A stretch of 64,000 nt of DNA from Nonomuraea africana (GTDB taxonomy: Bacteria > Actinomycetota > Actinomycetes > Streptosporangiales > Streptosporangiaceae): contig NZ_JADBEF010000001.1 in assembly GCF_014873535.1 (NCBI RefSeq), positions 992,001 to 1,056,000 on the forward strand, given 5' to 3'. Positions 1 through 64,000 of the stretch are shown piece after piece. The translations under genes and the position numbers were made by a program. The first letter of the stretch is position 1. Each line of letters begins with the position of its first letter. The notes beneath the pieces were generated by a model. That model was not told the DNA's origin and did not search any database. It was given only the letters and a program-made list of their open reading frames with translations.

Positions 1-183
1 AGCAACACCACGGCATGCGTCTCCTTCTGGAACCACAGAGACCCGCAGCATCCGGTCAACCAGATCGGCACCAACGACGAGTGGCTGTTCACCGTGGACA
101 ACTACACCCGCTCGATCAGCAACGTCGGTACCGACCGCAATATGGCGGACCACGTCCTTCGCGATCGCGTCAAGGGATGCTGA
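1..183 (+). CDS. C-terminal end of an unidentified protein (5' end outside window)
   Basis: Frame 1 is open from the first base and gives 60 residues ending in VKGC and a TGA stop at 181-183. The residues (ACVSFWNHRD, then NDEWLFTVDNYTRSISN) read like a folded domain rather than antisense noise. The Trp/Asn-rich strand pattern with two cysteines recalls small secreted inhibitor or crystallin-like domains, but this is only an impression. The gene converges on the ABC permease that ends at 316. The roughly 130 bases between them hold no gene I can support. No function can be assigned from this fragment. Confidence 0.6.
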   Translation, partial: SNTTACVSFWNHRDPQHPVNQIGTNDEWLFTVDNYTRSISNVGTDRNMADHVLRDRVKGC

Positions 184-315
184 CCAGCGCGAACCGGCCG
201 GGATCGCCCCGCTGACCAGCAGGGAGGCGGCGGGGCTGTCGTCGGCCTGGACGTTGTGTCGCAGGCGAGCCGCCGCCGTCCAACAGCCGCCGATCCGTCG
301 TTCCCGATTACGGGC

Positions 316-2013
316 CTAGCGGTCGGCCACAGTGACCGCGAGTGCGGCGAGGGCGGCAAGGGCGGCGGCAGGGGCGAGCGCCGCCCAGGGGGCGCGTTCC
401 GCGTACGGGAGCGATTCGGCCAGCATCAGTCCCCACTCCGAGGACGGCGGCTGGGCGCCCAGACCGAGGAATCCGAGGGAGGCCACGGCCAGAGCGATCG
501 CGGGCAGCCGGAGCACCGCGTGGCGGGCGACCGGGCCCGCGACCGCTGGCAGCAGGTGGCGCCAGAAGATCCGCCGCTCCGAGGACCCCAGCCCGCGCTG
601 GGCCGTCAGGTGCGGTGCCGCCTTGGCCTCCTCCAGCAGCGCCGCGGTGTGCACCGCGAGCGGAGCCCATGCCACCAGCCCTACGGCGAGCGAGGCCCCG
701 AAGACCCCCGGCCCGTGCAACGCGGCCACCACCAGGCCGGTGAGCACTGGCGGCAGGGCGTTGACCATCTCCGCCGCACCCGACGTGAGCCAGGGCAGGA
801 GCCCGACGACCAGGCCGACGAGGTAAGCGGCCAGGCACACCAGGACGGCGACCCCCACAGTCGCCAGCGCGCCGTGGCCCACGCGGGCCAGCACGTCGCG
901 GCCCAGACCGTCTGAGCCCAGCGGCGCGTCCCCCGAGGGGGCGGCGAGCCGTGCGGCGGTGTCGAGCGTGGTCGGGTCGCGCAGGAGTCCCCAGCCGATG
1001 ACGGTGAGCAGCACGACCGCGAGCAGCGCGGGCAGCGCTCGGCCGCGTGGGCCCGAGGTGTCGGGCGGCGGCGGCGCCAAGGCGGCGCCCGTGAGCGCGG
1101 CGCCGAGCAGGCCGCGTCTGAGCAGGTCGGCCAGGACTCCCACGGCGAAGCCCAGGAGGACGAGGGTCAGCACCGCTGCCTGCAGTACCGGCAGATCCTG
1201 CGCTTCGGCCGCGCCGAGGGCGGTGCGGCCGAGACCGGGGATGGCGAAGATCCTCTCCACCGCGACGGCTCCACCGGTGAGGCCGACCACCACGAGCCCC
1301 AGTTGGGGAAGCAGGGCGGGCATGGCGCGCCGGGCGGCGGCCCGCGCGACGGTCGTCGCGGGGAATCCGGCCGCGCGCCAGGTGGGTACCCATCGTTCGC
1401 GCAGCGCGCCCCGCAACGCGTCATCGGCCAGGTGACCGAGGAGTCCACCGGCGGGCACGCCCAGCGCGATCGCGGGAAGGATCAGGTGGCGTGGTTCCTG
1501 CCAGCCGTACGGAGGAAGCCAGTCCAGCCAGACGGCGACCACGATCAGAGACACGGTGGCCAGCAGGAACTCCGGGATCGCGGCGAGCATCGCCGCGCGG
1601 GCGCCGTGTCCGCCGGGGGCATGGCCGCGTGCGGCGCTGAGCGCGGTCGGCGCGCACAGTGCGGCGGCCACCACCACCGCGACCGCCATGGCCGCCGCCA
1701 TGAGGGTGAGCGACACACCGAGTCCGGACGCGATGCCCGGCAGGACCGGACGACCGGACACCCAGGAGACGCCCGCGTCGCCGCGCGGCAACCCGGACAG
1801 CCAGCGCCAGGTCAGCGCGACCGGCCCCGCGTCCAGTCCCAGATCGGCCCGGATCGCCGCGAGCGCCTCCGCGGTCGGTTCCTGCTCGGCCGAGCGGGCC
1901 CGCAGCAACGACAGCGCGGGATCCTTCCCCGACAGCCACGGCAGCGCGCCTACCAGGGCGACCGCGCCCGCGACCGCGACGGACCTGCTCAGCGGTGCAC
2001 CAAGGCGGATCAT
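316..2013 (-). CDS. Fused double permease of a peptide/metal-type ABC importer (DppB-DppC in one chain)
   Basis: This 565-residue protein carries two complete binding-protein-dependent permease units in one chain. The N-terminal half (about 1-300) has DppB features: N-terminal helix, a periplasmic stretch starting near EQEPTAEALAAIRADLGL, then an EAA-type loop and VERIFAIPGLGR. The C-terminal half (about 320-565) has DppC hallmarks: LGSDGLGRDVLARV, an EAA loop near WRHLLPAVAGPVARHA, and GFLGLGAQPPSSEWG. These permeases normally form heterodimers encoded by separate genes, so this is a natural fusion. The ATG start overlaps the stop of the upstream lipoprotein gene by 4 bp, so the two are translationally coupled. 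No ATPase gene is adjacent; it must be supplied from elsewhere. Substrate unknown. Confidence 0.9.
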   Translation of the reverse strand: MIRLGAPLSRSVAVAGAVALVGALPWLSGKDPALSLLRARSAEQEPTAEALAAIRADLGLDAGPVALTWRWLSGLPRGDAGVSWVSGRPVLPGIASGLGVSLTLMAAAMAVAVVVAAALCAPTALSAARGHAPGGHGARAAMLAAIPEFLLATVSLIVVAVWLDWLPPYGWQEPRHLILPAIALGVPAGGLLGHLADDALRGALRERWVPTWRAAGFPATTVARAAARRAMPALLPQLGLVVVGLTGGAVAVERIFAIPGLGRTALGAAEAQDLPVLQAAVLTLVLLGFAVGVLADLLRRGLLGAALTGAALAPPPPDTSGPRGRALPALLAVVLLTVIGWGLLRDPTTLDTAARLAAPSGDAPLGSDGLGRDVLARVGHGALATVGVAVLVCLAAYLVGLVVGLLPWLTSGAAEMVNALPPVLTGLVVAALHGPGVFGASLAVGLVAWAPLAVHTAALLEEAKAAPHLTAQRGLGSSERRIFWRHLLPAVAGPVARHAVLRLPAIALAVASLGFLGLGAQPPSSEWGLMLAESLPYAERAPWAALAPAAALAALAALAVTVADR

Positions 2014-3482
2014 CGAGCGTGGGTGTCGGTGGTGATCAGGATGCGTTCGCGCGGGTCCTTGGCCGAGCCCGTGACGCCCCTCGCGTCTCCCTGCAGCACG
2101 CGCTCGTGCAGCATCGGGATGGCCGCGCCGGTGTTCAGGATCGTGGCTTCCGCTTCCAGGATCGCGCGCCGGCGTTCCTCTCCCGCCGGAGTGCGGGCGG
2201 CCTCCTCGAGCGCGGCGTCGACCCGCTCGTCACACAGCTGGGAGATGTTGAAGGAGCCCTCGCAGCTGAAATCGCTGACCATGTACGCGACCGGGTCGCC
2301 GGAGTCCAGCACGGTCGCCCTGGACAGGATGAAGGCGTCGAACGCGCCCTCCAGAGCGTCCGCCTCGATGTGCGCGTACTCCCGCACGACCAGCTCGACC
2401 TCGAACCCGGCCTGCTCCAGTTGCTGGCGCAGGACCGCGGCCACCTCGGGCAGCTCGGCCCGGTCGGTGAAGGTCGCCAGGGTGATCTTCGTTCCGTTCG
2501 CCGGGGCGGGCTCGACGGTGGCGGGACGGGCCGGACGCCGCGCGCTCCACGGCAGGGCCGGACCGAGCAGACCGGCGGCGACGTCGGCCCGGCCCTCGTA
2601 CACGCCGGTCACCAGGGCCTTGCCGTCGATGGCCGCGCGGGCCGCGGCGCGCAGGCCGGGGTCCTTGAACGCGCCCTTCGCGGTGTTGAGGTAGAGGGTG
2701 TTGGTGCGCGGCATCGGCACCTCTGTGATCGTCTCGGAGTCGAGCAGCGCCGCCTGTGAGACCGGGATGGCCTCGACGATGTCGGCCTCGCCGGTCCTCA
2801 GCGCGGCGGCGCGGGCCGTACCGTCCGGCACGAACCGCACCTCGATGCCGGCGGCCTTGGCCTTGGGACCCCAGTAGCGCTCGTTGCGCTCCAGAGTGGC
2901 GCCAGAGGTGCCGTCCACCTTGGTGAGCACGAACGCGCCGGTCCCCGTGCCGACGGGGTTCACCGTGCGTCCCTGGTACGCCTTCTCTGCCAGGATCGCC
3001 AGCTGCGGACTGGACAGGCGGTGCGGCACCAACGGGTCGGGCGTGGCGGTGGCCACGAGCACCTTGTCGTCCTTGACCGTCACCGTCAGCTCGACCCCGT
3101 CCAGGATTCTGGGCTTGGGCGCGGCAGCGGCGGCGGCGCGCAGGGAACGCGCCGCGCGCTCGGCGGTCAGCGGCGTGCCGTCGTGGAATCTCACGTCCCT
3201 TCGGATCGTGAATTCCCACGTCAGCGGGTCACTCTGGGACCAGCCGGTGGCGAGCGCCGGCTGGGGATCGCCCGCGGCGTCGAGGTTGACCAGAGTCTCG
3301 GCCGTGCTCCAGCGCGACAGCTTGAACGCGTCGTCGCTCAGCGGGTTCAGGCCGGAGCGCGGCGGCTGGAGCATGACCAGGTCGATGCGGCCGGCTCCGG
3401 CGTCCGCCGCGCCGGGCATGGCCGAGCAGCCGGTGAGGGCGAGCAGGGAGAGGATCACAGAAGCAGCGAGAAGAGAGCGCAT
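2010..3482 (-). CDS. Solute-binding lipoprotein of an oligopeptide/nickel-type ABC importer (SBP_bac_5)
   Basis: A 490-residue extracytoplasmic binding protein of the DppA/NikA/OppA family. It opens with a lipoprotein signal ending in the lipobox LTGC (about residues 16-19), so it should be anchored outside the membrane. Family features include the early EFTIRRDVRFHDGTPLTAE segment and the later RAAIDGKALVTGVYEG segment. It is the first gene of a two-gene unit with the fused permease. The ATG at 3482 is used because the signal peptide begins there; its ribosome site is weak. A Zur-like palindrome lies about 45-65 bp upstream, so the ligand may be a metal or metallophore complex rather than a peptide; that is inference. 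Confidence 0.9.
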   Translation of the reverse strand: MRSLLAASVILSLLALTGCSAMPGAADAGAGRIDLVMLQPPRSGLNPLSDDAFKLSRWSTAETLVNLDAAGDPQPALATGWSQSDPLTWEFTIRRDVRFHDGTPLTAERAARSLRAAAAAAPKPRILDGVELTVTVKDDKVLVATATPDPLVPHRLSSPQLAILAEKAYQGRTVNPVGTGTGAFVLTKVDGTSGATLERNERYWGPKAKAAGIEVRFVPDGTARAAALRTGEADIVEAIPVSQAALLDSETITEVPMPRTNTLYLNTAKGAFKDPGLRAAARAAIDGKALVTGVYEGRADVAAGLLGPALPWSARRPARPATVEPAPANGTKITLATFTDRAELPEVAAVLRQQLEQAGFEVELVVREYAHIEADALEGAFDAFILSRATVLDSGDPVAYMVSDFSCEGSFNISQLCDERVDAALEEAARTPAGEERRRAILEAEATILNTGAAIPMLHERVLQGDARGVTGSAKDPRERILITTDTHAR

Positions 3483-3527
3483 GTCGGTCTTTCACCAAGG
3501 GGGTTCGAGCTCCGCACCCTAACACAG

Positions 3528-3546
3528 AATGAAAACCGCATTCATT
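3528..3546. promoter_or_regulatory. Zur-like palindromic operator upstream of the binding-protein gene
   Basis: The 19-bp site reads AATGAAAACCGCATTCATT, with arms AATGAA/TTCATT around seven bases. By eye it matches 15 of 19 positions of an idealised actinobacterial Zur box (TGAAAAT-N-ATTTTCA core with AAT/ATT ends). It is the only AT-rich palindrome in its GC-rich surroundings and sits in promoter position for the lipoprotein/permease unit. Assignment to Zur is inference; another Fur-family or unrelated repressor is possible. Confidence 0.45.
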
Positions 3547-3644
3547 TTCGGGCCGCCGCCGCCAGCCGTTCGCGCACCCGCTCCTCCGTCATGGCGCCCA
3601 TTATGGGCGTCAAGATCATGCCCGGAGGCGACCATCGGATACGG

Positions 3645-3666
3645 GCGGGTCCGCGGTGGGACCCGC
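3645..3666 (-). terminator. Hairpin downstream of the alpha-1,3-glucanase gene
   Basis: A perfect 8-bp inverted repeat, GCGGGTCC and GGACCCGC, around a 6-nt loop. It begins 6 bp beyond the glucanase stop codon. It lacks a U-run, as is common for actinomycete terminators. Confidence 0.5.
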
Positions 3667-3672
3667 ACCGGG

Positions 3673-5586
3673 TCACTTCCTGCCGCTGCTCACCGCGTGG
3701 TACTGCAGGTCCTGCACGGTGAAGTCCTTCTTCACCTGCCAGGGCGAGGTGACCGTCACGGCGCCGACCGACGCCTTGTTCGTCCCGTACGCCAGGGGGA
3801 ATGTCTTGGCCTGGACCCCGGCCTGGCTCGCGTAGGTCTTGTCGACCCCGCCGATGCTCGCCTTGACCGTGGCGGCGCGGGTGAGGAAGGAGAGAACCTC
3901 CACCGTGTCGCGCGGGGTGCTGGTGCCCGAGCGGGGGAGCATGAACTTCGTCTGCGTGCCCGACGTCGGCCGGGCGGCGGCGAACTGCGTGCGGTGCGTC
4001 AGGTAGAGCGTGTCCCGCGTGATCGCCGGCGCCTTGCCGGTCTTGAGCCAGGTCAGGTAGTAGGAGGAGATGTCGAGGTAAGCGCCGCCGTTGTGCACGG
4101 AGGGCGCGAACTGGGTGCCTTCGGAGAAGTCGTTCCAGGTCGTCAGCTGGATCCAGTCGGCGCCGCCGGAGATGGACTTCTCCCACGTGACCCTGAGGTT
4201 CTCGGTGTTGTTCGCCTCGTCGTAGATGCCCTGGTTGGGGCGCTCGTCCTGGACGGAGACCGGCTGCATCCAGATCTTCTTCAGCTCGTGCGCCTTGGCG
4301 ATGTTCCCTGCGATGCCGCCCTGCTGCGCGGGGCTGCGGTTGCCCCAGTTGGAGAAGCCGTAGCTGATCGGCGCGAAGGCCGCGGCGTTGGCCGAGAAGT
4401 TCAGGAAGACGGGGACGAAGGCGACCGTGATGCCGTGGGTGTCCTTCATGATCTTCATGAAGTTCTGCCACCAGGCGGCCGACTGGCCCTCGGCCTTGAA
4501 CGGCGAGATCACCAGGCGCTGGTCGGCCAGGCGGTAGACCGACTTGGCGGTGGCGAGCTTGGCCATCGCGGCGGCCAGCGTGGCCGCGTCGGTCTTGAGT
4601 GAGGTCATGTCGGGCATCAGGACGATCTTGAAGCCGGGGTCGACGGCCTCGGCCGCCCTGATCAGGATGTTGAGCCGGTCCCAGTGGGCGCTGGTGAGGG
4701 AGAGCACGTCCACGGTGAAGCCGTCGAGCCCGGCCGCCACGGCGGTCTCGACCTCCTGCTTCATGTCGGCGAGCTGCCAGTCGCCGGCCAGGACGCCCCT
4801 GGGGATCGGGCGGTCGCGAAGCAGGCCGCCGTAGGCGAGGTGCTTGTTGTTCTCGCCGGTCGGGGTGAGGTAGTGCTTGGTGTAGTAGTCGTCCGCGCCC
4901 GCCCTGTTGTTCAGCGAGATCGGGTACGGCGTGAAGTAGTGCGCGAAGACCTTGCGCTCGGAGGCCCGCAGCGTCGCGGTCGAGGGCATGGCGAAGGGCA
5001 GCGGGCCGCTCGGCGTGGCAGCCTCGGTGTCGTAGCTGATCGTCAGCTTGGGGCCCTGGCCGGACGTGGCGCGCGAGGAGTGCAGCACGCCGTGGGCGCC
5101 CGCGGGGGAGGTCAGCGCGAAGTCGTAGGAGCCGTTGCCGGTGAAGGCGGAGGACACGTCGAGCTTCGCCGTACCTCCGGAGGTCAGGCCCTTGTGGGTG
5201 GCGATCACCTCGCCTACGTCCGGACGGTTGTCGAACGTGAGCGTGTCGGCGGTCCACTCGCCGGTGACCGGCCGCACCTCGAGGGTGGTGTCGGTGGTCC
5301 TGACGGACTGCACGTCCAGGGTCATCGTGACGTCGACGGCGTTGGCCGGCACGTCCTTGACGGTGAAGCGGACGAAGGCGCCGCGCTCGGAGGCGTTCGC
5401 GCCGTCGCACGGGGTGGTGCAGACCGACAGCCAGGTGACGGTGTGGTGCGTCTTTCCTGGACCGGCTTCGCTGACGTAGCTGTCCTCCGTGGAGGCGAAC
5501 GTGACGCTCTTCTCCGCCGCCGCGGCGGGGGTGACCACCGCGACGCTGCTCGCCAGGAGAACCAATAACAGGGTGATAGCGCGCAT
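3673..5586 (-). CDS. Secreted endo-alpha-1,3-glucanase (GH71) with N-terminal DNRLRE-type domain
   Basis: Family GH71 enzymes (mutanases) cleave alpha-1,3-glucan, as in fungal cell walls and dental plaque. Order of parts: Sec signal peptide (MRAITLLLVLL to PAAAAE), a beta-rich DNRLRE-like domain over roughly the first third (TFASTEDSYVSEAGPGK start, STFD-like LTFDNRPDVGEVI), then the catalytic part starting at KVFAHYFTPYPISL with DMKQEVETAVAAGLDGFTVD and QLTTWNDFSEGTQF, and a short C-terminal beta region. ATG 5586 is preferred (AAGGG about 10 nt upstream, signal peptide begins here). An in-frame ATG at 5604 lies directly against a large palindrome and has no ribosome site. It is 106 bp downstream of the amidohydrolase operon but probably has its own control. 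Confidence 0.88.
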   Translation of the reverse strand: MRAITLLLVLLASSVAVVTPAAAAEKSVTFASTEDSYVSEAGPGKTHHTVTWLSVCTTPCDGANASERGAFVRFTVKDVPANAVDVTMTLDVQSVRTTDTTLEVRPVTGEWTADTLTFDNRPDVGEVIATHKGLTSGGTAKLDVSSAFTGNGSYDFALTSPAGAHGVLHSSRATSGQGPKLTISYDTEAATPSGPLPFAMPSTATLRASERKVFAHYFTPYPISLNNRAGADDYYTKHYLTPTGENNKHLAYGGLLRDRPIPRGVLAGDWQLADMKQEVETAVAAGLDGFTVDVLSLTSAHWDRLNILIRAAEAVDPGFKIVLMPDMTSLKTDAATLAAAMAKLATAKSVYRLADQRLVISPFKAEGQSAAWWQNFMKIMKDTHGITVAFVPVFLNFSANAAAFAPISYGFSNWGNRSPAQQGGIAGNIAKAHELKKIWMQPVSVQDERPNQGIYDEANNTENLRVTWEKSISGGADWIQLTTWNDFSEGTQFAPSVHNGGAYLDISSYYLTWLKTGKAPAITRDTLYLTHRTQFAAARPTSGTQTKFMLPRSGTSTPRDTVEVLSFLTRAATVKASIGGVDKTYASQAGVQAKTFPLAYGTNKASVGAVTVTSPWQVKKDFTVQDLQYHAVSSGRK

Positions 5587-5607
5587 GCTTATCGTGCCCT
5601 TCATTTA

Positions 5608-5629
5608 GCGATATGTCCTGACATATCGC
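5608..5629. promoter_or_regulatory. 22-bp palindrome at the 5' end of the glucanase gene
   Basis: Arms GCGATATGTC and GACATATCGC are perfect inverted copies separated by CT. The site ends 22 bp before the chosen ATG (5586). It is AT-rich against its surroundings. The symmetry suits a dimeric repressor, and it would block transcription or initiation of the glucanase gene. The regulator is not identifiable from sequence. Confidence 0.6.
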
Positions 5630-5692
5630 GTGACGACGGGCAAGATCATAGACTTACCGACCACCCCGCCACAGGGTTTCGGACCGAAACCC

Positions 5693-7135
5693 TCACGCCG
5701 GCCGAAATGAGGGAGGGAACAGCTCCTCCACCGGCCTGCGCAGGTGGTCGCGCGTCGAGTAGGCGGCCTTCATCTCGGTGAAGTAGGCCTGGGCCCGCCG
5801 CCTGAACGCCGCCTCGTCCACGCCGGGGATCACCCTGTCGCGCATCACGACCCTGCCGTCGATCACCACCGTCGTCACGTCGGCGCCCGAGCAGTTCATC
5901 AGCAGGGTCCTGATCGGGTCGTCGACGGGTCCGGTGCGCGGGCCCGACAGGTCCACCACGACCAGGTCCGCCTTCGCTTTCGGCGCGAGCCTGCCGAGGT
6001 CGTCGCGGCCGAGCGCGCGCGCACCCGACAGCGTGGCCGCCCGGTAGTAGTCGGCGGCGGACCCGGCCTCCAGCCGTCCGGTGACGAGCTTGGCCAGGTT
6101 GTTGCCGTAGTCCATGTTGCGGATCATGTCGGGCGGGAAGGAGTCGGTGCCCAGCGCCACGTTCACCCCTGCCGCCCGGTAGCGGTCGAAGTCCTGGAGC
6201 GCGTCGCCGTACCTGACGGTGGTCAGCGGGCAGTGCACGATGCCCGCGAGCGCGGCGAGCCGGTCGGGCGAGCCCTCGAACGGCGCGTCGGGCGTGCCGA
6301 GGTAGAGCGCGTGCGGGATGAGGAGCCGGGGACCGAGCAGGCCGACGGACTCCAGCACGTCGAGCGGGTGCCTGCCGTACCACTCGCGCAGCAGGCGCAG
6401 CTCGGTCAGCCCCTGCATGCAGTGCAGCCGCACCAGGCAGTCGAGCTCCTCCGCGGCGCGCGCGGTGGCCCGCATCAGGTCGAGGGTGACGGTCTCGATC
6501 CGGCACGGCAGCAACGCGCCGCGCAGCCTGCCGTCGTAGGCGCCGTCGAAGTCGCGGACGAACCTGACCGCCTCGGCCAGCCCCTTCTCCCCGAGTTCGG
6601 GCTCCCAGTGCACGTCGCGCGCGCCGTCCCGCATCACCGGCACGCCCGAGCGGTAGCTCGGGCCGAGGTACATGCGCAGGCCCAGCCGTCCGGCGATCTC
6701 GGCGATGCCCGCGAACTCCTCGTACGACTCCGCCCACGCGCTGTGCGTCTCCGCGGCGATCGGCATCGCGGTGGTGATGCCGTTGCGGATCAGCTGCGTG
6801 AGCGCGTACTCCCGCATGAACAGCGTCTCCTCCAGCGGGAAGACGGCGGCCCTGCGGCCGGCGGCGTACTCGGCCGACCAGGTCAGCCCGTCGGAGGAGG
6901 CGTGCCAGGTGTCGATGAGGGCGTGGTCGATGTCGGACAGCGCGTCGAGGTCGATGAAGCCGGGCCCGACGATCGCCTCGCCCGCGTCGATCACCTCGTC
7001 GGCGGGTCCCTCGTAGGAGGGCCCGACGTGGACGATCGAGTCGCCCGAGTAGACGACGCAGCCGTCGCGGTGGACGACATGGTCGGCGCCGTCGAAGCCG
7101 ATGACGTACGACGCCCTGACAACAGTGGTGCTCAC
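5693..7135 (-). CDS. Amidohydrolase-family protein with altered first metal motif
   Basis: A 480-residue metal-dependent hydrolase of the cytosine deaminase/chlorohydrolase (COG0402-like) superfamily, last gene of a seven-gene operon. The N-terminal beta segment (residues 1-55) leads to PGFIDLDALSDIDHAL, where relatives carry the metal-binding HxH; here the residues are DAL, with a single His four residues on. Later motifs are kept: VRLHCMQGL (His), LLIPHALYLG (His) and LGTDSFPPDM (Asp), followed by the usual C-terminal ADLVVVDL strand. GTG start at 7135 overlaps the upstream ATPase stop as GTGA. Probable role is deamination or hydrolysis of the imported compound; the altered motif suggests a mononuclear site or unusual chemistry. 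Confidence 0.85.
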   Translation of the reverse strand: MSTTVVRASYVIGFDGADHVVHRDGCVVYSGDSIVHVGPSYEGPADEVIDAGEAIVGPGFIDLDALSDIDHALIDTWHASSDGLTWSAEYAAGRRAAVFPLEETLFMREYALTQLIRNGITTAMPIAAETHSAWAESYEEFAGIAEIAGRLGLRMYLGPSYRSGVPVMRDGARDVHWEPELGEKGLAEAVRFVRDFDGAYDGRLRGALLPCRIETVTLDLMRATARAAEELDCLVRLHCMQGLTELRLLREWYGRHPLDVLESVGLLGPRLLIPHALYLGTPDAPFEGSPDRLAALAGIVHCPLTTVRYGDALQDFDRYRAAGVNVALGTDSFPPDMIRNMDYGNNLAKLVTGRLEAGSAADYYRAATLSGARALGRDDLGRLAPKAKADLVVVDLSGPRTGPVDDPIRTLLMNCSGADVTTVVIDGRVVMRDRVIPGVDEAAFRRRAQAYFTEMKAAYSTRDHLRRPVEELFPPSFRPA

Positions 7136-7914
7136 GTGATTCTCCGAGATGGTTTCCAGCCTGGCCGGGGGACCGCGGCCAGGAGAGCCCTGGTGTAGTC
7201 CTCCTGGGGGTCGCGCAGCAGGTCCGCGGTGGGACCCCGCTCCACGACGGCGCCCCTGTGCATCACGATGGCCGTGTCGCTGATCTGGTTGACGACGGCC
7301 AGGTCGTGCGAGATGAAGACGTAGCTCATGCCGCCGGGCGCGCGCAGGTCGGCGAGCAGGTTGAGGATCTGCGCCTGGATCGAGACGTCGAGGGCGGCGA
7401 CCGCCTCGTCGAGCACCAGCACGCGCGGCTCGACGGCGATCGCGCGGGCGATGGCCACCCGCTGCCGCTGCCCGCCAGACAGCTGCCTGGGCAGCAGGGC
7501 GGCGTGCCGCTCGGCCAGGCCCACGGACTCCAGCAGGTCGAGCGTGCGCCTGCGCAGCTCGGCGGGGGTGAGGGAGAAGTGCAGCGACAGGCTGGTGGAG
7601 ATGACGTCGCCGATCCGCTGCAGCTTGTCCAGCGAGGAGTAGGGGTCCTGGAAGACGATCTGGATCTCCCTGGCCCGCCTGCGCCGCTCCTTCGAGGAGA
7701 CCCTTCCGGCCCCGCGCGCCCGGCCGCAGACGGTGATCGTCCCGCTGGTGGGCGTCTCCAGGCCGAGCAGCATCCTGGCGACCGTGGTCTTGCCCGAGCC
7801 GGACTCTCCCACGATCGCGACCGACTCGCCCTCCTCGACGGTGAACGACACGTCCGCGACCGCGACCGACTCGCCGTAGACCTTGCGCAGCCGTTCGGCC
7901 TGGATGACGGTCAT
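7132..7914 (-). CDS. ABC importer ATPase, DppF/OppF-type
   Basis: A 260-residue ATP-binding subunit. Visible motifs: Walker A GESGSGKTT, Q-loop IVFQDPYSSLDK, signature LSGGQRQRVAIARA, Walker B VLVLDEAVAALD, and H-loop FISHDLAVV. The usual DEP(T/V)SALD is DEAVAALD here. It ends soon after the ATPase core, without the cysteine-rich oligopeptide tail found on its partner. ATG 7914 overlaps the previous gene's stop (ATGA), and its own stop overlaps the next start (GTGA). It works with the DppD-type ATPase upstream to energise the operon's importer. Confidence 0.93.
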   Translation of the reverse strand: MTVIQAERLRKVYGESVAVADVSFTVEEGESVAIVGESGSGKTTVARMLLGLETPTSGTITVCGRARGAGRVSSKERRRRAREIQIVFQDPYSSLDKLQRIGDVISTSLSLHFSLTPAELRRRTLDLLESVGLAERHAALLPRQLSGGQRQRVAIARAIAVEPRVLVLDEAVAALDVSIQAQILNLLADLRAPGGMSYVFISHDLAVVNQISDTAIVMHRGAVVERGPTADLLRDPQEDYTRALLAAVPRPGWKPSRRIT

Positions 7915-8876
7915 GACTCCCCCTGGAGGGTCAGCTCGGCCGAGCGGGTGCAGGCGACGGTGCCGTCGAAGACCGGCCGCGCCGCGCCGCACGCGGGCAG
8001 CGCGTGCGCGCAGCGCGGGGCGAAGGCGCAGCCCGGGTCGGCCTCGAAGGCGGCCACCGGCCTTCCAGGAATGACCGGCAGCCGATGGACGGTCTCCTCC
8101 AGCCGGGGGCGCGACAGGAGCAGACCGCTGGTGTAGGGGTGCAGGGGCGTGGCGGTGAGCGAGTGCGCGTCCCGCGCCTCGACGATGCGGCCCGCGTACA
8201 TCACCGCCAGCCGGTCGCACGTCGCCGCCGCCAGCTCCAGGTCGTGCGTGATCAGCAGCATCGCCATGCCGCGCTCGCGCCGCAGCTCGTCGAGGATCGC
8301 CATGACCTCCGACTGCGTGGTCACGTCGAGGGCGGTCGTCGGCTCGTCGGCCAGGATCAGGTCGGGCTCCAGCGCGAGCACCGAGGCGATCATCACCCGT
8401 TGCAGCAGCCCGCCGGACAGCTCGTGCGGGTACTGCCGCAGCCGCCGCTCCCCGTCGCCGATGCCGACCTCCGCCAGCAGACGTACGGCCCTGGCCGCGG
8501 CCTCGCGGGCGGGCACCCGCAGGGTGGCCACCATGGCCTCGGTCAGGAAGTCGCCCACGCTGCGCACCGGATTGATGTGCGCCCTCGGGTCCTGGAAGAT
8601 CATGCCGATCCGCCTGGCCCTGAGCGCGCGCAGCTCCCTGGCGCCCAAGGAGGTCACCTCGACCCCGTCGAACACGATGCTGCCGGACAGCCGCGCGCCG
8701 GGCGGTGTGAGCCCCAGCACCGCGCGGGCGGTCATCGACTTGCCCGAGCCCGACTCACCGACCAGGCCCACGGCCTCGCCGCCGCCGATCGTCAGGTCGA
8801 CCTCCTCGACCAGCGTCCGCCACTCACGTCCCGACGGGACGGCGAGCGCGAGCCGAGAGATCGTCAGCAGGCTCAT
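7911..8876 (-). CDS. ABC importer ATPase, DppD/OppD-type
   Basis: A 321-residue nucleotide-binding subunit with Walker A GESGSGKSM, Q-loop MIFQDPRAHINPV, signature ELSGGLLQRVMIA, Walker B LILADEPTTALD, and LITHDLELAA. The C-terminus carries the oligopeptide-transporter extension with spaced cysteines (GCAFAPRCAHALPACGAARP), known in the family to hold an iron-sulphur cluster. The signature is SGGLL rather than SGGMR/Q. The start ATG at 8876 overlaps the permease stop by 4 bp. It pairs with the next ATPase to form the heterodimeric motor. Confidence 0.93.
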   Translation of the reverse strand: MSLLTISRLALAVPSGREWRTLVEEVDLTIGGGEAVGLVGESGSGKSMTARAVLGLTPPGARLSGSIVFDGVEVTSLGARELRALRARRIGMIFQDPRAHINPVRSVGDFLTEAMVATLRVPAREAAARAVRLLAEVGIGDGERRLRQYPHELSGGLLQRVMIASVLALEPDLILADEPTTALDVTTQSEVMAILDELRRERGMAMLLITHDLELAAATCDRLAVMYAGRIVEARDAHSLTATPLHPYTSGLLLSRPRLEETVHRLPVIPGRPVAAFEADPGCAFAPRCAHALPACGAARPVFDGTVACTRSAELTLQGES

Positions 8877-9670
8877 GTGGTCCTCCCCAGGCGGTCGCCG
8901 ATCACGCTCACCGACGCCACGACCAGCGCGATCAGCACGCCCGCCGAGATCGCCTCCAGCGGCTGGCCGCGCATGGCGCTGTCGAAGCCGCTCTTGACCA
9001 TCAGCCCCCAGTCGGCGTCGGGCGGCTGCACGCCGAGCCCGAGGAAGGAGATCGCGGCCACGTCGATCACCGCGAACCCGAGCGCCGACACCGACTGCGC
9101 GACGATGATCGGCCGTAGGTTGGGCAGCAGGTGCCGGACGCAGATGGCGAAGGCCGAGCGGCCCTGCACCCAGGCGGCGGCGACGTACGGCAGGCTCCGC
9201 TCCCGCAGCGCCGCCGACCGCACCACCCGGGCGACGTACGGCGTGTACGCCACGGCGAGCCCCGCCACCACGCCGGGGATGCCCGGGCCGAGCACCGCCA
9301 CGGTGATCAGCGCGAACACGATGCCCGGCACCGCGAACAGCACGTCGAGCACGCGGGAGATGACGGCGTCCACCCGGCCGCCCGCCCACGCCGCGGTGAT
9401 CGCCAGCGCGGTGCCGACCACGCTGGAGACGCAGATGACCAGCGCGGGGCCGAGCAGCGTGGTGCGCGCGCCGTACATGAGCCTGGACAGCACGTCGCGG
9501 CCGAGCGCGTCGGCGCCGAGCGGGTGCGCGGCCGAGCTGCCCGCCAGCGCGCTGAGCAGGTCGGGGAAGTCGGGATCGTAGGGCGCCAGCAGCGGCGCGG
9601 CCAGCGTGGTCACCGCCACGGCGGCCAGCAGCACGGCGGCCGCCGTGCCCAGGCCGCCCAGGCGGTTCAC
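8873..9670 (-). CDS. ABC importer permease, DppC-type
   Basis: A 265-residue inner-membrane permease. Family landmarks are LAPYDPDFPDLL after the first helix, HPLGADALGRDVLSRLMYG, the EAA-type loop around RHLLPNLRPIIVAQ, and FLGLGVQPPDADWGLM. GTG at 9670 is chosen because it overlaps the DppB stop (GTGA). A GTG 11 codons upstream would add VLLSSRSAPVA but loses the coupling. It forms the channel with the DppB subunit. Confidence 0.9.
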   Translation of the reverse strand: MNRLGGLGTAAAVLLAAVAVTTLAAPLLAPYDPDFPDLLSALAGSSAAHPLGADALGRDVLSRLMYGARTTLLGPALVICVSSVVGTALAITAAWAGGRVDAVISRVLDVLFAVPGIVFALITVAVLGPGIPGVVAGLAVAYTPYVARVVRSAALRERSLPYVAAAWVQGRSAFAICVRHLLPNLRPIIVAQSVSALGFAVIDVAAISFLGLGVQPPDADWGLMVKSGFDSAMRGQPLEAISAGVLIALVVASVSVIGDRLGRTT

Positions 9671-10596
9671 CGCGACAGGCGCGGATCGAGAGCTGAGTAG
9701 CACAGGTCCACCAGAAGGTTGATCAGGACGAAGGCGGTCACCAGCACGAGCACCACGGCCTGGACGATGGCGAAGTCGCGCTGCAGGATCGCCCGGACGA
9801 ACAGCGAGCCGAGGCCGTCGAGGGCGAAGATGTTCTCCACCACGACGGAGCCCGCGATCAGTCCCGCGATGTTGAGCCCGGTGACCGTGACCACCGGGAT
9901 GGAGGCGTTGCGCAGCACGTGGCGGCGGACGATGTGGCGCTCGGCGAAGCCGCGGGCGCGGGCCGTCTCCACGTGCTCGCGGTTCAGCTCCTCCCGCACC
10001 GAGGCGCGGGTGATGCGGGCCAGGAAGGCGGCGCTGGCCAGGCTCAGCGTGATCGCGGGCAGGGTCAGGTGGTAGAGCCGGTCGAGCAGGCCCTCGCCGG
10101 GCCCGAAGACGGGGAACCAGCCGAGCCCCACCGCGAACACGATCGCCAGCAGCACCCCGATCACGAACGGCGGCGTCGCCAGGAACAGGGAGGACAGCAC
10201 CCCGATCGCGGTGTCGACCCGGCCGCCGCGCAGCCCGGCCAGCAGGCCCATGGCGATGCCGCCCGCGGAGATCAGCACGGTCGCGTAGATGACGAGCAGG
10301 ACCGTGGTCGCCACCCGCGAGCCGATGAGCGCGGCCACCTCCTGCCGGTAGACCAGTGAGCTGCCGAAGTCGCCGGTCAGCGCGTCGCCCAGCCACGAGA
10401 GGTACCGCAGCAGGAACGGGTCGTCGAGGTGGTACTGCGCCCTGATGGCGGCGATCTGCTCGGGCGTGCCGCTCCTGTTGCCGAGCAGGAACGCCATCGG
10501 GCCGCCGGGCACCAGGTACAGCAGGCCGTACACCAGGAAGGAGGCCGCCAGCAGCACCACGGCCAGGCCCGCCAGCCGCTTCAGCAGGAACCTCAC
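9667..10596 (-). CDS. ABC importer permease, DppB-type
   Basis: A 309-residue permease beginning VRFLLKRLAGLAVVLLAASFLVYGLLYLVPGGP, the classic DppB N-terminus (first helix plus PGGP/PGDP). Also present are the periplasmic TPEQIAAIRAQYHLDDP, GDFGSSLVYRQEV, and the C-terminal VVVENIFALDGLGSLFVRAI. GTG 10596 overlaps the binding-protein stop by 4 bp. It is separate from its DppC partner here, unlike the fused version at the left edge of the window. Confidence 0.92.
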   Translation of the reverse strand: MRFLLKRLAGLAVVLLAASFLVYGLLYLVPGGPMAFLLGNRSGTPEQIAAIRAQYHLDDPFLLRYLSWLGDALTGDFGSSLVYRQEVAALIGSRVATTVLLVIYATVLISAGGIAMGLLAGLRGGRVDTAIGVLSSLFLATPPFVIGVLLAIVFAVGLGWFPVFGPGEGLLDRLYHLTLPAITLSLASAAFLARITRASVREELNREHVETARARGFAERHIVRRHVLRNASIPVVTVTGLNIAGLIAGSVVVENIFALDGLGSLFVRAILQRDFAIVQAVVLVLVTAFVLINLLVDLCYSALDPRLSR

Positions 10597-12209
10597 TTCG
10601 CGCCCAGCCCCGCGGCCCACGGGTAGTACAGGTAGGGGAAGGACGGCACGGCGCCGGTGACGCGGTCGCTCATGTAGAGGATGACCGGCAGGTTGTTCAG
10701 CGGCATCCAGGCCACGTCGCGGGTGACCTTGTCCTGGATCCCCGTGACGAGGGCGGCCCTCGCGGCGGGGTCGGCCTCGGCGCGGGCCTTCTTGATGTCG
10801 GCGTCGACGGCGGGGTAGCCGTTGAAGTTGGTGCGCCCGCCCGCCTGGAAGACCGTGTAGATGTCGAGCGGGTCCGGCACGTTGCCGTACCAGGTGGAGA
10901 AGAAGGCGTCGACGCCCTCGCGCGCCTTCGGGTCGGAGTAGAGGTTTCCGTACTGCTCGACCGGGACCACCTTGATCTCGATCTTCAGGCCGAGCGCCTC
11001 GCCGGTGGCCTTGATCAGGTTGGCGGTCTGATCGTGGGTGGCCGCGCTGCCCTGGATGGCGATCGTGATCGGCTCCGTGGGCGAGCCCGCCTCGGTGAGC
11101 AGCTGCTTGGCCTTGGCCAGGTCCTGCGTCTCCGGCGGCAGCGCCCGGTAGGCCTGCTCGAAGGTGGCGCGCTCGTAGCCCCAGTACTCCGCGCCCGCCA
11201 GCGTGCGCTGCGGGGCGGCGGTGCCCTGGAAGACGACCTTGGAGATGGCCGCCCTGTCGAGGGCGAGCGAGAGCGCCTGGCGCACCTTCGGGTCGGCGTA
11301 GGGCCCGTCCTTGGCGGCGCTGAGCAGCGTCCAGAACGTCAGCGACTTGCCCAGCGTGACCGAGCCGGTCGTCGACTCCCGCAGCTGGGCGAGCCCCGCG
11401 GGCGGCAGGTAGAAGTACTGGCCGTCCACCTCGCCCGAGCGCAGCGCGTTGACCGCGGTGGTCTCGTCGGCGATGAAGCGGAAGACGATCTCCTTGGACC
11501 TGGCGGCCAGCGCCTTGTCCCAGTAGGCGTCGTTGCGGACGATCGCCAGCGAGTCGCCCGATTTCCACGCGCCGAACTCGAAGGGGCCCGTGCACATCAG
11601 GCCGCCAGTGGGCGAGCCGAGGTCCTTCTTGGCCGCGTACTCCTTGGAGACGATCGCGCCCGCCGCCGTCGCCATCGCCTGGTTGAACAGCACGTCCGCC
11701 TGCTTCAGCGTGACCGTGACCTGCATCGGCCCGCTCGCCTCGACCTTCTCGACGGTGGAGAAGTAGTCGCTCCACCAGGTGCCGAGCGCGGGGTCGAGGT
11801 GCCGCTTCAGGCTGGCGGCGACGTCCTGCGCGGTCAGCGGCTTGCCGTCCCAGAACGTCACGCCCTCGCGGATCGTGTAGACCCACGTCGTGGGAGTCGG
11901 GTTCTCGGCCTTCTCGGCGAGGCCCGGCTCGATCGTGAAGTCGGGGGTGAGGCGCAGCAGGCTCTCGCACATGTTGGCCAGCGCGGTGTTCTCCGCGTAG
12001 TTGAACGACCTGATCGGGTCGAGCGTCTGCGGCTCGTAGGGCAGGTTCCAGGTGACCCTGTCCAGCCCCTTGGCCGCCGCGGCGGTGGAGGTCTTCAGGT
12101 CGAGGGCGACCGGCGCGGCCGAGGCGGGAGCCTGCTGCTGTTGCGGGGCGCCGCCGCAGGCGGCGAGCGCGAGGGCCAGCCCTGCGAGGGGTACGGCACG
12201 ACGGATCAT
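10593..12209 (-). CDS. Solute-binding lipoprotein of the amidohydrolase-operon ABC importer
   Basis: A 538-residue SBP_bac_5 family lipoprotein. The signal MIRRAVPLAGLALALAAC ends in a lipobox with Cys18, followed by a Q/A-rich linker (about 20-45). Family features: EPQTLDPIRSFNYAENTALANM near the start of the mature domain and TYTIREGV-type WVYTIREGVTFWDGKPLTAQDV. It presumably sets specificity for the operon's importer. ATG 12209 shares one base with the TGA of the preceding amidohydrolase (TGATG). Ligand unknown; the flanking deaminase-like enzymes argue for a small nitrogenous ring or amide compound rather than ordinary peptides. Confidence 0.92.
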   Translation of the reverse strand: MIRRAVPLAGLALALAACGGAPQQQQAPASAAPVALDLKTSTAAAAKGLDRVTWNLPYEPQTLDPIRSFNYAENTALANMCESLLRLTPDFTIEPGLAEKAENPTPTTWVYTIREGVTFWDGKPLTAQDVAASLKRHLDPALGTWWSDYFSTVEKVEASGPMQVTVTLKQADVLFNQAMATAAGAIVSKEYAAKKDLGSPTGGLMCTGPFEFGAWKSGDSLAIVRNDAYWDKALAARSKEIVFRFIADETTAVNALRSGEVDGQYFYLPPAGLAQLRESTTGSVTLGKSLTFWTLLSAAKDGPYADPKVRQALSLALDRAAISKVVFQGTAAPQRTLAGAEYWGYERATFEQAYRALPPETQDLAKAKQLLTEAGSPTEPITIAIQGSAATHDQTANLIKATGEALGLKIEIKVVPVEQYGNLYSDPKAREGVDAFFSTWYGNVPDPLDIYTVFQAGGRTNFNGYPAVDADIKKARAEADPAARAALVTGIQDKVTRDVAWMPLNNLPVILYMSDRVTGAVPSFPYLYYPWAAGLGAK

Positions 12210-13354
12210 CAGGGGGACCTTTCGAGAAGGCGGCCGTCGCGGGCGATCACGGCCCCGCCACGGACGACGAACAGGGGAGTGGGCCGGTCCACGACGGCCT
12301 CGGCGACCGAGGCGGCGGGCACCAGCACGAAGTCGGCCGGATCCCCGGCCTTCAGGTCGACCCGCTCCAGCCCGAGGAGCTCGGCGCCCCCGTGCGCCGC
12401 GACCGCGTAACACGCGGCCAGCTCCTCGTCGGTGCGGGCGTCGGTGCGGTAGGCGAGCAGGTGGGCCCGCGCGATCATGTCGCCGTCGCCGAAGGGCGTC
12501 CACGGGTCCCGCACGCCGTCGGAGCCCGCGGCCAGCAGCACGCCCGCCGCGGTGAGCGGGCCGACGGGCAGCACGGGGTCGGCGCCGAGCGCGCAGGTGG
12601 TCAGCGCCACGCCCGCCTGCGCCAGCAGGTCGTCGAGCTCGCGCGCGTCGGCCAGGCAGAAGGCGTGGCTGATCGTCACGCGCGTGCCGCCCGCCCGGCG
12701 GGCGATCTCCCGCACCTGCGCGAGGCCCTGCTCGCCGCCGTCGTGCAGGTGGATGTCCAGCGGCGCTCCGGTGCGCTCGGCGAGGCCGAACAGCACGTCG
12801 AGGTGGCCGTGCAGGTCGCCGTCGATGCCGAGCGGGTCGAGTCCGCCGATGACGTCGGCGCCCTCGTCGAGCGCGCGCTCCATCAGCTCGGCGGTGCCGG
12901 GGCTGGTGAGCAGGCCCAGCTGGGGGAAGGCGACGATCTGCACGTCGAGCAGGTGCCTGCGGGCCTCTGCGGCCTCGCGCACGCCGTGCACGTTGGCCAG
13001 GCCGTACTCGGGGGCCACGTCCACGTGGGCGCGCCAGGCCCGGGTGCCGCGGGCGACGGCGCTGTCCATCAGCGCGCCCGCGCGCTCGGCCACCGAGGCC
13101 GTCATGCCGGCGCGCGCCTTCACGTCGCCCTCGATGAGGTCTCGCAGCGTTCTCGCCGGGGTACGGCTGAGCCAGGGCTGGCCCCACGTCGTCTTGTCGG
13201 GATGGATGTGCGCGTCGACGGGAGCGGGCAGCGCGAGCGCGCCGCCGCCGTCCACGATCACGGTGTTCTCCGGTCTGGTGGAGGGGTCGGCGATGCGGCC
13301 GTCGACGACCAGCAGGTCGTGCGGGCGGATATGGGTGAACAGCACGGAGTCCAT
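12209..13354 (-). CDS. CodA/AtzC-like amidohydrolase (cytosine deaminase family)
   Basis: A 381-residue metal-dependent deaminase-type enzyme, first gene of the seven-gene operon. Metal and catalytic motifs of the cytosine deaminase/N-isopropylammelide hydrolase branch are intact: DAHIHPDKTTWG (HxH), RAHVDVAP, VAFPQLGLL, DIHLHDGG (HxH), TISHAFCL, and GSDGVRDPWTPFGDGDM (Asp). This branch hydrolyses C-N bonds in pyrimidine, triazine or similar rings; the actual substrate cannot be read from the sequence. ATG at 13354 with AAGGGG about 11 nt upstream. It lies 76 bp from the divergent GntR gene, which probably represses it. Confidence 0.88.
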   Translation of the reverse strand: MDSVLFTHIRPHDLLVVDGRIADPSTRPENTVIVDGGGALALPAPVDAHIHPDKTTWGQPWLSRTPARTLRDLIEGDVKARAGMTASVAERAGALMDSAVARGTRAWRAHVDVAPEYGLANVHGVREAAEARRHLLDVQIVAFPQLGLLTSPGTAELMERALDEGADVIGGLDPLGIDGDLHGHLDVLFGLAERTGAPLDIHLHDGGEQGLAQVREIARRAGGTRVTISHAFCLADARELDDLLAQAGVALTTCALGADPVLPVGPLTAAGVLLAAGSDGVRDPWTPFGDGDMIARAHLLAYRTDARTDEELAACYAVAAHGGAELLGLERVDLKAGDPADFVLVPAASVAEAVVDRPTPLFVVRGGAVIARDGRLLERSP

Positions 13355-13398
13355 GGGAGGTGATCCCCTTAATCTGAGGAGAACTCTGGACTAGAATA

Positions 13399-13412
13399 AT
13401 CAGACATCTGAT
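13399..13412. promoter_or_regulatory. Candidate GntR-family operator in the divergent promoter
   Basis: Perfect inverted repeat ATCAGA-CA-TCTGAT, AT-rich, between the divergent regulator and the seven-gene operon. Its centre is about 25 bp upstream of the regulator's ATG. It could serve both autoregulation and operon control. Assigned from position and symmetry only. Confidence 0.5.
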
Positions 13413-13430
13413 GTTTAGAGAAGAGGATGA

Positions 13431-14099
13431 ATGCGGAACGTGGGCCGGATCTCGCTCGTCGACGCCGCGATCGGCGAGCTGCGCCAGGAGATCATGAGCG
13501 GGGCGTGGCCGGTGGGAAGCAAGATCCCGTCAGAGAGCCAGCTGGCAGCTTCGCTGGGCGTGAGCAGGTTGTCGGTGCGCGAGGCCGTACGGGTGCTCGT
13601 GCACGCGGGGCTGCTGACGACCAGGCAGGGCGACGGCACCTACGTGACGGCCAGCGACGAGTCGCAGGTGGCGCTGCGGCGCCGCCTCGACAGGGCGGCC
13701 GCCATGGACATCATCGACGTGCGGCGCGGCCTCGACCTGGTGGCGGCGCGCCTGGCGGCGACCAAGCGCACCCCCGAGGACCTCTCGCGGATGAGGGAGG
13801 CGCTGGCCCGGCGGGTGGCGGCCGGGCGGTCGGTGGACGTGGACGCCTTCGCCGACGCCGACGTGGACTTCCACCTGCTGGTGGCGGAGGCGGCGCACAA
13901 CCCCGTGCTGGGCGACCTCTACCGCAGCATGAGCGAGGTGCTGCGGGACAGCGTGCGCAAGGACCACTGCATGGAGCGGGCGGTGCTCGGCTCCGACACC
14001 TCGCACGACGAGCTGCTGGCGGCGATCGAGGCGGGCGACGTGAGCACCGCGGTGTCGGTCGCCCTGGCCATCCTCGACCAGCAGGAGCGAGATCTCTGA
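13431..14099 (+). CDS. FadR-subfamily GntR transcriptional regulator
   Basis: A 222-residue regulator. An N-terminal winged helix (about 8-75) shows the GntR pattern: AIGELRQEIMSGAWPVGSKIPSE, then QLAASLGVSRLSVREAVRVL and GLLTTRQGDGTYV. The C-terminal all-helical FCD domain (about 85-220) has the expected metal/ligand positions (DVDFHLLVAEAAHNPVL and a later SHDELLAAIEAGD). ATG 13431 has GAAGAGG just upstream. It is divergent from the importer/amidohydrolase operon, the typical setting for a ligand-responsive repressor of a catabolic operon; the effector is probably the imported compound or a product. Confidence 0.93.
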   Translation: MRNVGRISLVDAAIGELRQEIMSGAWPVGSKIPSESQLAASLGVSRLSVREAVRVLVHAGLLTTRQGDGTYVTASDESQVALRRRLDRAAAMDIIDVRRGLDLVAARLAATKRTPEDLSRMREALARRVAAGRSVDVDAFADADVDFHLLVAEAAHNPVLGDLYRSMSEVLRDSVRKDHCMERAVLGSDTSHDELLAAIEAGDVSTAVSVALAILDQQERDL

Positions 14100-14123
14100 C
14101 CGCCCTGGCCGGTCATCTCTGGT

Positions 14124-14249
14124 TCAGTGAAAGGCTGAGCTCCTCGATCGTCTCGCGGCCTTCGAGCGGTCGAACTCGATCGGCGCGCCGAGGGCGTCGC
14201 CGATCGCCCCACCCAGCAGACAACCGCGAACCCGCTTCCATCGCTCCAT
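14124..14249 (-). pseudogene. Relic of an ADP-ribosylglycohydrolase N-terminus
   Basis: Minus-strand translation from the ATG at 14249 gives MERWKRVRGCLLGGAIGD followed by ALGAPIEFDR, the family's opening motif (GCLLGGAxGDALGAPxEF). About ten unrelated residues and a stop follow at 41 aa. Intact family members are about 300 aa, and neither downstream nor flanking frames continue the homology. It sits between the GntR gene and the Uma2 gene. Most likely the remnant of a deleted gene; expression as a peptide is unlikely. Confidence 0.6.
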
Positions 14250-14332
14250 GGCCGATCATGCTAATCGCTCGCCCGGAGGCGCCCCTGATGCAATACTTAG
14301 AGTGCCTGTTCGGATACGAAGGGATAGATCCG

Positions 14333-14935
14333 ATGGTCATGGTGTTGGTTCGCGAGGAACACGCCGCTGAGCTGCCCTCCAGCGCGAAGTATCTGCCGAA
14401 GACCGCCCGAGAGCTGTTCGACGCTCTCCCCGAGATCCCCGGATTCCGGGCCGAGGTCATTGAAGGGACCCTGATCGTGAGCCCCATCGGCACTCCCGAG
14501 CATGCCGGCTGCGCGATGGACCTCCACGAGGCACTGCGGCCCCTCCTGCAGAAGGAGGGCTGGCGGGGGTATACGGGAATCGTGGACGTCTGCATCGACG
14601 GCCCACGTGATCCGGTCTGTCCAGACTATGTACTGGCTCCGGCGGACTGCCCGCGCTGGGGTGATCGTGAGCTGAGGTCCTCGGGGCTGATCATGGTGGC
14701 CGAGGTGGTCTCGCCCACCAGCAGGATCCGCGACCACGAGGAGAAGCCCGCCGTCTACGCGCGCGGCGGGATCCCCTTCTACCTCGTCATCGACCCCCTG
14801 GCCAAGACCGTCACCCTGATGGACGACATCGTCGATGGCGTCTATACGACGACCACCAAGGCCGCGCTGGGCGCGAAGCTCTACTTCACCTACCCAATGG
14901 ACTTCGAGCTGGACACCTCGCTCATCAAGGTGTGA
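14333..14935 (+). CDS. Uma2 family (DUF820) putative restriction-type nuclease
   Basis: A 200-residue protein with the Uma2 layout: TARELFDALPEIPGFRAEVIEGTLIVSPIG near the start, PDYVLAP, VAEVVSPTSRIRDHEEKPAVYARGGIPFYLVIDP. The conserved Asp (PDY) and Glu (AEVVSP) fit a PD-(D/E)XK-like core. ATG 14333 follows GAAGGGA at good spacing; an ATG at 14288 is in frame but has no ribosome site. These proteins are numerous in actinomycetes and cyanobacteria, and their biological role is unsettled. The 3' end overlaps the convergent helicase gene by 11 bp. Confidence 0.85.
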   Translation: MVMVLVREEHAAELPSSAKYLPKTARELFDALPEIPGFRAEVIEGTLIVSPIGTPEHAGCAMDLHEALRPLLQKEGWRGYTGIVDVCIDGPRDPVCPDYVLAPADCPRWGDRELRSSGLIMVAEVVSPTSRIRDHEEKPAVYARGGIPFYLVIDPLAKTVTLMDDIVDGVYTTTTKAALGAKLYFTYPMDFELDTSLIKV

Positions 14936-17900
14936 GTTTCTCCAGGGCCCTGGCGATGCGCTTCTCCGAGATCGGCGTCGGGGTGCCGAGGGTCTGGGCG
15001 AAGAAGCTGACCCGCAACTCCTCGATCATCCAGCGGATCTCCCGCACGTCGGCGTCGCCGCGGCGGGCGGGCGGGAGCTTGTCCAGCACGTCGAGGTAGT
15101 CGTCCTCGACCCTGTGCACCTTGTCCATCCACTCCACGTCGCGCCACGGCTCCTCGGGGAGCTTGGCCAGGCGCCGGTCGATCGCCCTGATGTAGCGGGA
15201 GACGTCGGACAGGCGGCCCGCCTCGGTGGCGGTGACGAAGCCGGGGAAGATCAGCTTGCCCATCTGGTCCCTGACGTCCTCGGTCGAGGCGTCGGATCGC
15301 AGCGCGCCGAGCTTGAGGTTGACCTCGTGCCAGGCGGCCAGGATCTGCTCGACCTTCGTCAGGATCTCCCGCGAGGTGTCGTACAGCTCGGCGCGCACGT
15401 GCTGGTAGAGGCGGTCGAAGGAGACCGGGTCCCACGCGGGGCCGCCGACGTCGCGCATCAGCTTGTCCACCGCCGCGTTGACCACGTCCTCGAACAGCGC
15501 CACGGCGCCGCCGTGCGGGGAGCGCGACAGGGCCAGCTTCGCCTGGTTGGACAGGCCGCCGAGCAGCGACTTGGCCGGTGAGGTGACGTTGAGCAGCAGC
15601 AGCCGCCTGGTGCCGAGCCACATGGACCTGCGCTGCTCGGCCTGCGTCTCGAAGATCTTCACCGAGACCGAGGAGCCCGCGTCGGCCAGGGCCGGATAGC
15701 CCTTCATCCGCCCCTGCTCGAATACCTTGGGCAGGGTGCCGATGCTCCACGTGGTGACGCCGGTGCGCTCCAGGCCGTCGCCCGCCGCCGACAGGGTCTG
15801 GCGCAGCTTGGGAGCCAGGCGTTTCTTGAGCGCGTCGAGGTCCTTGTCCTCGGCGACCGTGCGCTTGCGCTCGTCGATCACCCGGTAGGTGACACGCAGG
15901 TGGTCGGGCAGCTGGTCGAGCTGCCACGCCTCGCGCGGCACCCGTACGCCCGTCAGGCTTAGCAGCTCGCGCTCCAGCGCCTCGAGCAGCGGCTCGCCGC
16001 CCGCCTTGACGTGCTGGAGCACCTGCTTGGCGTAGTTGGGCGCGGGCACGAAGTTGCGCCTGATGTTCTTGGGCAGCGACCTGATCAGCGCGGTGACCAG
16101 CTCCTCGCGCAGGCCGGGGATCTGCCAGTCGAAACCGTCTGCGTTGACCTGGTTGAGCACCTGCAGCGGGATGTGCACGGTGACGCCGTCGGCCTCGGTG
16201 CCGGGCTCGAACTGGTAGGTCAGCTTCATCCGCTGGCCCAGCTGGCGCCAGGTGTCGGGGTAGTCGCGAGTGCTGACGTCGGCGCCCTCGTTGACCAGCA
16301 TCTCCGGGGAGAAGGTGAGCAGCGTCTTGTCGGGCTGCTTCTTCCACCAGGAGTCGAAGTGCGCGGCCGACACCACGTCGGCGGGCACCCGCTGGTCGTA
16401 GAAGTCGAACAGCGCCTCGTCGTCGACCATGATGTCGCGGCGGCGGGCGCGGTTCTCCAGCTCCTCGACCTCGCCGAGGAGCCTGCGGTTCTCCTTCAGG
16501 AACGCGTGGTGGCTGTCCCAGTCGCCCTCGACGAGGGCGTGCCTGATGAACAGCTCGCGCGAGAGCTCCGGGTCGATCTTCCCGTAGCCGACCTTGCGGC
16601 CGACCACGAGCGGCACGCCGTACAGCGTGACCTTCTCCATGGCGACGACCGCGCCCTGCTTCTTCTCCCAGTGCGGCTCGGAGTAGGTGCGCTTGATGAG
16701 GTGCTGGGCCAGCGGCTCGACCCAGTCGGGCTCGATCTTCGCGTTGACCCGCGCCCACAGCCTGCTGGTCTCCACCAGCTCGGCCGACATCACCCACGCG
16801 GGCTGCTTCCTGGCCAGCGCGGACCCAGGAAAGATCGCGAAGCGCGCGTTGCGCGCCCCGATGTACTCCTGGATGGGCCTGCGCCCGTCAACGGGCTTCT
16901 TGTCGACCCTTTTATCCGGGACGTCCTTGACGCCGAGGTGCGACAGCAGGCCCGCCAGCAGCGAGACGTGGATCTGGTACGGCGAGGCCTCCTGGTTGTT
17001 CGGCACCGCGCCGAGCGCCTGGCGCAGCTGGCTGTAGATGTCCTGCCACTCGCGCACCCGCAGGTAGTTGAGGAACTCCGTCTTGCACAGCCGCCTGAAC
17101 GCGCTGGAGGACAGCTCCTTCTGCTTCTGCTTCAGGTAGTTCCAGAGGTTGAGGTAGGACAGGAAGTCGGACTCGGGGTCGGCGAAGCGGCGGTGCTTCT
17201 CGTCGGCCTGCTGCTGCTTGTCCGAGGGCCGCTCGCGGGGGTCCTGGATGGACAGCGCCGAGGCGATCACCATCACCTCGCGCACGCAGCCGTTCTTCTC
17301 CGCCTCCAGCACCATGCGCGCGAGGCGCGGGTCGACCGGCAGGTTGGCCAGCCTGCGGCCCATCGGGGTGAGGCCGCCTGAGGCGTCGAACGCGCCCAGC
17401 TCCTGCAGCAGGTTGACGCCGTCGCGCACCTGCCGCTGGTCCGGCGGCTCCACGAAGGGGAAGGCGGCGATGTCGCCGAGCCCGATCGTCGTCATCTGCA
17501 GGATGACGCTCGCCAGGTTCGTGCGCAGGATCTCGGGGTCGGTGAACTCCGGCCTGGCGAGGAAGTCCTCCTCCTCGTACAGGCGGATGCAGATGCCGTC
17601 GGAGGTGCGGCCGCAGCGGCCCTTGCGCTGGTTGGCCGAGGCCTGCGAGATCGCCTCGATCGGCAGGCGCTGCACCTTGGTGCGGTGGCTGTAGCGCGAG
17701 ATGCGCGCGAAGCCGGGATCGACGACGTACTTGATGCCCGGCACGGTCAGCGAGGTCTCGGCGACGTTGGTGGCCAGCACGATCCTGCGGCCCGTGTGCG
17801 ACTGGAAGACCCTGTGCTGCTCGGCGGCCGACAGCCGCGCGTAGAGCGGGAGGACCTCGGTGTTGCGGAAGTCGGACTTGGTCAGCGCGTCGAAGGTGTC

Positions 17901-18800
17901 GCGGATCTCCCGCTCGCCCGACAGGAACACCAGGATGTCGCCCTGGCCCTCCAGCACGAGCTCCTTGCAGGCGCCGACGATGCCCTGCGTCTGGTCGTCG
18001 TCCTCGCTGAGCGGCCGGTAGCGCACCTCCACGGGGTAGGTGCGCCCCGACACCTCGATGATCGGCGCGTCGTCGAAGTGCCGCGAGAACCGCTCGGGGT
18101 CGATGGTGGCGCTGGTGATGACCACCTTGAGGTCGGGACGCCTGGGGAGCAGCTGCTTGACGTAGCCGAGGATGAAGTCGATGTTGAGGCTGCGCTCGTG
18201 CGCCTCGTCGATGATCAGCGTGTCGTACTGCTCCAGCAGCCTGTCGTTCTGCAGCTCGGCCAGCAGGATGCCGTCGGTCATCAGCTTGACCAGCGTGGAG
18301 TCGTTCGCCTTGTCGGTGAAGCGCACCTTGTAGCCGACGACGTCGCCGAGCGTGGTGCCGAGCTCCTCGGCGATGCGCTCGGCCACCGTACGGGCGGCGA
18401 TCCTGCGCGGCTGGGTGTGGCCGATGACGCCGCGCACCCCGCGGCCGAGCTCCAGGCAGATCTTCGGGATCTGGGTGGTCTTGCCGGAACCCGTCTCGCC
18501 CGCGATGATCACGACCTGGTTGTCGCGGATCGCCTCGAGGATGTCGTCCTTGCGCTGCGAGACCGGGAGGTTCTCCGGATAGCGCACGACGGGGACCACC
18601 TCGCGGCGGCGGGTCACGCGCTGCTCGGCGCGCTCCACGTCGGCGAGGATCTCGGCGGCGATCTTCTGCTGCGTCTCTCGGGAGCGCACCCGGCGCGCGC
18701 CGTCGAGCCTGCGCCGAAGCCGCCGCTGGTCGCGCGGCATCAACTCGGGCAGGCGTGACTGGAGCTCGGTGAGCGAGGAGGTCAAGGAAGGCGTTCCCAT
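14925..18800 (-). CDS. hrpA: ATP-dependent RNA helicase HrpA (DEAH box)
   Basis: 1291 residues, close to the about 1300 of E. coli HrpA. Motif I GETGSGKTTQIPK, Ia HTQPRRIAA, motif II IIDEAHERS, motif III SATID, motif V TNVAETSLTVPGI and motif VI QRKGRCGR are all intact in the first 500 residues. The helicase-associated domain, OB-fold region and the long C-terminal DUF3418-type region follow. ATG 18800 is used; an upstream extension to 18995 has no homology. HrpA-type enzymes remodel mRNA and help rescue colliding ribosomes. The gene stands alone, overlapping the Uma2 gene tail to tail. Confidence 0.96.
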   Translation of the reverse strand: MGTPSLTSSLTELQSRLPELMPRDQRRLRRRLDGARRVRSRETQQKIAAEILADVERAEQRVTRRREVVPVVRYPENLPVSQRKDDILEAIRDNQVVIIAGETGSGKTTQIPKICLELGRGVRGVIGHTQPRRIAARTVAERIAEELGTTLGDVVGYKVRFTDKANDSTLVKLMTDGILLAELQNDRLLEQYDTLIIDEAHERSLNIDFILGYVKQLLPRRPDLKVVITSATIDPERFSRHFDDAPIIEVSGRTYPVEVRYRPLSEDDDQTQGIVGACKELVLEGQGDILVFLSGEREIRDTFDALTKSDFRNTEVLPLYARLSAAEQHRVFQSHTGRRIVLATNVAETSLTVPGIKYVVDPGFARISRYSHRTKVQRLPIEAISQASANQRKGRCGRTSDGICIRLYEEEDFLARPEFTDPEILRTNLASVILQMTTIGLGDIAAFPFVEPPDQRQVRDGVNLLQELGAFDASGGLTPMGRRLANLPVDPRLARMVLEAEKNGCVREVMVIASALSIQDPRERPSDKQQQADEKHRRFADPESDFLSYLNLWNYLKQKQKELSSSAFRRLCKTEFLNYLRVREWQDIYSQLRQALGAVPNNQEASPYQIHVSLLAGLLSHLGVKDVPDKRVDKKPVDGRRPIQEYIGARNARFAIFPGSALARKQPAWVMSAELVETSRLWARVNAKIEPDWVEPLAQHLIKRTYSEPHWEKKQGAVVAMEKVTLYGVPLVVGRKVGYGKIDPELSRELFIRHALVEGDWDSHHAFLKENRRLLGEVEELENRARRRDIMVDDEALFDFYDQRVPADVVSAAHFDSWWKKQPDKTLLTFSPEMLVNEGADVSTRDYPDTWRQLGQRMKLTYQFEPGTEADGVTVHIPLQVLNQVNADGFDWQIPGLREELVTALIRSLPKNIRRNFVPAPNYAKQVLQHVKAGGEPLLEALERELLSLTGVRVPREAWQLDQLPDHLRVTYRVIDERKRTVAEDKDLDALKKRLAPKLRQTLSAAGDGLERTGVTTWSIGTLPKVFEQGRMKGYPALADAGSSVSVKIFETQAEQRRSMWLGTRRLLLLNVTSPAKSLLGGLSNQAKLALSRSPHGGAVALFEDVVNAAVDKLMRDVGGPAWDPVSFDRLYQHVRAELYDTSREILTKVEQILAAWHEVNLKLGALRSDASTEDVRDQMGKLIFPGFVTATEAGRLSDVSRYIRAIDRRLAKLPEEPWRDVEWMDKVHRVEDDYLDVLDKLPPARRGDADVREIRWMIEELRVSFFAQTLGTPTPISEKRIARALEKLTP

Positions 18801-18900
18801 ACTGCTATCAGGATATGCATGCGGACCAACGGCCCATCGTGCCCGACTCATTCCCGAACGCGCATCCCAATTTCCCGCCCGGCCGCGGCCACGAGCCCGG

Positions 18901-19299
18901 TCAGCGGCGTCGCGCGGCCAGGGCGGCGCTGAAGACCTCCCGCACCTCGTCGAGCTGCCGGCCGGCCGCCTCCAGGTCGTCGGGCAGGGCAGCAAGGCCG
19001 CGCACCGACTCCTCCACGCGCTCGCGCACCGCCCGTTGCGCCAGCCGGACGGCCTCCGTCGCCGCCTGCGCCAGTTCCTCGCTGCCCAGCCGCATGGCCC
19101 TGGGATCGAAGCGCAGCTCCCTCAGCGTTCCGTCGGACTCGACGACGGCGCGCACCCTGCCCTCGGCGGCCTCGCCCTCGCCCGACAGCTCGGTGAGGTT
19201 CTCCATCGCGGCGGCCAGCGCGCGCATGGAGTCCTCGGCCCTGCGGCCGATGCGCTCCAGCGCCTCAGGCCCCATCCCCGCGGGATCGAAGTCGAACAT
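18901..19299 (-). CDS. YbaB/EbfC-like nucleoid-associated protein
   Basis: About 132 residues with the YbaB pattern: a helix (RRAEDSMRALAAAMENLTELSG), a beta hairpin (GRVRAVVESDGTLRELRFDPRAM), and a second long helix (SEELAQAATEAVRLAQRAVRERVEE). Family members dimerise and bind DNA. The start is uncertain: ATG 19299 gives the family length, whereas ATG 19347 or 19386 would add non-conserved residues; none has a good ribosome site. It diverges from a pair of helical protein genes, a pairing common in actinomycetes near specialised secretion or toxin-like loci. Confidence 0.75.
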   Translation of the reverse strand: MFDFDPAGMGPEALERIGRRAEDSMRALAAAMENLTELSGEGEAAEGRVRAVVESDGTLRELRFDPRAMRLGSEELAQAATEAVRLAQRAVRERVEESVRGLAALPDDLEAAGRQLDEVREVFSAALAARRR

Positions 19300-19412
19300 G
19301 GCAGGCAGTTGATCAAACCAGGACCACTCGCCGCAACCGTGGAACATCGCATGAACCGGTCGCGCGTCCCCCGGCCCGCCCTGCATGATGAAAAATGATC
19401 AAAAGGAGGGGT

Positions 19413-19718
19413 ATGTCGGACGAGCCAGGCACGAGGGTCATCACCTCGAAGGTCATCACCAGCATGCGCGACACCTACGAGGACATCCAGGACGCCGTCT
19501 CACGCTCGGCGTCCGGCGACACCGCGATAGCGGAGGACGCGCTGGGCGCGTTCCTGTCGCACGTGCTCAAGCCCGCCTACGACGCCGCCCGCGAGCGGAT
19601 GGAGCAGTCGGGCGCGCACGGCGTCCTGGTCGCCGGCGCCACCGCCGAGGCGCTCGACTCCTGCGCCGCCAACTGGCGCACCGCCGAGCGGGCCAGCATG
19701 ATCGAGTACCGGCGCTGA
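19413..19718 (+). CDS. Small helical protein of unknown function
   Basis: A 101-residue hydrophilic, predominantly helical protein (KVITSMRDTYEDIQDAVSR, then AFLSHVLKPAYDAARERMEQSG). No signal peptide or membrane segment. ATG 19413 follows a very strong ribosome site (AAAAGGAGGGG), so it is probably well translated. Its stop shares one base with the next start (TGATG). Size and helical content resemble ESX/WXG100-type partner proteins, but no WxG is present, so I make no family call. Confidence 0.75.
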   Translation: MSDEPGTRVITSKVITSMRDTYEDIQDAVSRSASGDTAIAEDALGAFLSHVLKPAYDAARERMEQSGAHGVLVAGATAEALDSCAANWRTAERASMIEYRR

Positions 19719-20414
19719 TGGCCGCGGCGGAGATAGGGACGACGCTCGCCAACCTCAGGAGGCTCCAGCTCCTGGCGGGCTTCCCGCTGATGACGCTGAC
19801 CGTCCTGGAGGCGCTGCAGATGGACGAGCACGAGGTCGCCAGGGCCGCCCAGTCGTGGAAGCGCATGGCCGAACGGCTCGACCCGGTGATCGAGGTGCTC
19901 GAAGGACTGCCCGAGCGGGCGGCGCTGGGCTGGATCGCCGAGGACGAGAAGGAGTTCGCCAGGGCGGCCCGCGCCTACCTGGAGGCGGTGCGGGACCTGC
20001 GGGCGGCGCGCGCCCAGACCGCCGAGGTGCTCGAGGAGCTGGTCGCCGCCTTCAAGATGTTCAAGCTGGTGACCGTGATCCACTCCCTGGTCCTGCTGTG
20101 GAGCGCCGTCTACGTCCTGTCGCTGTCGATGGGCCTGCCCCAGCTGGCGCCGCTCGCGCGCCTGCGCCTCGCGTGGCTGATCAACGCCGCGGACAAGGTG
20201 CTCTCCGGCCTGATCGCCGCCTTCATGAGCGCCTGCGCGGCGCAGACGGCCGTGCTCGGCCTCGCCGTCGCCCGTGGTGAGAAGCTGCTGCGCCTGCCGG
20301 TTCCCGACTTCGCCAGGGCCGGCATCGACACGAAGGGGCACGCCACCTTCAGGCGGCAGGACAAGGAGGGCCGACTGCCCGACGGCACCGAGTCGTTCAG
20401 GTGGGTCGCGCCCG

Positions 20415-20434
<20 letters not shown>
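19718..20434 (+). CDS. Helical membrane protein of unknown function
   Basis: 238 residues. The N-terminal 110 residues are charged helices ([26 protein letters not shown], then [20 protein letters not shown]). A hydrophobic stretch follows ([20 protein letters not shown]) and another ([23 protein letters not shown]), then a soluble tail rich in charged residues. Coupled to the preceding small gene by a one-base overlap. The helix-plus-two-membrane-segments plan resembles WXG100-like/pore-type proteins, but this is only a resemblance. Its 3' end overlaps ppgK by 20 bp. Confidence 0.75.
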
Positions 20435-21137
<703 letters not shown>

Positions 21138-21227
21138 GCCCCCGACCTGCCCGGGAAATGTCGGGATGAACCCGCCGCCGCCCCGCCGCGTACCTCGCTT
21201 CACAAGCGCACATACCAAGGAGGCAGG

Positions 21228-22403
21228 ATGCGGCCACGCATCGTCATACTCTGCGCAGCGGCGCTGATCCTCGGCACCACCACCCCTGTCGCGGCCGCGC
21301 GTCACCAGACCAGGTTCGACGTCGTCAACCTGGTCTCCGACGTCAGGGGCAAGGCGCGCACCACCGACCCCATGCTGGTCAATCCGTGGGGCCTGGCCAT
21401 GGGCAAGACGCTCTGGGTCTCGGCCACCGGCACCGGCGTCGCCACCGTCTACTCCGGCGAGGGCAGGAAGGAGGCGACCGAGGTGGCCGTGCCGGGCGGC
21501 GCGCCCACCGGCCAGGTCTTCAATCCGACCGACGGCTTCACCGTCAAGGGCCGGCCCGCCACGTTCGTCTTCGCCAGCCCCAGCGGCGCCATCAGCGGAT
21601 GGAACGCGGAGGCCGACGCCAAGAACGCCGTCATCGCCGCCTTCACCAGAGGCGCCGACTACAAGGGCCTGGCCCTGATGCGGACGGAGGAGGGCGCGTT
21701 CCTGCTGGCCGCCGACTTCGCGCACGGCCGCGTGCACGTCTTCGACTCCGACTTCAGGCGGGTACGGCTGGACCGCCGCCAGTTCGCCGACCCGTCGCTG
21801 CCGCCGGGCTACGCGCCGTTCAACGTCTCGGTCGCCCGAGGTTCGGTGTGGGTGTCCTACGCCCTGCGCGACGCGGCCACGGGTACGTCGGTGGCCGGGC
21901 GGGGGAAGGGGTTCGTCAGCCGCTTCGACGCCTCGGGCCGCTTCACCGGAAGACTCGCCGCCCGCGGGCCGCTCAACGCGCCATGGGCGGTGACCGTCGC
22001 CCCGCGCCGGTTCGGGCAGTACGCGGGAGCGCTGCTGGTCGGCAACTTCGGCGACGGCCGGATCCACGCCTTCAGGAACGGCCGGCACCTCGGCCCGCTG
22101 CGCGACGCGGGCGGACGGGCGATCGCGCTGCCCGGCCTGTGGGACCTCGAGCCCGGCACCGCGGCCAACGGCGGCGAGGACGCCCTCTGGTTCGCCGCGG
22201 GCATCGACGGAGCCAGGCACGGCCTGCTCGGCCTGCTCCGCCCCACCGGCGCCCGCGCCCAGCGATCGGCCCCCTCGACGACCGCGCCCGCCACGACGAC
22301 GCCCGCCACGACCGTGCCCGCCACGACCGTGCCCTCCACAGCCGTGCCCTCCACCGGCGCGCCCGCACCGGCCGCCACCCCCAGCTCGGGCTACGGCTAC
22401 TGA
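21228..22403 (+). CDS. Secreted TIGR03118 family beta-propeller-like protein
   Basis: 391 residues with a Sec signal ([20 protein letters not shown]). The mature part shows the TIGR03118 signature [24 protein letters not shown] followed by propeller-like strands ([48 protein letters not shown]). The last 35 residues are a Thr/Pro/Ala linker made of imperfect ATT(T/V)P repeats ending SSGYGY, perhaps a wall-associated tail. ATG 21228 has AAGGAGG directly upstream. Function of the family is unknown. Confidence 0.85.
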
Positions 22404-22421
22404 GGAGCCCGCCACGGGACC

Positions 22422-22454
22422 GTCCGGTACGGCGGGCGCGGTGCCGTACCGGAC
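22422..22454 (+). terminator. Strong hairpin after the TIGR03118 gene
   Basis: Perfect 12-bp arms GTCCGGTACGGC and GCCGTACCGGAC around a 9-nt loop, 18 bp after the stop codon. No U-run. It separates this gene from the downstream tenA. Confidence 0.65.
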
Positions 22455-22496
22455 ACCCCGGCGGTCGGAAGCCCGAGATGTGGGTAAGGTGCGGGC

Positions 22497-23144
22497 GTGA
22501 GCGAGGGAAACTTCAGCGAGTGGCTGCGCGCCCGATGCGAACCCACCTGGACCGAGGTGGTCACCCATCCGTTCGCGGAGGCCATCTGTGCCGGCACGGT
22601 GGCCGACGACGACATGCGGCGCTACCTCAGCCAGGACTTCCAGTTCGTCGACACCTTCACCGCGCTGCTCGGCGCCGCGGTCGCCTGCGCCGACAGTTTC
22701 GAGGCGCGGGTGCCGTACGGCCGCTTCCTCGGGCAGGTGGCCACGACGGAGGAGAAGACCTACTTCCACCGCGCGCTCGACGCCCTCGGCGCGGGCCCCG
22801 GCCCGACGGTCCTCGAGCCGGTCACCGAGGACTTCCGCACGCTGATGGACGAGGCCAGGACCAGCCAGGACTACGTGCTGATCGTGGCGGTCCTGTGCGT
22901 GGCCGAGTGGACCTACCTCGGCTGGGCCTCGCGCGCCCGGCAGCCGTACCCCGACAACTTCGTCCACCGCGAGTGGATCGAGCTGCACGAGGGCCCGGAG
23001 TTCAGGCAGTGGGTCGGCTTCCTGCGCGGCGAGCTCGACCGGCTCGGCCCCGGCCTCGACGAGGACCGCCGCCAGGAGGTGCTGAGCGTCTTCCACCGGG
23101 CCGTCGAGCTGGAGAAGCGCTTCTTCGACATGGCCGGCGGCTGA
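22497..23144 (+). CDS. tenA: TenA family protein, TenA_E-type thiamine salvage aminohydrolase
   Basis: 215 residues of the thiaminase II/TenA fold, which hydrolyses aminopyrimidine breakdown products of thiamine. Seen: the early [20 protein letters not shown], active-site Asp region [12 protein letters not shown], and the C-terminal Glu in [13 protein letters not shown]. Where TenA_C enzymes have the nucleophilic Cys, this one reads [13 protein letters not shown], with Glu at the position used in the TenA_E branch. GTG 22497 has AAGGTG upstream. The last six codons, including the stop, are the first unit of a tandem repeat that continues past the gene. Confidence 0.88.
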
Positions 23145-23234
23145 GACATGGCCGGCGGCTGAGACATGGCCGGCGGCTGAGACATGGCCGGCGGCTGAGA
23201 GGTGGCCGGCGGCCGGGACGTGGCTAGCGGCCGA
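23127..23234. repeat. 18-bp tandem repeat, four perfect and two degenerate copies
   Basis: Unit GACATGGCCGGCGGCTGA is repeated exactly at 23127, 23145, 23163 and 23181. Degenerate copies follow at 23199 and 23217. The first copy encodes the last residues and stop of TenA (DMAGG-stop). The last degenerate copy runs into the C-terminal codons of the convergent HAD gene. Every perfect unit carries an in-frame TGA, so copy-number change cannot extend TenA. Confidence 0.95.
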
Positions 23235-23811
23235 GCGCCTCGGCCAGGTCGCTCACCTCGGTGAAGTGCACACCGATCATGCCGAGCGCCCTGGCCGCCT
23301 CGACGTTCTCCAGCCGGTCGTCGACGAACAGGCAGCGGGACGGGGCGGCCCCCGCCACCTCCGCGGCCAGCTCGTAGATGCGCGGATCGGGCTTGGCCAG
23401 GCCGACCCGCGCGCTGCTGACCACGGCGTCAGCGAAGTGGGTCAGGCCGAGGCGGTCGAGGTGCTCCTCCAGCGTGTCCATGGCGTTGGTCAGCAGGATC
23501 AGCGGGACCCGCTCCTGCGCCTTGGCCAGCAGCGCCCTGACCTCGTCGTCGACCCAGAACGAGACCTCGGCGAACTCGGCGACCGCCTGGCGGGCCCGCG
23601 CGTCGCCGCCCAGCGCGACCGCGACGGACTCGACCCACTCCGCCTCGGTGATCTGGCCCAGCGTGGCGGGCAGGATGCGCTCGGGGGCGAAGGCCGTCTT
23701 CATCAGGGGCAGGCCGTAGCGGGCTTCGATGTCGGCCTGGGCCACGTGGTCGAACTGGCGCAGCACGCCGTCGAGGTCGCTGAGAACCGCGTCATAGGAG
23801 GTCACAACCAT
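23224..23811 (-). CDS. HAD-IA family phosphatase-like hydrolase
   Basis: 195 residues. HAD motif I DLDGVL with the nucleophile Asp (SDLDG), motif II LLTNAMD, motif III Lys in [11 protein letters not shown], and motif [14 protein letters not shown] are intact, so it should be catalytic; substrate unknown. Last gene of an esterase, sensor kinase, response regulator, HAD run. ATG 23811 overlaps the regulator stop by 10 bp; GTG 23805 (GTGA overlap) is equally plausible. Confidence 0.88.
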
Positions 23812-24401
23812 CCATTGTGCCGCGCCAGCCGAGCGGCCTCGATCCGGTTCCTGGTGTGCGTCTTGCCGATCGCCGACGACAGGTGGTTGCGCACCGTGCT
23901 CTCCGACAGGTGCAGCCTGGCCGCCAGGTCGGCGATCGTCGCGCCGTCGAGCGCGGCGGCCAGCACGTCGCGCTCCCTCCCGGTCAGCGGGCTCGGGCCG
24001 GCGTTGAGCGCGGCCGCGGCCAGCGCGGGGTCCACGATCCGCTCGCCCGCCACGGCCCTCCTGATCGCCGCGGCCAGCTCCTCGACCGGCGCGTCCTTCA
24101 CCAGGAAGCCCGCCGCGCCCGCCTCCATCGCCCTGCGCAGGTAGCCGGGCCTGCCGAAGGTGGTCAGGATGAGCACCACGACGCCCGTCCCGCGCAGGTC
24201 GGCGGCGGCCTCCAGCCCGCTGCGGCCGGGCAGCTCGATGTCGAGCAGCGCGACGTCGGGCCGCACCTCGGCCACGGTGGAGACGATCGCCGAGCCGTCG
24301 GCGACCTGCGCGACGACCTCCAGGTCGTCCTCCAGGCCGAGCAGCAGCGCCAGCGCGTCGCGCATCATGCCCTGGTCCTCGGCGATGAGCACCCTGATCA
24401 C
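23802..24401 (-). CDS. LuxR/NarL-type response regulator (DesR-like)
   Basis: 199 residues. Receiver domain about 1-118 with acidic pair in LIAEDQGMM, phospho-acceptor Asp in ALLDIELPG, Thr in LILTTFG and Lys in GFLVKDAPVEEL. C-terminal HTH (about 135-199) shows PLTGRERDVLAAALDGATIADLAARLHLSESTVRNHL. GTG 24401 overlaps the kinase stop as GTGA. It is the cognate regulator of the upstream histidine kinase. Confidence 0.95.
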   Translation of the reverse strand: MIRVLIAEDQGMMRDALALLLGLEDDLEVVAQVADGSAIVSTVAEVRPDVALLDIELPGRSGLEAAADLRGTGVVVLILTTFGRPGYLRRAMEAGAAGFLVKDAPVEELAAAIRRAVAGERIVDPALAAAALNAGPSPLTGRERDVLAAALDGATIADLAARLHLSESTVRNHLSSAIGKTHTRNRIEAARLARHNGWL

Positions 24402-25405
24402 TTCGGCACCGCCACGGTCAGCACGAACCTGCCGCCCTCCGCGCGCGCCTCGACGGCCGCGCCCCGCTCGGCCAGGCCCTTCAGCCCGTGGCCCCTGGTG
24501 AAACCCTGGGCCGCGCCGTCGTTGGCGATCTCGAGCAGCACGCGTTCCCCCTCGTCCCTCAGCGTGACGGCGCACGTGGTCGCCCTCGCGTGCCTGATCA
24601 CGTTCGTCACCCCTTCCCTGACGGCCCAGCCCAGCAACGCGTCGGCGTCGGGCGAGAGCCGTACCTCCTCCAGCATGACCTCCGCCCGCACCCCCGCCTC
24701 CTCCAGGGCGAGGCGGGCGGCGGCCAGCTCGTCGGCCAGCCCGCGCCCCCGATAGCCCGCCACGGCCGCGCGGACCTCGGCCAGCGCCCTGCGTCCGATC
24801 TCCTCGATGTCGCCCGCCTGCCGCGCTGCGGCGTCCGCGTCGCGGGGCGCCAGCCTGCGCACCGCCTCGGCCTTGACCACCACCAGCGACAGCGTGTGCC
24901 CGAGAAGGTCATGCAGGTCGCGGGAGAAGCGCTCGCGCTCCCTCACCACGGCCGCCCTGGCCAGCTCCTCCCTGGCCGCGAACAGCTGCAGCGTGACGTG
25001 CACGACGACCCCCGCGACGAAGGTGCCCCACGCCACCGCGGCGACCGCGTCCTCGCCGCCGCCCGCCCGCAGGGTCACCAGCATGGACACCACGGTCACC
25101 CCCGCCAGCGCGAACGGCACCGCCCGCCCCCGCACCACCACACCGGACGCCATCGACACCAGGGGGCAGAGGTAGAGCCACTTGCCGCCGTAGGCCGTGC
25201 AGAGCGCGAAGGTGACCACCGCGAGCACCGTAAGCGGCGCCCATGCGGGGCCCTCGCCGAACGCCATCCGGATCGCGGCCAGGTAGGCGGCCACGAAGAC
25301 GGCCAGGCCCAGCGCCCCCGCCCACGACGGCTGCCTGAGCAGGTCGTAGGCGGGGAACCAGGCCACCGCGATCCAGACGTAGAACGCGGAGGGACCGGGT
25401 CTCAT
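24398..25405 (-). CDS. DesK-like membrane histidine kinase
   Basis: 335 residues. The first about 140 contain five or six hydrophobic segments (AFYVWIAVAWFPAY, ALGLAVFVAAYLAA, LTVLAVVTFALCT, and others). The HisKA_3 box is ERFSRDLHDLLGHTLSLVVV with the phospho-His, followed by an ATPase domain with EGVTNVIRHARA (N box), IANDGAAQGF and GHGLKGLAERG. Starts at ATG 25405, 2 bp after the esterase stop. Signal unknown; DesK relatives sense membrane or envelope state. Confidence 0.93.
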   Translation of the reverse strand: MRPGPSAFYVWIAVAWFPAYDLLRQPSWAGALGLAVFVAAYLAAIRMAFGEGPAWAPLTVLAVVTFALCTAYGGKWLYLCPLVSMASGVVVRGRAVPFALAGVTVVSMLVTLRAGGGEDAVAAVAWGTFVAGVVVHVTLQLFAAREELARAAVVRERERFSRDLHDLLGHTLSLVVVKAEAVRRLAPRDADAAARQAGDIEEIGRRALAEVRAAVAGYRGRGLADELAAARLALEEAGVRAEVMLEEVRLSPDADALLGWAVREGVTNVIRHARATTCAVTLRDEGERVLLEIANDGAAQGFTRGHGLKGLAERGAAVEARAEGGRFVLTVAVPK

Positions 25406-25407
25406 CG

Positions 25408-26889
25408 TCACCTCCAGTACGCGAGGTTGTGCTCGGCCGCGTAGTCGATCTGCTCGATCCTGCCCGGCGCGAGGGACTGCGTGCCGCCGCTGAGCGTGGG
25501 CCACGCCGGGAGGCCCGTGCCGTTCGGGTCGCCCGAGCGGGCGAAGTTGGTCCAGTACGCCACCATCTGATCGGCCAGTCGGCGCTGCGCGGGCGTCATC
25601 TTCGCCAGCCGCTCCTCGAACAGGTAGGACAGCTCGGCGGCGTGGTAGGCGCCCCAGTCGAAGCCGTCGCTGTTGATGTCGAGGAACATCGGCGCCTTCC
25701 TGTCGGCGAACTCGTAGCCGTAGACGGGCACGTGCCTGGCCAGCGCCGTGTTCTGGGCGTGGGTGCCGCGCGCCCACATCCGGTCGGTGATCACCTGGGC
25801 CCACGCGAGGCCGGGGTCGTCACCGGGAGGGTACTCCTTCAGCACGTCCTTGCCGGGGAAGGCCGTCTGGGCCAGCTTCGGGTAGTCGACCTTCCCGCCC
25901 GCGAGCCCGACGAAGATGCGGTGCTCGTCCTTGGTCGCCCCGGACAGCACCGGCATCCGGTGGAAGCGGCCCTCCTCGATCGCCGTGGAGGGGATCTCGG
26001 GCAGGACCCTGTTGCCGTAGGCGTAGACCTGAAAGGCGTTCATGATCTGCGGGATCTCGAGGATCCTCTTCACCGGCAGCTTCCTCAGGCAGGCCAGGTC
26101 GGAGCAGCCCAGCTGGGCCGCGTAGTGCGCGCCGACCGCCTCGGCGTCGGCGCGGGAGCGCCAGGCGTAGGACGGCTGCGCGGGCAGGCCGGGGATCATG
26201 GCGCCGGCGGGCATGTCCATCATGGCCTCGCCGCTCTGCATGACCGCCCGCTGGAACAGTCCCTTCGCGCCGGGCGAGGTGAGGTGGCCGCCGATGGCCA
26301 GCGCGCCGAAGGAGACGCCGAACGCGGTGACGTTGCCCGGGTCGCCGCCGAAGGCCGCGGCGTTGCGGCGCACCCAGCGCAGCGCCTCCTGCTGGTCCTG
26401 CAGGCCGTACGTGCCGGAGTCGGCCAGTCCGGGGAAGCCGAAGCCGCTGAAGACGCCGAGGCGGTAGTTGATCGTCACCACGACCACGCCCTTGGCGGCG
26501 ATCCTGCGGGCGTCGGTGAGGTGGCCGGCGCCCAGCGCGCCGTCGCCGTGGATCCACACCATCACCGGGCGCTTCTCACCGGGCTCGCGCGGCGTCGTGA
26601 CGTTGAGGAACAGGCAGTCCTCCGTGGTGCTGGCGACCTTGGCGTAGTCGGAGCCGACCTGGGGGCACATCGCGCCCGGCCTGGTGGCGTCGCGCACGCC
26701 CTTCCACGCCTTCGCGGGCCGGGGCGACTCCCAGCGGGCCGCGGTGCCGTACGGGATGCCCTGGAAGAGGCGGTGGGTGCCGGTGACCGTACCCCTGACG
26801 GAGCCGGAGGCGGTCTCGACCACCGCGGGGTCGTCGCCGACGGCCGCGCACCCCGCCAGCAGGAACGTGAGAGCGAGCAGAATTCTCAT
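25408..26889 (-). CDS. Lipoprotein carboxylesterase (type B, alpha/beta hydrolase)
   Basis: 493 residues. MRILLALTFLLAGCAAVG is a lipoprotein signal (Cys14). Family landmarks: FQGIPYGTAARW, TEDCLFLNV, oxyanion region VMVWIHGDG (usual HGGG altered), the nucleophile elbow FGVSFGA (GxSxG with Val/Phe where most type B esterases have GESAG), acidic DEH, and the His region GAYHAAELSYLF. Probably outer-surface ester hydrolysis; substrate unknown. ATG 26889 is chosen at the signal; first gene of the operon with the DesK/DesR pair. Confidence 0.9.
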   Translation of the reverse strand: MRILLALTFLLAGCAAVGDDPAVVETASGSVRGTVTGTHRLFQGIPYGTAARWESPRPAKAWKGVRDATRPGAMCPQVGSDYAKVASTTEDCLFLNVTTPREPGEKRPVMVWIHGDGALGAGHLTDARRIAAKGVVVVTINYRLGVFSGFGFPGLADSGTYGLQDQQEALRWVRRNAAAFGGDPGNVTAFGVSFGALAIGGHLTSPGAKGLFQRAVMQSGEAMMDMPAGAMIPGLPAQPSYAWRSRADAEAVGAHYAAQLGCSDLACLRKLPVKRILEIPQIMNAFQVYAYGNRVLPEIPSTAIEEGRFHRMPVLSGATKDEHRIFVGLAGGKVDYPKLAQTAFPGKDVLKEYPPGDDPGLAWAQVITDRMWARGTHAQNTALARHVPVYGYEFADRKAPMFLDINSDGFDWGAYHAAELSYLFEERLAKMTPAQRRLADQMVAYWTNFARSGDPNGTGLPAWPTLSGGTQSLAPGRIEQIDYAAEHNLAYWR

Positions 26890-26985
26890 GCCTCGAGGCT
26901 CGCGCACCCCCCGACCTGCGCAGAAGAATCATCGATCCCGGGTTCTCCAGGACGAAAGTCCCGGGGCACTACCATCTTCCGAGAC

Positions 26986-27786
26986 ATGAACACTCACCAG
27001 CTACCGGCGAGTCTTTGCCGGCTGTTCGAGGACGGCGGCCGTGGGCGGTCGCTCTCCTTCGAGCTGCCCGCGGGTGACGTCGTGTGGCCGGAGCAGCCCG
27101 CCAGGCGCCCGGCCTTCTGGATGAGCGAGGAGCCCGCGCGGGACGGGCTGTGGGCGGCGCTGCGGGCCGAGCACCCGCGCTCGGGGCTGTGGCCCGTGCT
27201 GCTGGACGAGTCGGCGCAGCCCTGGTCGTCCGCGCAGGTGGCGCCCGACTCTCCCGACCTCATCGACACCTTCACCGCCGCCGGGTTCATGAGCGAGGTG
27301 TGGAGAGACTGGGTCTCGCAGGTGCCCGTGGAGTCGCTGGCGGAGATCGAGCCCTTCGGCCCGCTGTGCCCGGGGCTCGCCGAGCCGGGGGAGCTGCGGG
27401 CCGATCCCGGCTCGGTCGCCGACTGGTACGCGGGCGTGCTGGCCGAGCGCGGCATGCCGATCGGGCTGGCCGCCGCGCGCAGGGGCGCCGACACGCTGGC
27501 GGTGATGGGCTGGCAGGGCGCGCTGCACCACAACGAGTGGATGGTGCCGCTGGCCGCGGTGGTGCGCAGCTGGGAGGAGCGCTTCGGCGCGCGCGTGGTC
27601 GCGATGGGGTTCAACACGCTGGAGCTGAGTGTGGCCGCGCCGCCGGTCAGCCCCGAGCACGCGATCCACGTCGCGGCCGAGCACTGGGCGTTCTGTCCCG
27701 ACAACGTCGTCCAGGGCGCGGGTGATCTCTACGGCTACGCCGAACAGATCAGGGGACAGTTCTGCTGGTCGTTCTGGTGGGACTAG
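26986..27786 (+). CDS. DUF4253 domain protein
   Basis: 266 residues. The C-terminal half matches the DUF4253 pattern: MVPLAAVVRSWEERFGARVVAMGFNTLELSVAAPPVS, then AAEHWAFCPDNVVQG. It is often found as a stand-alone cytosolic protein in actinomycetes; function is unknown. ATG 26986 lies 96 bp from the divergent esterase operon. The stop is 5 bp from the convergent peptidase gene. Confidence 0.85.
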   Translation: MNTHQLPASLCRLFEDGGRGRSLSFELPAGDVVWPEQPARRPAFWMSEEPARDGLWAALRAEHPRSGLWPVLLDESAQPWSSAQVAPDSPDLIDTFTAAGFMSEVWRDWVSQVPVESLAEIEPFGPLCPGLAEPGELRADPGSVADWYAGVLAERGMPIGLAAARRGADTLAVMGWQGALHHNEWMVPLAAVVRSWEERFGARVVAMGFNTLELSVAAPPVSPEHAIHVAAEHWAFCPDNVVQGAGDLYGYAEQIRGQFCWSFWWD

Positions 27787-27790
27787 CCAC

Positions 27791-29689
27791 TTAGTGGAAG
27801 GCGGTCTCCGGCGTCGGCAGCTCGATCTCCCTCGGGCCGCGCCACCGTGAGGCGTCGGCGGGCAGCTCCGCCGGCGGCGCGCTCACCGCGAAGGGCACGG
27901 TGACCTTGCTCCTGCCCAGGTCGACGGTGACGGCCGCGCCCGTGGCGCGCTCGCCGCTGTAGGTGGCGTCGGTGCCCGCGAGCACCAGCGCGAGCCTGTG
28001 CCCCTTCTTGAAGACGTAGTCGTGCGGCAGCGTCTCCCACTCGACCTGGGCGAACGTTCCCGGGGTCAGCGGGCTGGGCGAGGAGAGCGAGTCGCGGTTC
28101 TGGACGTCGAGCCAGCCGCGGGCGACGATCTCCAGCGGGCGGGTGGCCAGGTTCGTGGCGACCTTGCGGTAGCAGCCGTCGTCGGCCGCGGTCGACTCGC
28201 CGTGGCAGTCCTCCTCGGCGAGCGTGGTGATGCCCTGTCCCCGCCGCCAGTCGACGCGGGTGTCGTCGCCGAAGTCGACGAGCAGCGCGGTCAGGTTCGC
28301 GGTCGGCCGGTCCAGCGCCAGACGCAGGTCGACCACGGGTGTGCCGGACAGCCGCAGGTCGAGGGGGAGCGCGCCGGTGGTGAAGGCGAGCCTGCCCGGT
28401 TTGGCCGTGCCGACGTCGGTGACCATCTCGGTCTCCGGCATCCGCGTGTCGGTGAAGGCCGCCGTCGCGCCCCTGCGGGCGGGCAACAGGCCGAGCGAGC
28501 CGTCGGCCGAGGGACGCAGCGGCACCCGCGTCGCCCCGCGCGCCGGCCAGTCGTGCTGGGTGATCCACTGGGCGGGGCCGATCTGCACGTCCGCGCGGGG
28601 CTCGCGCATGATCCCGTTGTCCACCCCGAGCAGCCAGTGGTCGAACCACTGGTGCAGCGTGTCCACCCACAGGCCGCGCCGGCCCTCGAAGTCGAACGGG
28701 TCCACGTGCTGGTACTGGCCGACCCAGATCTTGCGCGGCACGCCCCTTCTGCCCAGCGCCGCCCACCAGGCGGAGAAGTTGTCGGGCTTCACGTTGAGGT
28801 CGTTGACCGTGTGGACCACGAACACGCTGGCCTTCACGTTCGCGACGTCCTTCTCGTAGTCGCGCTCGGCCCAGAACGGGTTGTAGTCACCCGTGTCGTC
28901 GCCGTCCTGCGCGTCCATCGCCGCCCGTACGGCGGCGCACTTGGCGTCGGGGTCGGTGTCGACCACGTTGGCCAGCCACGAGGCGTAGTTGTAGGAGTAG
29001 ACGACCCCGCCCGAGCGCTGGTAGCGGTACCACGAGCTGATCGCGGAGATCGGGACGATCGTCTCCAGCCCCTCGACGCCCGTGGCGGCCACGGCGTTGG
29101 CCAGCGTGCCGTCGTACGACTTGCCGATCATGGCGGCCTTGCCGGTGGTCCAGGTGGCCGCGGCGGGCGTCCCGTCGGCGCGGTAGGCGGTGGCCCTGCC
29201 GTTCAGCCAGTCGACGACCGCCTTGCCGCCGACGACGTCGGCCTGCCCTCCGGTCGCCGGGCAGCCGTCCGACCCGGTGGTGCCGAGCATGTCGACGTTG
29301 AGTACCGCGTAGCCCCTCGGGACGAAGTAGTTGTCGTAGAACAGCGGGAACTTCACCAGGTCGCCCTCGGCGTCGTAGACCTTGCGCTCGCTCTCGTTGC
29401 CCCGGCCCGAGTTGTCGTAGTAGGGGCTCTCGTCGATGATCACCGGGACCTTCTCGGCGGTCCTCGGGCGGATGACGTCCACCCTGACCCTGTCGAGGCG
29501 GCCGTCGGCGTCGCTGTCGATCGGTGCCTCCACGTAGACGTGCTCGCGGATGGCGTCGGCGTAGGAGAAGACCGGCTGGGAGCGGTCGCCGGCGATCGTG
29601 ATGGCGGTGGTGGAGTCGAGGGCGGTGGCCGGTGGGGCGGTCGCCGCCACGAGGGTCAACGCGATGAGGGCGGCTCGTAAGTGGGGCAC
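27791..29689 (-). CDS. Secreted X-Pro dipeptidyl-peptidase-like hydrolase (CocE/NonD type)
   Basis: 632 residues with a Sec signal (HLRAALIALTLVAATAPPATA). Alpha/beta hydrolase core: PVIIDESPYYDNSGRGN, VLNVDMLGTTGSDGCP, nucleophile elbow IGKSYDGTLA, VPISAISSWYRY, Asp in NDLNVKPDNF and His in GQYQHVDPFDF. A C-terminal jelly-roll (DVQIGPAQWITQHDWP onward) is typical of the family. GTG 29689 is chosen: GGAGGA lies 5 nt upstream and the signal peptide starts there. Expected to release X-Pro dipeptides outside the cell. The gene diverges from a TetR regulator. Confidence 0.92.
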   Translation of the reverse strand: MPHLRAALIALTLVAATAPPATALDSTTAITIAGDRSQPVFSYADAIREHVYVEAPIDSDADGRLDRVRVDVIRPRTAEKVPVIIDESPYYDNSGRGNESERKVYDAEGDLVKFPLFYDNYFVPRGYAVLNVDMLGTTGSDGCPATGGQADVVGGKAVVDWLNGRATAYRADGTPAAATWTTGKAAMIGKSYDGTLANAVAATGVEGLETIVPISAISSWYRYQRSGGVVYSYNYASWLANVVDTDPDAKCAAVRAAMDAQDGDDTGDYNPFWAERDYEKDVANVKASVFVVHTVNDLNVKPDNFSAWWAALGRRGVPRKIWVGQYQHVDPFDFEGRRGLWVDTLHQWFDHWLLGVDNGIMREPRADVQIGPAQWITQHDWPARGATRVPLRPSADGSLGLLPARRGATAAFTDTRMPETEMVTDVGTAKPGRLAFTTGALPLDLRLSGTPVVDLRLALDRPTANLTALLVDFGDDTRVDWRRGQGITTLAEEDCHGESTAADDGCYRKVATNLATRPLEIVARGWLDVQNRDSLSSPSPLTPGTFAQVEWETLPHDYVFKKGHRLALVLAGTDATYSGERATGAAVTVDLGRSKVTVPFAVSAPPAELPADASRWRGPREIELPTPETAFH

Positions 29690-29761
29690 GCGGGTCCTCC
29701 GTTGCTGGGGGGCTACTAGCGCAATGTCGGTGATCGGCGGCGCCCTGACAAGATCTCTCTT

Positions 29762-29788
29762 TATAGTGAACCGGCTGACCGGTATAGT
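29762..29788 (+). promoter_or_regulatory. TetR-gene promoter with embedded palindrome
   Basis: ACCGG-CTGA-CCGGT (29770-29783) is a perfect inverted repeat lying between two identical TATAGT hexamers (29762 and 29783). The second hexamer is correctly placed to be a -10 element for the regulator gene, only 8 nt before its ATG, which implies a leaderless transcript. The palindrome would overlap RNA polymerase, suiting autorepression and control of the divergent peptidase. No clear -35 is seen. Confidence 0.5.
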
Positions 29789-29796
29789 TTCGAGGC

Positions 29797-30342
29797 ATGC
29801 CACGACCGAGTTCGAGAGAGCGGCTGCTCGACGCGGCCGCCGAGGTGCTGCTCGCCGACGGAGCCGAGTCGCTGACGCTGGAGGCGGTGGCCCAGCGCGC
29901 GGGCGTGTCCAAGGGCGGCCTCTTCTACCACTTCCCGACCAAGCAGGCCATGGTCGCCGCCATGGTGGAGCGGCTCACCTCCGCCTTCGACGCGGCGCTC
30001 TCCACCGCGGGGAGCGAGCCGGGAGACTTCCTGCGCGCCTACGTCGCGGCGACGATCCCCGAGGACCACACCGCCGCGCCCGCCGACAGGGTGACCGCGG
30101 CACTGCTGGCCGGGGTGCTGGTCGACCCCGCGGGGCTGGAACCGCTGCGCAGGCGGTTCGCCGCGTGGCAGGCGCGGCTGGTCGACGACGGCATCGACCC
30201 GGCCGCCGCCACCGCCGTACGGCTGGCGGTCGACGGCTGGTGGGCCGTCAGGCTGCTCGGCCTCGGCGAGCCCGCCCCTGGACTGCACGAGAGCATCCGC
30301 CGCTACCTCATGGAGTTGATCGACCGTGCTGCGCGCGACTAA
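29797..30342 (+). CDS. TetR/AcrR family regulator
   Basis: 181 residues. HTH: ERLLDAAAEVLLADGAESLTLEAVAQRAGVSKGGLFYHFPTKQAM is a standard TetR DNA-binding domain (about 7-55). The C-terminal ligand domain resembles the TetR_C branch with LLAGVLVDPAGLEPLRRRF. ATG 29797 immediately follows a likely -10 sequence and has no ribosome site, so it may be leaderless. Overlaps the next gene by 17 bp, so it is co-transcribed with the DUF5360 membrane protein and HAD genes. Confidence 0.93.
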   Translation: MPRPSSRERLLDAAAEVLLADGAESLTLEAVAQRAGVSKGGLFYHFPTKQAMVAAMVERLTSAFDAALSTAGSEPGDFLRAYVAATIPEDHTAAPADRVTAALLAGVLVDPAGLEPLRRRFAAWQARLVDDGIDPAAATAVRLAVDGWWAVRLLGLGEPAPGLHESIRRYLMELIDRAARD

Positions 30343-30811
30343 GGCCCTCATGCTCGTGACGGACCTCGGCTTCGTCGCCTACTTCTCGGTCACCGGGCTG
30401 GGGCTGATCCCGCCGCAGTGGGCCTTCGCCGACTACGCGAACCCGCTCATGGCCGACTGGAACTGGTCCTTCCTCTGGATCGACCTGCTGGCCAGCGCCA
30501 CAGGACTGACGAGCCTCTGGCTGCTGCGCGCGGGCGGCGCGCGCGGCAGGGGGCTGATGCTGGTCTCGCTGGTGCTGACCATGGCGTCGGGGCTGATGGC
30601 GATCGCGTTCTGGACCCTTCGCGGCGACTTCTCGCCCGCCTGGTGGATCCCCAACCTCTACCTGCTGCTCTTCCCGATCCCCGCGATCGTCGCGCTGACC
30701 GCCCCGGCGGCCCGCGACGGAGGGGCTCCGGCGCAGACCGTAGAGTTGGGGCGGATCAGGGAGGATCGATGGTGGTCAGGGCAGTGGTGTTCGACGTCGG
30801 CGAGACGTTGA
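30326..30811 (+). CDS. DUF5360-like four-helix membrane protein
   Basis: 161 residues with four hydrophobic segments: ALMLVTDLGFVAYFSVTGLGLI, WSFLWIDLLASATGLTSLWLL, LMLVSLVLTMASGLMAIAFW, and LYLLLFPIPAIVALTAPA. The IPPQWAFADYANPLMADWNWSFL stretch matches the DUF5360/YvaD group. GTG 30326 lies inside the TetR gene. The C-terminal 14 codons overlap the next gene. Probably the main target of the TetR regulator; function unknown. Confidence 0.75.
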   Translation: MLRATKALMLVTDLGFVAYFSVTGLGLIPPQWAFADYANPLMADWNWSFLWIDLLASATGLTSLWLLRAGGARGRGLMLVSLVLTMASGLMAIAFWTLRGDFSPAWWIPNLYLLLFPIPAIVALTAPAARDGGAPAQTVELGRIREDRWWSGQWCSTSARR

Positions 30812-31440
30812 TCGACGAGACGCGCATCTGGACGCGCTGGGCCGACAGGCTGGGTGTGACGCGGCTGACGTTCATGGGCGTCCTCGGCGGGATGGCCGCG
30901 CTCGACCGCTCCCACCGCGACGCCTTCGAGATCGTGCGTCCGGGGCTCGACGTCGAGGCCGAGATCGAGGCCTGGGCGCGCGACGAGCCCGAGAGCCTGC
31001 GCAACCACTTCGACGCCGACGACCTCTACCCCGACGTGCGCGAGGCGCTGGCCGGCCTCAGGGCGGCGGGGGTGCAGGTGGTCATCGCCGGCAACCAGCC
31101 CACCAGGGCCTACGACGCGCTGGTCGCCATGGACCTGCCGGTCGACTCCATCCACACCTCCGACGGGTGGGGCGTGGCCAAGCCGGCCCCCGCGTTCTTC
31201 GCCAAGGTCGCCGCCGTGGTCGGGAGGGAGCCCGGCGAGATCCTCTACGTCGGCGACAGGTTCGACAACGACGTGCGGCCCGCGGCGCGGGCCGGGATGC
31301 GCACGGCCCTGCTGCGCAGGGGGCCGTGGGGATACCTGCACGCCGACCGGCCCGAGGCGGCCGAGGCCGACGTGGTCATCGACGACCTGTACGGCGTGCT
31401 CCCCGCCCTGCGCCTGCTGAACGAGGGCGCCACGCCTTAA
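30769..31440 (+). CDS. HAD family hydrolase
   Basis: 223 residues. Motif I VVFDVGETLIDE (nucleophile Asp; the second Asp position is occupied by Gly-Glu, as in one HAD-IA group), motif II VVIAGNQPTRAY, Lys in GVAKPAPAFF, and motif IV ILYVGDRFDNDVRPA. ATG 30769 follows GGGAGG. Substrate unknown. Ends about 85 bp before the SRPBCC gene. Confidence 0.88.
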   Translation: MVVRAVVFDVGETLIDETRIWTRWADRLGVTRLTFMGVLGGMAALDRSHRDAFEIVRPGLDVEAEIEAWARDEPESLRNHFDADDLYPDVREALAGLRAAGVQVVIAGNQPTRAYDALVAMDLPVDSIHTSDGWGVAKPAPAFFAKVAAVVGREPGEILYVGDRFDNDVRPAARAGMRTALLRRGPWGYLHADRPEAAEADVVIDDLYGVLPALRLLNEGATP

Positions 31441-31477
31441 GGGCACGGGAAGGGGATCGTAAGGGGTGCGGGGCAGG

Positions 31478-31502
31478 GTGGATCACGTCGGAAGCGATCC
31501 AC
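31478..31502. promoter_or_regulatory. Inverted repeat upstream of the SRPBCC gene
   Basis: GTGGATC and GATCCAC, perfect 7-bp arms with an 11-nt spacer, placed 38 bp after the HAD stop and 23 bp before the SRPBCC start. Could be an operator or a weak terminator. Confidence 0.35.
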
Positions 31503-31524
31503 ACCGAACCCTGAGAGGGCAGCC

Positions 31525-32004
31525 ATGACGCAGACCGCCGAGTACGAGATCGTCCTCGACCTCGACGCCCCCCGCGAGCAGGTGTACGCCGCCTGGACCA
31601 CGCCGCACCGCTTCGCCCGCTGGTTCGGCCCGCGCATCTTCACCACCCCCGCCGACCGCGTGGTCATGGACGTCAGGCCCGGCGGCGCCTGGCAGGCCGT
31701 CCTGGTCGGCGACGAGGGCTTCGAGGTCACGCTCGAGGGCGTCTACCGCGAGGTCGACGGGCCCGGCAGGCTGGTCTTCACCACCGGCGACCCCGACCAC
31801 CCCGGCGACGGCCCCGCCTCGGTGGTGACCCTCACCCTGGAGGAGGGCGAGGGCGGCACCACGATGCGCTTCCACCAGTTCGGCGTCAACACCGACCAGG
31901 AGCACGCCCACCAGGCCAGGGCCGGCTGGCTGGAGTTCTTCGAGCGACTGGCCGAGCACCTGGCGGTTCAGGCCACGTCGTCGAAGGTCAGCTCGCGCCC
32001 GTGA
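31525..32004 (+). CDS. SRPBCC/AHSA1-type protein
   Basis: 159 residues with the AHSA1 layout: DLDAPREQVYAAWTTPHRFARWFGP, DVRPGGAWQAVLV, GVYREVDGPGRLVFT, VTLTLEEGEGGTTMRF, and the C-terminal helix GWLEFFERLAEHL. A hydrophobic-pocket fold with unknown ligand. ATG 31525 follows GAGGGCAGCC. Its 3' end overlaps the convergent SARP gene by 37 bp. Confidence 0.88.
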   Translation: MTQTAEYEIVLDLDAPREQVYAAWTTPHRFARWFGPRIFTTPADRVVMDVRPGGAWQAVLVGDEGFEVTLEGVYREVDGPGRLVFTTGDPDHPGDGPASVVTLTLEEGEGGTTMRFHQFGVNTDQEHAHQARAGWLEFFERLAEHLAVQATSSKVSSRP

Positions 32005-35000
32005 GCGTGGGCGGCGGCGAACGCCTCCTCGCCGATCGCCGCCACGGACCTGGCGGCGATGCGCCGCACCTCGTCCTCCTCCGAGCGGGAGATGGGGGCG
32101 CGGTGCGCGAGCCTGACCGCCGCGGCCAGGCCGAGGAGCCTCGCGCTCTGCTCCGGCTCGGACACGGCGGCCAGGCCCTCGACGGCGAACGCCGCCGAGA
32201 GGGGGTCGCCGATCCTCCTGGCGGCGGCGAACGCCTCGAGGAACAGCTTCCTCGCGCCCTCGGCATCGCCGCGCAACTCGTGGACGAAACCCAGCTCGGC
32301 CAGGACCGTGGGCAGGAACAGCGGGGGCTCGCCGTCCCTCGGGACGCCGTCGAGCAGCCGGTCGAGATGGGTGCGCGCCAGCTCCAGCCGGCCGGCCCTG
32401 CGGGCCGCCACGGCGAGGCCCATCTCCGCGAAGACCCTCCCCTCGTGGTAGCCCTGCCCCGTGGCCAGCCGGAGCGCCTTGCCGCAGTGCTCCATGCCCC
32501 GTTCGTAGTCGCCGGTGTGCATGGCGATCCAGCCCACCCACGACAGCCGTCGCACCGCGTCCGGCCACAGCCCGAGCTCCTCGGCGATCCGCAGGTCCTC
32601 GGTGAACAGCCGGGTGGCCGCCTCGACGTCGCCGCGGATGTCGGCCAGCCCGCCGAGCCACTCGGTGGCCTGCAGCCGTCCCCATCTGTCGCCCAGCTCG
32701 GCGAAGAGCGCGGCGCTCTCGCCGCCGTCGCGCTCCAGCGCCTCGAGGTCGCGCACGGTGAAGGCGTCGCGGGCGTGCCTGCTCAGCGCCGCCGCCACCC
32801 CCCACCTGTCGCCCAGCTCGCGGAAGGTCGCCAGCGCGCTGTCGACCAGGACGCGCGAGGTCGGCAGGTCGGCGACACCGAGGCTGACGAACCACTCCGC
32901 CCTGGCCCGGTCGGCCGGATCGGCGAGGTCCATGACTTGCTTCCAGTCGACGTCCTCGCCGAGCAGCAGGGCGAACCCCGCGCTCCAGGCCCGCGCCCTC
33001 GCCCGGTCGGCGGCGGTGTCGTCTCCCGCCGGCTGCCCCGCCTGACCCGCCTGCGCCGTCGCCTGATCAGCCGCCCGGCCCGCCTCCTGCGCGGCCTGCA
33101 GCGAGCGCCGTGCCTCGCCCAGCCTGCCGCGCAGGAACCAGTACCAGGCCAGCGCGTTCACCAGCCGCAGGGCGTCGGCCGCGGGCGCCGCGTCGAGCGC
33201 CGCCCGCAGGTTCGCCGCCTCGGCGTCCAGCCGCCGCATCCAGCTTGCCTGCTCGGGCCCGCGCAGATACGACTCGGCCCGTACGGCGAGCGCCACGTAG
33301 TAATCGGCGTGCGCCTGCCGGATCCGCTCGACCTCGCCCGCGTCGTCGAGGCGGTGCAGGCAGTAGGCCGCCACCGACTCCAGGAGCCGGTAGCGCACTC
33401 CTGACGGCCCCTCCACGACCACCACCAGCGACCGGTCCACCAGCCGCGCGAGCGTGTCGAGCACGTCGACGTCGTCCTCCGCGCACACCGCCTCCGCGGC
33501 CTCCAGCGTGCAGCCGTCGACGTGCACGGCCAGGCGGCGCAGCACGACCCGCTCGGAGTCGGTGAGCAGGGTCCAGCTCCAGTCGATCATCGCCGTCAGC
33601 GTCTGCTGGCGCGCTGGGGCGCCGCGCTGGAAACCGGCGAGCAGCTTGAACCGGTCGTCGAGCCGCGCCACCAGCTCGTGGACGCCGAGCGCCCTGACCC
33701 GGGTGGCGGCCAGTTCCAACGCCAGCGGGATGCCGTCCAGCCTGCGGCACAGCTGCGCGACCGCCTCGGCGTTGCCCGCGTCGAGCGCGAACCCGCGAGC
33801 CGAGGCCGCGGCCCTGGCCATGAACAGCCGCACGGCGTCGGCCTTCGCCACGGTGAGCAGCTCGGAGCCCGCGGGCAGGTCCAGCGCGGGCACGCTCCAC
33901 AGCGTCTCGCCGGCCACGTTCAGCGGCTCGCGGCTGGTCGCCAGGATCCGGAGGCCCTCCACCGAGCGCAGCAAGGTCTCGGCCAGCTTCGCGGCCTGAT
34001 CGACCACGTGCTCGCAGTTGTCGAGCACCAGCAGCAGCCGGCGCCCCCGCAGCGCCTCGACCAGCCGCTCCATGCTCCGCGCCGAGTCTTCGCGGATGTC
34101 GAGCGCGACCAGCACCGCCTCGGCCAGCGACGGCGTGTGCCGATCGTAGGGGGCCAGCTCGACCAGCCACGCGCCGTCGGGGTGCGCGCCGGTGCGCCGC
34201 CGCGCGACCTCCAGCGCCAGGCTCGTCTTGCCCACGCCGCCCGACCCGGTGAGCGTGACCAGCCTGCCCTGCTCCAGCAGGGCGGTCACCTCGGCCACCG
34301 CCTCGTCGCGCCCGATCAGGTCGCTGACCGCGGCGGGCAGGTTCGTCATGGGTCGCTCGGCCCTGCTGCTCAGCGCGGGGTCCTGGCGCAGGATGCGCGC
34401 ATGGAGCTCGGCCAGCTCGGGGGAGGGGTCGAGGCCCAGCTCGTCGGCGAGCTTCTCGCGGAGTTCGGCGTAGCCGGCCAGCGCCTCGCTCTGCCGTCCG
34501 GCCCGGTAGAGGGCGGCCATGTGCACGGCGCGCAGCCGCTCCCTGAGCGGGTGCGCGGCCACCAGCTCGGCCACCTCGACCGGCTCCCCGGCCGCCAGCC
34601 GCGTCTCGGCGAGCTCCTCGACGGCGCTCAGCCGCGCCTCCTCCAGCCGCGCGATCACCGGCCTCAGGAACTCGAAGTCGGCGAAGTCGGCGAACGCCGC
34701 CCCCCGCCACAGCTCCAGCGCCTCGGCCAGCCTGCCTTCCGCGGCGAGCGCCGCGAAGCGGGCGGCGTCGACCGCGCCGGGGGCCGCCTCGAGGGCGTAG
34801 CCGGGCGCGCGCGAGACCACCAGGTTCTTCGCGCCGGGCTCGGCCTCCTCCAGGGCGCGGCGCAGCTGCGAGACCCGCACCTGCAGGGCGGCCGATGGAT
34901 TGCCCGGCGGGTCGTCGCCCCAGAGGTCGTCGACCAGCCGGTCGGTGGAGACCACCCGCCCCTCGGCGGCGAGCAGGTCGGCGAGCAGCGCGCGCACCTT

Positions 35001-35072
35001 CAGCCCGGGGATGGCGACGACCTGCCCCGCGTCCGTCCAGGCCGTCACGGGTCCCAGCACACCAAAGCGCAT
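31968..35072 (-). CDS. Large SARP regulator: OmpR-type HTH + BTAD + NB-ARC ATPase + TPR
   Basis: 1034 residues. N-terminal winged helix (MRFGVLGPVTAWTDAGQVVAIPG), BTAD helices to about residue 235 (RLEEARLSAVEELAETRLAAGE), then an NB-ARC ATPase with Walker A GSGGVGKTS, Walker B LLLVLDNCEHV, ILATSREPL, GIPLALELAA and a TPR-like C-terminal half. AfsR relatives in this class activate secondary metabolism in response to nucleotide state or phosphorylation. ATG 35072 is the family start. No biosynthetic cluster is adjacent, so the target genes are not evident. Confidence 0.92.
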   Translation of the reverse strand: MRFGVLGPVTAWTDAGQVVAIPGLKVRALLADLLAAEGRVVSTDRLVDDLWGDDPPGNPSAALQVRVSQLRRALEEAEPGAKNLVVSRAPGYALEAAPGAVDAARFAALAAEGRLAEALELWRGAAFADFADFEFLRPVIARLEEARLSAVEELAETRLAAGEPVEVAELVAAHPLRERLRAVHMAALYRAGRQSEALAGYAELREKLADELGLDPSPELAELHARILRQDPALSSRAERPMTNLPAAVSDLIGRDEAVAEVTALLEQGRLVTLTGSGGVGKTSLALEVARRRTGAHPDGAWLVELAPYDRHTPSLAEAVLVALDIREDSARSMERLVEALRGRRLLLVLDNCEHVVDQAAKLAETLLRSVEGLRILATSREPLNVAGETLWSVPALDLPAGSELLTVAKADAVRLFMARAAASARGFALDAGNAEAVAQLCRRLDGIPLALELAATRVRALGVHELVARLDDRFKLLAGFQRGAPARQQTLTAMIDWSWTLLTDSERVVLRRLAVHVDGCTLEAAEAVCAEDDVDVLDTLARLVDRSLVVVVEGPSGVRYRLLESVAAYCLHRLDDAGEVERIRQAHADYYVALAVRAESYLRGPEQASWMRRLDAEAANLRAALDAAPAADALRLVNALAWYWFLRGRLGEARRSLQAAQEAGRAADQATAQAGQAGQPAGDDTAADRARARAWSAGFALLLGEDVDWKQVMDLADPADRARAEWFVSLGVADLPTSRVLVDSALATFRELGDRWGVAAALSRHARDAFTVRDLEALERDGGESAALFAELGDRWGRLQATEWLGGLADIRGDVEAATRLFTEDLRIAEELGLWPDAVRRLSWVGWIAMHTGDYERGMEHCGKALRLATGQGYHEGRVFAEMGLAVAARRAGRLELARTHLDRLLDGVPRDGEPPLFLPTVLAELGFVHELRGDAEGARKLFLEAFAAARRIGDPLSAAFAVEGLAAVSEPEQSARLLGLAAAVRLAHRAPISRSEEDEVRRIAARSVAAIGEEAFAAAHAHGRELTFDDVA

Positions 35073-35354
35073 ATGACCGACCTTAAAGGCACGCAAGACC
35101 GCCCGACGCCGCTCCCATGAACCCCGCTACTCCGCACTCTGCAGGCCGTGGGAGCGGGCCTCCGGCTCCTCCGGTACGGCGGCACGCCGCTGTCGGCGAC
35201 GGGGCTCTTCCTGTGCCTCGGCGGGCGTCGCCCAGCCGATGGGGCCGGGCGACGGGATCACCATGACCGCCGCTCCCTGCGGGCTCGGCGGCGTCGCTGT
35301 CGGAGACCGGCGGGGAGTTCGGATGCCCGGGCGCTACCGAGATGCGGGCCAGTG

Positions 35355-35383
35355 CTCCGGCCTTCAGGCCGGGGAGCGCGTCA
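35355..35383 (+). mobile_element. Vestigial IS200/IS605-type right end
   Basis: An 8-bp stem (CTCCGGCC/GGCCGGGG, one G-T pair) with a TTCA loop is followed by AGCGCGTCA. The same plan occurs at the right end of the tnpB element at 51 kb: CCGCTCTC-TTCA-GGGAGCGG then AGGAGTCA. No tnpB reading frame remains in the 280 bp upstream (35073-35354), which holds no gene I can support. The terminal TCA supplies the stop codon of the adjoining minus-strand gene. Confidence 0.5.
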
Positions 35384-35698
35384 AGGCTGCTCGGGGTCGA
35401 CGCGGACGGCGCGCTCCTCGGCCGACAGGTCGCCCGAGTCGCGCCCCACGTCCTCGCCGATCTCCTCGCTCTCGACGTCGGGCTCGAGCCCTTCGTCGGG
35501 GGACACGAGCCGGTGCTCGTCGCGGGGCGTCCGCTCGCGCTCAGGGGCCTCCCGCCACAGCCGCTCGGCGACGGTGTCCTGGTGCTGGGGGTCGTCCTCC
35601 TCGATCACGTGGTCCTGGCCGAGATCATCGGTCCACTCCTCGACCTCGATCTCCTGCTCGTCGCTCATGCCGTGGCGGTCCGGCGGTGTTTCGGTCAT
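35381..35698 (-). CDS. Small acidic protein, DUF5709-like
   Basis: 105 residues, strongly acidic (EIEVEEWTDDLGQDHVIEEDD), apparently disordered. The C-terminal part (RLVSPDEGLEPDVESEEIGEDVG, then LSAEERAVRVDPEQ) resembles DUF5709 proteins of actinomycetes; function unknown. ATG 35698 has GGGAG upstream. The stop codon coincides with the end of an IS605-type hairpin relic, so the last few residues may have been changed by insertion. Confidence 0.65.
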   Translation of the reverse strand: MTETPPDRHGMSDEQEIEVEEWTDDLGQDHVIEEDDPQHQDTVAERLWREAPERERTPRDEHRLVSPDEGLEPDVESEEIGEDVGRDSGDLSAEERAVRVDPEQP

Positions 35699-35731
35699 AA
35701 CGGCTCCCTACCCCACACGCCGCCCGAAACC

Positions 35732-36271
35732 CTAGGAGCTTTGCTTCCTGACAGCCTCGGCCAACTCATCCTTGTCCATGGTGGACCTGCCGGGGATGTC
35801 GGCCTCCCGGGCCCGCTTGTAGAACTGTTCCTTGGAGGTCGGCGGGCGCAGGGCGAGCAGTTCGGTCTCTTTGCGCTCCTTGAACGCCTTGCCGAGCTGC
35901 TCCAGCCGCTGCCGGCTGCTCGCCTCGCGAAGGGCGGGGAGGATCTCGCCCTCCTCCTCCTCGACGTGGTGCTTCACGGACTCGACGAGCTTGACGAGCG
36001 TCTCGGAGAAGTCAGGGGTTCCGGGAGTGGCGTGCTTCAGCGCGTCGAGGAGGACCTCGGCCTCCTTGTGCTCCTCCACGCCGTGGTGCGCCTCGGCGGA
36101 CCGGACCTCGGGGTAGACCCGGTCCTCCTCGGCCCTGGCGTGGGCGGTGAGCAGGGCGGCCAGTTCGGTCACGTCGGCCTCGGGGTCGCCCCGCCCGCTG
36201 GTGAGCCGCTCGAACAGCGCCTCGATCGCGCGGTGGTCACTGGTGATCAGCGTGATGACGTCGGTTCCCAT
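35732..36271 (-). CDS. Hemerythrin-domain protein with Rho_N-like C-terminus
   Basis: 179 residues. Helical hemerythrin domain (about 1-130) with ligand-type residues ITSDHRAIEALF, LLTAHARAEEDRVYPEV, HHGVEEHKEAEVLLDAL and VKHHVEEEEGEILPAL. The C-terminal 35 residues (SKEQFYKRAREADIPGRSTMDKDELAEAV) form a Rho_N/SAP-like helical module seen in related actinomycete proteins. Probably binds a di-iron centre and O2, NO or peroxide; exact role unknown. ATG 36271 gives the family start. Confidence 0.87.
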   Translation of the reverse strand: MGTDVITLITSDHRAIEALFERLTSGRGDPEADVTELAALLTAHARAEEDRVYPEVRSAEAHHGVEEHKEAEVLLDALKHATPGTPDFSETLVKLVESVKHHVEEEEGEILPALREASSRQRLEQLGKAFKERKETELLALRPPTSKEQFYKRAREADIPGRSTMDKDELAEAVRKQSS

Positions 36272-36294
36272 GGGGGCGCGTGCTACCCAGGCGA

Positions 36295-37839
36295 TCAGCG
36301 TCCAATCGCCGCGCCGATCCGCGCGCGCGGATCGGCCGCGCCCGCGAGCACCCCGCCGGGCAGGACGTCGATGAGGTGCGCGTGCCCGAAACCCGTCCCG
36401 TACGGCATGCCCGCCACCGGATGTCCGAGCGCGGACAGGCCGTCGCCCCAGCCCGCGCCCTCCTCCAGCTCCATGACCGTCGCGTCGGGCTCGTCCCAGG
36501 TGTCGAAGCCGGTGCCGCCGGTGCCCAGCCGCCAGCGGGGCGCGGCGATCGCCTCTCCCGGTGTCTGGCCGTGCCTGAGCAGGCGGGTGATGACCTGGAG
36601 CAGGATCTGCGGTTGCGCGTCGCCGCCCATGGTGCCCACGACCGAGCGGAGCGAGCCGTCCGGCCTGGTGATGAGGGCGGGGGTGAGCGTGTGCGGGGGA
36701 CGGCGGCCCGGGCCGTACTCCGCGGGGTGTCCCGGCGTCAGAGAGAAGCCGATGCCGCGGTTGTGCAGGTTGATCCCGGTGCGCGGTTCGACCAGCAGGC
36801 TGCCGAAGCCCGAGGCGTTCGACTGGATGAGGGAGACGCCCATGCCGTCGCCGTCCACGGCGCACAGGTAGGTCGTGTCGCCCTCGGCGGTCAGCCCGCG
36901 CACCCTGAGGCGCGCGGCAGGGTCGACCATGGCCCGCCGCCGGGCGATCTCGGCCTCCGACAGCAGGTCGGCCGCGTGCTCGTGCAGCAGGGCCAGCCGG
37001 TCGTGGCCCGCGATCCTGGAGGCCTCGCCCAGCAGGTGCGCCCAGAGCGCGTCGTCGGGCGTGGACGGCAGGTCGAGGCCGTCGACGATGCCGAGCGACA
37101 TCAGCAGCAGGTAGCCCTGGGAGTTGGGCGGCATCGACCACACATCGTGGTCGAAGGCCCGCACGCGCAGCGGCTCCACCCAGTCGGCCATCGGCTTGGC
37201 GAGGTCGTCGGGGACGTACTCGCCCGCTCCGAGCTCCAGCAGGCCCTCGCCGAACTCGCCCTGGTAGAAGCCCTCCCTGCCGGAGGCGGCGATCGCCTCG
37301 AGGGTGCGGGCCACGCCCGGCCTGGTCATGAGCTGCCCGGGAGAGGAGACGGTGGCGAAGTCGGGGTGGTGGGCCAGCGCCGAGGCGATGGGGGCCAGCA
37401 GCGGGGAGACGGGGAAGCCGTCCGCGGCCAGGCCGATCGCGGGGGCGAGCACGGTGGCCAGCGGGAGCCTGCCGTACCTGGAGTGCAGGGCGAGCCAGCC
37501 GTCCACGGCGCCCGGTACCGGCGCCGACCTGATGTCGTGGCGGAGCGGCATGACGGTGTGGCCCTCGGCCCGCAGCCGGTCGGGGTCCGCGCCCGAGCCC
37601 GCGCGCCCCGAGGCGTTGAGCGCCGTGACGGCGCTGTCGGGGGTGCCGTCGTGGACGAGGGCGAACAGGTCACCGCCGAGCCCGCACATGTGGGGGGCGG
37701 TGACCGTCAGGACTGCGTTGGTGGCGATGGCGGCGTCGGCGGCCGAGCCGCCGCGGTCGAGCATGGTCAGACCGGCGGCGGAGGCGAGGTGGTCGACACT
37801 GCACACCATGCCGGACCGGGCGTATCGGGTGTTCTGCAC
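36295..37839 (-). CDS. Gamma-glutamyltransferase family protein
   Basis: 514 residues. Landmarks of the self-processing Ntn hydrolase: HLASAAGLTMLDRGGSAADAAIAT, TAPHMCGLGGDLF, then the cleavage/nucleophile site GDTTYLCAVDGDGMGVSLIQSN, and later GTMGGDAQPQILLQV. The nucleophile is the Thr after GD. No signal peptide is seen, so a cytosolic form is likely. GTG start at 37839, 10 bp after the MFS stop. It cleaves or transfers gamma-glutamyl groups from glutathione-like or cephalosporin-type substrates. Confidence 0.92.
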   Translation of the reverse strand: MQNTRYARSGMVCSVDHLASAAGLTMLDRGGSAADAAIATNAVLTVTAPHMCGLGGDLFALVHDGTPDSAVTALNASGRAGSGADPDRLRAEGHTVMPLRHDIRSAPVPGAVDGWLALHSRYGRLPLATVLAPAIGLAADGFPVSPLLAPIASALAHHPDFATVSSPGQLMTRPGVARTLEAIAASGREGFYQGEFGEGLLELGAGEYVPDDLAKPMADWVEPLRVRAFDHDVWSMPPNSQGYLLLMSLGIVDGLDLPSTPDDALWAHLLGEASRIAGHDRLALLHEHAADLLSEAEIARRRAMVDPAARLRVRGLTAEGDTTYLCAVDGDGMGVSLIQSNASGFGSLLVEPRTGINLHNRGIGFSLTPGHPAEYGPGRRPPHTLTPALITRPDGSLRSVVGTMGGDAQPQILLQVITRLLRHGQTPGEAIAAPRWRLGTGGTGFDTWDEPDATVMELEEGAGWGDGLSALGHPVAGMPYGTGFGHAHLIDVLPGGVLAGAADPRARIGAAIGR

Positions 37840-37849
37840 GGGTCAGACC

Positions 37850-39067
37850 TTACGCGGTCCTTGCGCGCAGGATCCTGACGCCCGTCACCCTGGCCAGCGC
37901 CAGCGCGGCGAGCAGGGTGGCGGCCGTGGTGCTCACGCCGCCGATCTGCAGCGCGAGCTGCGGTCCCATGGCGTCGCTGAGCCAGCCGAGCAGCGGCCCG
38001 CCCAGCGCGCCCGCCGCCGCGCTCACCAGGCCGAGCACCGAGATGACCCGGCCGCGCAGTTCGTCGGGGCTGCCGAGCTGGGCTCTGGCGCCGATCGTGG
38101 TGTCGATGACGACCGCGCCCGCGGCGATCGGCAGCAGCAGCGCGGCGAACAGCCACAGACCGGGCACCAGGCCGCTGAGCGCCTGGGCCACGCTGGCCAG
38201 GAAGGCCGTGACCAGCAGCAGGCGCATGGTCAGCCGCGGCCGTCCCGCGGCGAAGATCCCGCCGAGCACGGTGCCGACCGCGAAGACCGTGGACAGCAGG
38301 CCGTAACCGGTCGCGCCCGCGCCGAGGGGCCCGGCGGCCATCGCCGCCATCGTCACCTGGTAGTTGCGGCCGAGGCTGCCCAGGATGAGGGAGAGCGCGA
38401 GCAGCACCAGCAGCCAGGGGGTGCGCAGCACGTAGCGCAGGCCCTCGCGGATGCCGTCGGCGCCCGGCGGGGCCTTGGCGAGCAGGTGCATCTCTCCCGA
38501 GCGCATCGCGGCGATGGCGGCGATCACGGCCAGGAAGCTGACGGCGTTGATGAGGAACAGGCCGCCGGTGCCCGTGAGAGGAAGCAGCACACCCGCGAGG
38601 CTCATGCCCAGGATGCGTCCGGCGGAGTTGATGACCGAGCCGAGGGCCATCGCGTTGGGCAGGTCGGCGGGCGGGACGACCTCGGCGCCGAACCGGCCGA
38701 GCGCGGGGTTGCCGAGCGCGGTGACCAGGCCGCCCGCCAGCGCCACGCCGTACACGGGGAGGACGGAGGTGACCCCGCTCAACGCCACGACGGCGAGCAC
38801 GACGGCCAGGAGCCCCTGGGCGATCTGCGCGGCGACGACGACGGGACGGGCGGGCAGCCGGTCGGCCAGCGCGCCGCCCCACAGGCCGAAGGCCAGGGTG
38901 GGCAGCGCCTGCAGGACCAGGCTGAGACCCACGCTCGTCGCCGAGCCGGTGGCCTCGAGGATGAGCCAGTTGACGCCGAGCACCTGCATCCAGGTGCCGG
39001 TGATGGAGACGAGGTCGGCGCCTGCCCAGAGGCGATAATTGTGGTGCTTGAGGGAGCTGAGCAGCAA
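37850..39067 (-). CDS. MFS transporter (EntS-like exporter branch)
   Basis: 405 residues with 10-12 hydrophobic helices. N-terminal HHNYRLWAGADLVSITGTWMQVLGVNWLI is typical of the EntS/MFS_3 exporter group, followed by GGALADRLPARPVVV. The best start is TTG 39067; no ATG is available before the first helix and the ribosome site is poor. It sits between an ABC exporter and a gamma-glutamyltransferase, all on the same strand, so it may share a transcript. Confidence 0.88.
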   Translation of the reverse strand: MLLSSLKHHNYRLWAGADLVSITGTWMQVLGVNWLILEATGSATSVGLSLVLQALPTLAFGLWGGALADRLPARPVVVAAQIAQGLLAVVLAVVALSGVTSVLPVYGVALAGGLVTALGNPALGRFGAEVVPPADLPNAMALGSVINSAGRILGMSLAGVLLPLTGTGGLFLINAVSFLAVIAAIAAMRSGEMHLLAKAPPGADGIREGLRYVLRTPWLLVLLALSLILGSLGRNYQVTMAAMAAGPLGAGATGYGLLSTVFAVGTVLGGIFAAGRPRLTMRLLLVTAFLASVAQALSGLVPGLWLFAALLLPIAAGAVVIDTTIGARAQLGSPDELRGRVISVLGLVSAAAGALGGPLLGWLSDAMGPQLALQIGGVSTTAATLLAALALARVTGVRILRARTA

Positions 39068-39119
39068 GGGAGTGCAATCTCTTGGGAAAGGGTGTGCCGA
39101 GAGATTGGAACGTAGCGGT

Positions 39120-40877
39120 TTAGAAACGGATTCCGGTTGTGACCGGATTCACGTTTGGGACATCCTCTCGCTGGACAAGTGCGGCATACCGGCCGCCGAG
39201 CTCCATGAGCTGCTCGTGGGTGCCGCGCTCGGCGACCCCGCCCCCGTCGAGCACGACGATCTGGTCCGCGTCGCGGACGGTCGACAGCCGGTGCGCGATG
39301 GTGATCGTGGTGCGCCCGTCGGCCAGTGTGTCGAGGGCCTCCTGCACGGCGCGCTCGGTCTGGTTGTCCAGCGCGCTGGTCGCCTCGTCGAGGACGAGCA
39401 CGGGCGGGTTGCGCAGCAGCGTGCGGGCGATGGCCAGCCGCTGCTTCTCCCCGCCGGAGAAGCGGTAGCCGCGCTCGCCGACCACGGTGTCGTAGCCGTC
39501 GGGCAGCGCCGCGACGTGGTCGTGGATGCGCGCCGCGCGGGCCGCCTCGACCAGTTCCTCGTCGGTGGCCGACGGCTTGGCGAAGCGCAGGTTGTCGGCG
39601 ATGGAGGCGTGGAAGAGGTAGGTCTCCTGCGAGACCACGCCGACGGTCGCGGCGAGCGACTCGAAGCTCAGCTCGCGCACGTCCACGCCGTCGATGAGCA
39701 CCCTTCCGCCCGTGACGTCGTACAGGCGCGGCACCAGGTAGCTGAGCGTGGTCTTGCCCGAGCCCGTCTCGCCGACGACCGCCAGGCTCGATCCGGCCGG
39801 GACGACGAGGTCGACGCCGGAGAGCGTGGGCGCCTCGCCGTAGGAGAAGTCGACGCCCTCGAAGCGGACCTCGCCACGCGGGCTCGTGAGCACCTTGGCG
39901 CCGGGGGTGATGTCGACGGTCAGGTCGAGGTACTCGAAGATGCGCCCGAACAGCGCCAGCGAGCTCTGCACCTCCACGCCCGTCCGCATCAGCGAGACGG
40001 CCGGCCTGAACAGCCCGGTCTGCAGGGTGGTGAAGGCGACGACCGTGCCGATGGAGACCATCGAGGTCGTGCCGGAGGCCCAGTAGATCAGGGCGGGCAT
40101 CGCGGCCATGATGATCTGGATCGACGACTGCCGCCAGCGCCCGGCCATGCTGGACCGCACGCCGAGGTCGGCCAGCTCGTCGGAGGCCGCGGCGAAGCGC
40201 CGGGTCAGCTCGGGGGACTGGCCCATCGTCCGGCCGAGCAGGATGCCGCTGACCGACAGCGACTCCTGGACCATGGACGACATCACGGCCAGCTTCTTCT
40301 GCCGCTGGGCGGTGATCCGCTTGCGCTCGTCGCCGACCTTGCGGCTGATCCAGACGAAGAGCGGCAGCAACAGCAGCGAGATCGCCGTCAGCCGCCAGTC
40401 GAGGACCAGCATCGCGATGACGCTGGCCACCACGCTGGTCAGGTTGGAGACGATCGAGGTGGCCGTCGAGGTGACCACCTGCTGCATCCCGCCGATGTCG
40501 TTGGCCAGGCGCGACTGCACCTCGCCCGTGCGTGTGCGGGTGAAGAAGGCCAGCGACATGCGCTGGAGGTGACCGTAGACGGTGGTGCGCAGGTCGTGCA
40601 TGACCCGCTGGCCGACGGTCGTGGAGATGAACGTCTGCATGACGTCGAAGACGCTGGTCGTGACCGCGACGGCGATCATGCCGAGCGCGAGCAGCGCCAG
40701 CAGCGTCATGTCCCGTGAGGGGATGGCCACGTCGAGGACCTCGCGCAGCAGGAACGGCGAGGCAAGGGAGACGAGCGACGACAGGAAGATGAGGCCGAGC
40801 ACGACGGCCAGGCGGCCGCGGTAGGGCCTGAACAGCTTGATGATGCGCCGCAGGGGCGCGCGTGGTTCTTCGGTCAT
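39120..40877 (-). CDS. ABC exporter half-transporter (membrane domain fused to ATPase)
   Basis: 585 residues. Six-helix membrane domain (about 1-310; FFTRTRTGEVQSRLANDIGG is a coupling-helix region), then an ATPase with Walker A GETGSGKTT, Q-loop VVSQETYLFHASIADNL, signature FSGGEKQRLAIARTLL, Walker B VLVLDEATSALD and H-loop TIAHRLSTV. Probably a homodimeric drug/lipid exporter. ATG 40877 follows AAAGGGG. Divergent from a MarR regulator, which is the likely repressor. Confidence 0.94.
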   Translation of the reverse strand: MTEEPRAPLRRIIKLFRPYRGRLAVVLGLIFLSSLVSLASPFLLREVLDVAIPSRDMTLLALLALGMIAVAVTTSVFDVMQTFISTTVGQRVMHDLRTTVYGHLQRMSLAFFTRTRTGEVQSRLANDIGGMQQVVTSTATSIVSNLTSVVASVIAMLVLDWRLTAISLLLLPLFVWISRKVGDERKRITAQRQKKLAVMSSMVQESLSVSGILLGRTMGQSPELTRRFAAASDELADLGVRSSMAGRWRQSSIQIIMAAMPALIYWASGTTSMVSIGTVVAFTTLQTGLFRPAVSLMRTGVEVQSSLALFGRIFEYLDLTVDITPGAKVLTSPRGEVRFEGVDFSYGEAPTLSGVDLVVPAGSSLAVVGETGSGKTTLSYLVPRLYDVTGGRVLIDGVDVRELSFESLAATVGVVSQETYLFHASIADNLRFAKPSATDEELVEAARAARIHDHVAALPDGYDTVVGERGYRFSGGEKQRLAIARTLLRNPPVLVLDEATSALDNQTERAVQEALDTLADGRTTITIAHRLSTVRDADQIVVLDGGGVAERGTHEQLMELGGRYAALVQREDVPNVNPVTTGIRF

Positions 40878-40897
40878 TTGACCCCTTTCTGATGTTT

Positions 40898-40917
40898 CCT
40901 CTAACAGAGGTTACCTC
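40898..40917. promoter_or_regulatory. Overlapping palindromes in the MarR/ABC-exporter intergenic region
   Basis: CCTCT-AAC-AGAGG (40898-40910) and GAGGT-T-ACCTC (40907-40917) share the GAGG half-site. They lie about 20-40 bp upstream of both divergent starts, where a MarR dimer would block both promoters. Confidence 0.5.
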
Positions 40918-40940
40918 ACAATAATTCCACCGGTAGGCTC

Positions 40941-41363
40941 GTGATCGTGGACACCATCTCCGAGCTGCTCGAACTCGTGCACCGTATCGGGCACCGAGCG
41001 CGACACGGCTACCGCCGCAGCCTGGAGCCGCTGGGGCTCAGCCCGGGCCAGGCGCGGGCGCTGCGCGAGCTGATCGACGCGGGGCGTCCGCTGCGCATGG
41101 TCCAGCTCGCCGACGCGCTGCGCATCGTGCCGCGCTCGCTCACCCCGGTCGTCGACGCGCTGGAGGAGGCGGGGCTGGTGCGCAGGGAGATCGACCCGGC
41201 CAACCGCCGCTCGACGCTGCTGCTGATCACCGGGCGCGGGGAAGAGGTCTACGAGCAGGTCAGGCAGGCTCGTCGAGAGGTCGCCCGCGAGCTGTTCGGC
41301 GGGCTGTCACACGAGCAGCGCGAGACGCTGAGGGAACTGCTCGGCAAGGTCGACGAGGCCTAG
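40941..41363 (+). CDS. MarR family regulator
   Basis: 140 residues with the MarR winged-helix fold: GLSPGQARALRELIDAGRPLRMVQLADALRIVPRSLTPVVDALEEAGLVRREIDPANRRSTLLLIT. GTG 40941 or GTG 40947 could be the start; both give VDTISELLELVHRIGHRARH helix 1. Divergent from the ABC exporter, so it most likely represses it and senses an exported compound. Confidence 0.93.
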   Translation: MIVDTISELLELVHRIGHRARHGYRRSLEPLGLSPGQARALRELIDAGRPLRMVQLADALRIVPRSLTPVVDALEEAGLVRREIDPANRRSTLLLITGRGEEVYEQVRQARREVARELFGGLSHEQRETLRELLGKVDEA

Positions 41364-41482
41364 ACCGGCTCCCGCGCGACCTGGGTGCCTTCGAAAGAAC
41401 CTGAGGGAGAGCCGCCGGTGCCCCGCCTGCTCTCGTTCTCCCGAGCGGTCAGTCCGTGCTCTCGTGTAGCTCGGACGGGTGG

Positions 41483-42457
41483 TCAGCCCGTTTCTTCGTG
41501 GTGTTCGGGCTGGGTCGCTCTTGCGGGGTGGGTACGGCCGCCGATCACGGTGCCGAGGAGGGGTGGCTGGTCGAGCAGTGCGGCGTAGGGGTTGCGGCCT
41601 CCGCGCGTGTCGAAGACGGCCAGGTCGGCGGCGCAGGCGGGCGCGAGCGTGCCGATCCTGCCGGGCCCCTCCGCCCTGCCGAGCGCCCGGGCCCCGCCGA
41701 TGGTCGCCGCCTCGACGAGCACGCGTTCCAGCCGTGGCAGCCGCGTCGCCTGCCGTACGGCCCTGGCGGCGGCCAGCGGCGGCCCGCACAGCGCGATCGG
41801 ATTGCCCTCCTCCACCAGCGCCGAGACGTCGCCCCCCGACAGCGCGACCGACGTGCCGCGCAGGCGCAGCAGCTTGCGCTCGCCGGGCCCGAGCGGGCCC
41901 GCACCGGCGACGTGACAGTGCGGGCCGAGCACGCCCGCCTCGTCGAGCGCGGCGGGGGAGTGGCGGCCGAGATCGGCCGTGAGCCGCAGCCCGAACGTCC
42001 TCGCCAGCACCGCCAGATCCTCCATCACCTGCGGGTCGGTGGCGTGCGCCGCCACTCCCACGGGGCCCGCGTGCTCCCGGATGGCGGTGATCAGCGCGTC
42101 GCGGTCACGCTCCTCCCACGCCTGCTCGCTCGCGCAGCCGACCTCCAGGTACGTGACGCCGCCTGGCCTGTCGTGCTCGCCCACGTCGGCCGCCCATGTC
42201 ACCCCCGGACCCAGCGGCCCGGTACGGCAGGCGTCGACCAGCCCTGGCGTGATCATGCCCGGCCAGCGGATCTCCTCGTCGATGGGGAAGGCGGTGCGCA
42301 GGTCGGTCCTGGGGCCCACCTGGAGGACGCGTTCGCCTCTGACCACCACGGCGCCGTCGCGCAGGGGAGGGGCGGTGACGGGGAGCACGAGGGGGGCGGA
42401 GTGGAGGATGACGGGCGCGGGCGGACGCGTGCCGAATGCCCGCGTCAACGCTCCCAT
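41483..42457 (-). CDS. Degenerate amidohydrolase-like protein
   Basis: 324 residues. The outer beta-sandwich strands (LRDGAVVVRGERVLQVGPR) and the terminal ADLAVFDTRGGRNPY pattern are those of the amidohydrolase superfamily, and ATIGGARALG is the usual late motif. The metal ligands are mostly absent: the first site reads GLVDACRTGP instead of HxH. Single histidines remain in GVAAHATD and GPHCHVAG. It may be non-hydrolytic or use another chemistry. ATG 42457 is taken; a GTG at 42502 is in frame. PucR is directly upstream on the same strand. Confidence 0.7.
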   Translation of the reverse strand: MGALTRAFGTRPPAPVILHSAPLVLPVTAPPLRDGAVVVRGERVLQVGPRTDLRTAFPIDEEIRWPGMITPGLVDACRTGPLGPGVTWAADVGEHDRPGGVTYLEVGCASEQAWEERDRDALITAIREHAGPVGVAAHATDPQVMEDLAVLARTFGLRLTADLGRHSPAALDEAGVLGPHCHVAGAGPLGPGERKLLRLRGTSVALSGGDVSALVEEGNPIALCGPPLAAARAVRQATRLPRLERVLVEAATIGGARALGRAEGPGRIGTLAPACAADLAVFDTRGGRNPYAALLDQPPLLGTVIGGRTHPARATQPEHHEETG

Positions 42458-42458
42458 T

Positions 42459-42498
42459 GTGTGATTAAAAAGCACACGTGGTGGCAAATCAATCACAC
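42459..42498. promoter_or_regulatory. Long inverted repeat at the start of the degenerate amidohydrolase gene
   Basis: Arms GTGTGATT (42459-42466) and AATCACAC (42491-42498) are perfect inverted copies 24 bp apart. The first arm lies 2 bp upstream of the ATG. The region is AT-rich. It suits a regulator, perhaps PucR encoded next door, or a leader hairpin. Confidence 0.45.
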
Positions 42499-42610
42499 CC
42501 ACTGATCGAATGTCACTGAGGGCGGGCGTTTCCCGAGGGTGATCGGACGTCGCCGCGTGCGGGTTCTTCGGGGGTGGTCGGGGGGCCGAGCGTCGGGGTG
42601 CGGGGAGGGG

Positions 42611-43732
42611 TCAGGAGCGGGGGCGGTAGCGGCCGGACAGGCGGGCGAGTTTCAGGCTGAGGTGGAGGCTGAGGCGTTCGCCGCCGTCCTTCAGGTCGGT
42701 CTGGGCCAGTTCCTCCACCCGCTGCAGCCGGTAGTACAGCGACGTGCGGTGCAGGCGCAGGCGGCGGGAGGTGGCCACCGCGCTGCCCGCCAGGTCGAGG
42801 TAGGTCTCCAGGGTCTCCAGCAGCGGCAGGTGCTGGGCGTCGGCGAGCAGCCGTTCGAGGCCCGGATGGAGATCGGCCCTCGGGACGTGGGTCAGCATCC
42901 GGTAGACGCCGAGCCGCGTCCACTCCACGGTCCTGCCGAGGCCCGGCACCCTGGCCGCGACCTGGGCGGCGTGCAGGGCCTCCGCGTAGGATGCGGCCGC
43001 CTCGGCCAGCGAGGGCCTGGGCCGGCCGACGCCGACCACCACGGGGAGCGCCATCGCGGCGTGCACCTCCTCGGCCGGCGGCGGGGACGTGGTCAGGAGC
43101 GTGGCGTGGTCGTAGCGCACGAGGTGCAGGCCGCCCAGGCGGCGCCGTACGGTCAGCATGCCCTGCTCCAGCGCCAGCCTGGCCGCCTCGGACGGCTCGG
43201 CGGCGACGGGCGTGGCCACCAGCGCCGTGACGGCGAGCGCCTGGGGGAAGCCCGCCTCGATCAGCGCGCGGGAGGCGTCGGGGTCGCCTGACAGGACACC
43301 CGTGACCGCCTCCAGCTCGCGGTGAGAGGCGAGGCCCGCGGCGAGACTCTCGTGGAACAGGGCGACGGCGAGCGCGGCGGCGGCCGTCCTGGCCTCGCCG
43401 ATCTCGGCCGCCGACATGGCGGGGTCCGCGTCGATGAACCACAGGAAGCCCATGAGGGCGCCGTCGTGCCGCAGGGGGACGCAGACCCTGGGCAGCAGCC
43501 GGAGAGCGGGCGCGCCAGGGGTGCGCAGCGGCTCGACGGCCTCCAGGATGCCCGCGGCGTGCAGGAACCCGCGCACCTCCGGCGTGGTGTGGCGGCGCAG
43601 GATCGAGTCGCGCCTGATGTCGTCCATCGCGCCGTCCTGCTCGGAGTAGGCGATGATGCGCTGGAAGCGGTCCTCCAGCAACAGGGGCCGCCCGAGGCGG
43701 ATGGCTAAGTCGTCGACGCTGCGCTGGAGCAC
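42611..43732 (-). CDS. PucR family transcriptional regulator
   Basis: 373 residues. The C-terminal HTH_30 is clear: LLETLETYLDLAGSAVATSRRLRLHRTSLYYRLQRVEEL. A GGDEF-like CdaR middle domain precedes it (LVRYDHATLLTT, VVVGVGRPRPSLAEAAASYAEAL). The N-terminal part reads like a sensor (EDRFQRIIAYSEQDG). GTG 43732 is chosen (AGG 5 nt upstream); a longer form lacks homology. PucR relatives regulate purine, amine or related catabolism, so it could control the adjoining amidohydrolase-like gene. Confidence 0.88.
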   Translation of the reverse strand: MLQRSVDDLAIRLGRPLLLEDRFQRIIAYSEQDGAMDDIRRDSILRRHTTPEVRGFLHAAGILEAVEPLRTPGAPALRLLPRVCVPLRHDGALMGFLWFIDADPAMSAAEIGEARTAAAALAVALFHESLAAGLASHRELEAVTGVLSGDPDASRALIEAGFPQALAVTALVATPVAAEPSEAARLALEQGMLTVRRRLGGLHLVRYDHATLLTTSPPPAEEVHAAMALPVVVGVGRPRPSLAEAAASYAEALHAAQVAARVPGLGRTVEWTRLGVYRMLTHVPRADLHPGLERLLADAQHLPLLETLETYLDLAGSAVATSRRLRLHRTSLYYRLQRVEELAQTDLKDGGERLSLHLSLKLARLSGRYRPRS

Positions 43733-43829
43733 TACCTGGCCTTTTCGGCAAATGTCGGAGAAAGGGAGCGGATTCTTCCCTACAACTGATCGGTGATCTG
43801 CGTCAAGTGCGTCTATAGCGTCCTGAAAC

Positions 43830-45935
43830 GTGAATCTCCCGAAGAAGCTGCTGAAAGGCCTGCTGGCGGCCCTTGTGCTGGTCCCTGTGGGTCTTGCGGC
43901 CACCCCCGCCTCCGCCGATCCCCCCGGCGACCCCCAGATCCCCTGGCGTCAGGACCACTGGCCGCAGACGCAGCCGTGGCAGCGTGACGAGCCGGAGTCC
44001 GACCCGTCGCTGCGCGGCCGTCCCTCGGCCTCGGTCGCCCCGATCGACCCGCAGAACTGGAAGAACCCCGACCACATGACGTGGGCGGACTACAAGAAGA
44101 TCCCGGGCACCAACTGGGCCGACCCGAGCGTCAAGGGCTCCACCCGCACCTTCAAGGGCGCGCTGGTGCTGCTCGACTACCCCAACCAGTCGTTCGTGGT
44201 CACGCAGCCCAAGGGTGCGACGATCTACCGCAACCCCAGCGCCGAGGCGCACGACGTGCCGCGCGACCAGGTGGCCAAGTTCTACCAGGACTTCCTCAAC
44301 ACCCCCAACGCGCTCAACCGCGGCCACACCATCCACGAGTACTGGATGGAGGACTCCGGCGGACGCTACGGCGTCGAGCTGACCGGGTTCGGGCCCTACA
44401 CGATGTCGGGCAAGGACCACGAGTACGCCATGGAGTTCCAGGGCGGCACCGGCTGCCCGGCGGGTGACTCGTGCAACAAGAACCTGCGCACCGAGGGCAA
44501 GGCGCTGTGGGTGGGCGCCATCGGCGAGGAGGAGGCCAAGAAGTTCGACTTCATCTTCTACCTCAGCGCCGGCCAGGACGAGTCCGCGACCTGGCAGGAG
44601 TTCGGGATGATGAAGTTCCCGACCAAGGAGGCCGTGCCCGACGAGTGGGGACCGGAGGACCCCAACCTGCCCAACTGGGTCAAGACCCGCTACGTCGACT
44701 GGACCTCCTGGCAGGCGGGCTCGAACTTCTGGCCCAACGCCGAGATCGGTGTCAACTCCGTGCAGGCCGAGAGCTCGGGCATGGGCGTCTACGCGCACGA
44801 GCTGAGCCACATCCTCGGCGTGCTGGACAACTACAACAACCCCTACGCCAACCCGGTCCGCAGGGCCTACACCGGCATCTGGGAGATGCTGAGCAGGGGC
44901 AGCTTCAACGGCCCCGGCGGCCCGCACAGCCGCTGGATCATCCCGCCCACCTCCGGTGGATCGATGGGCGCCCAGCACATGCTGCGCAACAAGATCAAGC
45001 TGAAGATGGTCGACGAGGAGAACGTGCTACGCCTGTCGCGTGACGCGCTCGACGAGTCGGGCCTGGTCACCGCGAAGGTCACCGCCCGCGCCGTCCAGCC
45101 GGGGCCGAACGGCCTGATGGGCCTCAACATCCAGTTCGACTCCGGCGACAAGTCGCCCTCCTGCCAGTGGCAGACCGACCCGCTGTGCGACGGCGGCGGC
45201 TACGAGAACTACACCGTCGAGGTCGTCGACCGGATGGGCACCGACTCCTTCACCCCCGACGCGGGCGTGCTGCTGGCCAAGACCAAGAACCAGGACAGGG
45301 CGCCGTTCGAGTGGGTGATCGACGCCAACCCGCAGGACATCAACATGACCGACTACGTCCTGCCCGACGGCACCAAGGTCCCGATCACCATCGGCGACTA
45401 CCGCCAGCTGTCCGACGCCCTCTTCCACGCCGGCACCGACTCCGGCAGCGAGTACGAGTACGTCGACGAGGGCAACCGCCTGCACTTCTACATCACCGAC
45501 GTGCACCGTGACCGCGAGGGCGTGCTGTCCTACACCGTCGCGGTCCGCTCCCTGGACGGCGCCGGCCCGCACCGGCGCGGGCTCAAGCTGCTGCCCGCCG
45601 CCGGCGTCCCCACCGGCAAGGGCCTGTCCACCTGCGCGTTCCCGCTGTTCAACACCGGCAGGACGAGCGCCACGACGGCCGCGCACCCCGAGGACGTCTC
45701 CGCCTACCTCGGCGGCGACGTCTACCGCCTCAGCGCCTCCGTCGAGGGCCGCGGCTGGAGCACCCAGCTGCCCAACGCCCTCGCCGCGGTCGCCAACGGC
45801 GAGCGTGAGTCCGTCACGGTCAACGCCCTGCGCGCCGAGGGCGGCAGCCGCCTGGCCAAGGTCACGCTGACCGCCACCTCCGAGTCCGACCCCGCCAAGT
45901 CCGTGACAGCCACCTGTCACGTGGCCGGACTGTAA
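43830..45935 (+). CDS. Secreted M6 family metalloprotease (immune inhibitor A-like)
   Basis: 701 residues with signal peptide MNLPKKLLKGLLAALVLVPVGLAATPASA. The zinc motif YAHELSHILGVLDNY (about residues 322-336) is HExxH as in M6 peptidases; EMLSRGSF nearby fits the Met-turn region. The C-terminal half holds beta-rich domains. GTG 43830 is used; a TATAGC hexamer 10 nt upstream suggests a very short or absent leader. The PucR gene diverges from it. M6 enzymes degrade extracellular proteins; substrate unknown. Confidence 0.93.
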   Translation: MNLPKKLLKGLLAALVLVPVGLAATPASADPPGDPQIPWRQDHWPQTQPWQRDEPESDPSLRGRPSASVAPIDPQNWKNPDHMTWADYKKIPGTNWADPSVKGSTRTFKGALVLLDYPNQSFVVTQPKGATIYRNPSAEAHDVPRDQVAKFYQDFLNTPNALNRGHTIHEYWMEDSGGRYGVELTGFGPYTMSGKDHEYAMEFQGGTGCPAGDSCNKNLRTEGKALWVGAIGEEEAKKFDFIFYLSAGQDESATWQEFGMMKFPTKEAVPDEWGPEDPNLPNWVKTRYVDWTSWQAGSNFWPNAEIGVNSVQAESSGMGVYAHELSHILGVLDNYNNPYANPVRRAYTGIWEMLSRGSFNGPGGPHSRWIIPPTSGGSMGAQHMLRNKIKLKMVDEENVLRLSRDALDESGLVTAKVTARAVQPGPNGLMGLNIQFDSGDKSPSCQWQTDPLCDGGGYENYTVEVVDRMGTDSFTPDAGVLLAKTKNQDRAPFEWVIDANPQDINMTDYVLPDGTKVPITIGDYRQLSDALFHAGTDSGSEYEYVDEGNRLHFYITDVHRDREGVLSYTVAVRSLDGAGPHRRGLKLLPAAGVPTGKGLSTCAFPLFNTGRTSATTAAHPEDVSAYLGGDVYRLSASVEGRGWSTQLPNALAAVANGERESVTVNALRAEGGSRLAKVTLTATSESDPAKSVTATCHVAGL

Positions 45936-45938
45936 CCA

Positions 45939-45973
45939 GTAGACGGGGTACGGCCCGGCCGTACCCCGTCTAC
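45939..45973 (+). terminator. Strong hairpin after the M6 protease gene
   Basis: Perfect 15-bp arms GTAGACGGGGTACGG and CCGTACCCCGTCTAC with a 5-nt loop, 4 bp after the stop. No U-run. Confidence 0.8.
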
Positions 45974-45982
45974 CACGCGTGG

Positions 45983-46039
45983 GTGACGCGAGAGGGCGAC
46001 CTGCCTGCGGAGCCGAGCAGCTTCGTCGGGCGCGGGCGA
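45983..46039 (+). pseudogene. Relic of a STAND-regulator N-terminus
   Basis: The frame from GTG 45983 reads TREGDLPAEPSSFVGRGR. This is the conserved opening of AfsR/LuxR-like STAND ATPases (compare RREGNLPAELTSFVGR in the protein at 58.4-60.4 kb). Homology is then lost, and no P-loop follows in this or adjacent frames. It lies just before a different STAND gene. About 170 bp of GC-rich hairpins (GCCGCCGCC/GGCGGCGG, CATGCC/GGCATG) separate the two. Confidence 0.45.
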
Positions 46040-46209
46040 CCGTCGATCTGCTCCACGACCGCGCCGCGGCCTGCGCCGCCGCCTTCGCCGGCGGCGGGTC
46101 CATGCCGGAGGCATGACGGTGGCCGCGCGATGTCGATTCGGTGGACAGCGCGCCACCACTGGCGCGGGCCGTACGTGATCGGCTTGAATCACCCCGAAGG
46201 GGGTGCGTG

Positions 46210-48699
46210 GTGACGGGGCCGCTGCGACTGACGGAGGACGATCCGAAACCCCGGCGCACAAGGCGGGTGTGGGCGGCGCCGGTCGCCGCGGGGGCCGCGG
46301 CGGGAGCCGCGAGCATCCTGGCCGCGTCGCTGGAGTGGGAGATCCCGCCGGCCGCCAAGATCGGCGTGACCGGGCTGGCGGCGGTGCTGGTGGGCGTGAC
46401 GACCTGGGCCACCACCGCGGGCGGCAAGGACGCGGCCAAGCCGCCGCGTCCCGAAGACCCCCTGTGGCGACCGCCCGACCAGTGGCCGCCCTCGCCCGAG
46501 CACTTCACCGGGCGCACCGAGGCGCTGGCCGACCTGCGCAGGGTCTTCGCCGAGCGGCGCAGGGCGAGCGAGCTGGCGCCGCCGCTGGTGGTCTCGCTGT
46601 ACGGCAGGGGCGGCGTCGGCAAGTCGGCGCTGATGGCCAGGTTCGGCCAGGAGATCGCCGAGTGGTTCCCCGACGGCCGCCTCTACGCCAGCCTGCGCGG
46701 CATCCGCCCCGACGAGGTGCTCATCGGCTTCCTGCGCGCCCTCGGCGTGCGGCTCACCACCGATCCCGGCGGCCTGGAGGAGCTGCGCAAGCTCTGGCTG
46801 ACCTGGACCAAGGGCCGCAGGATCCTCATCGGCCTCGACAACGTCGACGACGCCGAGCAGGTCAAGGCGCTCATCCCGGCCGAGCCGGGCTGCGCGGTGG
46901 TGGTCACCTCCCGGCAGCCGCTGTTCCTGATGAACGCCTACGACACCCAGCTCAGCGTCTTCAGCGAGGCACAGGGCGTCGAACTGCTGGCCAGGCTCGC
47001 CGGCGGCGAGCGCGTCGTCGAGGACCTGAGCGCCGCCAAAGAGATCGTCAGGATCTGCGACTACCTTCCACTGGCGATCAACATCTGCGGCGGACGGCTG
47101 GCCACCAGGTCCACCTGGTCGCTGCGCGAGCTGGCGGGCCGGCTCGCCGACGAGCGCCGCCGCCTGGACCAGCTGGAGCTGGCCCGCACCGTTGACAAGA
47201 GCGTGCGCGCCTCCGTCCAGCTCAGCTACGACGACTGCACCGGCATGCAGCGCCGCCTGCTGCGCCTGCTGTCCTCGCTCACCTCGCCCGACGTCCCCGG
47301 CTGGGTGGCCGGCGAGCTGCTCGACGTCTCCGTGCTCGACGGCGTCGACCAGCTGGAGGCGCTGGTGGACGTCCAGCTCGCCGAGAGCTCGGGCGCCGAC
47401 CAGACCGGCGCCGTCCGCTATCGCCTGCACGACCTGGTCCGCCTGTTCGCCGCCGAGCTGGAGGAGGACAGGCGCACCGCCGCCATCGAGCGCGTCCTGT
47501 ACGGCTACCGCCGCCGCGCAGAGGCCGCCGCCCAGGCCCGCTGGCCGCAGGACTGGGGCCGCACCGGCCGCGTCGGCGACTTCGAAGGACAGACACAGGC
47601 CAGCGACTGGCTCAACGCCGAACGTCTCAGCCTCATGGCGGTGATCCACCAGGCCAGGTCGATGGAGCTGTGGGAGCTGGTCTTCGGCCTCGGCCGCGCC
47701 TTCTGCTCCATCTGCCACTCGCTGCGGGCCTACTGGACGGACTGGGGCGAGATCGCCGAGATCACGGTCGAGGCCGCCCGCCATACGGGTGACCGGCGCG
47801 CGCTGGGCATCGCCCTGCTCGACAGGACCGCCGTGAGCGCGGGCGACGGCGCCACCGAGGCGCTGAAGATCTTCACCGAGCTCGGCGAGTCGTGGTGGGC
47901 GGCCAGGGCCATGCGGACGATCGGCATGCGGCTGTTCAACGAGGGCAACCTCGACAGGGCGCAGGGCTACCTCATCGACGCGATCACCGCCTTCAGGGCA
48001 GAGGAGGACTACTGGTGGATGGCGCGCACCCAGCGCAACCTCGCCGAACTCCGCCTGGCGGAACGGCGGCCAGAGGAGGCCCGCGAGCTGCTGGAGGACG
48101 CGCTGGAGGTCTTCAAGCGCGACGGCAACCGCTACTCCGAGGCGCAGACGCTGCGCGCGTACGGCGAGGTGCTGGCGGCGCAGGCGCGAGGACTGCGCAG
48201 GGAGGGCGACCACAGGGCGGCGGCCGACCTGTTCACCAAGGCGGGCTTCAGCCTCGACCGGGCCGCGGAGATGTTCAGGAGCAGGAGCGAGCTGTGGGAG
48301 GAGGCGCGCTGCCTGCGCGCCGCGGGCGAGGTGGGCGACCCGACCAACGGGCTGCGCGAGCTCGACGACGTACGGCGGGCCGAGGAGATCCTCTCGGCGC
48401 TCGGCGACTCGTGGGGCGTGGCGCGCACCCACCTGTCGGCTGGGCGCGCTCTGGCCAGGCTCGGCAGGAAGGCCGAGGCCGAGACGGAGCTGCTACGCGG
48501 CGTCGCCGCCTTCGAGGCGCTCGGCGACCAGTGGTGGATGGCGCGCAGCCTGCGCTACCTGGGGGAGACGCACCTCGACGCGCAGGACAGGGCCGCGGCC
48601 GTACCGCCGCTGGAGCGGGCCCGCGAGATCTACCGCAGCCTCGGCAACGAGGCGGGCATGCGCAGGACACTCGAACTGCTCAGGAGAGCGGAGTCCTGA
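46210..48699 (+). CDS. Membrane-anchored STAND (NB-ARC + TPR) ATPase
   Basis: 829 residues. Two N-terminal hydrophobic segments (VWAAPVAAGAAAGAASILAAS and IGVTGLAAVLVGVTTWAT) place it in the membrane. FTGRTEALADLR leads to Walker A GRGGVGKS (about 132-139), Walker B RILIGLDNVDDA, VVVTSRQP and LPLAINICGGRLA. About 350 residues of TPR-type helices follow (MRTIGMRLFNEGNLDRAQGYLIDAI, QRNLAELRLAERRPEEARELL). GTG 46210 follows AAGGGGG. STAND proteins act as nucleotide switches in signalling or defence; the trigger is not evident. Confidence 0.88.
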   Translation: MTGPLRLTEDDPKPRRTRRVWAAPVAAGAAAGAASILAASLEWEIPPAAKIGVTGLAAVLVGVTTWATTAGGKDAAKPPRPEDPLWRPPDQWPPSPEHFTGRTEALADLRRVFAERRRASELAPPLVVSLYGRGGVGKSALMARFGQEIAEWFPDGRLYASLRGIRPDEVLIGFLRALGVRLTTDPGGLEELRKLWLTWTKGRRILIGLDNVDDAEQVKALIPAEPGCAVVVTSRQPLFLMNAYDTQLSVFSEAQGVELLARLAGGERVVEDLSAAKEIVRICDYLPLAINICGGRLATRSTWSLRELAGRLADERRRLDQLELARTVDKSVRASVQLSYDDCTGMQRRLLRLLSSLTSPDVPGWVAGELLDVSVLDGVDQLEALVDVQLAESSGADQTGAVRYRLHDLVRLFAAELEEDRRTAAIERVLYGYRRRAEAAAQARWPQDWGRTGRVGDFEGQTQASDWLNAERLSLMAVIHQARSMELWELVFGLGRAFCSICHSLRAYWTDWGEIAEITVEAARHTGDRRALGIALLDRTAVSAGDGATEALKIFTELGESWWAARAMRTIGMRLFNEGNLDRAQGYLIDAITAFRAEEDYWWMARTQRNLAELRLAERRPEEARELLEDALEVFKRDGNRYSEAQTLRAYGEVLAAQARGLRREGDHRAAADLFTKAGFSLDRAAEMFRSRSELWEEARCLRAAGEVGDPTNGLRELDDVRRAEEILSALGDSWGVARTHLSAGRALARLGRKAEAETELLRGVAAFEALGDQWWMARSLRYLGETHLDAQDRAAAVPPLERAREIYRSLGNEAGMRRTLELLRRAES

Positions 48700-49552
48700 T
48701 CAGGTGCCCCGCGGCCCTGCGGGCCTCCTGGATGGACTCCTCGAATAGCACGCGCACGTGGCGCGCCTGGTCGGCCAGCTGCTGGATGTGCGGCAACGCC
48801 AGGTCGTCCCGCACGGTCTCGGCCAGCAGGCGCTGGTAGTCGGGGGTGCGGGCGGCCAGCATCTCCAGGCGCCGGTGGGCGCGGTAGACGTCGTCGGCCC
48901 TCAGCACCTGCAGCGCGTACTCCTCCAGGTGGCGCACGCGCTGCGACAGCGACGTCCAGGCCTGGTCGAGTGCGCCCGAGTAGGGCGCGAACGCGGCTCT
49001 GAGGTTCTTCGGCAGGTCGGTCGGGACGATCCTGCGGTGCTCCTCGTGCATCCGCGACAGCTTGGCGAGCCTTCTGGCGATCTGCCACACCTCCTCGGGC
49101 AGCGAGACCTTGTTGTCGATGGAGTCGATCAGGCCCGCCCTGTGCACCTCGGAGGAGAGGATCGTGTCGGCGGCGTCCTGGGCCCTGCGCAGCAGCACCT
49201 GGCAGGGGTAGTCGAGGTCCTCGGGCAGGACGTAGCGGTCGGCGTGGTCGTAGGCGAGTCTGAGCCGGCGCCTGGCCGTGCGGTTGGTCTCGTCCATGGC
49301 CATCCAGCGCATCAGCCCGATCAGCGACATGCCGACCAGCGCGACGACCATCCCGGCGGTATTGGTCAGCATCCAGATCAGCAGCAGGAAACCGGGCAGC
49401 ACGAACAGCAGGGCGGAGTTGCGCGCGGGCTCGTGCTGGCGGCCCGCTCTGGCCATGCGCATCACGTATGGGCTCGCTCTCAGCTGAGCCGAGACCTCCG
49501 GCGGGAGGGAAGGATCGAGCACCAGACGCGGGGGAAAAGCACGCGGATCCAT
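48680..49552 (-). CDS. Two-helix membrane protein of unknown function
   Basis: 290 residues. The pair of adjacent hydrophobic segments (ALLFVLPGFLLLIWMLTNTAG and VVALVGMSLIGLMRWMA) is followed by about 200 residues of charged helices (RRLAKLSRMHEEHRRIVP, LSQRVRHLEEYALQVLRADDVY). ATG 49552 follows GGGAGGA. The 3' end overlaps the convergent STAND ATPase gene by 20 bp. No recognisable family. Confidence 0.75.
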   Translation of the reverse strand: MDPRAFPPRLVLDPSLPPEVSAQLRASPYVMRMARAGRQHEPARNSALLFVLPGFLLLIWMLTNTAGMVVALVGMSLIGLMRWMAMDETNRTARRRLRLAYDHADRYVLPEDLDYPCQVLLRRAQDAADTILSSEVHRAGLIDSIDNKVSLPEEVWQIARRLAKLSRMHEEHRRIVPTDLPKNLRAAFAPYSGALDQAWTSLSQRVRHLEEYALQVLRADDVYRAHRRLEMLAARTPDYQRLLAETVRDDLALPHIQQLADQARHVRVLFEESIQEARRAAGHLIRTPLS

Positions 49553-49632
49553 CAGTTCCTCCCGAGGGGACCGTCGCTCTGAGGCGATGGGGGTATCGGG
49601 AGCGGGAGGGTCGTCGAGGCCCGAGCGTGCAG

Positions 49633-49668
49633 TGACCTGCCTGACCTGCATGACCTGCCTGATCCGCA
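49633..49668. repeat. Four tandem 9-bp direct repeats
   Basis: TGACCTGCC, TGACCTGCA, TGACCTGCC, TGATCCGCA in uninterrupted series, about 80-115 bp upstream of the two-helix membrane protein start and about 55 bp left of the transposase. Spaced like an iteron or a regulator's direct-repeat site. Confidence 0.7.
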
Positions 49669-49724
49669 CATCAGAGATCTCCGTTTCCTGCACGCTGGAT
49701 ACGTGACAGGGTCATGATGATCGT

Positions 49725-49892
49725 GTGACTCGTCAGGCGCGCACCTGTCCAGGTGCGGTGTACGAACTCGGGTACCACCTCGTGTGGTGCCCGAGGTATC
49801 GCCGCCCGGTCCTCGGCGGGCGGGTGGAGGACCGCCTTGAGGAACTGGTTCGCGCCAAGGCAAACGAGCACGGCTGGCGGATCCGTGCGTAG
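49725..49892 (+). pseudogene. tnpA: Truncated Y1 transposase tnpA (IS200-like)
   Basis: GTG 49725 begins a 55-residue product: VYELGYHLVWCPRYRRPVLG is the conserved N-terminal strand of IS200-type TnpA, and LEELVRAKANEHGW the following helix. It stops at TAG 49890-49892. The HUH motif and catalytic tyrosine are missing, so it is inactive. Its last codons overlap the tnpB start. Confidence 0.85.
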
Positions 49893-51069
49893 GTCGTTCA
49901 AGTTTCTGATCCGCCCCACCGCCCGGCAGGCCGCCGCGCTCACCCAGTGCCTGGAAGACCACCGCCAGCTCTACAACGCGGCGCTGGAGCACCGCCGCAC
50001 CGCCTACCGCAAGGCGGGTGTCACGATCCGGTACGGCGAGCAGTCGGCCGAGTTGAAACACATCAGGGCCGATGACCCCGACGGGCAGGCGCGCTGGTCG
50101 TTCTCCTCCCAGCAGGCCACGCTGCGGCGTCTGGACAAGGCGTTCACGGCGTTCTTCGCGCGCGTCAAGGCCGGGCGCGCACCGGGCTTTCCGAGATTCA
50201 AGGGCAAGGGCCGGTTCGACACGGTGCAGTGGCCGAAGGACGGCGACGGCTGCCGGTGGGACGCCCAGCCCGGTCATCCCTCGGCGACGTTCGTCCGACT
50301 GCAGGGCGTGGGGCATGTCCGGGTTCACCGGCACCGGCCGCTCCAGGGCACCGTGAAGACGATCACGGTCAAGCGGGAAGGCGACCGCTGGTTCGTCGTG
50401 CTGTCGTGCGACGACGTTCTCGCCGAGCCGCTCCCCGCCACCGGCGCGGCCGTCGGCATCGACCTGGGCGTGGCATCGCTGGCCACAACCAGCGACGGCG
50501 AGCAGCTCGCCAACCCGCGCCACCTGACCGCCTCCGCCGACCGGCTCACGACCGCACAGCAAGCCCTGGCCCGCAAGAAACGCGGCTCCCAGCGGCGGCG
50601 CAAGGCCGTCGCCCGCGTCGCCGCGCTGCACGCCAAGGTGCGCCGCCAGCGCCTCGACCACACCCACAAGGCCGCGCTGGCCCTGGTCCGCGACTATGAC
50701 GTGGTCGTGCACGAGGACCTGCGGATCGCCAACATGACCCGTTCCGCGTCCGGCACGCTCAGCGAGCCGGGCCGGAACGTCGCGCAGAAATCCGGCCTCA
50801 ACCGTTCCATCTTGGATGCGGGTTGGGGGGTGTTCCTGACGATCCTCGCGCACAAGGCTGAAAGCGCCGGTCGCAAGCTGATCGCGGTGAACCCCGCCAA
50901 CACCTCCCGCGCGTGCGCCCGCTGTGGGCACTGTGCGAAGGAGAACCGCGTCACCCAAGCCGAATTCGCGTGCACGGCGTGTGGACATGTTGCGCACGCC
51001 GACGTGAACGCGGCGATCAACATCCTCAGGACAGGGCTTGCCCTTCGCGACGCTGCGGAAGCGGCTTAG
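49885..51069 (+). CDS. tnpB: TnpB RNA-guided nuclease (IS605 OrfB)
   Basis: 394 residues. RuvC-like catalytic residues are all present: Asp in GIDLGVASLATTSDG (about 192), Glu in VVHEDLRIANMTR (about 275) and Asp in HADVNAAINIL (about 373). The C4 zinc motif CARCGH...CTACGH is intact (about 346-368). The N-terminal HTH-like region starts VRRSFKFLIRPTARQAAAL. GTG 49885 overlaps the tnpA remnant. TnpB proteins use an omega-RNA from the element's right end to cut matching DNA at the empty donor site. Nothing in the sequence indicates inactivation. Confidence 0.92.
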   Translation: MRRSFKFLIRPTARQAAALTQCLEDHRQLYNAALEHRRTAYRKAGVTIRYGEQSAELKHIRADDPDGQARWSFSSQQATLRRLDKAFTAFFARVKAGRAPGFPRFKGKGRFDTVQWPKDGDGCRWDAQPGHPSATFVRLQGVGHVRVHRHRPLQGTVKTITVKREGDRWFVVLSCDDVLAEPLPATGAAVGIDLGVASLATTSDGEQLANPRHLTASADRLTTAQQALARKKRGSQRRRKAVARVAALHAKVRRQRLDHTHKAALALVRDYDVVVHEDLRIANMTRSASGTLSEPGRNVAQKSGLNRSILDAGWGVFLTILAHKAESAGRKLIAVNPANTSRACARCGHCAKENRVTQAEFACTACGHVAHADVNAAINILRTGLALRDAAEAA

Positions 51070-51120
51070 CGAGAAGCCGCTCTCTTCAGGGAGCGGAGGA
51101 GTCACCTCTTCATGCTGCGT
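50990..51120 (+). ncRNA. Predicted omega-RNA region of the TnpB element
   Basis: By analogy with known TnpB systems the guide RNA spans the tnpB 3' end and the right end. Two hairpins lie here: AGCGGCTT/AAGCCGCT (51060-51081, containing the tnpB stop) and CCGCTCTC-TTCA-GGGAGCGG (51077-51096). They share bases, so they are alternatives. The guide would begin just after 51105 (first bases CCTCTTCATGC). Boundaries are approximate. Confidence 0.5.
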
Positions 51121-51169
51121 TACGAAAGGCGAATCCGCACAGACTTATCCCGACATATAGGCTCGATTA

Positions 51170-51934
51170 GTGCGATGGATTGATCTTGAGGGTGCTGTCA
51201 ACGTTCGTGACCTGGGCGGACTGCCCACAACCGACGGAGGAACGACGCGGCACGGCCGCATCCTCCGATCCGACAACCTGCAGGGCCTGACCCCTTCCGA
51301 CGTCGATCTGCTGGTCGGCTCGCACAAGGTCAGGCACGTCGTGGACCTACGCTCGGGCCCCGAGGTCGCGCTGGAGGGACCGGGGCCGCTGACCTCCGTG
51401 GCGGAGGTGACCGTCCACCACCACACGCTGTTCGCCGAAGGCGGCAGGCACACCGACGTCGACGCCGACAAGGCGCTGCCGTGGCAGGAGCGTAACGCCG
51501 ACGACGACCTGCGCGTCACCGGCTTCTACTACGGATACCTGCGCGAGCGCCCCGACTCGGTGGTCTCGGCGCTGCGCGTGATGGCGCTGGACGACGGCGC
51601 CGCGATCGTGCACTGCGCGGCGGGCAAGGACCGCACGGGAGTTCTGTGCGCGCTGGCGCTGTCGGTGGCGGGCGCCACCAGAGAGGCCATCGTCGAGGAC
51701 TACGTGGCGACGGGGGAGCGGCTGGAGCGCGTCCTGACGAGGCTCAGGGCCAGCGCGACCTACCGCGACGACCTGGACTCCAGGCCGGCCGACGACCACA
51801 TGCCGAGGGCGCGTTACATCGAGCAGTTCCTCGAGGTGCTCGACGACCGCTTCGGCGGCCCGATCCCCTGGCTGAAGGCGAACGGCTGGACCGAGTCCGA
51901 CAGCGCGGCCCTGTGGTCCCGGCTGAGGGACTGA
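51170..51934 (+). CDS. Tyrosine-protein phosphatase
   Basis: 254 residues of the Y_phosphatase3 type. NVRDLGGLPTTDGG near the N-terminus and the active-site loop VHCAAGKDRTGV (Cys149, Arg155) are intact. GTG 51170 lies 8 nt after TATAGG, a possible -10 element, and has no ribosome site, so leaderless translation is likely. The gene starts about 65 bp after the right end of the IS605 element. Confidence 0.93.
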   Translation: MRWIDLEGAVNVRDLGGLPTTDGGTTRHGRILRSDNLQGLTPSDVDLLVGSHKVRHVVDLRSGPEVALEGPGPLTSVAEVTVHHHTLFAEGGRHTDVDADKALPWQERNADDDLRVTGFYYGYLRERPDSVVSALRVMALDDGAAIVHCAAGKDRTGVLCALALSVAGATREAIVEDYVATGERLERVLTRLRASATYRDDLDSRPADDHMPRARYIEQFLEVLDDRFGGPIPWLKANGWTESDSAALWSRLRD

Positions 51935-51948
51935 CCGGGCCGGGCCCG

Positions 51949-51984
51949 AAGACCTCCGTGCGCGTGGCGCACCGGAGGTCTTTT
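51949..51984. terminator. Intrinsic terminator after the phosphatase gene
   Basis: AAGACCTCCG/CGGAGGTCTT outer stem and TGCGC/GCGCA inner stem, with one bulged base, a GTG loop and TTTT following. It is 15 bp after the phosphatase stop and between convergent genes. This is the most classical terminator in the window. Confidence 0.85.
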
Positions 51985-52074
51985 CCATTGATCAGGCCCG
52001 ACAGATCTCGTAGCGTGGGGCGACCTCATGTTTCACCGGGGGCCTCATGTGCGCATCAGGCACGGGTAGAGCAC

Positions 52075-52749
52075 TCAACTCCGGTCCGGCAGGGCGGCGG
52101 GCTCCGGCAGGGGGAACAGGCGCAGGAATCGTTCGGCCAGGCCCCTCGGGTCGTCGAGCAGCAGGCCACCGGCCTGCAGGGCCTCCGCGAGGGGGAGGTC
52201 ACCGTACAACAGGGCGCTCAGGGTGCCCGGATCGGTCTCGATCGTCGCGTCGGCCCGATCGGCCTGGCCGCGTGCGATCTCGAGCCGCCCGTCGGCGATC
52301 TGGACGCGGAAGCGACCCTCGCCCAGTCCGAGTGCCACGACCGCGTCGAACCCCTCGGCGGCCTTCGGGTCGAACAGGGCTCTGAGGGACAGCACCAGGG
52401 AGTCGGCGCCGATCTCGGCGTCGCGCCGCAGTGTCGGTGAGCGGCTGCTCCACCGCCCGAGCTGGGTGACGATCGGCTCCAGCTCCGCACCCCATGCAGT
52501 CAGTTCGTACACCCAGGAGCCGGCGGGCGGGGGCAGCTTGCGCCGCCGTACGACGCCGGCCTCGGTCAGCTCGCGCAGCCGCTGGGTCAGCATGTCGGCG
52601 CTCGCCCCGGGCAGCCCCGCCCGCAGGTCGGTGAAGCGCTTGGGGCCGAGGAGCAGCTCGCGAACGACCAGGAGCGCCCACCGCTCTCCGATCAGGTCAA
52701 GCCCGTGCGCCACCGCGCACCCGTCGTCGTACTTCCGCCTGCCCGCCAC
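52075..52749 (-). CDS. HxlR family regulator with SCP2-like C-terminal domain
   Basis: 224 residues. HxlR winged helix: CAVAHGLDLIGERWALLVVRELLLGPKRFTDLRAGLPGASADMLTQRLRELTEAGVVRR. The C-terminal half (FRVQIADGRLEIARGQADRADATIETDP and SALLYGDLPLAEALQAGG) resembles a sterol carrier/SCP2 fold and may bind a hydrophobic ligand. GTG 52749 is chosen (AGGA 6 nt upstream); GTG 52767 is also in frame. Divergent from the tautomerase gene. Confidence 0.9.
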   Translation of the reverse strand: MAGRRKYDDGCAVAHGLDLIGERWALLVVRELLLGPKRFTDLRAGLPGASADMLTQRLRELTEAGVVRRRKLPPPAGSWVYELTAWGAELEPIVTQLGRWSSRSPTLRRDAEIGADSLVLSLRALFDPKAAEGFDAVVALGLGEGRFRVQIADGRLEIARGQADRADATIETDPGTLSALLYGDLPLAEALQAGGLLLDDPRGLAERFLRLFPLPEPAALPDRS

Positions 52750-52802
52750 ACCGACGATCCTATCCACAAAGTCGGAAAGGCCGTCTCTATAGTTGTTTTT
52801 TC

Positions 52803-52836
52803 CAACCTCTCGGTTGTACTATCCAACCATGGTTGG
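52803..52836. promoter_or_regulatory. Paired palindromes in the HxlR/tautomerase promoter
   Basis: CAACC-TCTC-GGTTG (52803-52816) and CCAACC-AT-GGTTGG (52823-52836) have centres exactly 20 bp apart, that is, about two helical turns on the same face. They lie 46 bp upstream of the tautomerase ATG. A plausible cooperative HxlR operator. Confidence 0.6.
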
Positions 52837-52881
52837 CCGCCGTCTTGGCGGATCTGTCCGAGAAGAAGAGAGAGAACGCTC

Positions 52882-53301
52882 ATGCCCCAGTTCTTCATCG
52901 AGGCTCCCACCGGAGTCCGGCACGAGGCCAAGCAGAAGATGATGCGGGACATCACCGCGGCGATCGACGCGGCCTACCACATTCCCGACGTCCGGATCTG
53001 GCTCCGCGAGTACTCGCCCGACCAGGTCGCCCAGGACGGAGAGCTCGCCGCGGAGCCGATCCGGCCGCTGTGCTTCCTCGAAGCGCCCGAGCTCGCCGAC
53101 CTGGACGCGAAGCGGCAGATGGCCGGCCGGATCCACGACACGATCGCCGAGGCCTACCAGGGCCTCGCCAACACCGAGGAGACGCTGATCCTCATGAACC
53201 ACTACCCACTCGAGAACGCGGGCTGGGCAGGCCGCCTGCAATCCGACAACCCCGACATCGTCGAAGCCATGACCGAGCTGAACGGCACACCCGCGGGGTG
53301 A
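52882..53301 (+). CDS. Tautomerase family protein
   Basis: 139 residues beginning MPQFFIEAPTGV, so processing exposes the catalytic Pro1 of the 4-oxalocrotonate tautomerase superfamily. Pattern: HEAKQKMMRDITAAIDAAYHIPDVRIWLREY, and a second half with similar strand/helix content. Divergent from the HxlR regulator, and probably its target. HxlR regulators often respond to aldehydes or quinones, compatible with detoxification of reactive carbonyls (inference). Confidence 0.85.
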   Translation: MPQFFIEAPTGVRHEAKQKMMRDITAAIDAAYHIPDVRIWLREYSPDQVAQDGELAAEPIRPLCFLEAPELADLDAKRQMAGRIHDTIAEAYQGLANTEETLILMNHYPLENAGWAGRLQSDNPDIVEAMTELNGTPAG

Positions 53302-53407
53302 CTGGTCGGTGGTGTGCGTGGACTCCACCATCGAGCGCCATGCGCCCGCCTCCGACGAACCGCCCGTGCTCTTCGTCTTCGAGGGTGAGATCTCGCCGGA
53401 CCCCTAA
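53300..53407 (+). pseudogene. Possible IS5-type transposase fragment
   Basis: The frame from 53300 reads DWSVVCVDSTIERHAP, recalling the DWxxVxVDSTxVRAH first catalytic strand of IS5-family DDE transposases. It then continues 20 residues to TAA. Only about 16 residues are informative, so this is a tentative call. The preceding tautomerase stop overlaps its first bases. Confidence 0.3.
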
Positions 53408-53416
53408 GGCCTCCGG

Positions 53417-54457
53417 CTAGCGCACGCGGACGACCGTGTGCTCGTCGGCCGAGCGGCGGGCGGCCTCGATGACCGTGAGTGCGTCCACCACGTCCCGGGG
53501 GTCGACGGGCGGCGCGGAGCCGTTGGTCAGGCAGGCGGCGACGCCCTGGTAGAAGTCGAGGTAGGAGCCGGGCTCGGTGCGCACGGGCTCGCTCGCGTCG
53601 TCGGTGCCGAGCCTGCCCCAGCGCTCCTCGGGGTCGGCGCCGAACCCCGGCTCGTCAGGCACCGCCCCCGCTCGCAGCCGGTCCTCCTGCGGGTCCAGGC
53701 CGTACTTGACGTAGGCGGCGGCCGAGCCCAGCACCCTGAAGCGGGGGCCGAGCCGGGCGGCCAGCGCGCTGACCCACAGGTGCGAGCGGGCGCCGCTGTC
53801 GTGGGTCAGCGCCAGGAAGGAGTCGTCGTCGGCGGCGACGCCCTCACGGCGTACATCGCTCTCCGCGTAGACCTCCCGCACCGGGCCGAGCAGCTGGAGC
53901 GCCTGGTCGACGAGGTGGCTGCCGAGGTCGTAGAGCAGGCCGCCGACCTCGTCCGCGCCGCCGCTCTCCCGCCAGCCGCCCTTGGGCCGGGGCCGCCACC
54001 GCTCGAAACGCGACTCCAGTCGGTAGATGTCGCCCAGCGCGCCCTCGGCGATCAGGCGGCGAAGGGTGAGGAAGTCGCCGTCCCACCGGCGGTTCTGGAA
54101 GACGGTCAGCATGAGGCGCTTGCGCCCGGCCAGCTCGACCAGCTCACGCGCCTCGTCCGCGGTTCTGGCGAGGGGCTTGTCGACCACGACGGCGCGTCCC
54201 GCGTTGAGCGCGGCGGTGGCCAGCGGGACGTGGGTCCTGTTGGGCGAGGCGATGACGGCCAGGTCGCACCGGGGCCACAGGTCGTCGGCGTCCTTGACGG
54301 CGGCGGCGCCGTACCTGGCGGTGACCTCGGCGGCGCGGTCGGGATCGCGGGTGACGACGGCGGCCAGGCGCAGGCCCGGCGTCGCGTGGATGAGCGGGGC
54401 GTGGAAGACCGCTCCCGCCGTGCCGTACCCGACCAGGCCCACCCGGATCTCGCTCAT
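53417..54457 (-). CDS. Gfo/Idh/MocA family oxidoreductase
   Basis: 346 residues. Rossmann motif GLVGYGTAGAVFHAPLI, catalytic EKP-type loop VVVDKPLARTADEA (Lys; Glu replaced by Asp), NRRWDGDFLTLRRL, and the C-terminal domain GGGLLYDLGSHLVDQALQLLG with His. NAD(P)-dependent oxidation of a sugar or cyclitol; substrate unknown. ATG 54457. No operon partners; the 194 bp between it and the next gene shows no further feature. Confidence 0.93.
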   Translation of the reverse strand: MSEIRVGLVGYGTAGAVFHAPLIHATPGLRLAAVVTRDPDRAAEVTARYGAAAVKDADDLWPRCDLAVIASPNRTHVPLATAALNAGRAVVVDKPLARTADEARELVELAGRKRLMLTVFQNRRWDGDFLTLRRLIAEGALGDIYRLESRFERWRPRPKGGWRESGGADEVGGLLYDLGSHLVDQALQLLGPVREVYAESDVRREGVAADDDSFLALTHDSGARSHLWVSALAARLGPRFRVLGSAAAYVKYGLDPQEDRLRAGAVPDEPGFGADPEERWGRLGTDDASEPVRTEPGSYLDFYQGVAACLTNGSAPPVDPRDVVDALTVIEAARRSADEHTVVRVR

Positions 54458-54651
54458 CACCCCACGATATCCGGTCCTCGATCTTGCCATCCGGCGTGCC
54501 GCACCGGGCGCTTCGGCGAGGTGTCTGCGGGGTTCCGGCGGGGGTTCCGCCCGGTGCCCATCGAGCCGGTACGCCTGAACGCGCTGCCCACCGCCCCCGC
54601 GGAGCGGCCTGCCGCGGCCGCGAACCGACCCGCGGGACGGCAGGACCCGGG

Positions 54652-54948
54652 TCACATGTGGTCGGGGTCCACGGCGAGAGCCACGTGGATGAGGTCCTCG
54701 ATGGCGTGGGCGAGGCGGCCGTCGGAGATCTCGTAGCGGGTCTGCCGTCCCTCGGGCACCGCGACGACCAGCCCGCACCCGCGCAGGCACGCCAGGTGGT
54801 TGGAGACGTTCTGCCGGGTCAGCCCCAGCTCGTCGGCGAGCCTGGCCGGATAGGAGGGACCCTGCAACAGGGCGATGAGCAGGCGGCAGCGGTTGGGGTC
54901 GGCCAGGGCTCTGCCGATCCTGGCCATCGCGTCGAGCCGGGTCTCCAC
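54652..54948 (-). CDS. CmtR-like ArsR metal sensor
   Basis: 98 residues. Winged helix LADELGLTRQNVSNHLACLRGCGLVVAVPEGRQTRYEISDGRL. Cys54 and Cys58 (CLRGC) on the recognition helix match the Cd/Pb-binding pair of mycobacterial CmtR; the C-terminal third Cys of CmtR is not present, but Cys21 and a terminal DPDHM are. GTG 54948 follows a GATAAT -10 by 10 nt, probably leaderless. Divergent from a CDF exporter that it should control. Confidence 0.9.
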   Translation of the reverse strand: METRLDAMARIGRALADPNRCRLLIALLQGPSYPARLADELGLTRQNVSNHLACLRGCGLVVAVPEGRQTRYEISDGRLAHAIEDLIHVALAVDPDHM

Positions 54949-54980
54949 AGTGAACACGATTATCAGGATACACGAGTTGC

Positions 54981-55008
54981 TGTATATACAGCGCGTGCTG
55001 TATATACA
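54981..55008. promoter_or_regulatory. Double palindromic operator between metal sensor and CDF exporter
   Basis: Two identical 10-bp palindromes TGTATATACA at 54981-54990 and 54999-55008 form one perfect 12-bp-arm inverted repeat (TGTATATACAGC/GCTGTATATACA). They are the only AT-rich stretch for kilobases and lie in promoter position for both divergent genes. Likely CmtR-type operator. Confidence 0.75.
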
Positions 55009-55041
55009 TGGCTGACTGTATTGATCGTGGAGGATGGCGCC

Positions 55042-55947
55042 ATGGGACACGGGCACGGGCACGCGACGGCGAGCGCGCAGCACCGCAAGAGACTGATGAT
55101 CGTGCTTCCGCTCACGCTGAGCGTTCTGGTCGTCCAGGTGGTGGGCGCGATCACGTCGGGCAGCCTCGCCCTGCTCGCCGACGCCGGTCACATGGCCACC
55201 GACGGGGCGGGCATCGCGCTGGCCCTGTTCGCGATCTGGATCGCCGGCAAACCGGCGAGCTCCCGCAGGACGTTCGGCTACCAGCGGGCCGAGATCCTCG
55301 CCGCCGCCGTCAACGCGGTGCTCCTGCTCGGGCTGAGCGGCTACATCCTCGTCGAGGCCGTACGGCGGTTCGCCGATCCGGAACCGGTAGGCGGCACGAT
55401 CATGATGGTCACCGCGGCGGTCGGCCTGGTGGCCAACGGCATCGGGCTGTGGCTGCTGCGCGACGGCAAGGAGGAGAGCCTCAACCTCAAGGGCGCCTAC
55501 CTGGAGGTCCTCGGCGACCTGCTCGGCTCCGTGGCGGTACTCGCCGGGGCGGTCGTCATCCAGCTCACCGGCTGGGTCGCCGCCGACGCGATCATCTCGG
55601 TGGTCATCGCGGCGCTGATCCTGCCGCGCACCTGGAAGCTCCTCAAGGAGGCCGTCGACATCCTGCTCGAGGCCACGCCCAGGGGCGTCGACCTGGCCGA
55701 GGTGCGCAAGCACCTGCTGGAGGCGCCGGGCGTCACCGACGTGCACGACCTGCACGCCTGGACCATCACCTCAGGCGTGCCGGTGATGTCGGCCCACGTC
55801 GTGGTGGAGGAGGACGCCCTGACCAGGTGCGGCCCCCTGCTCGACCGGCTGCACGAGTGCCTGGCGGGGCACTTCGACGTGGAGCACTCCACGCTGCAAC
55901 TCGAACCGGCGGGCCACGTCGACCACGAGGGCGCCAGGCACCACTAA
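55042..55947 (+). CDS. CDF family metal-cation exporter (CzcD/ZitB-like)
   Basis: 301 residues. His-rich start MGHGHGHATASAQH, six hydrophobic segments, transport-site motif in TM2 DAGHMATDGAG (His50, Asp54) and in TM5 YLEVLGDLLGS (Glu155, Asp159), then a cytosolic C-terminal ferredoxin-like domain (VDLAEVRKHLLEAPGVTDVHDLHAW). The TM5 His of most Zn CDFs is Glu here. ATG 55042 follows GGAGGA. Expected to export Zn, Cd or a related divalent cation under control of the divergent sensor. Confidence 0.93.
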   Translation: MGHGHGHATASAQHRKRLMIVLPLTLSVLVVQVVGAITSGSLALLADAGHMATDGAGIALALFAIWIAGKPASSRRTFGYQRAEILAAAVNAVLLLGLSGYILVEAVRRFADPEPVGGTIMMVTAAVGLVANGIGLWLLRDGKEESLNLKGAYLEVLGDLLGSVAVLAGAVVIQLTGWVAADAIISVVIAALILPRTWKLLKEAVDILLEATPRGVDLAEVRKHLLEAPGVTDVHDLHAWTITSGVPVMSAHVVVEEDALTRCGPLLDRLHECLAGHFDVEHSTLQLEPAGHVDHEGARHH

Positions 55948-55965
55948 CCCGCCGGGCGCGGACGG

Positions 55966-56871
55966 CTAGCTCTCGCGGTCGTCCCGCTCGGCCAGGAACG
56001 CCTCGAACTGCGCGGCGAGCTCGTCACCCGTCGGCATCGGGGTGCTCTCGGCCATCAGGTTCTCGCGGTCCTCGCCGCCGGCGAAGGCGTCGTACTGCTG
56101 CTCCAGCCCCTTGATGGCCGACGACAGCTCGGCCGAGGACTCGATCTGCTCCTCGATCTCGGAGGTGGTGCGCCTGGCCGCCTCGTGCAGGCTCTCCATC
56201 GGGAACACCAGCCCCGTGCCCTTGGTCACCGACTCCAGCGCCGCCACGGCGGCCTGGGGATACTCCGCCTGCGACAGGTAGTGAGGCACGTGGACGGCGT
56301 AGCCGAGCGCGTCGCGCCCCAGCTCGCTCATCCGGTACTCCAGCAGCGCCGCCACGCTGCCCGGCACCTGCACCCTGCCGAAGGCGCTCACCTGGGAGTT
56401 GATCAGCTCGGGCCTGCTGGCGTGCGAGGTGACGCCCAGCGGCCTGGTGTGCGGCACCGCCATGGGGATGCCGTGCACGGTGACCATCTTGCTCACCCCC
56501 AACCGCTCGGCCAGCGAGGCGACGGCCGCGGTGAACAGCTCCCACTCCCTGTCGGGCTCGGGACCGCTCAGCAGGAGAAACGGCGTGCCCGTCAGGTCAC
56601 GGGCCTGGCGCAGCGCGAGCTCGGGAGCCTCGTAGCCGACCCATCTGTCGGTGTCGAAAGTCATGGTCGGCCGCCGCGAACGGTAGTCGAGCAGGCGGTC
56701 GACGTCGAAGGTCGCCACGACGCTGTGCTCCAGCTCGGCAAGCAGGTGGCCCAGCGCGAGCCGTCCGGCGCCGCCCGCGTCGACGAAACCGTCGAAGTGG
56801 TACACCAGCACAGGATCGGTGAGCTCGGGGGTCTCCTCCGCCAGCCGGTAGAGATCCGTCGGGTCGAACAC
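55966..56871 (-). CDS. PAC2 family protein (proteasome assembly chaperone-like)
   Basis: 301 residues with the actinobacterial PAC2 pattern: YHFDGFVDAGGAGRLALGHLL, VATFDVDRLLDYRSRRP, FLLLSGPEPDREWELF, VHGIPMAVPHTRPLGVTSHAS, then a charged helical tail with RTTSEIEEQIESSAELSSAIKGLE. GTG 56871 has AAAGG about 10 nt upstream. Function in bacteria is unresolved; the name reflects eukaryotic homologues. Confidence 0.9.
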   Translation of the reverse strand: MFDPTDLYRLAEETPELTDPVLVYHFDGFVDAGGAGRLALGHLLAELEHSVVATFDVDRLLDYRSRRPTMTFDTDRWVGYEAPELALRQARDLTGTPFLLLSGPEPDREWELFTAAVASLAERLGVSKMVTVHGIPMAVPHTRPLGVTSHASRPELINSQVSAFGRVQVPGSVAALLEYRMSELGRDALGYAVHVPHYLSQAEYPQAAVAALESVTKGTGLVFPMESLHEAARRTTSEIEEQIESSAELSSAIKGLEQQYDAFAGGEDRENLMAESTPMPTGDELAAQFEAFLAERDDRES

Positions 56872-56965
56872 AGTTGATCAGCCTTTCCCTCGGTACTCTC
56901 TCCTGAACCTACGGCGAGCCGGAACGATTCCGTGCACGGCACCATATCGATGGCGAATGACGAGC

Positions 56966-57255
56966 ATGAACGAGGACCCCGAGCTCGAGGACTTCGCCAC
57001 CAGGACGTCCGACCTGGCAGGGGGGTTCCGGCGAATCTCACCGACCATAAGGGCGACACGCTGCTGATGCCGGCCGCCCACCACGGCCACGCCAAGACCG
57101 TCAGGCCGTCGGCGGGCGCGGTCTTCAAGAAGTAACGCGAGGTCGTCGGGGCCCTTCTTGAGGCCGACGCGGACCCGTCACTCGGTACCACTTCAGCTCT
57201 TGACAGCGCGCGGATGTTCGGGCACGGAGAGCTGATTCGAGCAATAGCTCATTGA
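56966..57255 (+). pseudogene. Degraded ankyrin-repeat gene
   Basis: From ATG 56966 the frame reads NEDPELEDFATRTSDLA; the homology then jumps frame to NLTDHKGDTLLMPAAHHGHAKTV, an ankyrin repeat (DxxGxTLLMxAAxxGH), then SAGAVFKK, TAA (57133), REVVGALLEADADP and ALDSARMFGHGELIRAIAH to TGA at 57255. A frameshift, an internal deletion (most of one repeat) and a nonsense codon make it nonfunctional. It fills most of the 446-bp gap between the PAC2 and terpene cyclase genes. Confidence 0.75.
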
Positions 57256-57317
57256 GTGATAAATTCCGCCATTCGTCCGATATGGCGCTAAGAAAAGATC
57301 ATTGCCATGCTGTGTGC

Positions 57318-58325
57318 ATGGCTAGTACGTCTGCGCATGCGTTCGAGGCCACGATCCTCCGCATCCCACCGCTCCGCTGCCCGTTCCCCAGTGAGGTCAA
57401 CCCACACGTCGAGGAAGCCAGCCAGGACAGTTTCGCCTGGCTGCTCGACACCGGGATGCTCGACCATCCCGACACCTTGGAACGTTACCGCCAGGCCAGG
57501 TTCGGCTGGCTGACCGCCAGGGCCTACCCGCTGGCCGACCGCGAGATGCTCAAGCTCCTCATGGACTGGTGCATCTGGCTGTTCGCCTTCGACGACGGCT
57601 TCTGCGAGTCCGAGCGGATGAGCCGACGCACCGGTCTCATCGCCCGGGCGCTGCCCGAGATGTTCCGTGTCCTCCACGACATCGACTCCGACGACCCTCT
57701 CACCAACGTCTTCGCCCGCTCGCTGCAGGAACTCAAGGCCCGCATCGCCGTACACGCCGAGCGCGACCAGCTCGAGCGCTGGTGCTCGGCCACCAGGGAG
57801 TACATCTTCGCCCAGGTGTGGGAGGCGGCCAACAGGGAGGCCGACGTGGTGCCCACGCCAGAGGACTACGTCTTCATGCGACGCCGCACCGGGGCGATGT
57901 ACCCGGTGTACGCGCTCATCGACATCGCGGGCGGCTACCGGCTCACTCCGGAGGAGTGGCACCACCCCGACGTGAGAGCGCTCACCGAGCACGCCAACGA
58001 CCTGGTCGTCTGGGACAACGACCTGTTCTCCTACGCCAAGGAGCGGACCCACGACCAGGCCCGGCACAACCTTGTCAACGTGCTCGTCACCCACCGCGGC
58101 TACAGCGTGCAGGAGGCGCTGGACGAGGTCGCGGAGATGCACGACCATGCCGTGGCCGAGATGGTACGGCTGCGCAAGTCCGTCGAGATGTGGGGCTCAC
58201 CGGCCGTCGACGCCTACGTCACCGGCCTCGAGCACTGGGTGCGCGGGCACATCGTGTACTCGCTCGGCAGCGCCCGCTACATCCACGCCTGGCCGGCCAA
58301 CACCCTGTGGCCAGAGGCCGTCTGA
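57318..58325 (+). CDS. Class I terpene (sesquiterpene-type) cyclase
   Basis: 335 residues. Aspartate-rich motif FAFDDGFCE (about residues 91-96; DDxxxE variant), NSE triad VWDNDLFSYAKE (about 233-242), and the C-terminal SARYIHAW with the Arg-Tyr pair. N-terminal PPLRCPFPSEVNPHVEEA is typical of bacterial sesquiterpene synthases. Mg2+-dependent cyclisation of farnesyl diphosphate is likely; product not predictable. ATG 57318 is chosen by family alignment (weak ribosome site). No P450 or other tailoring gene adjoins. Confidence 0.92.
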   Translation: MASTSAHAFEATILRIPPLRCPFPSEVNPHVEEASQDSFAWLLDTGMLDHPDTLERYRQARFGWLTARAYPLADREMLKLLMDWCIWLFAFDDGFCESERMSRRTGLIARALPEMFRVLHDIDSDDPLTNVFARSLQELKARIAVHAERDQLERWCSATREYIFAQVWEAANREADVVPTPEDYVFMRRRTGAMYPVYALIDIAGGYRLTPEEWHHPDVRALTEHANDLVVWDNDLFSYAKERTHDQARHNLVNVLVTHRGYSVQEALDEVAEMHDHAVAEMVRLRKSVEMWGSPAVDAYVTGLEHWVRGHIVYSLGSARYIHAWPANTLWPEAV

Positions 58326-58336
58326 CCTAGCTGGAG

Positions 58337-58374
58337 GAGGCGTCCACCTCGCCGAGCGCGAGCGTGGACGCCTC
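58337..58374. terminator. Hairpin between the terpene cyclase and the STAND gene
   Basis: Outer arms GAGGCGTCCAC/GTGGACGCCTC and inner CTCGC/GCGAG with one bulged C and a 5-nt loop, within 12 bp of the cyclase stop. It falls inside the ancestral 3' coding end of the convergent STAND gene (see that entry), so its terminator role may be secondary. Confidence 0.65.
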
Positions 58375-58376
58375 AT

Positions 58377-60437
58377 CTAGGTCGAGGTGGGTGCCCGGTC
58401 GAATGCGGCCTGGTAGTTCTTCTCGCCGAGCGCCTTCTGGCACTCCTTGACGCACTTCTCGTGGTCCGTGGTGAGGAACGGCGCGCCCAGCATGGGAAGT
58501 CCCGAGGTCTTCCAGTTCGCCTGGAGTGCGCCCAGCAACTGGGCGGCCAGCTCGGCCTGTTCGAGAGCGGCGTAGATCCGCGCGGTCGTCTCCAGCGCGA
58601 TCAGCGTGCCCAGCGTGTCGTGGAAGTGGCGCTTGACCCGCAGGCCCTCCTGTGCCGAGGTCAGCGCCGCCTGCGGTCTGCCGGTGTAGAGCAGCGGCAG
58701 TGCGAGCGCCCAGCTGGCGTAGGAGCTGACGAACAGTTCGCCCCGCTCCTTGCAGACCTGTAGGACGTCGACCAGCAGTGATTCGGCCTCGAACAGCTCG
58801 CCCTGCTGGCTCAGCACCAGCGACAGCTCGACGATCGCGGGGAGCAGGCCGGGGTTGAGTTCCTTGTTGCCGGTGTTGAACTCGATCGCCATGCCGAGCA
58901 GCGCGCTGGCCTTCTGCAGGTCGCCCTGGAGCAGGGCGGCCGTGCCCTGCATCTTGGAGGCGAGGATGACCGCGCGCGAGTCGCCGACCAGCACCGCCTC
59001 GCTGCTGCACTTCTCGGCGGCCTCGAGCGCGCCCACGCTGTCGCCCTGGGCGCTGCGCACGTACGACAGCACCCACAGCGCCTTGCAGCGCTCCTTGCTC
59101 GGGTCGGGGTTGGCCCGCAGGGCCCGCTCCAGGTAGACGCGGCCCTCGCGGACGAAGCCGCAGCAGATCCACATGAACCACAGCGACGACAGCAGCTCGA
59201 GGGCCATCCGGCTCTCGCCCGGCGTGCGCAGCGCGTGTTCCAGCGCGAGCCTGACGTTGTCGTGCTCCTGGCGCATGCGGACGAACCAGTAGATCTGCCG
59301 GGGCCCTGACCAGGCGTCCTCGCTGCGGCGGGCCAGGCTCAGGTAGTAGGACAGGTGCTTGTGGCGCAGCCGTTGGGACTCGCCCAGCTTCTCGAGCCAC
59401 TCCTCGCCGTACTCGGCCAGCGTGTCGATCAGCTTGTAGCGCACGCCCGCGTGGTCGCTCCTGATCAGCAGGATGGACTTCTCCACCAGCCCGGTGACCA
59501 GGTCGGTGATGTCCTCGGCGGGCAGCCGGTCGTCGGAGCAGACGTACCTGGCCGCGTCGAGCTCGAAGTCGCCGGCGAAGACCGACAGGCGCGCCCACAG
59601 CAGCCGCTCGGCGGGCTCGCACAGCTCGTGGCTCCACCCGATGGCCGCGCGCAGCGTCTGGTGGCGCGGCAACGCCGTACGGCTGGCCCCGGCCAGCAGG
59701 CTGAAACGGTCGGTCAGCAGGCCCAGGATCTGCTCGACCGACAGCGCGCGCAGCCGCACCGCGGCCAGCTCGATCGCCAGCGGGATGCCGTCGAGCCTGC
59801 GGCACAGCTCCGCCACCGAGCCGATGTTCTGCTCGTCGAGCACGAAGTCGGGCACGACCGCGCCCGACCTGGCCGCGAACAGCTGCACGGACTCGTTGGT
59901 GAACAGGTTCTCCTGCGCGTCCTCGCCCGGCACGGCCAGCGGCGGTACCGGCACCACGTGCTCGTACGCCAGGTGCAGCGACTGGCGGCTGGTGGCCAGC
60001 ACCTTGAGCCGCGGGTTGGCGTGCAGCAGCTCGTCGATCAGCTCGGCGCAGCCCTCGATCAGGTGCTCGCAGGTGTCGAGGATGAGCAGCATGTTGCGGT
60101 TGGCGACCCACTCCGACAGCGACTCGGACTCGCCTCGGGCCGACTGGTCGGCCACGCCGAGGGCCGAGGCGATGGTGTTCTTCACCATGCCCGCGTCCTG
60201 CAGCCTGGCCAGGTCGGCGAACCAGACGCCGTCCTCGAACTGCGCGCGCACCTGGTGCGCCAGGCGCAGCACGGTACGCGACTTGCCGACGCCACCGATG
60301 CCCGTGACGGTCACCAGATTGGTGTTGTCGTCGGACAAGTGACGTTTGAGGTTGGCGAGCAGCCTCGTCCGGCCGACGAAGCTCGTGAGCTCCGCCGGCA
60401 AATTGCCTTCTCGACGCCAACCTGTCGGGGTGGCCAT
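58377..60437 (-). CDS. Soluble STAND (AfsR/LuxR-like) ATPase, C-terminus frameshifted
   Basis: 686 residues. REGNLPAELTSFVGR, Walker A GIGGVGKSR, Walker B MLLILDTCEHL, VLATSRQSL, GIPLAIELAA, then TPR-rich helices. No DNA-binding domain. It ends NYQAAFDRAPTST-stop. One frame over, the same DNA continues GTHLDLDEASTLALGEVDASSS to TAG at 58327, matching the usual family ending (LSLDEAVxxALGE). A single-base deletion near 58398 explains both. ATG 60437 follows AGG. May act as a signalling switch; convergent to the terpene cyclase. Confidence 0.88.
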   Translation of the reverse strand: MATPTGWRREGNLPAELTSFVGRTRLLANLKRHLSDDNTNLVTVTGIGGVGKSRTVLRLAHQVRAQFEDGVWFADLARLQDAGMVKNTIASALGVADQSARGESESLSEWVANRNMLLILDTCEHLIEGCAELIDELLHANPRLKVLATSRQSLHLAYEHVVPVPPLAVPGEDAQENLFTNESVQLFAARSGAVVPDFVLDEQNIGSVAELCRRLDGIPLAIELAAVRLRALSVEQILGLLTDRFSLLAGASRTALPRHQTLRAAIGWSHELCEPAERLLWARLSVFAGDFELDAARYVCSDDRLPAEDITDLVTGLVEKSILLIRSDHAGVRYKLIDTLAEYGEEWLEKLGESQRLRHKHLSYYLSLARRSEDAWSGPRQIYWFVRMRQEHDNVRLALEHALRTPGESRMALELLSSLWFMWICCGFVREGRVYLERALRANPDPSKERCKALWVLSYVRSAQGDSVGALEAAEKCSSEAVLVGDSRAVILASKMQGTAALLQGDLQKASALLGMAIEFNTGNKELNPGLLPAIVELSLVLSQQGELFEAESLLVDVLQVCKERGELFVSSYASWALALPLLYTGRPQAALTSAQEGLRVKRHFHDTLGTLIALETTARIYAALEQAELAAQLLGALQANWKTSGLPMLGAPFLTTDHEKCVKECQKALGEKNYQAAFDRAPTST

Positions 60438-60567
60438 GGGCAGCCTCACGGGGGGTAGCCGGACACCTTCTCACGCGCGGCTCCACTGTACCCCGGGAAG
60501 CCTTGACTGTCCCTTGTGCCGCACATGTGTTGGGGTGGTGTTTCTCCCTCCGGATAGCATTGTTGCC

Positions 60568-60681
60568 GTGAGTGAATTTCTACCTGAGCAGACGGCCGAC
60601 GACACCGACCTCGGCTGGGGAGAGCGCCAGGAGGACGATTCCGACGCTTTCTACCTGGAGAACAAGCCCCCGCACTGGTGA
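60568..60681 (+). CDS. 37-residue acidic protein, conserved-looking
   Basis: GTG 60568 begins SEFLPEQTADDTDLGWGE, then RQEDDSDAFYLENKPPHW and stop. The opening and the C-terminal PPHW resemble a short protein recurring in actinomycetes, usually unannotated. TAGCAT 7 nt upstream could be the -10 of a leaderless transcript. The stop is adjacent to the convergent ABC-2 permease stop (60683). Function unknown. Confidence 0.6.
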   Translation: MSEFLPEQTADDTDLGWGERQEDDSDAFYLENKPPHW

Positions 60682-60682
60682 C

Positions 60683-61531
60683 TCAGCTGACCACGTCCTT
60701 GCGCCTGAACCGGCGGAAGGCCAGCGCGACGAGAATGGCCGCGTAGGTCACCGACACCGCCGCGCCCTTGGTCATCCCGCCCCAGTCGAGTACGGGGGCC
60801 AGCGCGTCCATCCAGGCGGTGTTCCAGAACGTCGGCAAGAACTCCCTGAGCGTCCCGAGCGCCTCCACGGCCTGCAGGATGCTGCTGACGATCACCAGCC
60901 CGACGGCCCCGCCCACCGCGCCGAGCGGCGAGTCGGTGACCGTCGACAACAGGAACGCCAGCGACGCCACCACGAGCTGGCTGACCAGGGCGTAGCCGAT
61001 GACGATGCCGAAGCGCGGCAGCACGTCGAAGGCGGGGATCGTCTCGCCCGTCCCCGGCACCTGGATGTCGTTCCAGCCGAACACCAGCGTCCCGGCCAGC
61101 AGTGCCATCAGCGGCAGGCAGATCACCGCCGCGGCCGAGTAGCCGAGCGCCACGATCAGCTTCTGCCGCAGCAGCCTGTCGCGCGGCACCGGCGCGGCCA
61201 GCAGGTAGCGCAGTGACGACCAGTTCGCCTCGCTCGCCACGGTGTCGCCGCAGAACAGCGCCACTGCCACCACCAGCAGGAAGCTGGCCGACACCGACAG
61301 CGCGAACGCGGCGAAGTTGAGACCGCTCTGCGTGGCGAGGTCGGACAGCCGCAGGGCGTTCTGCTGGTTGGGGTTCTGCGGGCCGAACTGGAAGGCGATC
61401 ACCAGGATCCACGGCAGCGCGAGCAGCAGGCCGAACATCACCAGCGTCCGCCGCCGTTTGAACTGCCTGACGATCTCCACGCGCAGCGGCAGCGTGCGGC
61501 GGCCGTCGTATCCCGCGGCAGCGGTGCTCAA
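60683..61531 (-). CDS. ABC-2 type permease
   Basis: 282 residues, six hydrophobic segments (LVMFGLLLALPWILVIAF, FAAFALSVSASFLLVVAVALF, VALGYSAAAVICLPLMALLAG, and others). The segment VASEANWSSLRYLLAAPVPRDRLLRQKLIV is the ABC-2 membrane-protein hallmark. TTG 61531 overlaps the ATPase fusion's stop (TTGA), so the two are translated together and form one exporter. Confidence 0.9.
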   Translation of the reverse strand: MSTAAAGYDGRRTLPLRVEIVRQFKRRRTLVMFGLLLALPWILVIAFQFGPQNPNQQNALRLSDLATQSGLNFAAFALSVSASFLLVVAVALFCGDTVASEANWSSLRYLLAAPVPRDRLLRQKLIVALGYSAAAVICLPLMALLAGTLVFGWNDIQVPGTGETIPAFDVLPRFGIVIGYALVSQLVVASLAFLLSTVTDSPLGAVGGAVGLVIVSSILQAVEALGTLREFLPTFWNTAWMDALAPVLDWGGMTKGAAVSVTYAAILVALAFRRFRRKDVVS

Positions 61532-64000
61532 GGCTTGTCTCCGATCAGATCCAGGAACACGTCCTCCAGGCGCGGGCCACGGCCGTTGTTCTGGCCGTTG
61601 TGCCGGCCGGTGTGCTCGGCGGTGGCCAGCAGTTCGGACACGGGTCCCGCGCTCACCAGGCGGCCGCGGGTCATGACCACCACGTGGTTGCACGTCTGCT
61701 CGACCTCCGCCAGCAGGTGGCTGGAGACGATCACGGTACGGCCGTCGCTCGCGTAGCGCTTGAGCACCTCGCGCATCTCCCTGATCTGGGGCGGGTCCAG
61801 GCCGTTGGTGGGCTCGTCGAGGACGAGCAGGTCGGGCAGGCCGAGCATGGCCTGCGCGATGGCCAGGCGCTGGCGCATGCCCTGGGAGTAGGTGCGCACC
61901 GCCCGATCCAGTGCCGTGCCGAGGTCGGCGATCTCCAGCGCCTCCTCCATGCGCGCGTCGGCGGCGGGGCGCCCCGTGGCCTGCCAGTACAGCGTGAGGT
62001 TGTCGCGTCCCGACAGGTGCGGCAGGAAGCCGGGACCCTCGACGAACGACCCCAGCCGGGACAGGACAGGCGCCCCGGGGGTGACCTTCTCGCCAAATAT
62101 CCGGATCTGGCCGGTGTCGGGGTGGATGAGGCCCATCATCATCCGCATGGTGGTGGTCTTGCCCGCGCCGTTCGGCCCGAGCAGTCCCAGCACCTGGCCC
62201 TTCTCCACGCGGAAGGACAGCCCGTCCACGGCCTTCTCGCCGTTGCGGTAGGCCTTGGTCAGCCCGATGATCTCCAGCGGCACCTCGGCGTCCCCTGGCG
62301 TACCTCCGTCAGGGGCGGCTCCCGCTTTCTCGGGACGGCGGCGGCCGGTGGCCAGCAGGAGCGCGGCGGCCACGACGGCGGTCAGCGGCAGCGCCCACGT
62401 CCACCACACGGGCCCGGTCGGCGCGGCCTCCAGCGCGGCCACCGTCGGCACGGCCAGCACGGGCGAGGCGAGCCCCACCACGTAGCTCGCGGGCTGGGCG
62501 GGCGTCGCGTAGCCCATGTCGGTCGTGGTCAGCGCCAGCCGCAGCCGGTGACCCGCCGCGAAGCGGTGGTCCACCGCGGGCAGCGTGACGGTCGCCTCGG
62601 CGCTGTCCTTGCCCTCGGGGATCGTGATCCGCACCGGCGCGACCAGTCCGGCGGGCAGCGTCGGCGGGGTGGCGGCGTCGGCCACGTCGTAGAGCTTGGC
62701 GAACAGTGTCACCTCGCCCTCTCCTCGCACCCTGACCGTCACGGTGGGCGTGCCGGTGAGCTGCAGCGGCGCGGTCAGCGGCGCCGACTCGAAGACCGCG
62801 CTCTGCCCCGGCATGTCGAGGGAGACGCTGAGGCCGCCCTGGGCGCCGCCCAGCAGCCCGCCCATCCCCGGCACCGCCGAGATGGAGGCGGGGCTGCCGC
62901 CCGGCGGGTTGACGACGTTCTGCTCGGGGCCCGCCAGCCGGACCTGCGTGGTCGCGGTGCCGGTCAGGCCCGGATAGTGGTCGGCTCCTGGGTGCAGGCG
63001 GACGCGCTGCCTGGTGCCCGGGTCGCGGCCGCCGTCCCTGGTGATGACGAAGCGGTCGGCGGCCTCGGTGACGGCGTTCTTGCGCAGGTGGCGGTCGAAC
63101 CAGCCGAGGGTGAGCTCGTCCAGCCAGTCGGCCTCGCCGTTGCCCCCGTCGTGCCCGCCGTCGAACCAGACCACCTCGACGGGCGTGCCGCCCGCGGCGA
63201 TGGCCTTGGCGTTGGCGTCGGCCTGGGCGAGGGTGAACAGCGAGTCGCGCTGCCCCTGGACGAGCAGGGTGGGCGCCTTGATCCGCCCGGCCACGGCGGC
63301 CGGGCTCGACGCGCGCAGCAGCGCGATCGCCTCGGGCGTGGCCTTCCCCGTGGCCGCGGCCTGCTGGTACATCTCGCACACCGCGGGCAGGAACCGGCCG
63401 CATCTGGCCTCCTCGGCCGACAGCGGCCGCGGCGCCGCGGTCAGCGCGCCGAGACCCTGCGCCTCCACGCTGGGGCCGCCCCTGCTGAAGAACAGCCCGG
63501 CCCACATCTTCTTGAACACGCCGTTGGGGAACAGCGCCGCCGAGAGATCGTTCCAGGTGATCATCGGCACGATCGCGTCGACCCTGGTGTCGTGGGCGGC
63601 GGTCATCAGCGCGATCGCGCCGCCGTAGGAGCCGCCCGCGATGCCCACGCGGGGGTCGCCCTGCGCGTCGAGCTGGACCTCGGGCCGCCCGGCCAGCCAG
63701 TCGATCAGCTGCTTGACGTCCTTGACCTCGTAGTCGGGCGAGTTGAGCGCGATCTGCCCGGTGGAGCGGCCGAAACCGCGCGCCGACCAGGTCAGCACCG
63801 CGTAGCCCTGCTCGGCCAGCCGTACGGCCTGGGCCCTGACGCTCTGCTTGCTGCCGCCGAACCCGTGGGCCAGCAGCACGGCCGGAGCCCTGCCGCCGCC
63901 CCCCGGGGCGAAGTACGTCGTGTCGAGCTCGACCCGCTGGTCGTTCTCTGGACCGTCGAGGACGGCGATCCGCTGCTCCCGGCCCGTGATCTCGGGGGCG
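61528..64000 (-). CDS. Alpha/beta hydrolase (CocE/X-Pro type) fused to an ABC ATPase; start beyond window
   Basis: At least 824 residues, open at the right edge. First part: alpha/beta hydrolase with ARGFGRSTGQI, nucleophile elbow AGGSYGGAIAL, Asp in QGQRDSLFTL, His in DGGHDGGN, then a CocE-like jelly roll. A hydrophobic segment (WWTWALPLTAVVAAALLLATG) follows. Last about 310 residues: ABC ATPase with Walker A GPNGAGKTTT, QGMRQRLAIAQAM signature region, Walker B LLVLDEPTNGLD and SSHLLAEVE. The helix should place the hydrolase outside and the ATPase inside. Coupled to the ABC-2 permease downstream. Confidence 0.92.
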   Translation of the reverse strand, partial: APEITGREQRIAVLDGPENDQRVELDTTYFAPGGGGRAPAVLLAHGFGGSKQSVRAQAVRLAEQGYAVLTWSARGFGRSTGQIALNSPDYEVKDVKQLIDWLAGRPEVQLDAQGDPRVGIAGGSYGGAIALMTAAHDTRVDAIVPMITWNDLSAALFPNGVFKKMWAGLFFSRGGPSVEAQGLGALTAAPRPLSAEEARCGRFLPAVCEMYQQAAATGKATPEAIALLRASSPAAVAGRIKAPTLLVQGQRDSLFTLAQADANAKAIAAGGTPVEVVWFDGGHDGGNGEADWLDELTLGWFDRHLRKNAVTEAADRFVITRDGGRDPGTRQRVRLHPGADHYPGLTGTATTQVRLAGPEQNVVNPPGGSPASISAVPGMGGLLGGAQGGLSVSLDMPGQSAVFESAPLTAPLQLTGTPTVTVRVRGEGEVTLFAKLYDVADAATPPTLPAGLVAPVRITIPEGKDSAEATVTLPAVDHRFAAGHRLRLALTTTDMGYATPAQPASYVVGLASPVLAVPTVAALEAAPTGPVWWTWALPLTAVVAAALLLATGRRRPEKAGAAPDGGTPGDAEVPLEIIGLTKAYRNGEKAVDGLSFRVEKGQVLGLLGPNGAGKTTTMRMMMGLIHPDTGQIRIFGEKVTPGAPVLSRLGSFVEGPGFLPHLSGRDNLTLYWQATGRPAADARMEEALEIADLGTALDRAVRTYSQGMRQRLAIAQAMLGLPDLLVLDEPTNGLDPPQIREMREVLKRYASDGRTVIVSSHLLAEVEQTCNHVVVMTRGRLVSAGPVSELLATAEHTGRHNGQNNGRGPRLEDVFLDLIGDKP

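Follow-up and report, generated by a model that had tools for sequence, protein, structure and literature searches.

The operon found in the window, as the whole stretch of 64,000 nucleotides analysed is called here, combines the genes of a peptide/nickel-type ABC importer with those of two proteins of the amidohydrolase superfamily, A1 and A2, and a GntR-type regulator gene diverges from it. We consider it somewhat more likely than not that the operon imports a hydantoin- or purine-type ureide, which would be converted into an allantoin-pathway intermediate. The anatomy of this operon, its conservation, the loss of a catalytic motif in A2 and the gene contexts of A2 in other genomes were directly observed and are described below.

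The seven genes are placed on the minus strand (Table 1), and their six junctions overlap by 1, 4, 4, 4, 4 and 4 bp. An earlier note on this DNA had claimed a seven-gene import and amidohydrolase operon with overlaps of 1-4 bp opposite a FadR-type gene, and both claims were confirmed, the latter by GntR and FCD domains over the Pfam cut-off. The lipoprotein and the DppB-, DppC-, DppD- and DppF-type parts that it named were also found by Pfam, which revealed a complete part set of a peptide/nickel-type importer (SBP_bac_5, two BPD_transp_1 and two ABC_tran).

Table 1. Features of the operon in the window and of the genes that prolong its counterpart in N. pusilla (positions of the latter are those of locus L013).
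Feature	Position	Strand	Remarks
A1, AtzC-like amidohydrolase (PRK05985), predicted zinc enzyme	12209..13354	-	381 aa
SBP, lipoprotein solute-binding protein, family 5	10593..12209	-	538 aa; lipobox LAAC in sequence; Pfam SBP_bac_5 250 bits
B, DppB-type permease	9667..10596	-	BPD_transp_1 145.8 bits
C, DppC-type permease	8873..9670	-	BPD_transp_1 86.3 bits
D, DppD-type ATPase	7911..8876	-	ABC_tran 96.5, oligo_HPY 56.1 bits
F, DppF-type ATPase, short C-terminus	7132..7914	-	ABC_tran 112.8 bits; oligo_HPY 24.3 bits (below cut-off 27.1)
A2, HxH-less amidohydrolase-fold protein (PRK06151, 'chlorohydrolase family protein')	5693..7135	-	480 aa
GntR/FCD (FadR-type) regulator, divergent	13431..14099	+	Pfam GntR 66.8, FCD 84.7 bits, both over cut-off
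Likely operator, 11-bp dyad ACATCWGATGT	13404..13414		intergenic alignment of five species
N. pusilla DUF6986	11452-12741		4-bp overlap with A2
N. pusilla Asp/Glu/hydantoin racemase-family protein	12743-13525		1-bp gap after DUF6986
N. pusilla allantoinase AllB	13525-14865		1-bp overlap with racemase gene; 592 bits, cut-off 358
N. pusilla allantoicase	from 14862		4-bp overlap with AllB; 381 bits, cut-off 278

The order A1>SBP>B>C>D>F>A2, with the GntR/FCD gene diverging from A1, was common to the window and to Nonomuraea dietziae, N. antri, N. pusilla and N. sediminis. With each junction taken from the closest in-frame start codon, 22 of 24 in these four other species are overlaps of 4 bp; the remaining two, both in N. 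sediminis, are gaps of 12 and 2 bp. Since gene order and near-identical junctions are shared by four other Nonomuraea, the arrangement is not a product of chance, and the gene-neighbourhood comparison thus bore out the gene set as a conserved unit. The differences among species fell mainly at third codon positions (four genes and three species compared). In a survey of 396 Actinomycetota genomes, for which thresholds were stricter than for the locus labels used below and few candidates were scored per genome, relatives of A1 and A2 were found in seven and two genomes, respectively.

The earlier note also described a clean palindrome between the divergent genes. This palindrome, ATCAGATGTCTGAT, exists at 13399-13412, but it is perfect in the window only, the four other Nonomuraea harboring ATCTGA at this site (one with an extra base), and it was rejected as the operator because it is not conserved in the intergenic alignment of the five species. 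What is conserved there is the dyad CATCWGATG, present in all five species and extended to ACATCWGATGT in four of them. At up to one mismatch, the extended dyad had one match in the window (0.18 expected), and ACATCWGATGTCTGAT occurred once without mismatch in its own genome of 9.69 Mb, with two further places at two mismatches. It is predicted that the GntR/FCD protein would repress the operon from this dyad.

The first enzyme, A1, had been considered CodA-like, which the scores did not support: it reached 467.3 bits against the NCBIfam model PRK05985 (cut-off 408), whereas the best NCBIfam score among cytosine-deaminase models was 148.9 bits (cut-off 438). Moreover, A1 H204 sits at the place of AtzC His219, where CodA has Glu217, and the identification as cytosine deaminase was rejected on account of both the scores below cut-off and this His in place of Glu. 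A1 is instead AtzC-like, with PDB 6nbo (261 bits) and AtzC 2qt3 (181 bits) as matches among solved structures. Its residues H49, H51, H202 and D279 align with the AtzC zinc ligands H60, H62, H217 and D303, while K54, Q145, D173, H204, H230 and W285 fall on residues of the AtzC pocket; a complete zinc site of the AtzC type is predicted.

A2 has the barrel fold of the amidohydrolase superfamily, and the window protein scored 667.7 bits, and ten other A2 proteins 580-689 bits, against PRK06151 (NF004801; cut-off 416). In place of the HxH motif of its relatives, 81 of 81 aligned sequences show (D/N)-A-L (once V) together with a two-residue insertion, the variant motif being (D/N)64-A-L66 in A2 numbering. 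Of 7998 scored candidates, 2126 were listed as A2 relatives at E <= 1e-30, and among the best 120, for which A2 proper was checked, HxH was likewise gone in 119, the remaining one being cut off at that place. In addition, the catalytic Glu, three residues past the strand-5 His, corresponds to Gln241 in 81/81 and 120/120 rows, in a register taken from the 4dyk alignment. The strand-5 His, the strand-6 His and the strand-8 Asp are kept as H238, H275 and D331 in all 81 rows, in which H301, E245, R212 and E214, and likewise D68, D70 and H71, are also invariant.

Two artefacts that could mimic this loss were rejected. First, a misregistered alignment was dismissed by comparison with A2b, a paralogue encoded close to A2 in 32 of the 80 A2 loci and retaining HxH in 32/32 cases, whose PGLID-VHGHG--GH aligns with PGFID-L(D/N)ALxDIDH of A2, and by the count of H.H within residues 50-130, which occurs in a single A2 row of the 81 and lies off the motif. 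The HMMER alignment of A2 with 3hpa leaves a gap at the HxH spot, so that D68-x-D70 might instead be aligned with HxH; in either register, HxH is absent. Second, the 80 loci, the best of 155, were found with two short patterns, one of which includes part of the variant motif, but 50 of the 81 rows miss this pattern and yet carry the variant motif, so that a bias from the locus search was discarded.

With HxH and the catalytic Glu both lost, A2 cannot be taken to perform another classical hydrolysis, and the successive hydrolytic steps by two amidohydrolases proposed in the earlier note are not supported. The chemistry of A2 may be new. The loss of these residues in all 81 rows and the proximity of the intact A2b could also mean that A2 is no enzyme at all, and acts as a structural or regulatory partner of A1 or A2b. 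This seems improbable to us: 48 of the 80 loci have no A2b near A2, seven (five of them from Streptomyces) lack A1, A2b and ABC parts altogether, and so strict a pocket as that formed by the invariant residues listed above would be unexpected in a dead subunit.

The best clue to the substrate came from the gene contexts, on which the ureide and allantoin reading is based. The 80 loci, whose genes were labelled at E <= 1e-12, span five phyla; A1-type genes lie near A2 in 58 of them and peptide-type ABC genes in 45. AllB-type genes were found close to A2 in nine loci belonging to 6 of 27 genus labels, and the four of these neighbours that were scored were all over cut-off. Six bacillus-type loci (L057, L058, L059, L064, L067 and L075) presented A2b-A2-SBP-A1-AllB-AllC-AllE on one strand, with 619 bits for AllB of L057 (cut-off 358) and 601 and 345 bits for AllC and AllE of L058 (cut-offs 532 and 200), the other bacillus-type AllB, AllC and AllE being 80-97% identical to these scored members; permease and ATPase genes were not seen in the fetched flank of the six loci. 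Oxamate-carbamoyltransferase genes were found at L068 (AllG, 300 bits; FdrA, 506 bits), and tblastn revealed AllG and FdrA matches in six and three of the 80 loci, respectively. A carbamate kinase was encoded at L049 (370 bits, cut-off 358), and OHCU-decarboxylase domains were found at L027 and L080, the L027 protein scoring 114 bits, under the curated cut-off of 124. The NCS1 permease of L068, with 452 bits, was also under its curated cut-off (620).

In N. pusilla (L013), the run continues past A2, which ends at 11455, into DUF6986, racemase, AllB and allantoicase genes (Table 1), so that the importer, A1, A2 and the allantoin genes constitute one 11-gene run. This AllB is a second copy, N. 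pusilla having another, while each of the five other A2-bearing Nonomuraea genomes has one AllB over cut-off. N. pusilla is the one species among the five Nonomuraea loci fetched in which AllB adjoins the operon. At the end of the window's operon there are no allantoin genes; the one AllB over cut-off in its genome (C1:4508372) lies together with an allantoicase gene 3.5 Mb from the operon. This distance weighs against the allantoin reading, as do the small share of loci with AllB close to A2, the permease and ATPase genes not seen in the six bacillus-type flanks, the scores under curated cut-offs and the seven loci with A2 alone.

These same contexts bear on whether a triazine- or pyrimidine-type ring (an N-alkylated ammelide, a barbiturate or an isocytosine-like compound) is processed without passing through allantoin, the neighbouring allantoin genes being general nitrogen-scavenging neighbours. 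We regard this as unlikely, although the best solved relatives of A1 are named N-isopropylammelide hydrolases, including AtzC, the fold neighbours listed for A2 include TrzN, AtzA and the isocytosine deaminase Vcz, and L023 carries a gene of the barbiturase/cyanuric-acid-hydrolase family (best PDB match barbiturase 5hwe, 208.6 bits). That gene was found at one of the 80 loci, against nine for allantoinase-type genes, and the allantoin genes of N. pusilla directly prolong the operon's own run. The nitrogenous-ring uptake claimed in the earlier note stood as a dedicated and conserved import-and-process unit of the hydantoin or ureide kind, but the context favours the allantoin pathway over triazines.

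Other loci raise the question of peptides. In five Arthrobacter-type loci, the neighbours include genes for an Xaa-Pro-dipeptidase-like hydrolase and for a protein of the ornithine-cyclodeaminase family. DUF3100 is also found in Arthrobacter-type loci, and this gene content does not point to allantoin. Three Devosia-type loci contain an M24 peptidase-family gene. Together with the peptide/nickel family of the ABC parts, these peptidase-like neighbours would fit the import of peptides or peptide-derived cyclic compounds (cyclic dipeptides or amino-acid hydantoins), with the amidohydrolases as imido-peptidases. We give this explanation little credence. The SBP fell below cut-off in all 11 NCBIfam models listed, with 72 bits against DppA (cut-off 1005) and 101 bits against OppA (cut-off 947), and no ABC part reached a peptide/nickel equivalog cut-off among the models listed, which for D and F were the best 25 of 188 and 190. 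Furthermore, SBP Asn443 aligns with the Asp of OppA 3zs6 that holds the peptide N-terminus, and Asp was found at this column in 0 of 69 aligned SBPs, the column being uncertain in distant rows. The Asn in place of the OppA Asp speaks against ordinary peptides as the ligand, and A1 carries the ring-hydrolase residue set of AtzC.

For the import of a ureide, we infer the direction of transport and the substrate class, as well as the reactions of A1 and A2. Judging from the protein families, the SBP lipoprotein would bind the compound and B, C, D and F would import it. A1, as suggested by its residues, would take an amino, imino or alkylamino group off the ring. A2 would then act on that ring in a second step, in which H238, H275 and D331 would serve with the D68/D70/H71 cluster, the metal centre being rearranged or absent. 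Allantoin or something closely similar would result, which racemase, allantoinase and allantoicase would process further.

A bolder form of this proposal, which we advance only tentatively, is that the operon represents a so far undescribed way of feeding allantoin catabolism, distributed over five phyla, in which a ureide or hydantoin bearing an imino, amino or alkyl substituent is imported by the ABC system, A1 strips that substituent, and the HxH-less A2, the first example of a new metal-site class in the amidohydrolase superfamily, performs the remaining conversion, yielding allantoin. Guanidinohydantoin or iminoallantoin from oxidised guanine and methylated allantoins may exemplify its substrates, and the A2 metal may be held by D68/D70/H71 with H238/D331, or there may be none. 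If true, a nitrogen-scavenging route would be added for actinomycetes and bacilli and annotation would be corrected. The NCBI model name of A2 proteins is 'chlorohydrolase family protein', and their key residues are missing in all aligned sequences. If active, A2 would be a test case for an amidohydrolase barrel with a rebuilt or absent metal site, for which the contexts suggest a class of substrates (ureides that would drain to allantoin), a binding protein and, with N. pusilla, a strain that has the 11-gene run.

The earlier note knew of no described system of this content, and none turned up in full-text searches of open-licence PMC papers, where no paper on PRK06151 was found either; the passages of PMC13054789, on AtzB relatives, contain no gene-context data. 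A paper on Arthrobacter sp. Rue61a reports that this strain grows on allantoin and places a putative allantoinase gene next to glyoxylate genes, but it does not describe the present system (PMC3534580). Several known systems are nevertheless comparable in part. The operon shares with Dpp/Opp/Nik-type ABC importers the order of parts (SBP_bac_5 lipoprotein, two permeases, two ATPases), but its parts stay under every equivalog cut-off listed, and its SBP has Asn443 where OppA has Asp. As to the E. coli allantoin genes, we know of no ABC importer, A1 or A2 placed among them. They are arranged as allB, allECD and allFGHK (PMC11326118), and AllB, AllC, AllE, AllF/AllG-type and carbamate kinase genes adjoin A2 modules elsewhere, whereas no all genes are found in the window's own operon. 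AtzC (N-isopropylammelide isopropylaminohydrolase; PDB 2qt3/4cqb) shares with A1 10 of the 11 active-site residues compared (H60, H62, H217 and D303 of the zinc site, H249, H219, K65, Q160, D188 and W309), but its N304 corresponds to Gly280, the score is just 181 bits, and the operon of A1 harbors an importer and A2, without atrazine genes. From AtzA, TrzN, the SAH/MTA deaminases and guanine deaminase (subtype III and relatives), A2 differs by (D/N)64-A-L66 for HxH and Gln241 for Glu. The metal ligands of AtzA are His66, His68, His243, His276 and Asp327, and TrzN has been said to found a ninth metal-site subgroup because Thr325 takes the place of the Asp (PMC4356373); A2 departs at other ligands.

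The amidohydrolase A1, the lipoprotein solute-binding protein (SBP), the permeases B and C, the ATPases D and F, and A2, an amidohydrolase-fold protein without the HxH metal motif, are encoded by one run of seven genes in this 9.69-Mb Nonomuraea genome, with successive overlaps of 1, 4, 4, 4, 4, and 4 bp from A1 to A2. The earlier note had been right in describing an overlapping operon (1-4 bp) with a divergent regulator. Its interpretation, a dedicated uptake pathway for a nitrogenous ring or amide, held in part and was narrowed: the operon is likely a ureide import module supplying allantoin breakdown. No terminator-like site was listed on the minus strand in the 88 bp between A2 and the following GH71/CBM96 gene, beyond which the window contained matches to another group of SBP, B, and C; GH71 and SBP_bac_5 genes likewise lie downstream of A2 in N. 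dietziae.

Coordinates of features in the window and in compared loci (L, A2-encoding loci from other genomes; G000, the genome holding the window, which covers C1:992001-1056000)
Feature	Location	Strand	Remark
Operon A1, SBP, B, C, D, F, A2	window 13354 to 5693	-	seven genes
GntR/FCD regulator	window 13431-14099		divergent from operon
GH71/CBM96 gene	window 3673-5604	-	past A2
Second A1 relative	G000:C1:721545-722672		43% identity; one TGA within matched stretch
A2b	L058:9059-10543		A2-like paralogue with HxH
SSF-family protein, AraC-type response regulator, histidine kinase	L056:482-3273		bacillus locus
HMGL-like and OHCU-decarboxylase domains	L080:8223-10004		Nocardia jiangxiensis; fused
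HMGL-like and OHCU-decarboxylase domains	L027:11999-13796		Rhodococcus koreensis; two overlapping ORFs
Ankyrin/TPR protein	L068:5713-6948		Neobacillus; AllG ends at 5658, carbamate kinase starts at 6945
Ankyrin/TPR protein	L034:6872-8059		similar; precedes carbamate kinase

The complete order with the divergent regulator was also found in N. dietziae, N. antri, N. pusilla, and N. sediminis, and A2 itself was patchy in the genus (6/54 genomes, this one included); N. soli carried A2 without A1, with a single ATPase-type match nearby. The wider sample comprised the best 80 of 155 A2-encoding loci, taken from one-genome-per-species contigs, some ending at contig edges, with genes mapped by tblastn and labelled at E <= 1e-12. 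An A1-type gene lay within the fetched flank in 58 of the 80 loci, three or more of the five ABC parts in 45, and both in 37; the ABC share is the weaker evidence, since ABC genes are common. Either A1 or three or more ABC parts occurred in at least one locus for 24/27 genus labels, and seven loci had A2 without A1, A2b, or at least three ABC parts. Under the stricter thresholds of an Actinomycetota survey, in which no genome among the rows listed had more than four candidates scored, relatives of A1 (E <= 1e-40) and A2 (E <= 1e-70) were found in 7/396 and 2/396 genomes, respectively, this genome counted in each.

Other variants of the module were observed. The paralogue A2b was present in 32/80 loci and retained HxH in all 32, and two tested A2b proteins fell under the cut-off for every deaminase model listed. 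In bacilli, the A1 slot was occupied by the sister subfamily PRK06846 (4/4 tested proteins above cut-off). Five Arthrobacter-type loci (L037, L042, L046, L048, and L061) combined A1, a DUF3100 membrane protein, and A2 with an Xaa-Pro-dipeptidase-like hydrolase and an ornithine-cyclodeaminase-family gene, a set that possibly represents another route.

The intergenic alignment of five species revealed a conserved block around CATCWGATG (5/5), extended to ACATCWGATGT in 4/5. At the centre, the window reads A where the other species read T, a swap that leaves this dyad symmetric, while the longer palindrome proposed earlier is broken outside the window and was not upheld as a conserved site. ACATCWGATGTCTGAT had a single exact match in the genome holding the window and two further matches with two mismatches each, which fits a local regulator. 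The SSF-family protein, AraC-type response regulator, and histidine kinase occurred together in 33/80 loci, and in bacilli this two-component system may stand in place of the Nonomuraea GntR.

A clue to the substrate comes from N. pusilla, in which the gene run goes on past A2. DUF6986 (563 bits) overlaps A2 by 4 bp and is separated by 1 bp from a protein of the Asp/Glu/hydantoin racemase family (170 bits); this gene shares 1 bp with allantoinase AllB (592 bits against a cut-off of 358), which overlaps allantoicase (381 against 278) by 4 bp. A second AllB lies on the same contig, away from the operon; the other five A2-bearing Nonomuraea genomes have one AllB above cut-off apiece, adjoining allantoicase and glycerate kinase in the window's genome. 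Six further loci (L057, L058, L059, L064, L067, and L075) carried A2b, A2, SBP, A1, AllB, AllC, and AllE on one strand, with no permease or ATPase genes within the fetched flank. AllB above cut-off also lay near A2 in Aquibacillus and in a Chloroflexi locus with neither A1 nor ABC genes in view. Altogether, AllB-type genes neighboured A2 in 9/80 loci and 6/27 genus labels, against 0.2-0.4% of loci by chance; this expectation supposes a single AllB in each genome of 5-10 Mb and ~20 kb searched, and serves as a rough guide rather than a test. The AllB proteins of other lineages shared only 34-41% identity with that of N. pusilla, so that descent of this adjacency from a single arrangement is unlikely. 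OHCU-decarboxylase domains adjoined A2 in two loci, together with HMGL-like domains, and a barbiturase-family gene was found in one of the 80.

The best solved relatives of SBP were the family-5 binding proteins AapF (129 bits), AgaA (114), and OppA 3zs6 (113). In the printed alignment, SBP presents Asn443 where OppA, and AapF too, has an Asp, the residue that holds the peptide N-terminus in OppA. None of the 69 aligned SBPs (loci and window) has Asp in this column, whose placement is uncertain in distant rows.

Full-text searches of open-licence PMC turned up no earlier description of the system. AllG-type genes occurred in 6/80 loci (two cut at the edge) and FdrA in 3/80, both by tblastn, and the carbamate-kinase label in 8/80; in E. 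coli, this set provides oxamate carbamoyltransferase and its partner kinase (PMC11326118). In Neobacillus, the place of E. coli AllH is taken by a protein that strongly matches ankyrin and TPR repeats, and this protein may supply a different third component of oxamate carbamoyltransferase. A1 scored 467 against PRK05985 (cut-off 408) and far lower against the cytosine-deaminase models; CodA, AtzC, and TrzC form a single cluster of ring deaminases (PMC12828455). Its H49, H51, H202, and D279 align with the AtzC zinc ligands H60, H62, H217, and D303, and K54, Q145, D173, H204, H230, and W285 with K65, Q160, D188, H219, H249, and W309 (roles from PMC4577212); the sole difference among the residues compared is G280 for AtzC N304. 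Each zinc ligand was retained in 80 or 81 of 81 A1-type sequences (58 loci and window), whereas the K54 position was less conserved (61 Lys, 20 Ser). Three Streptomyces homologues (P0219, P0221, and P0235) bear an N-terminal SRRTMLAGAAA- or SRRSVLAGAAA-like stretch resembling a Tat export signal. A1 is an ordinary-looking, predicted AtzC-type enzyme, and A2 an enzyme-like protein departing from the usual motif of the superfamily.
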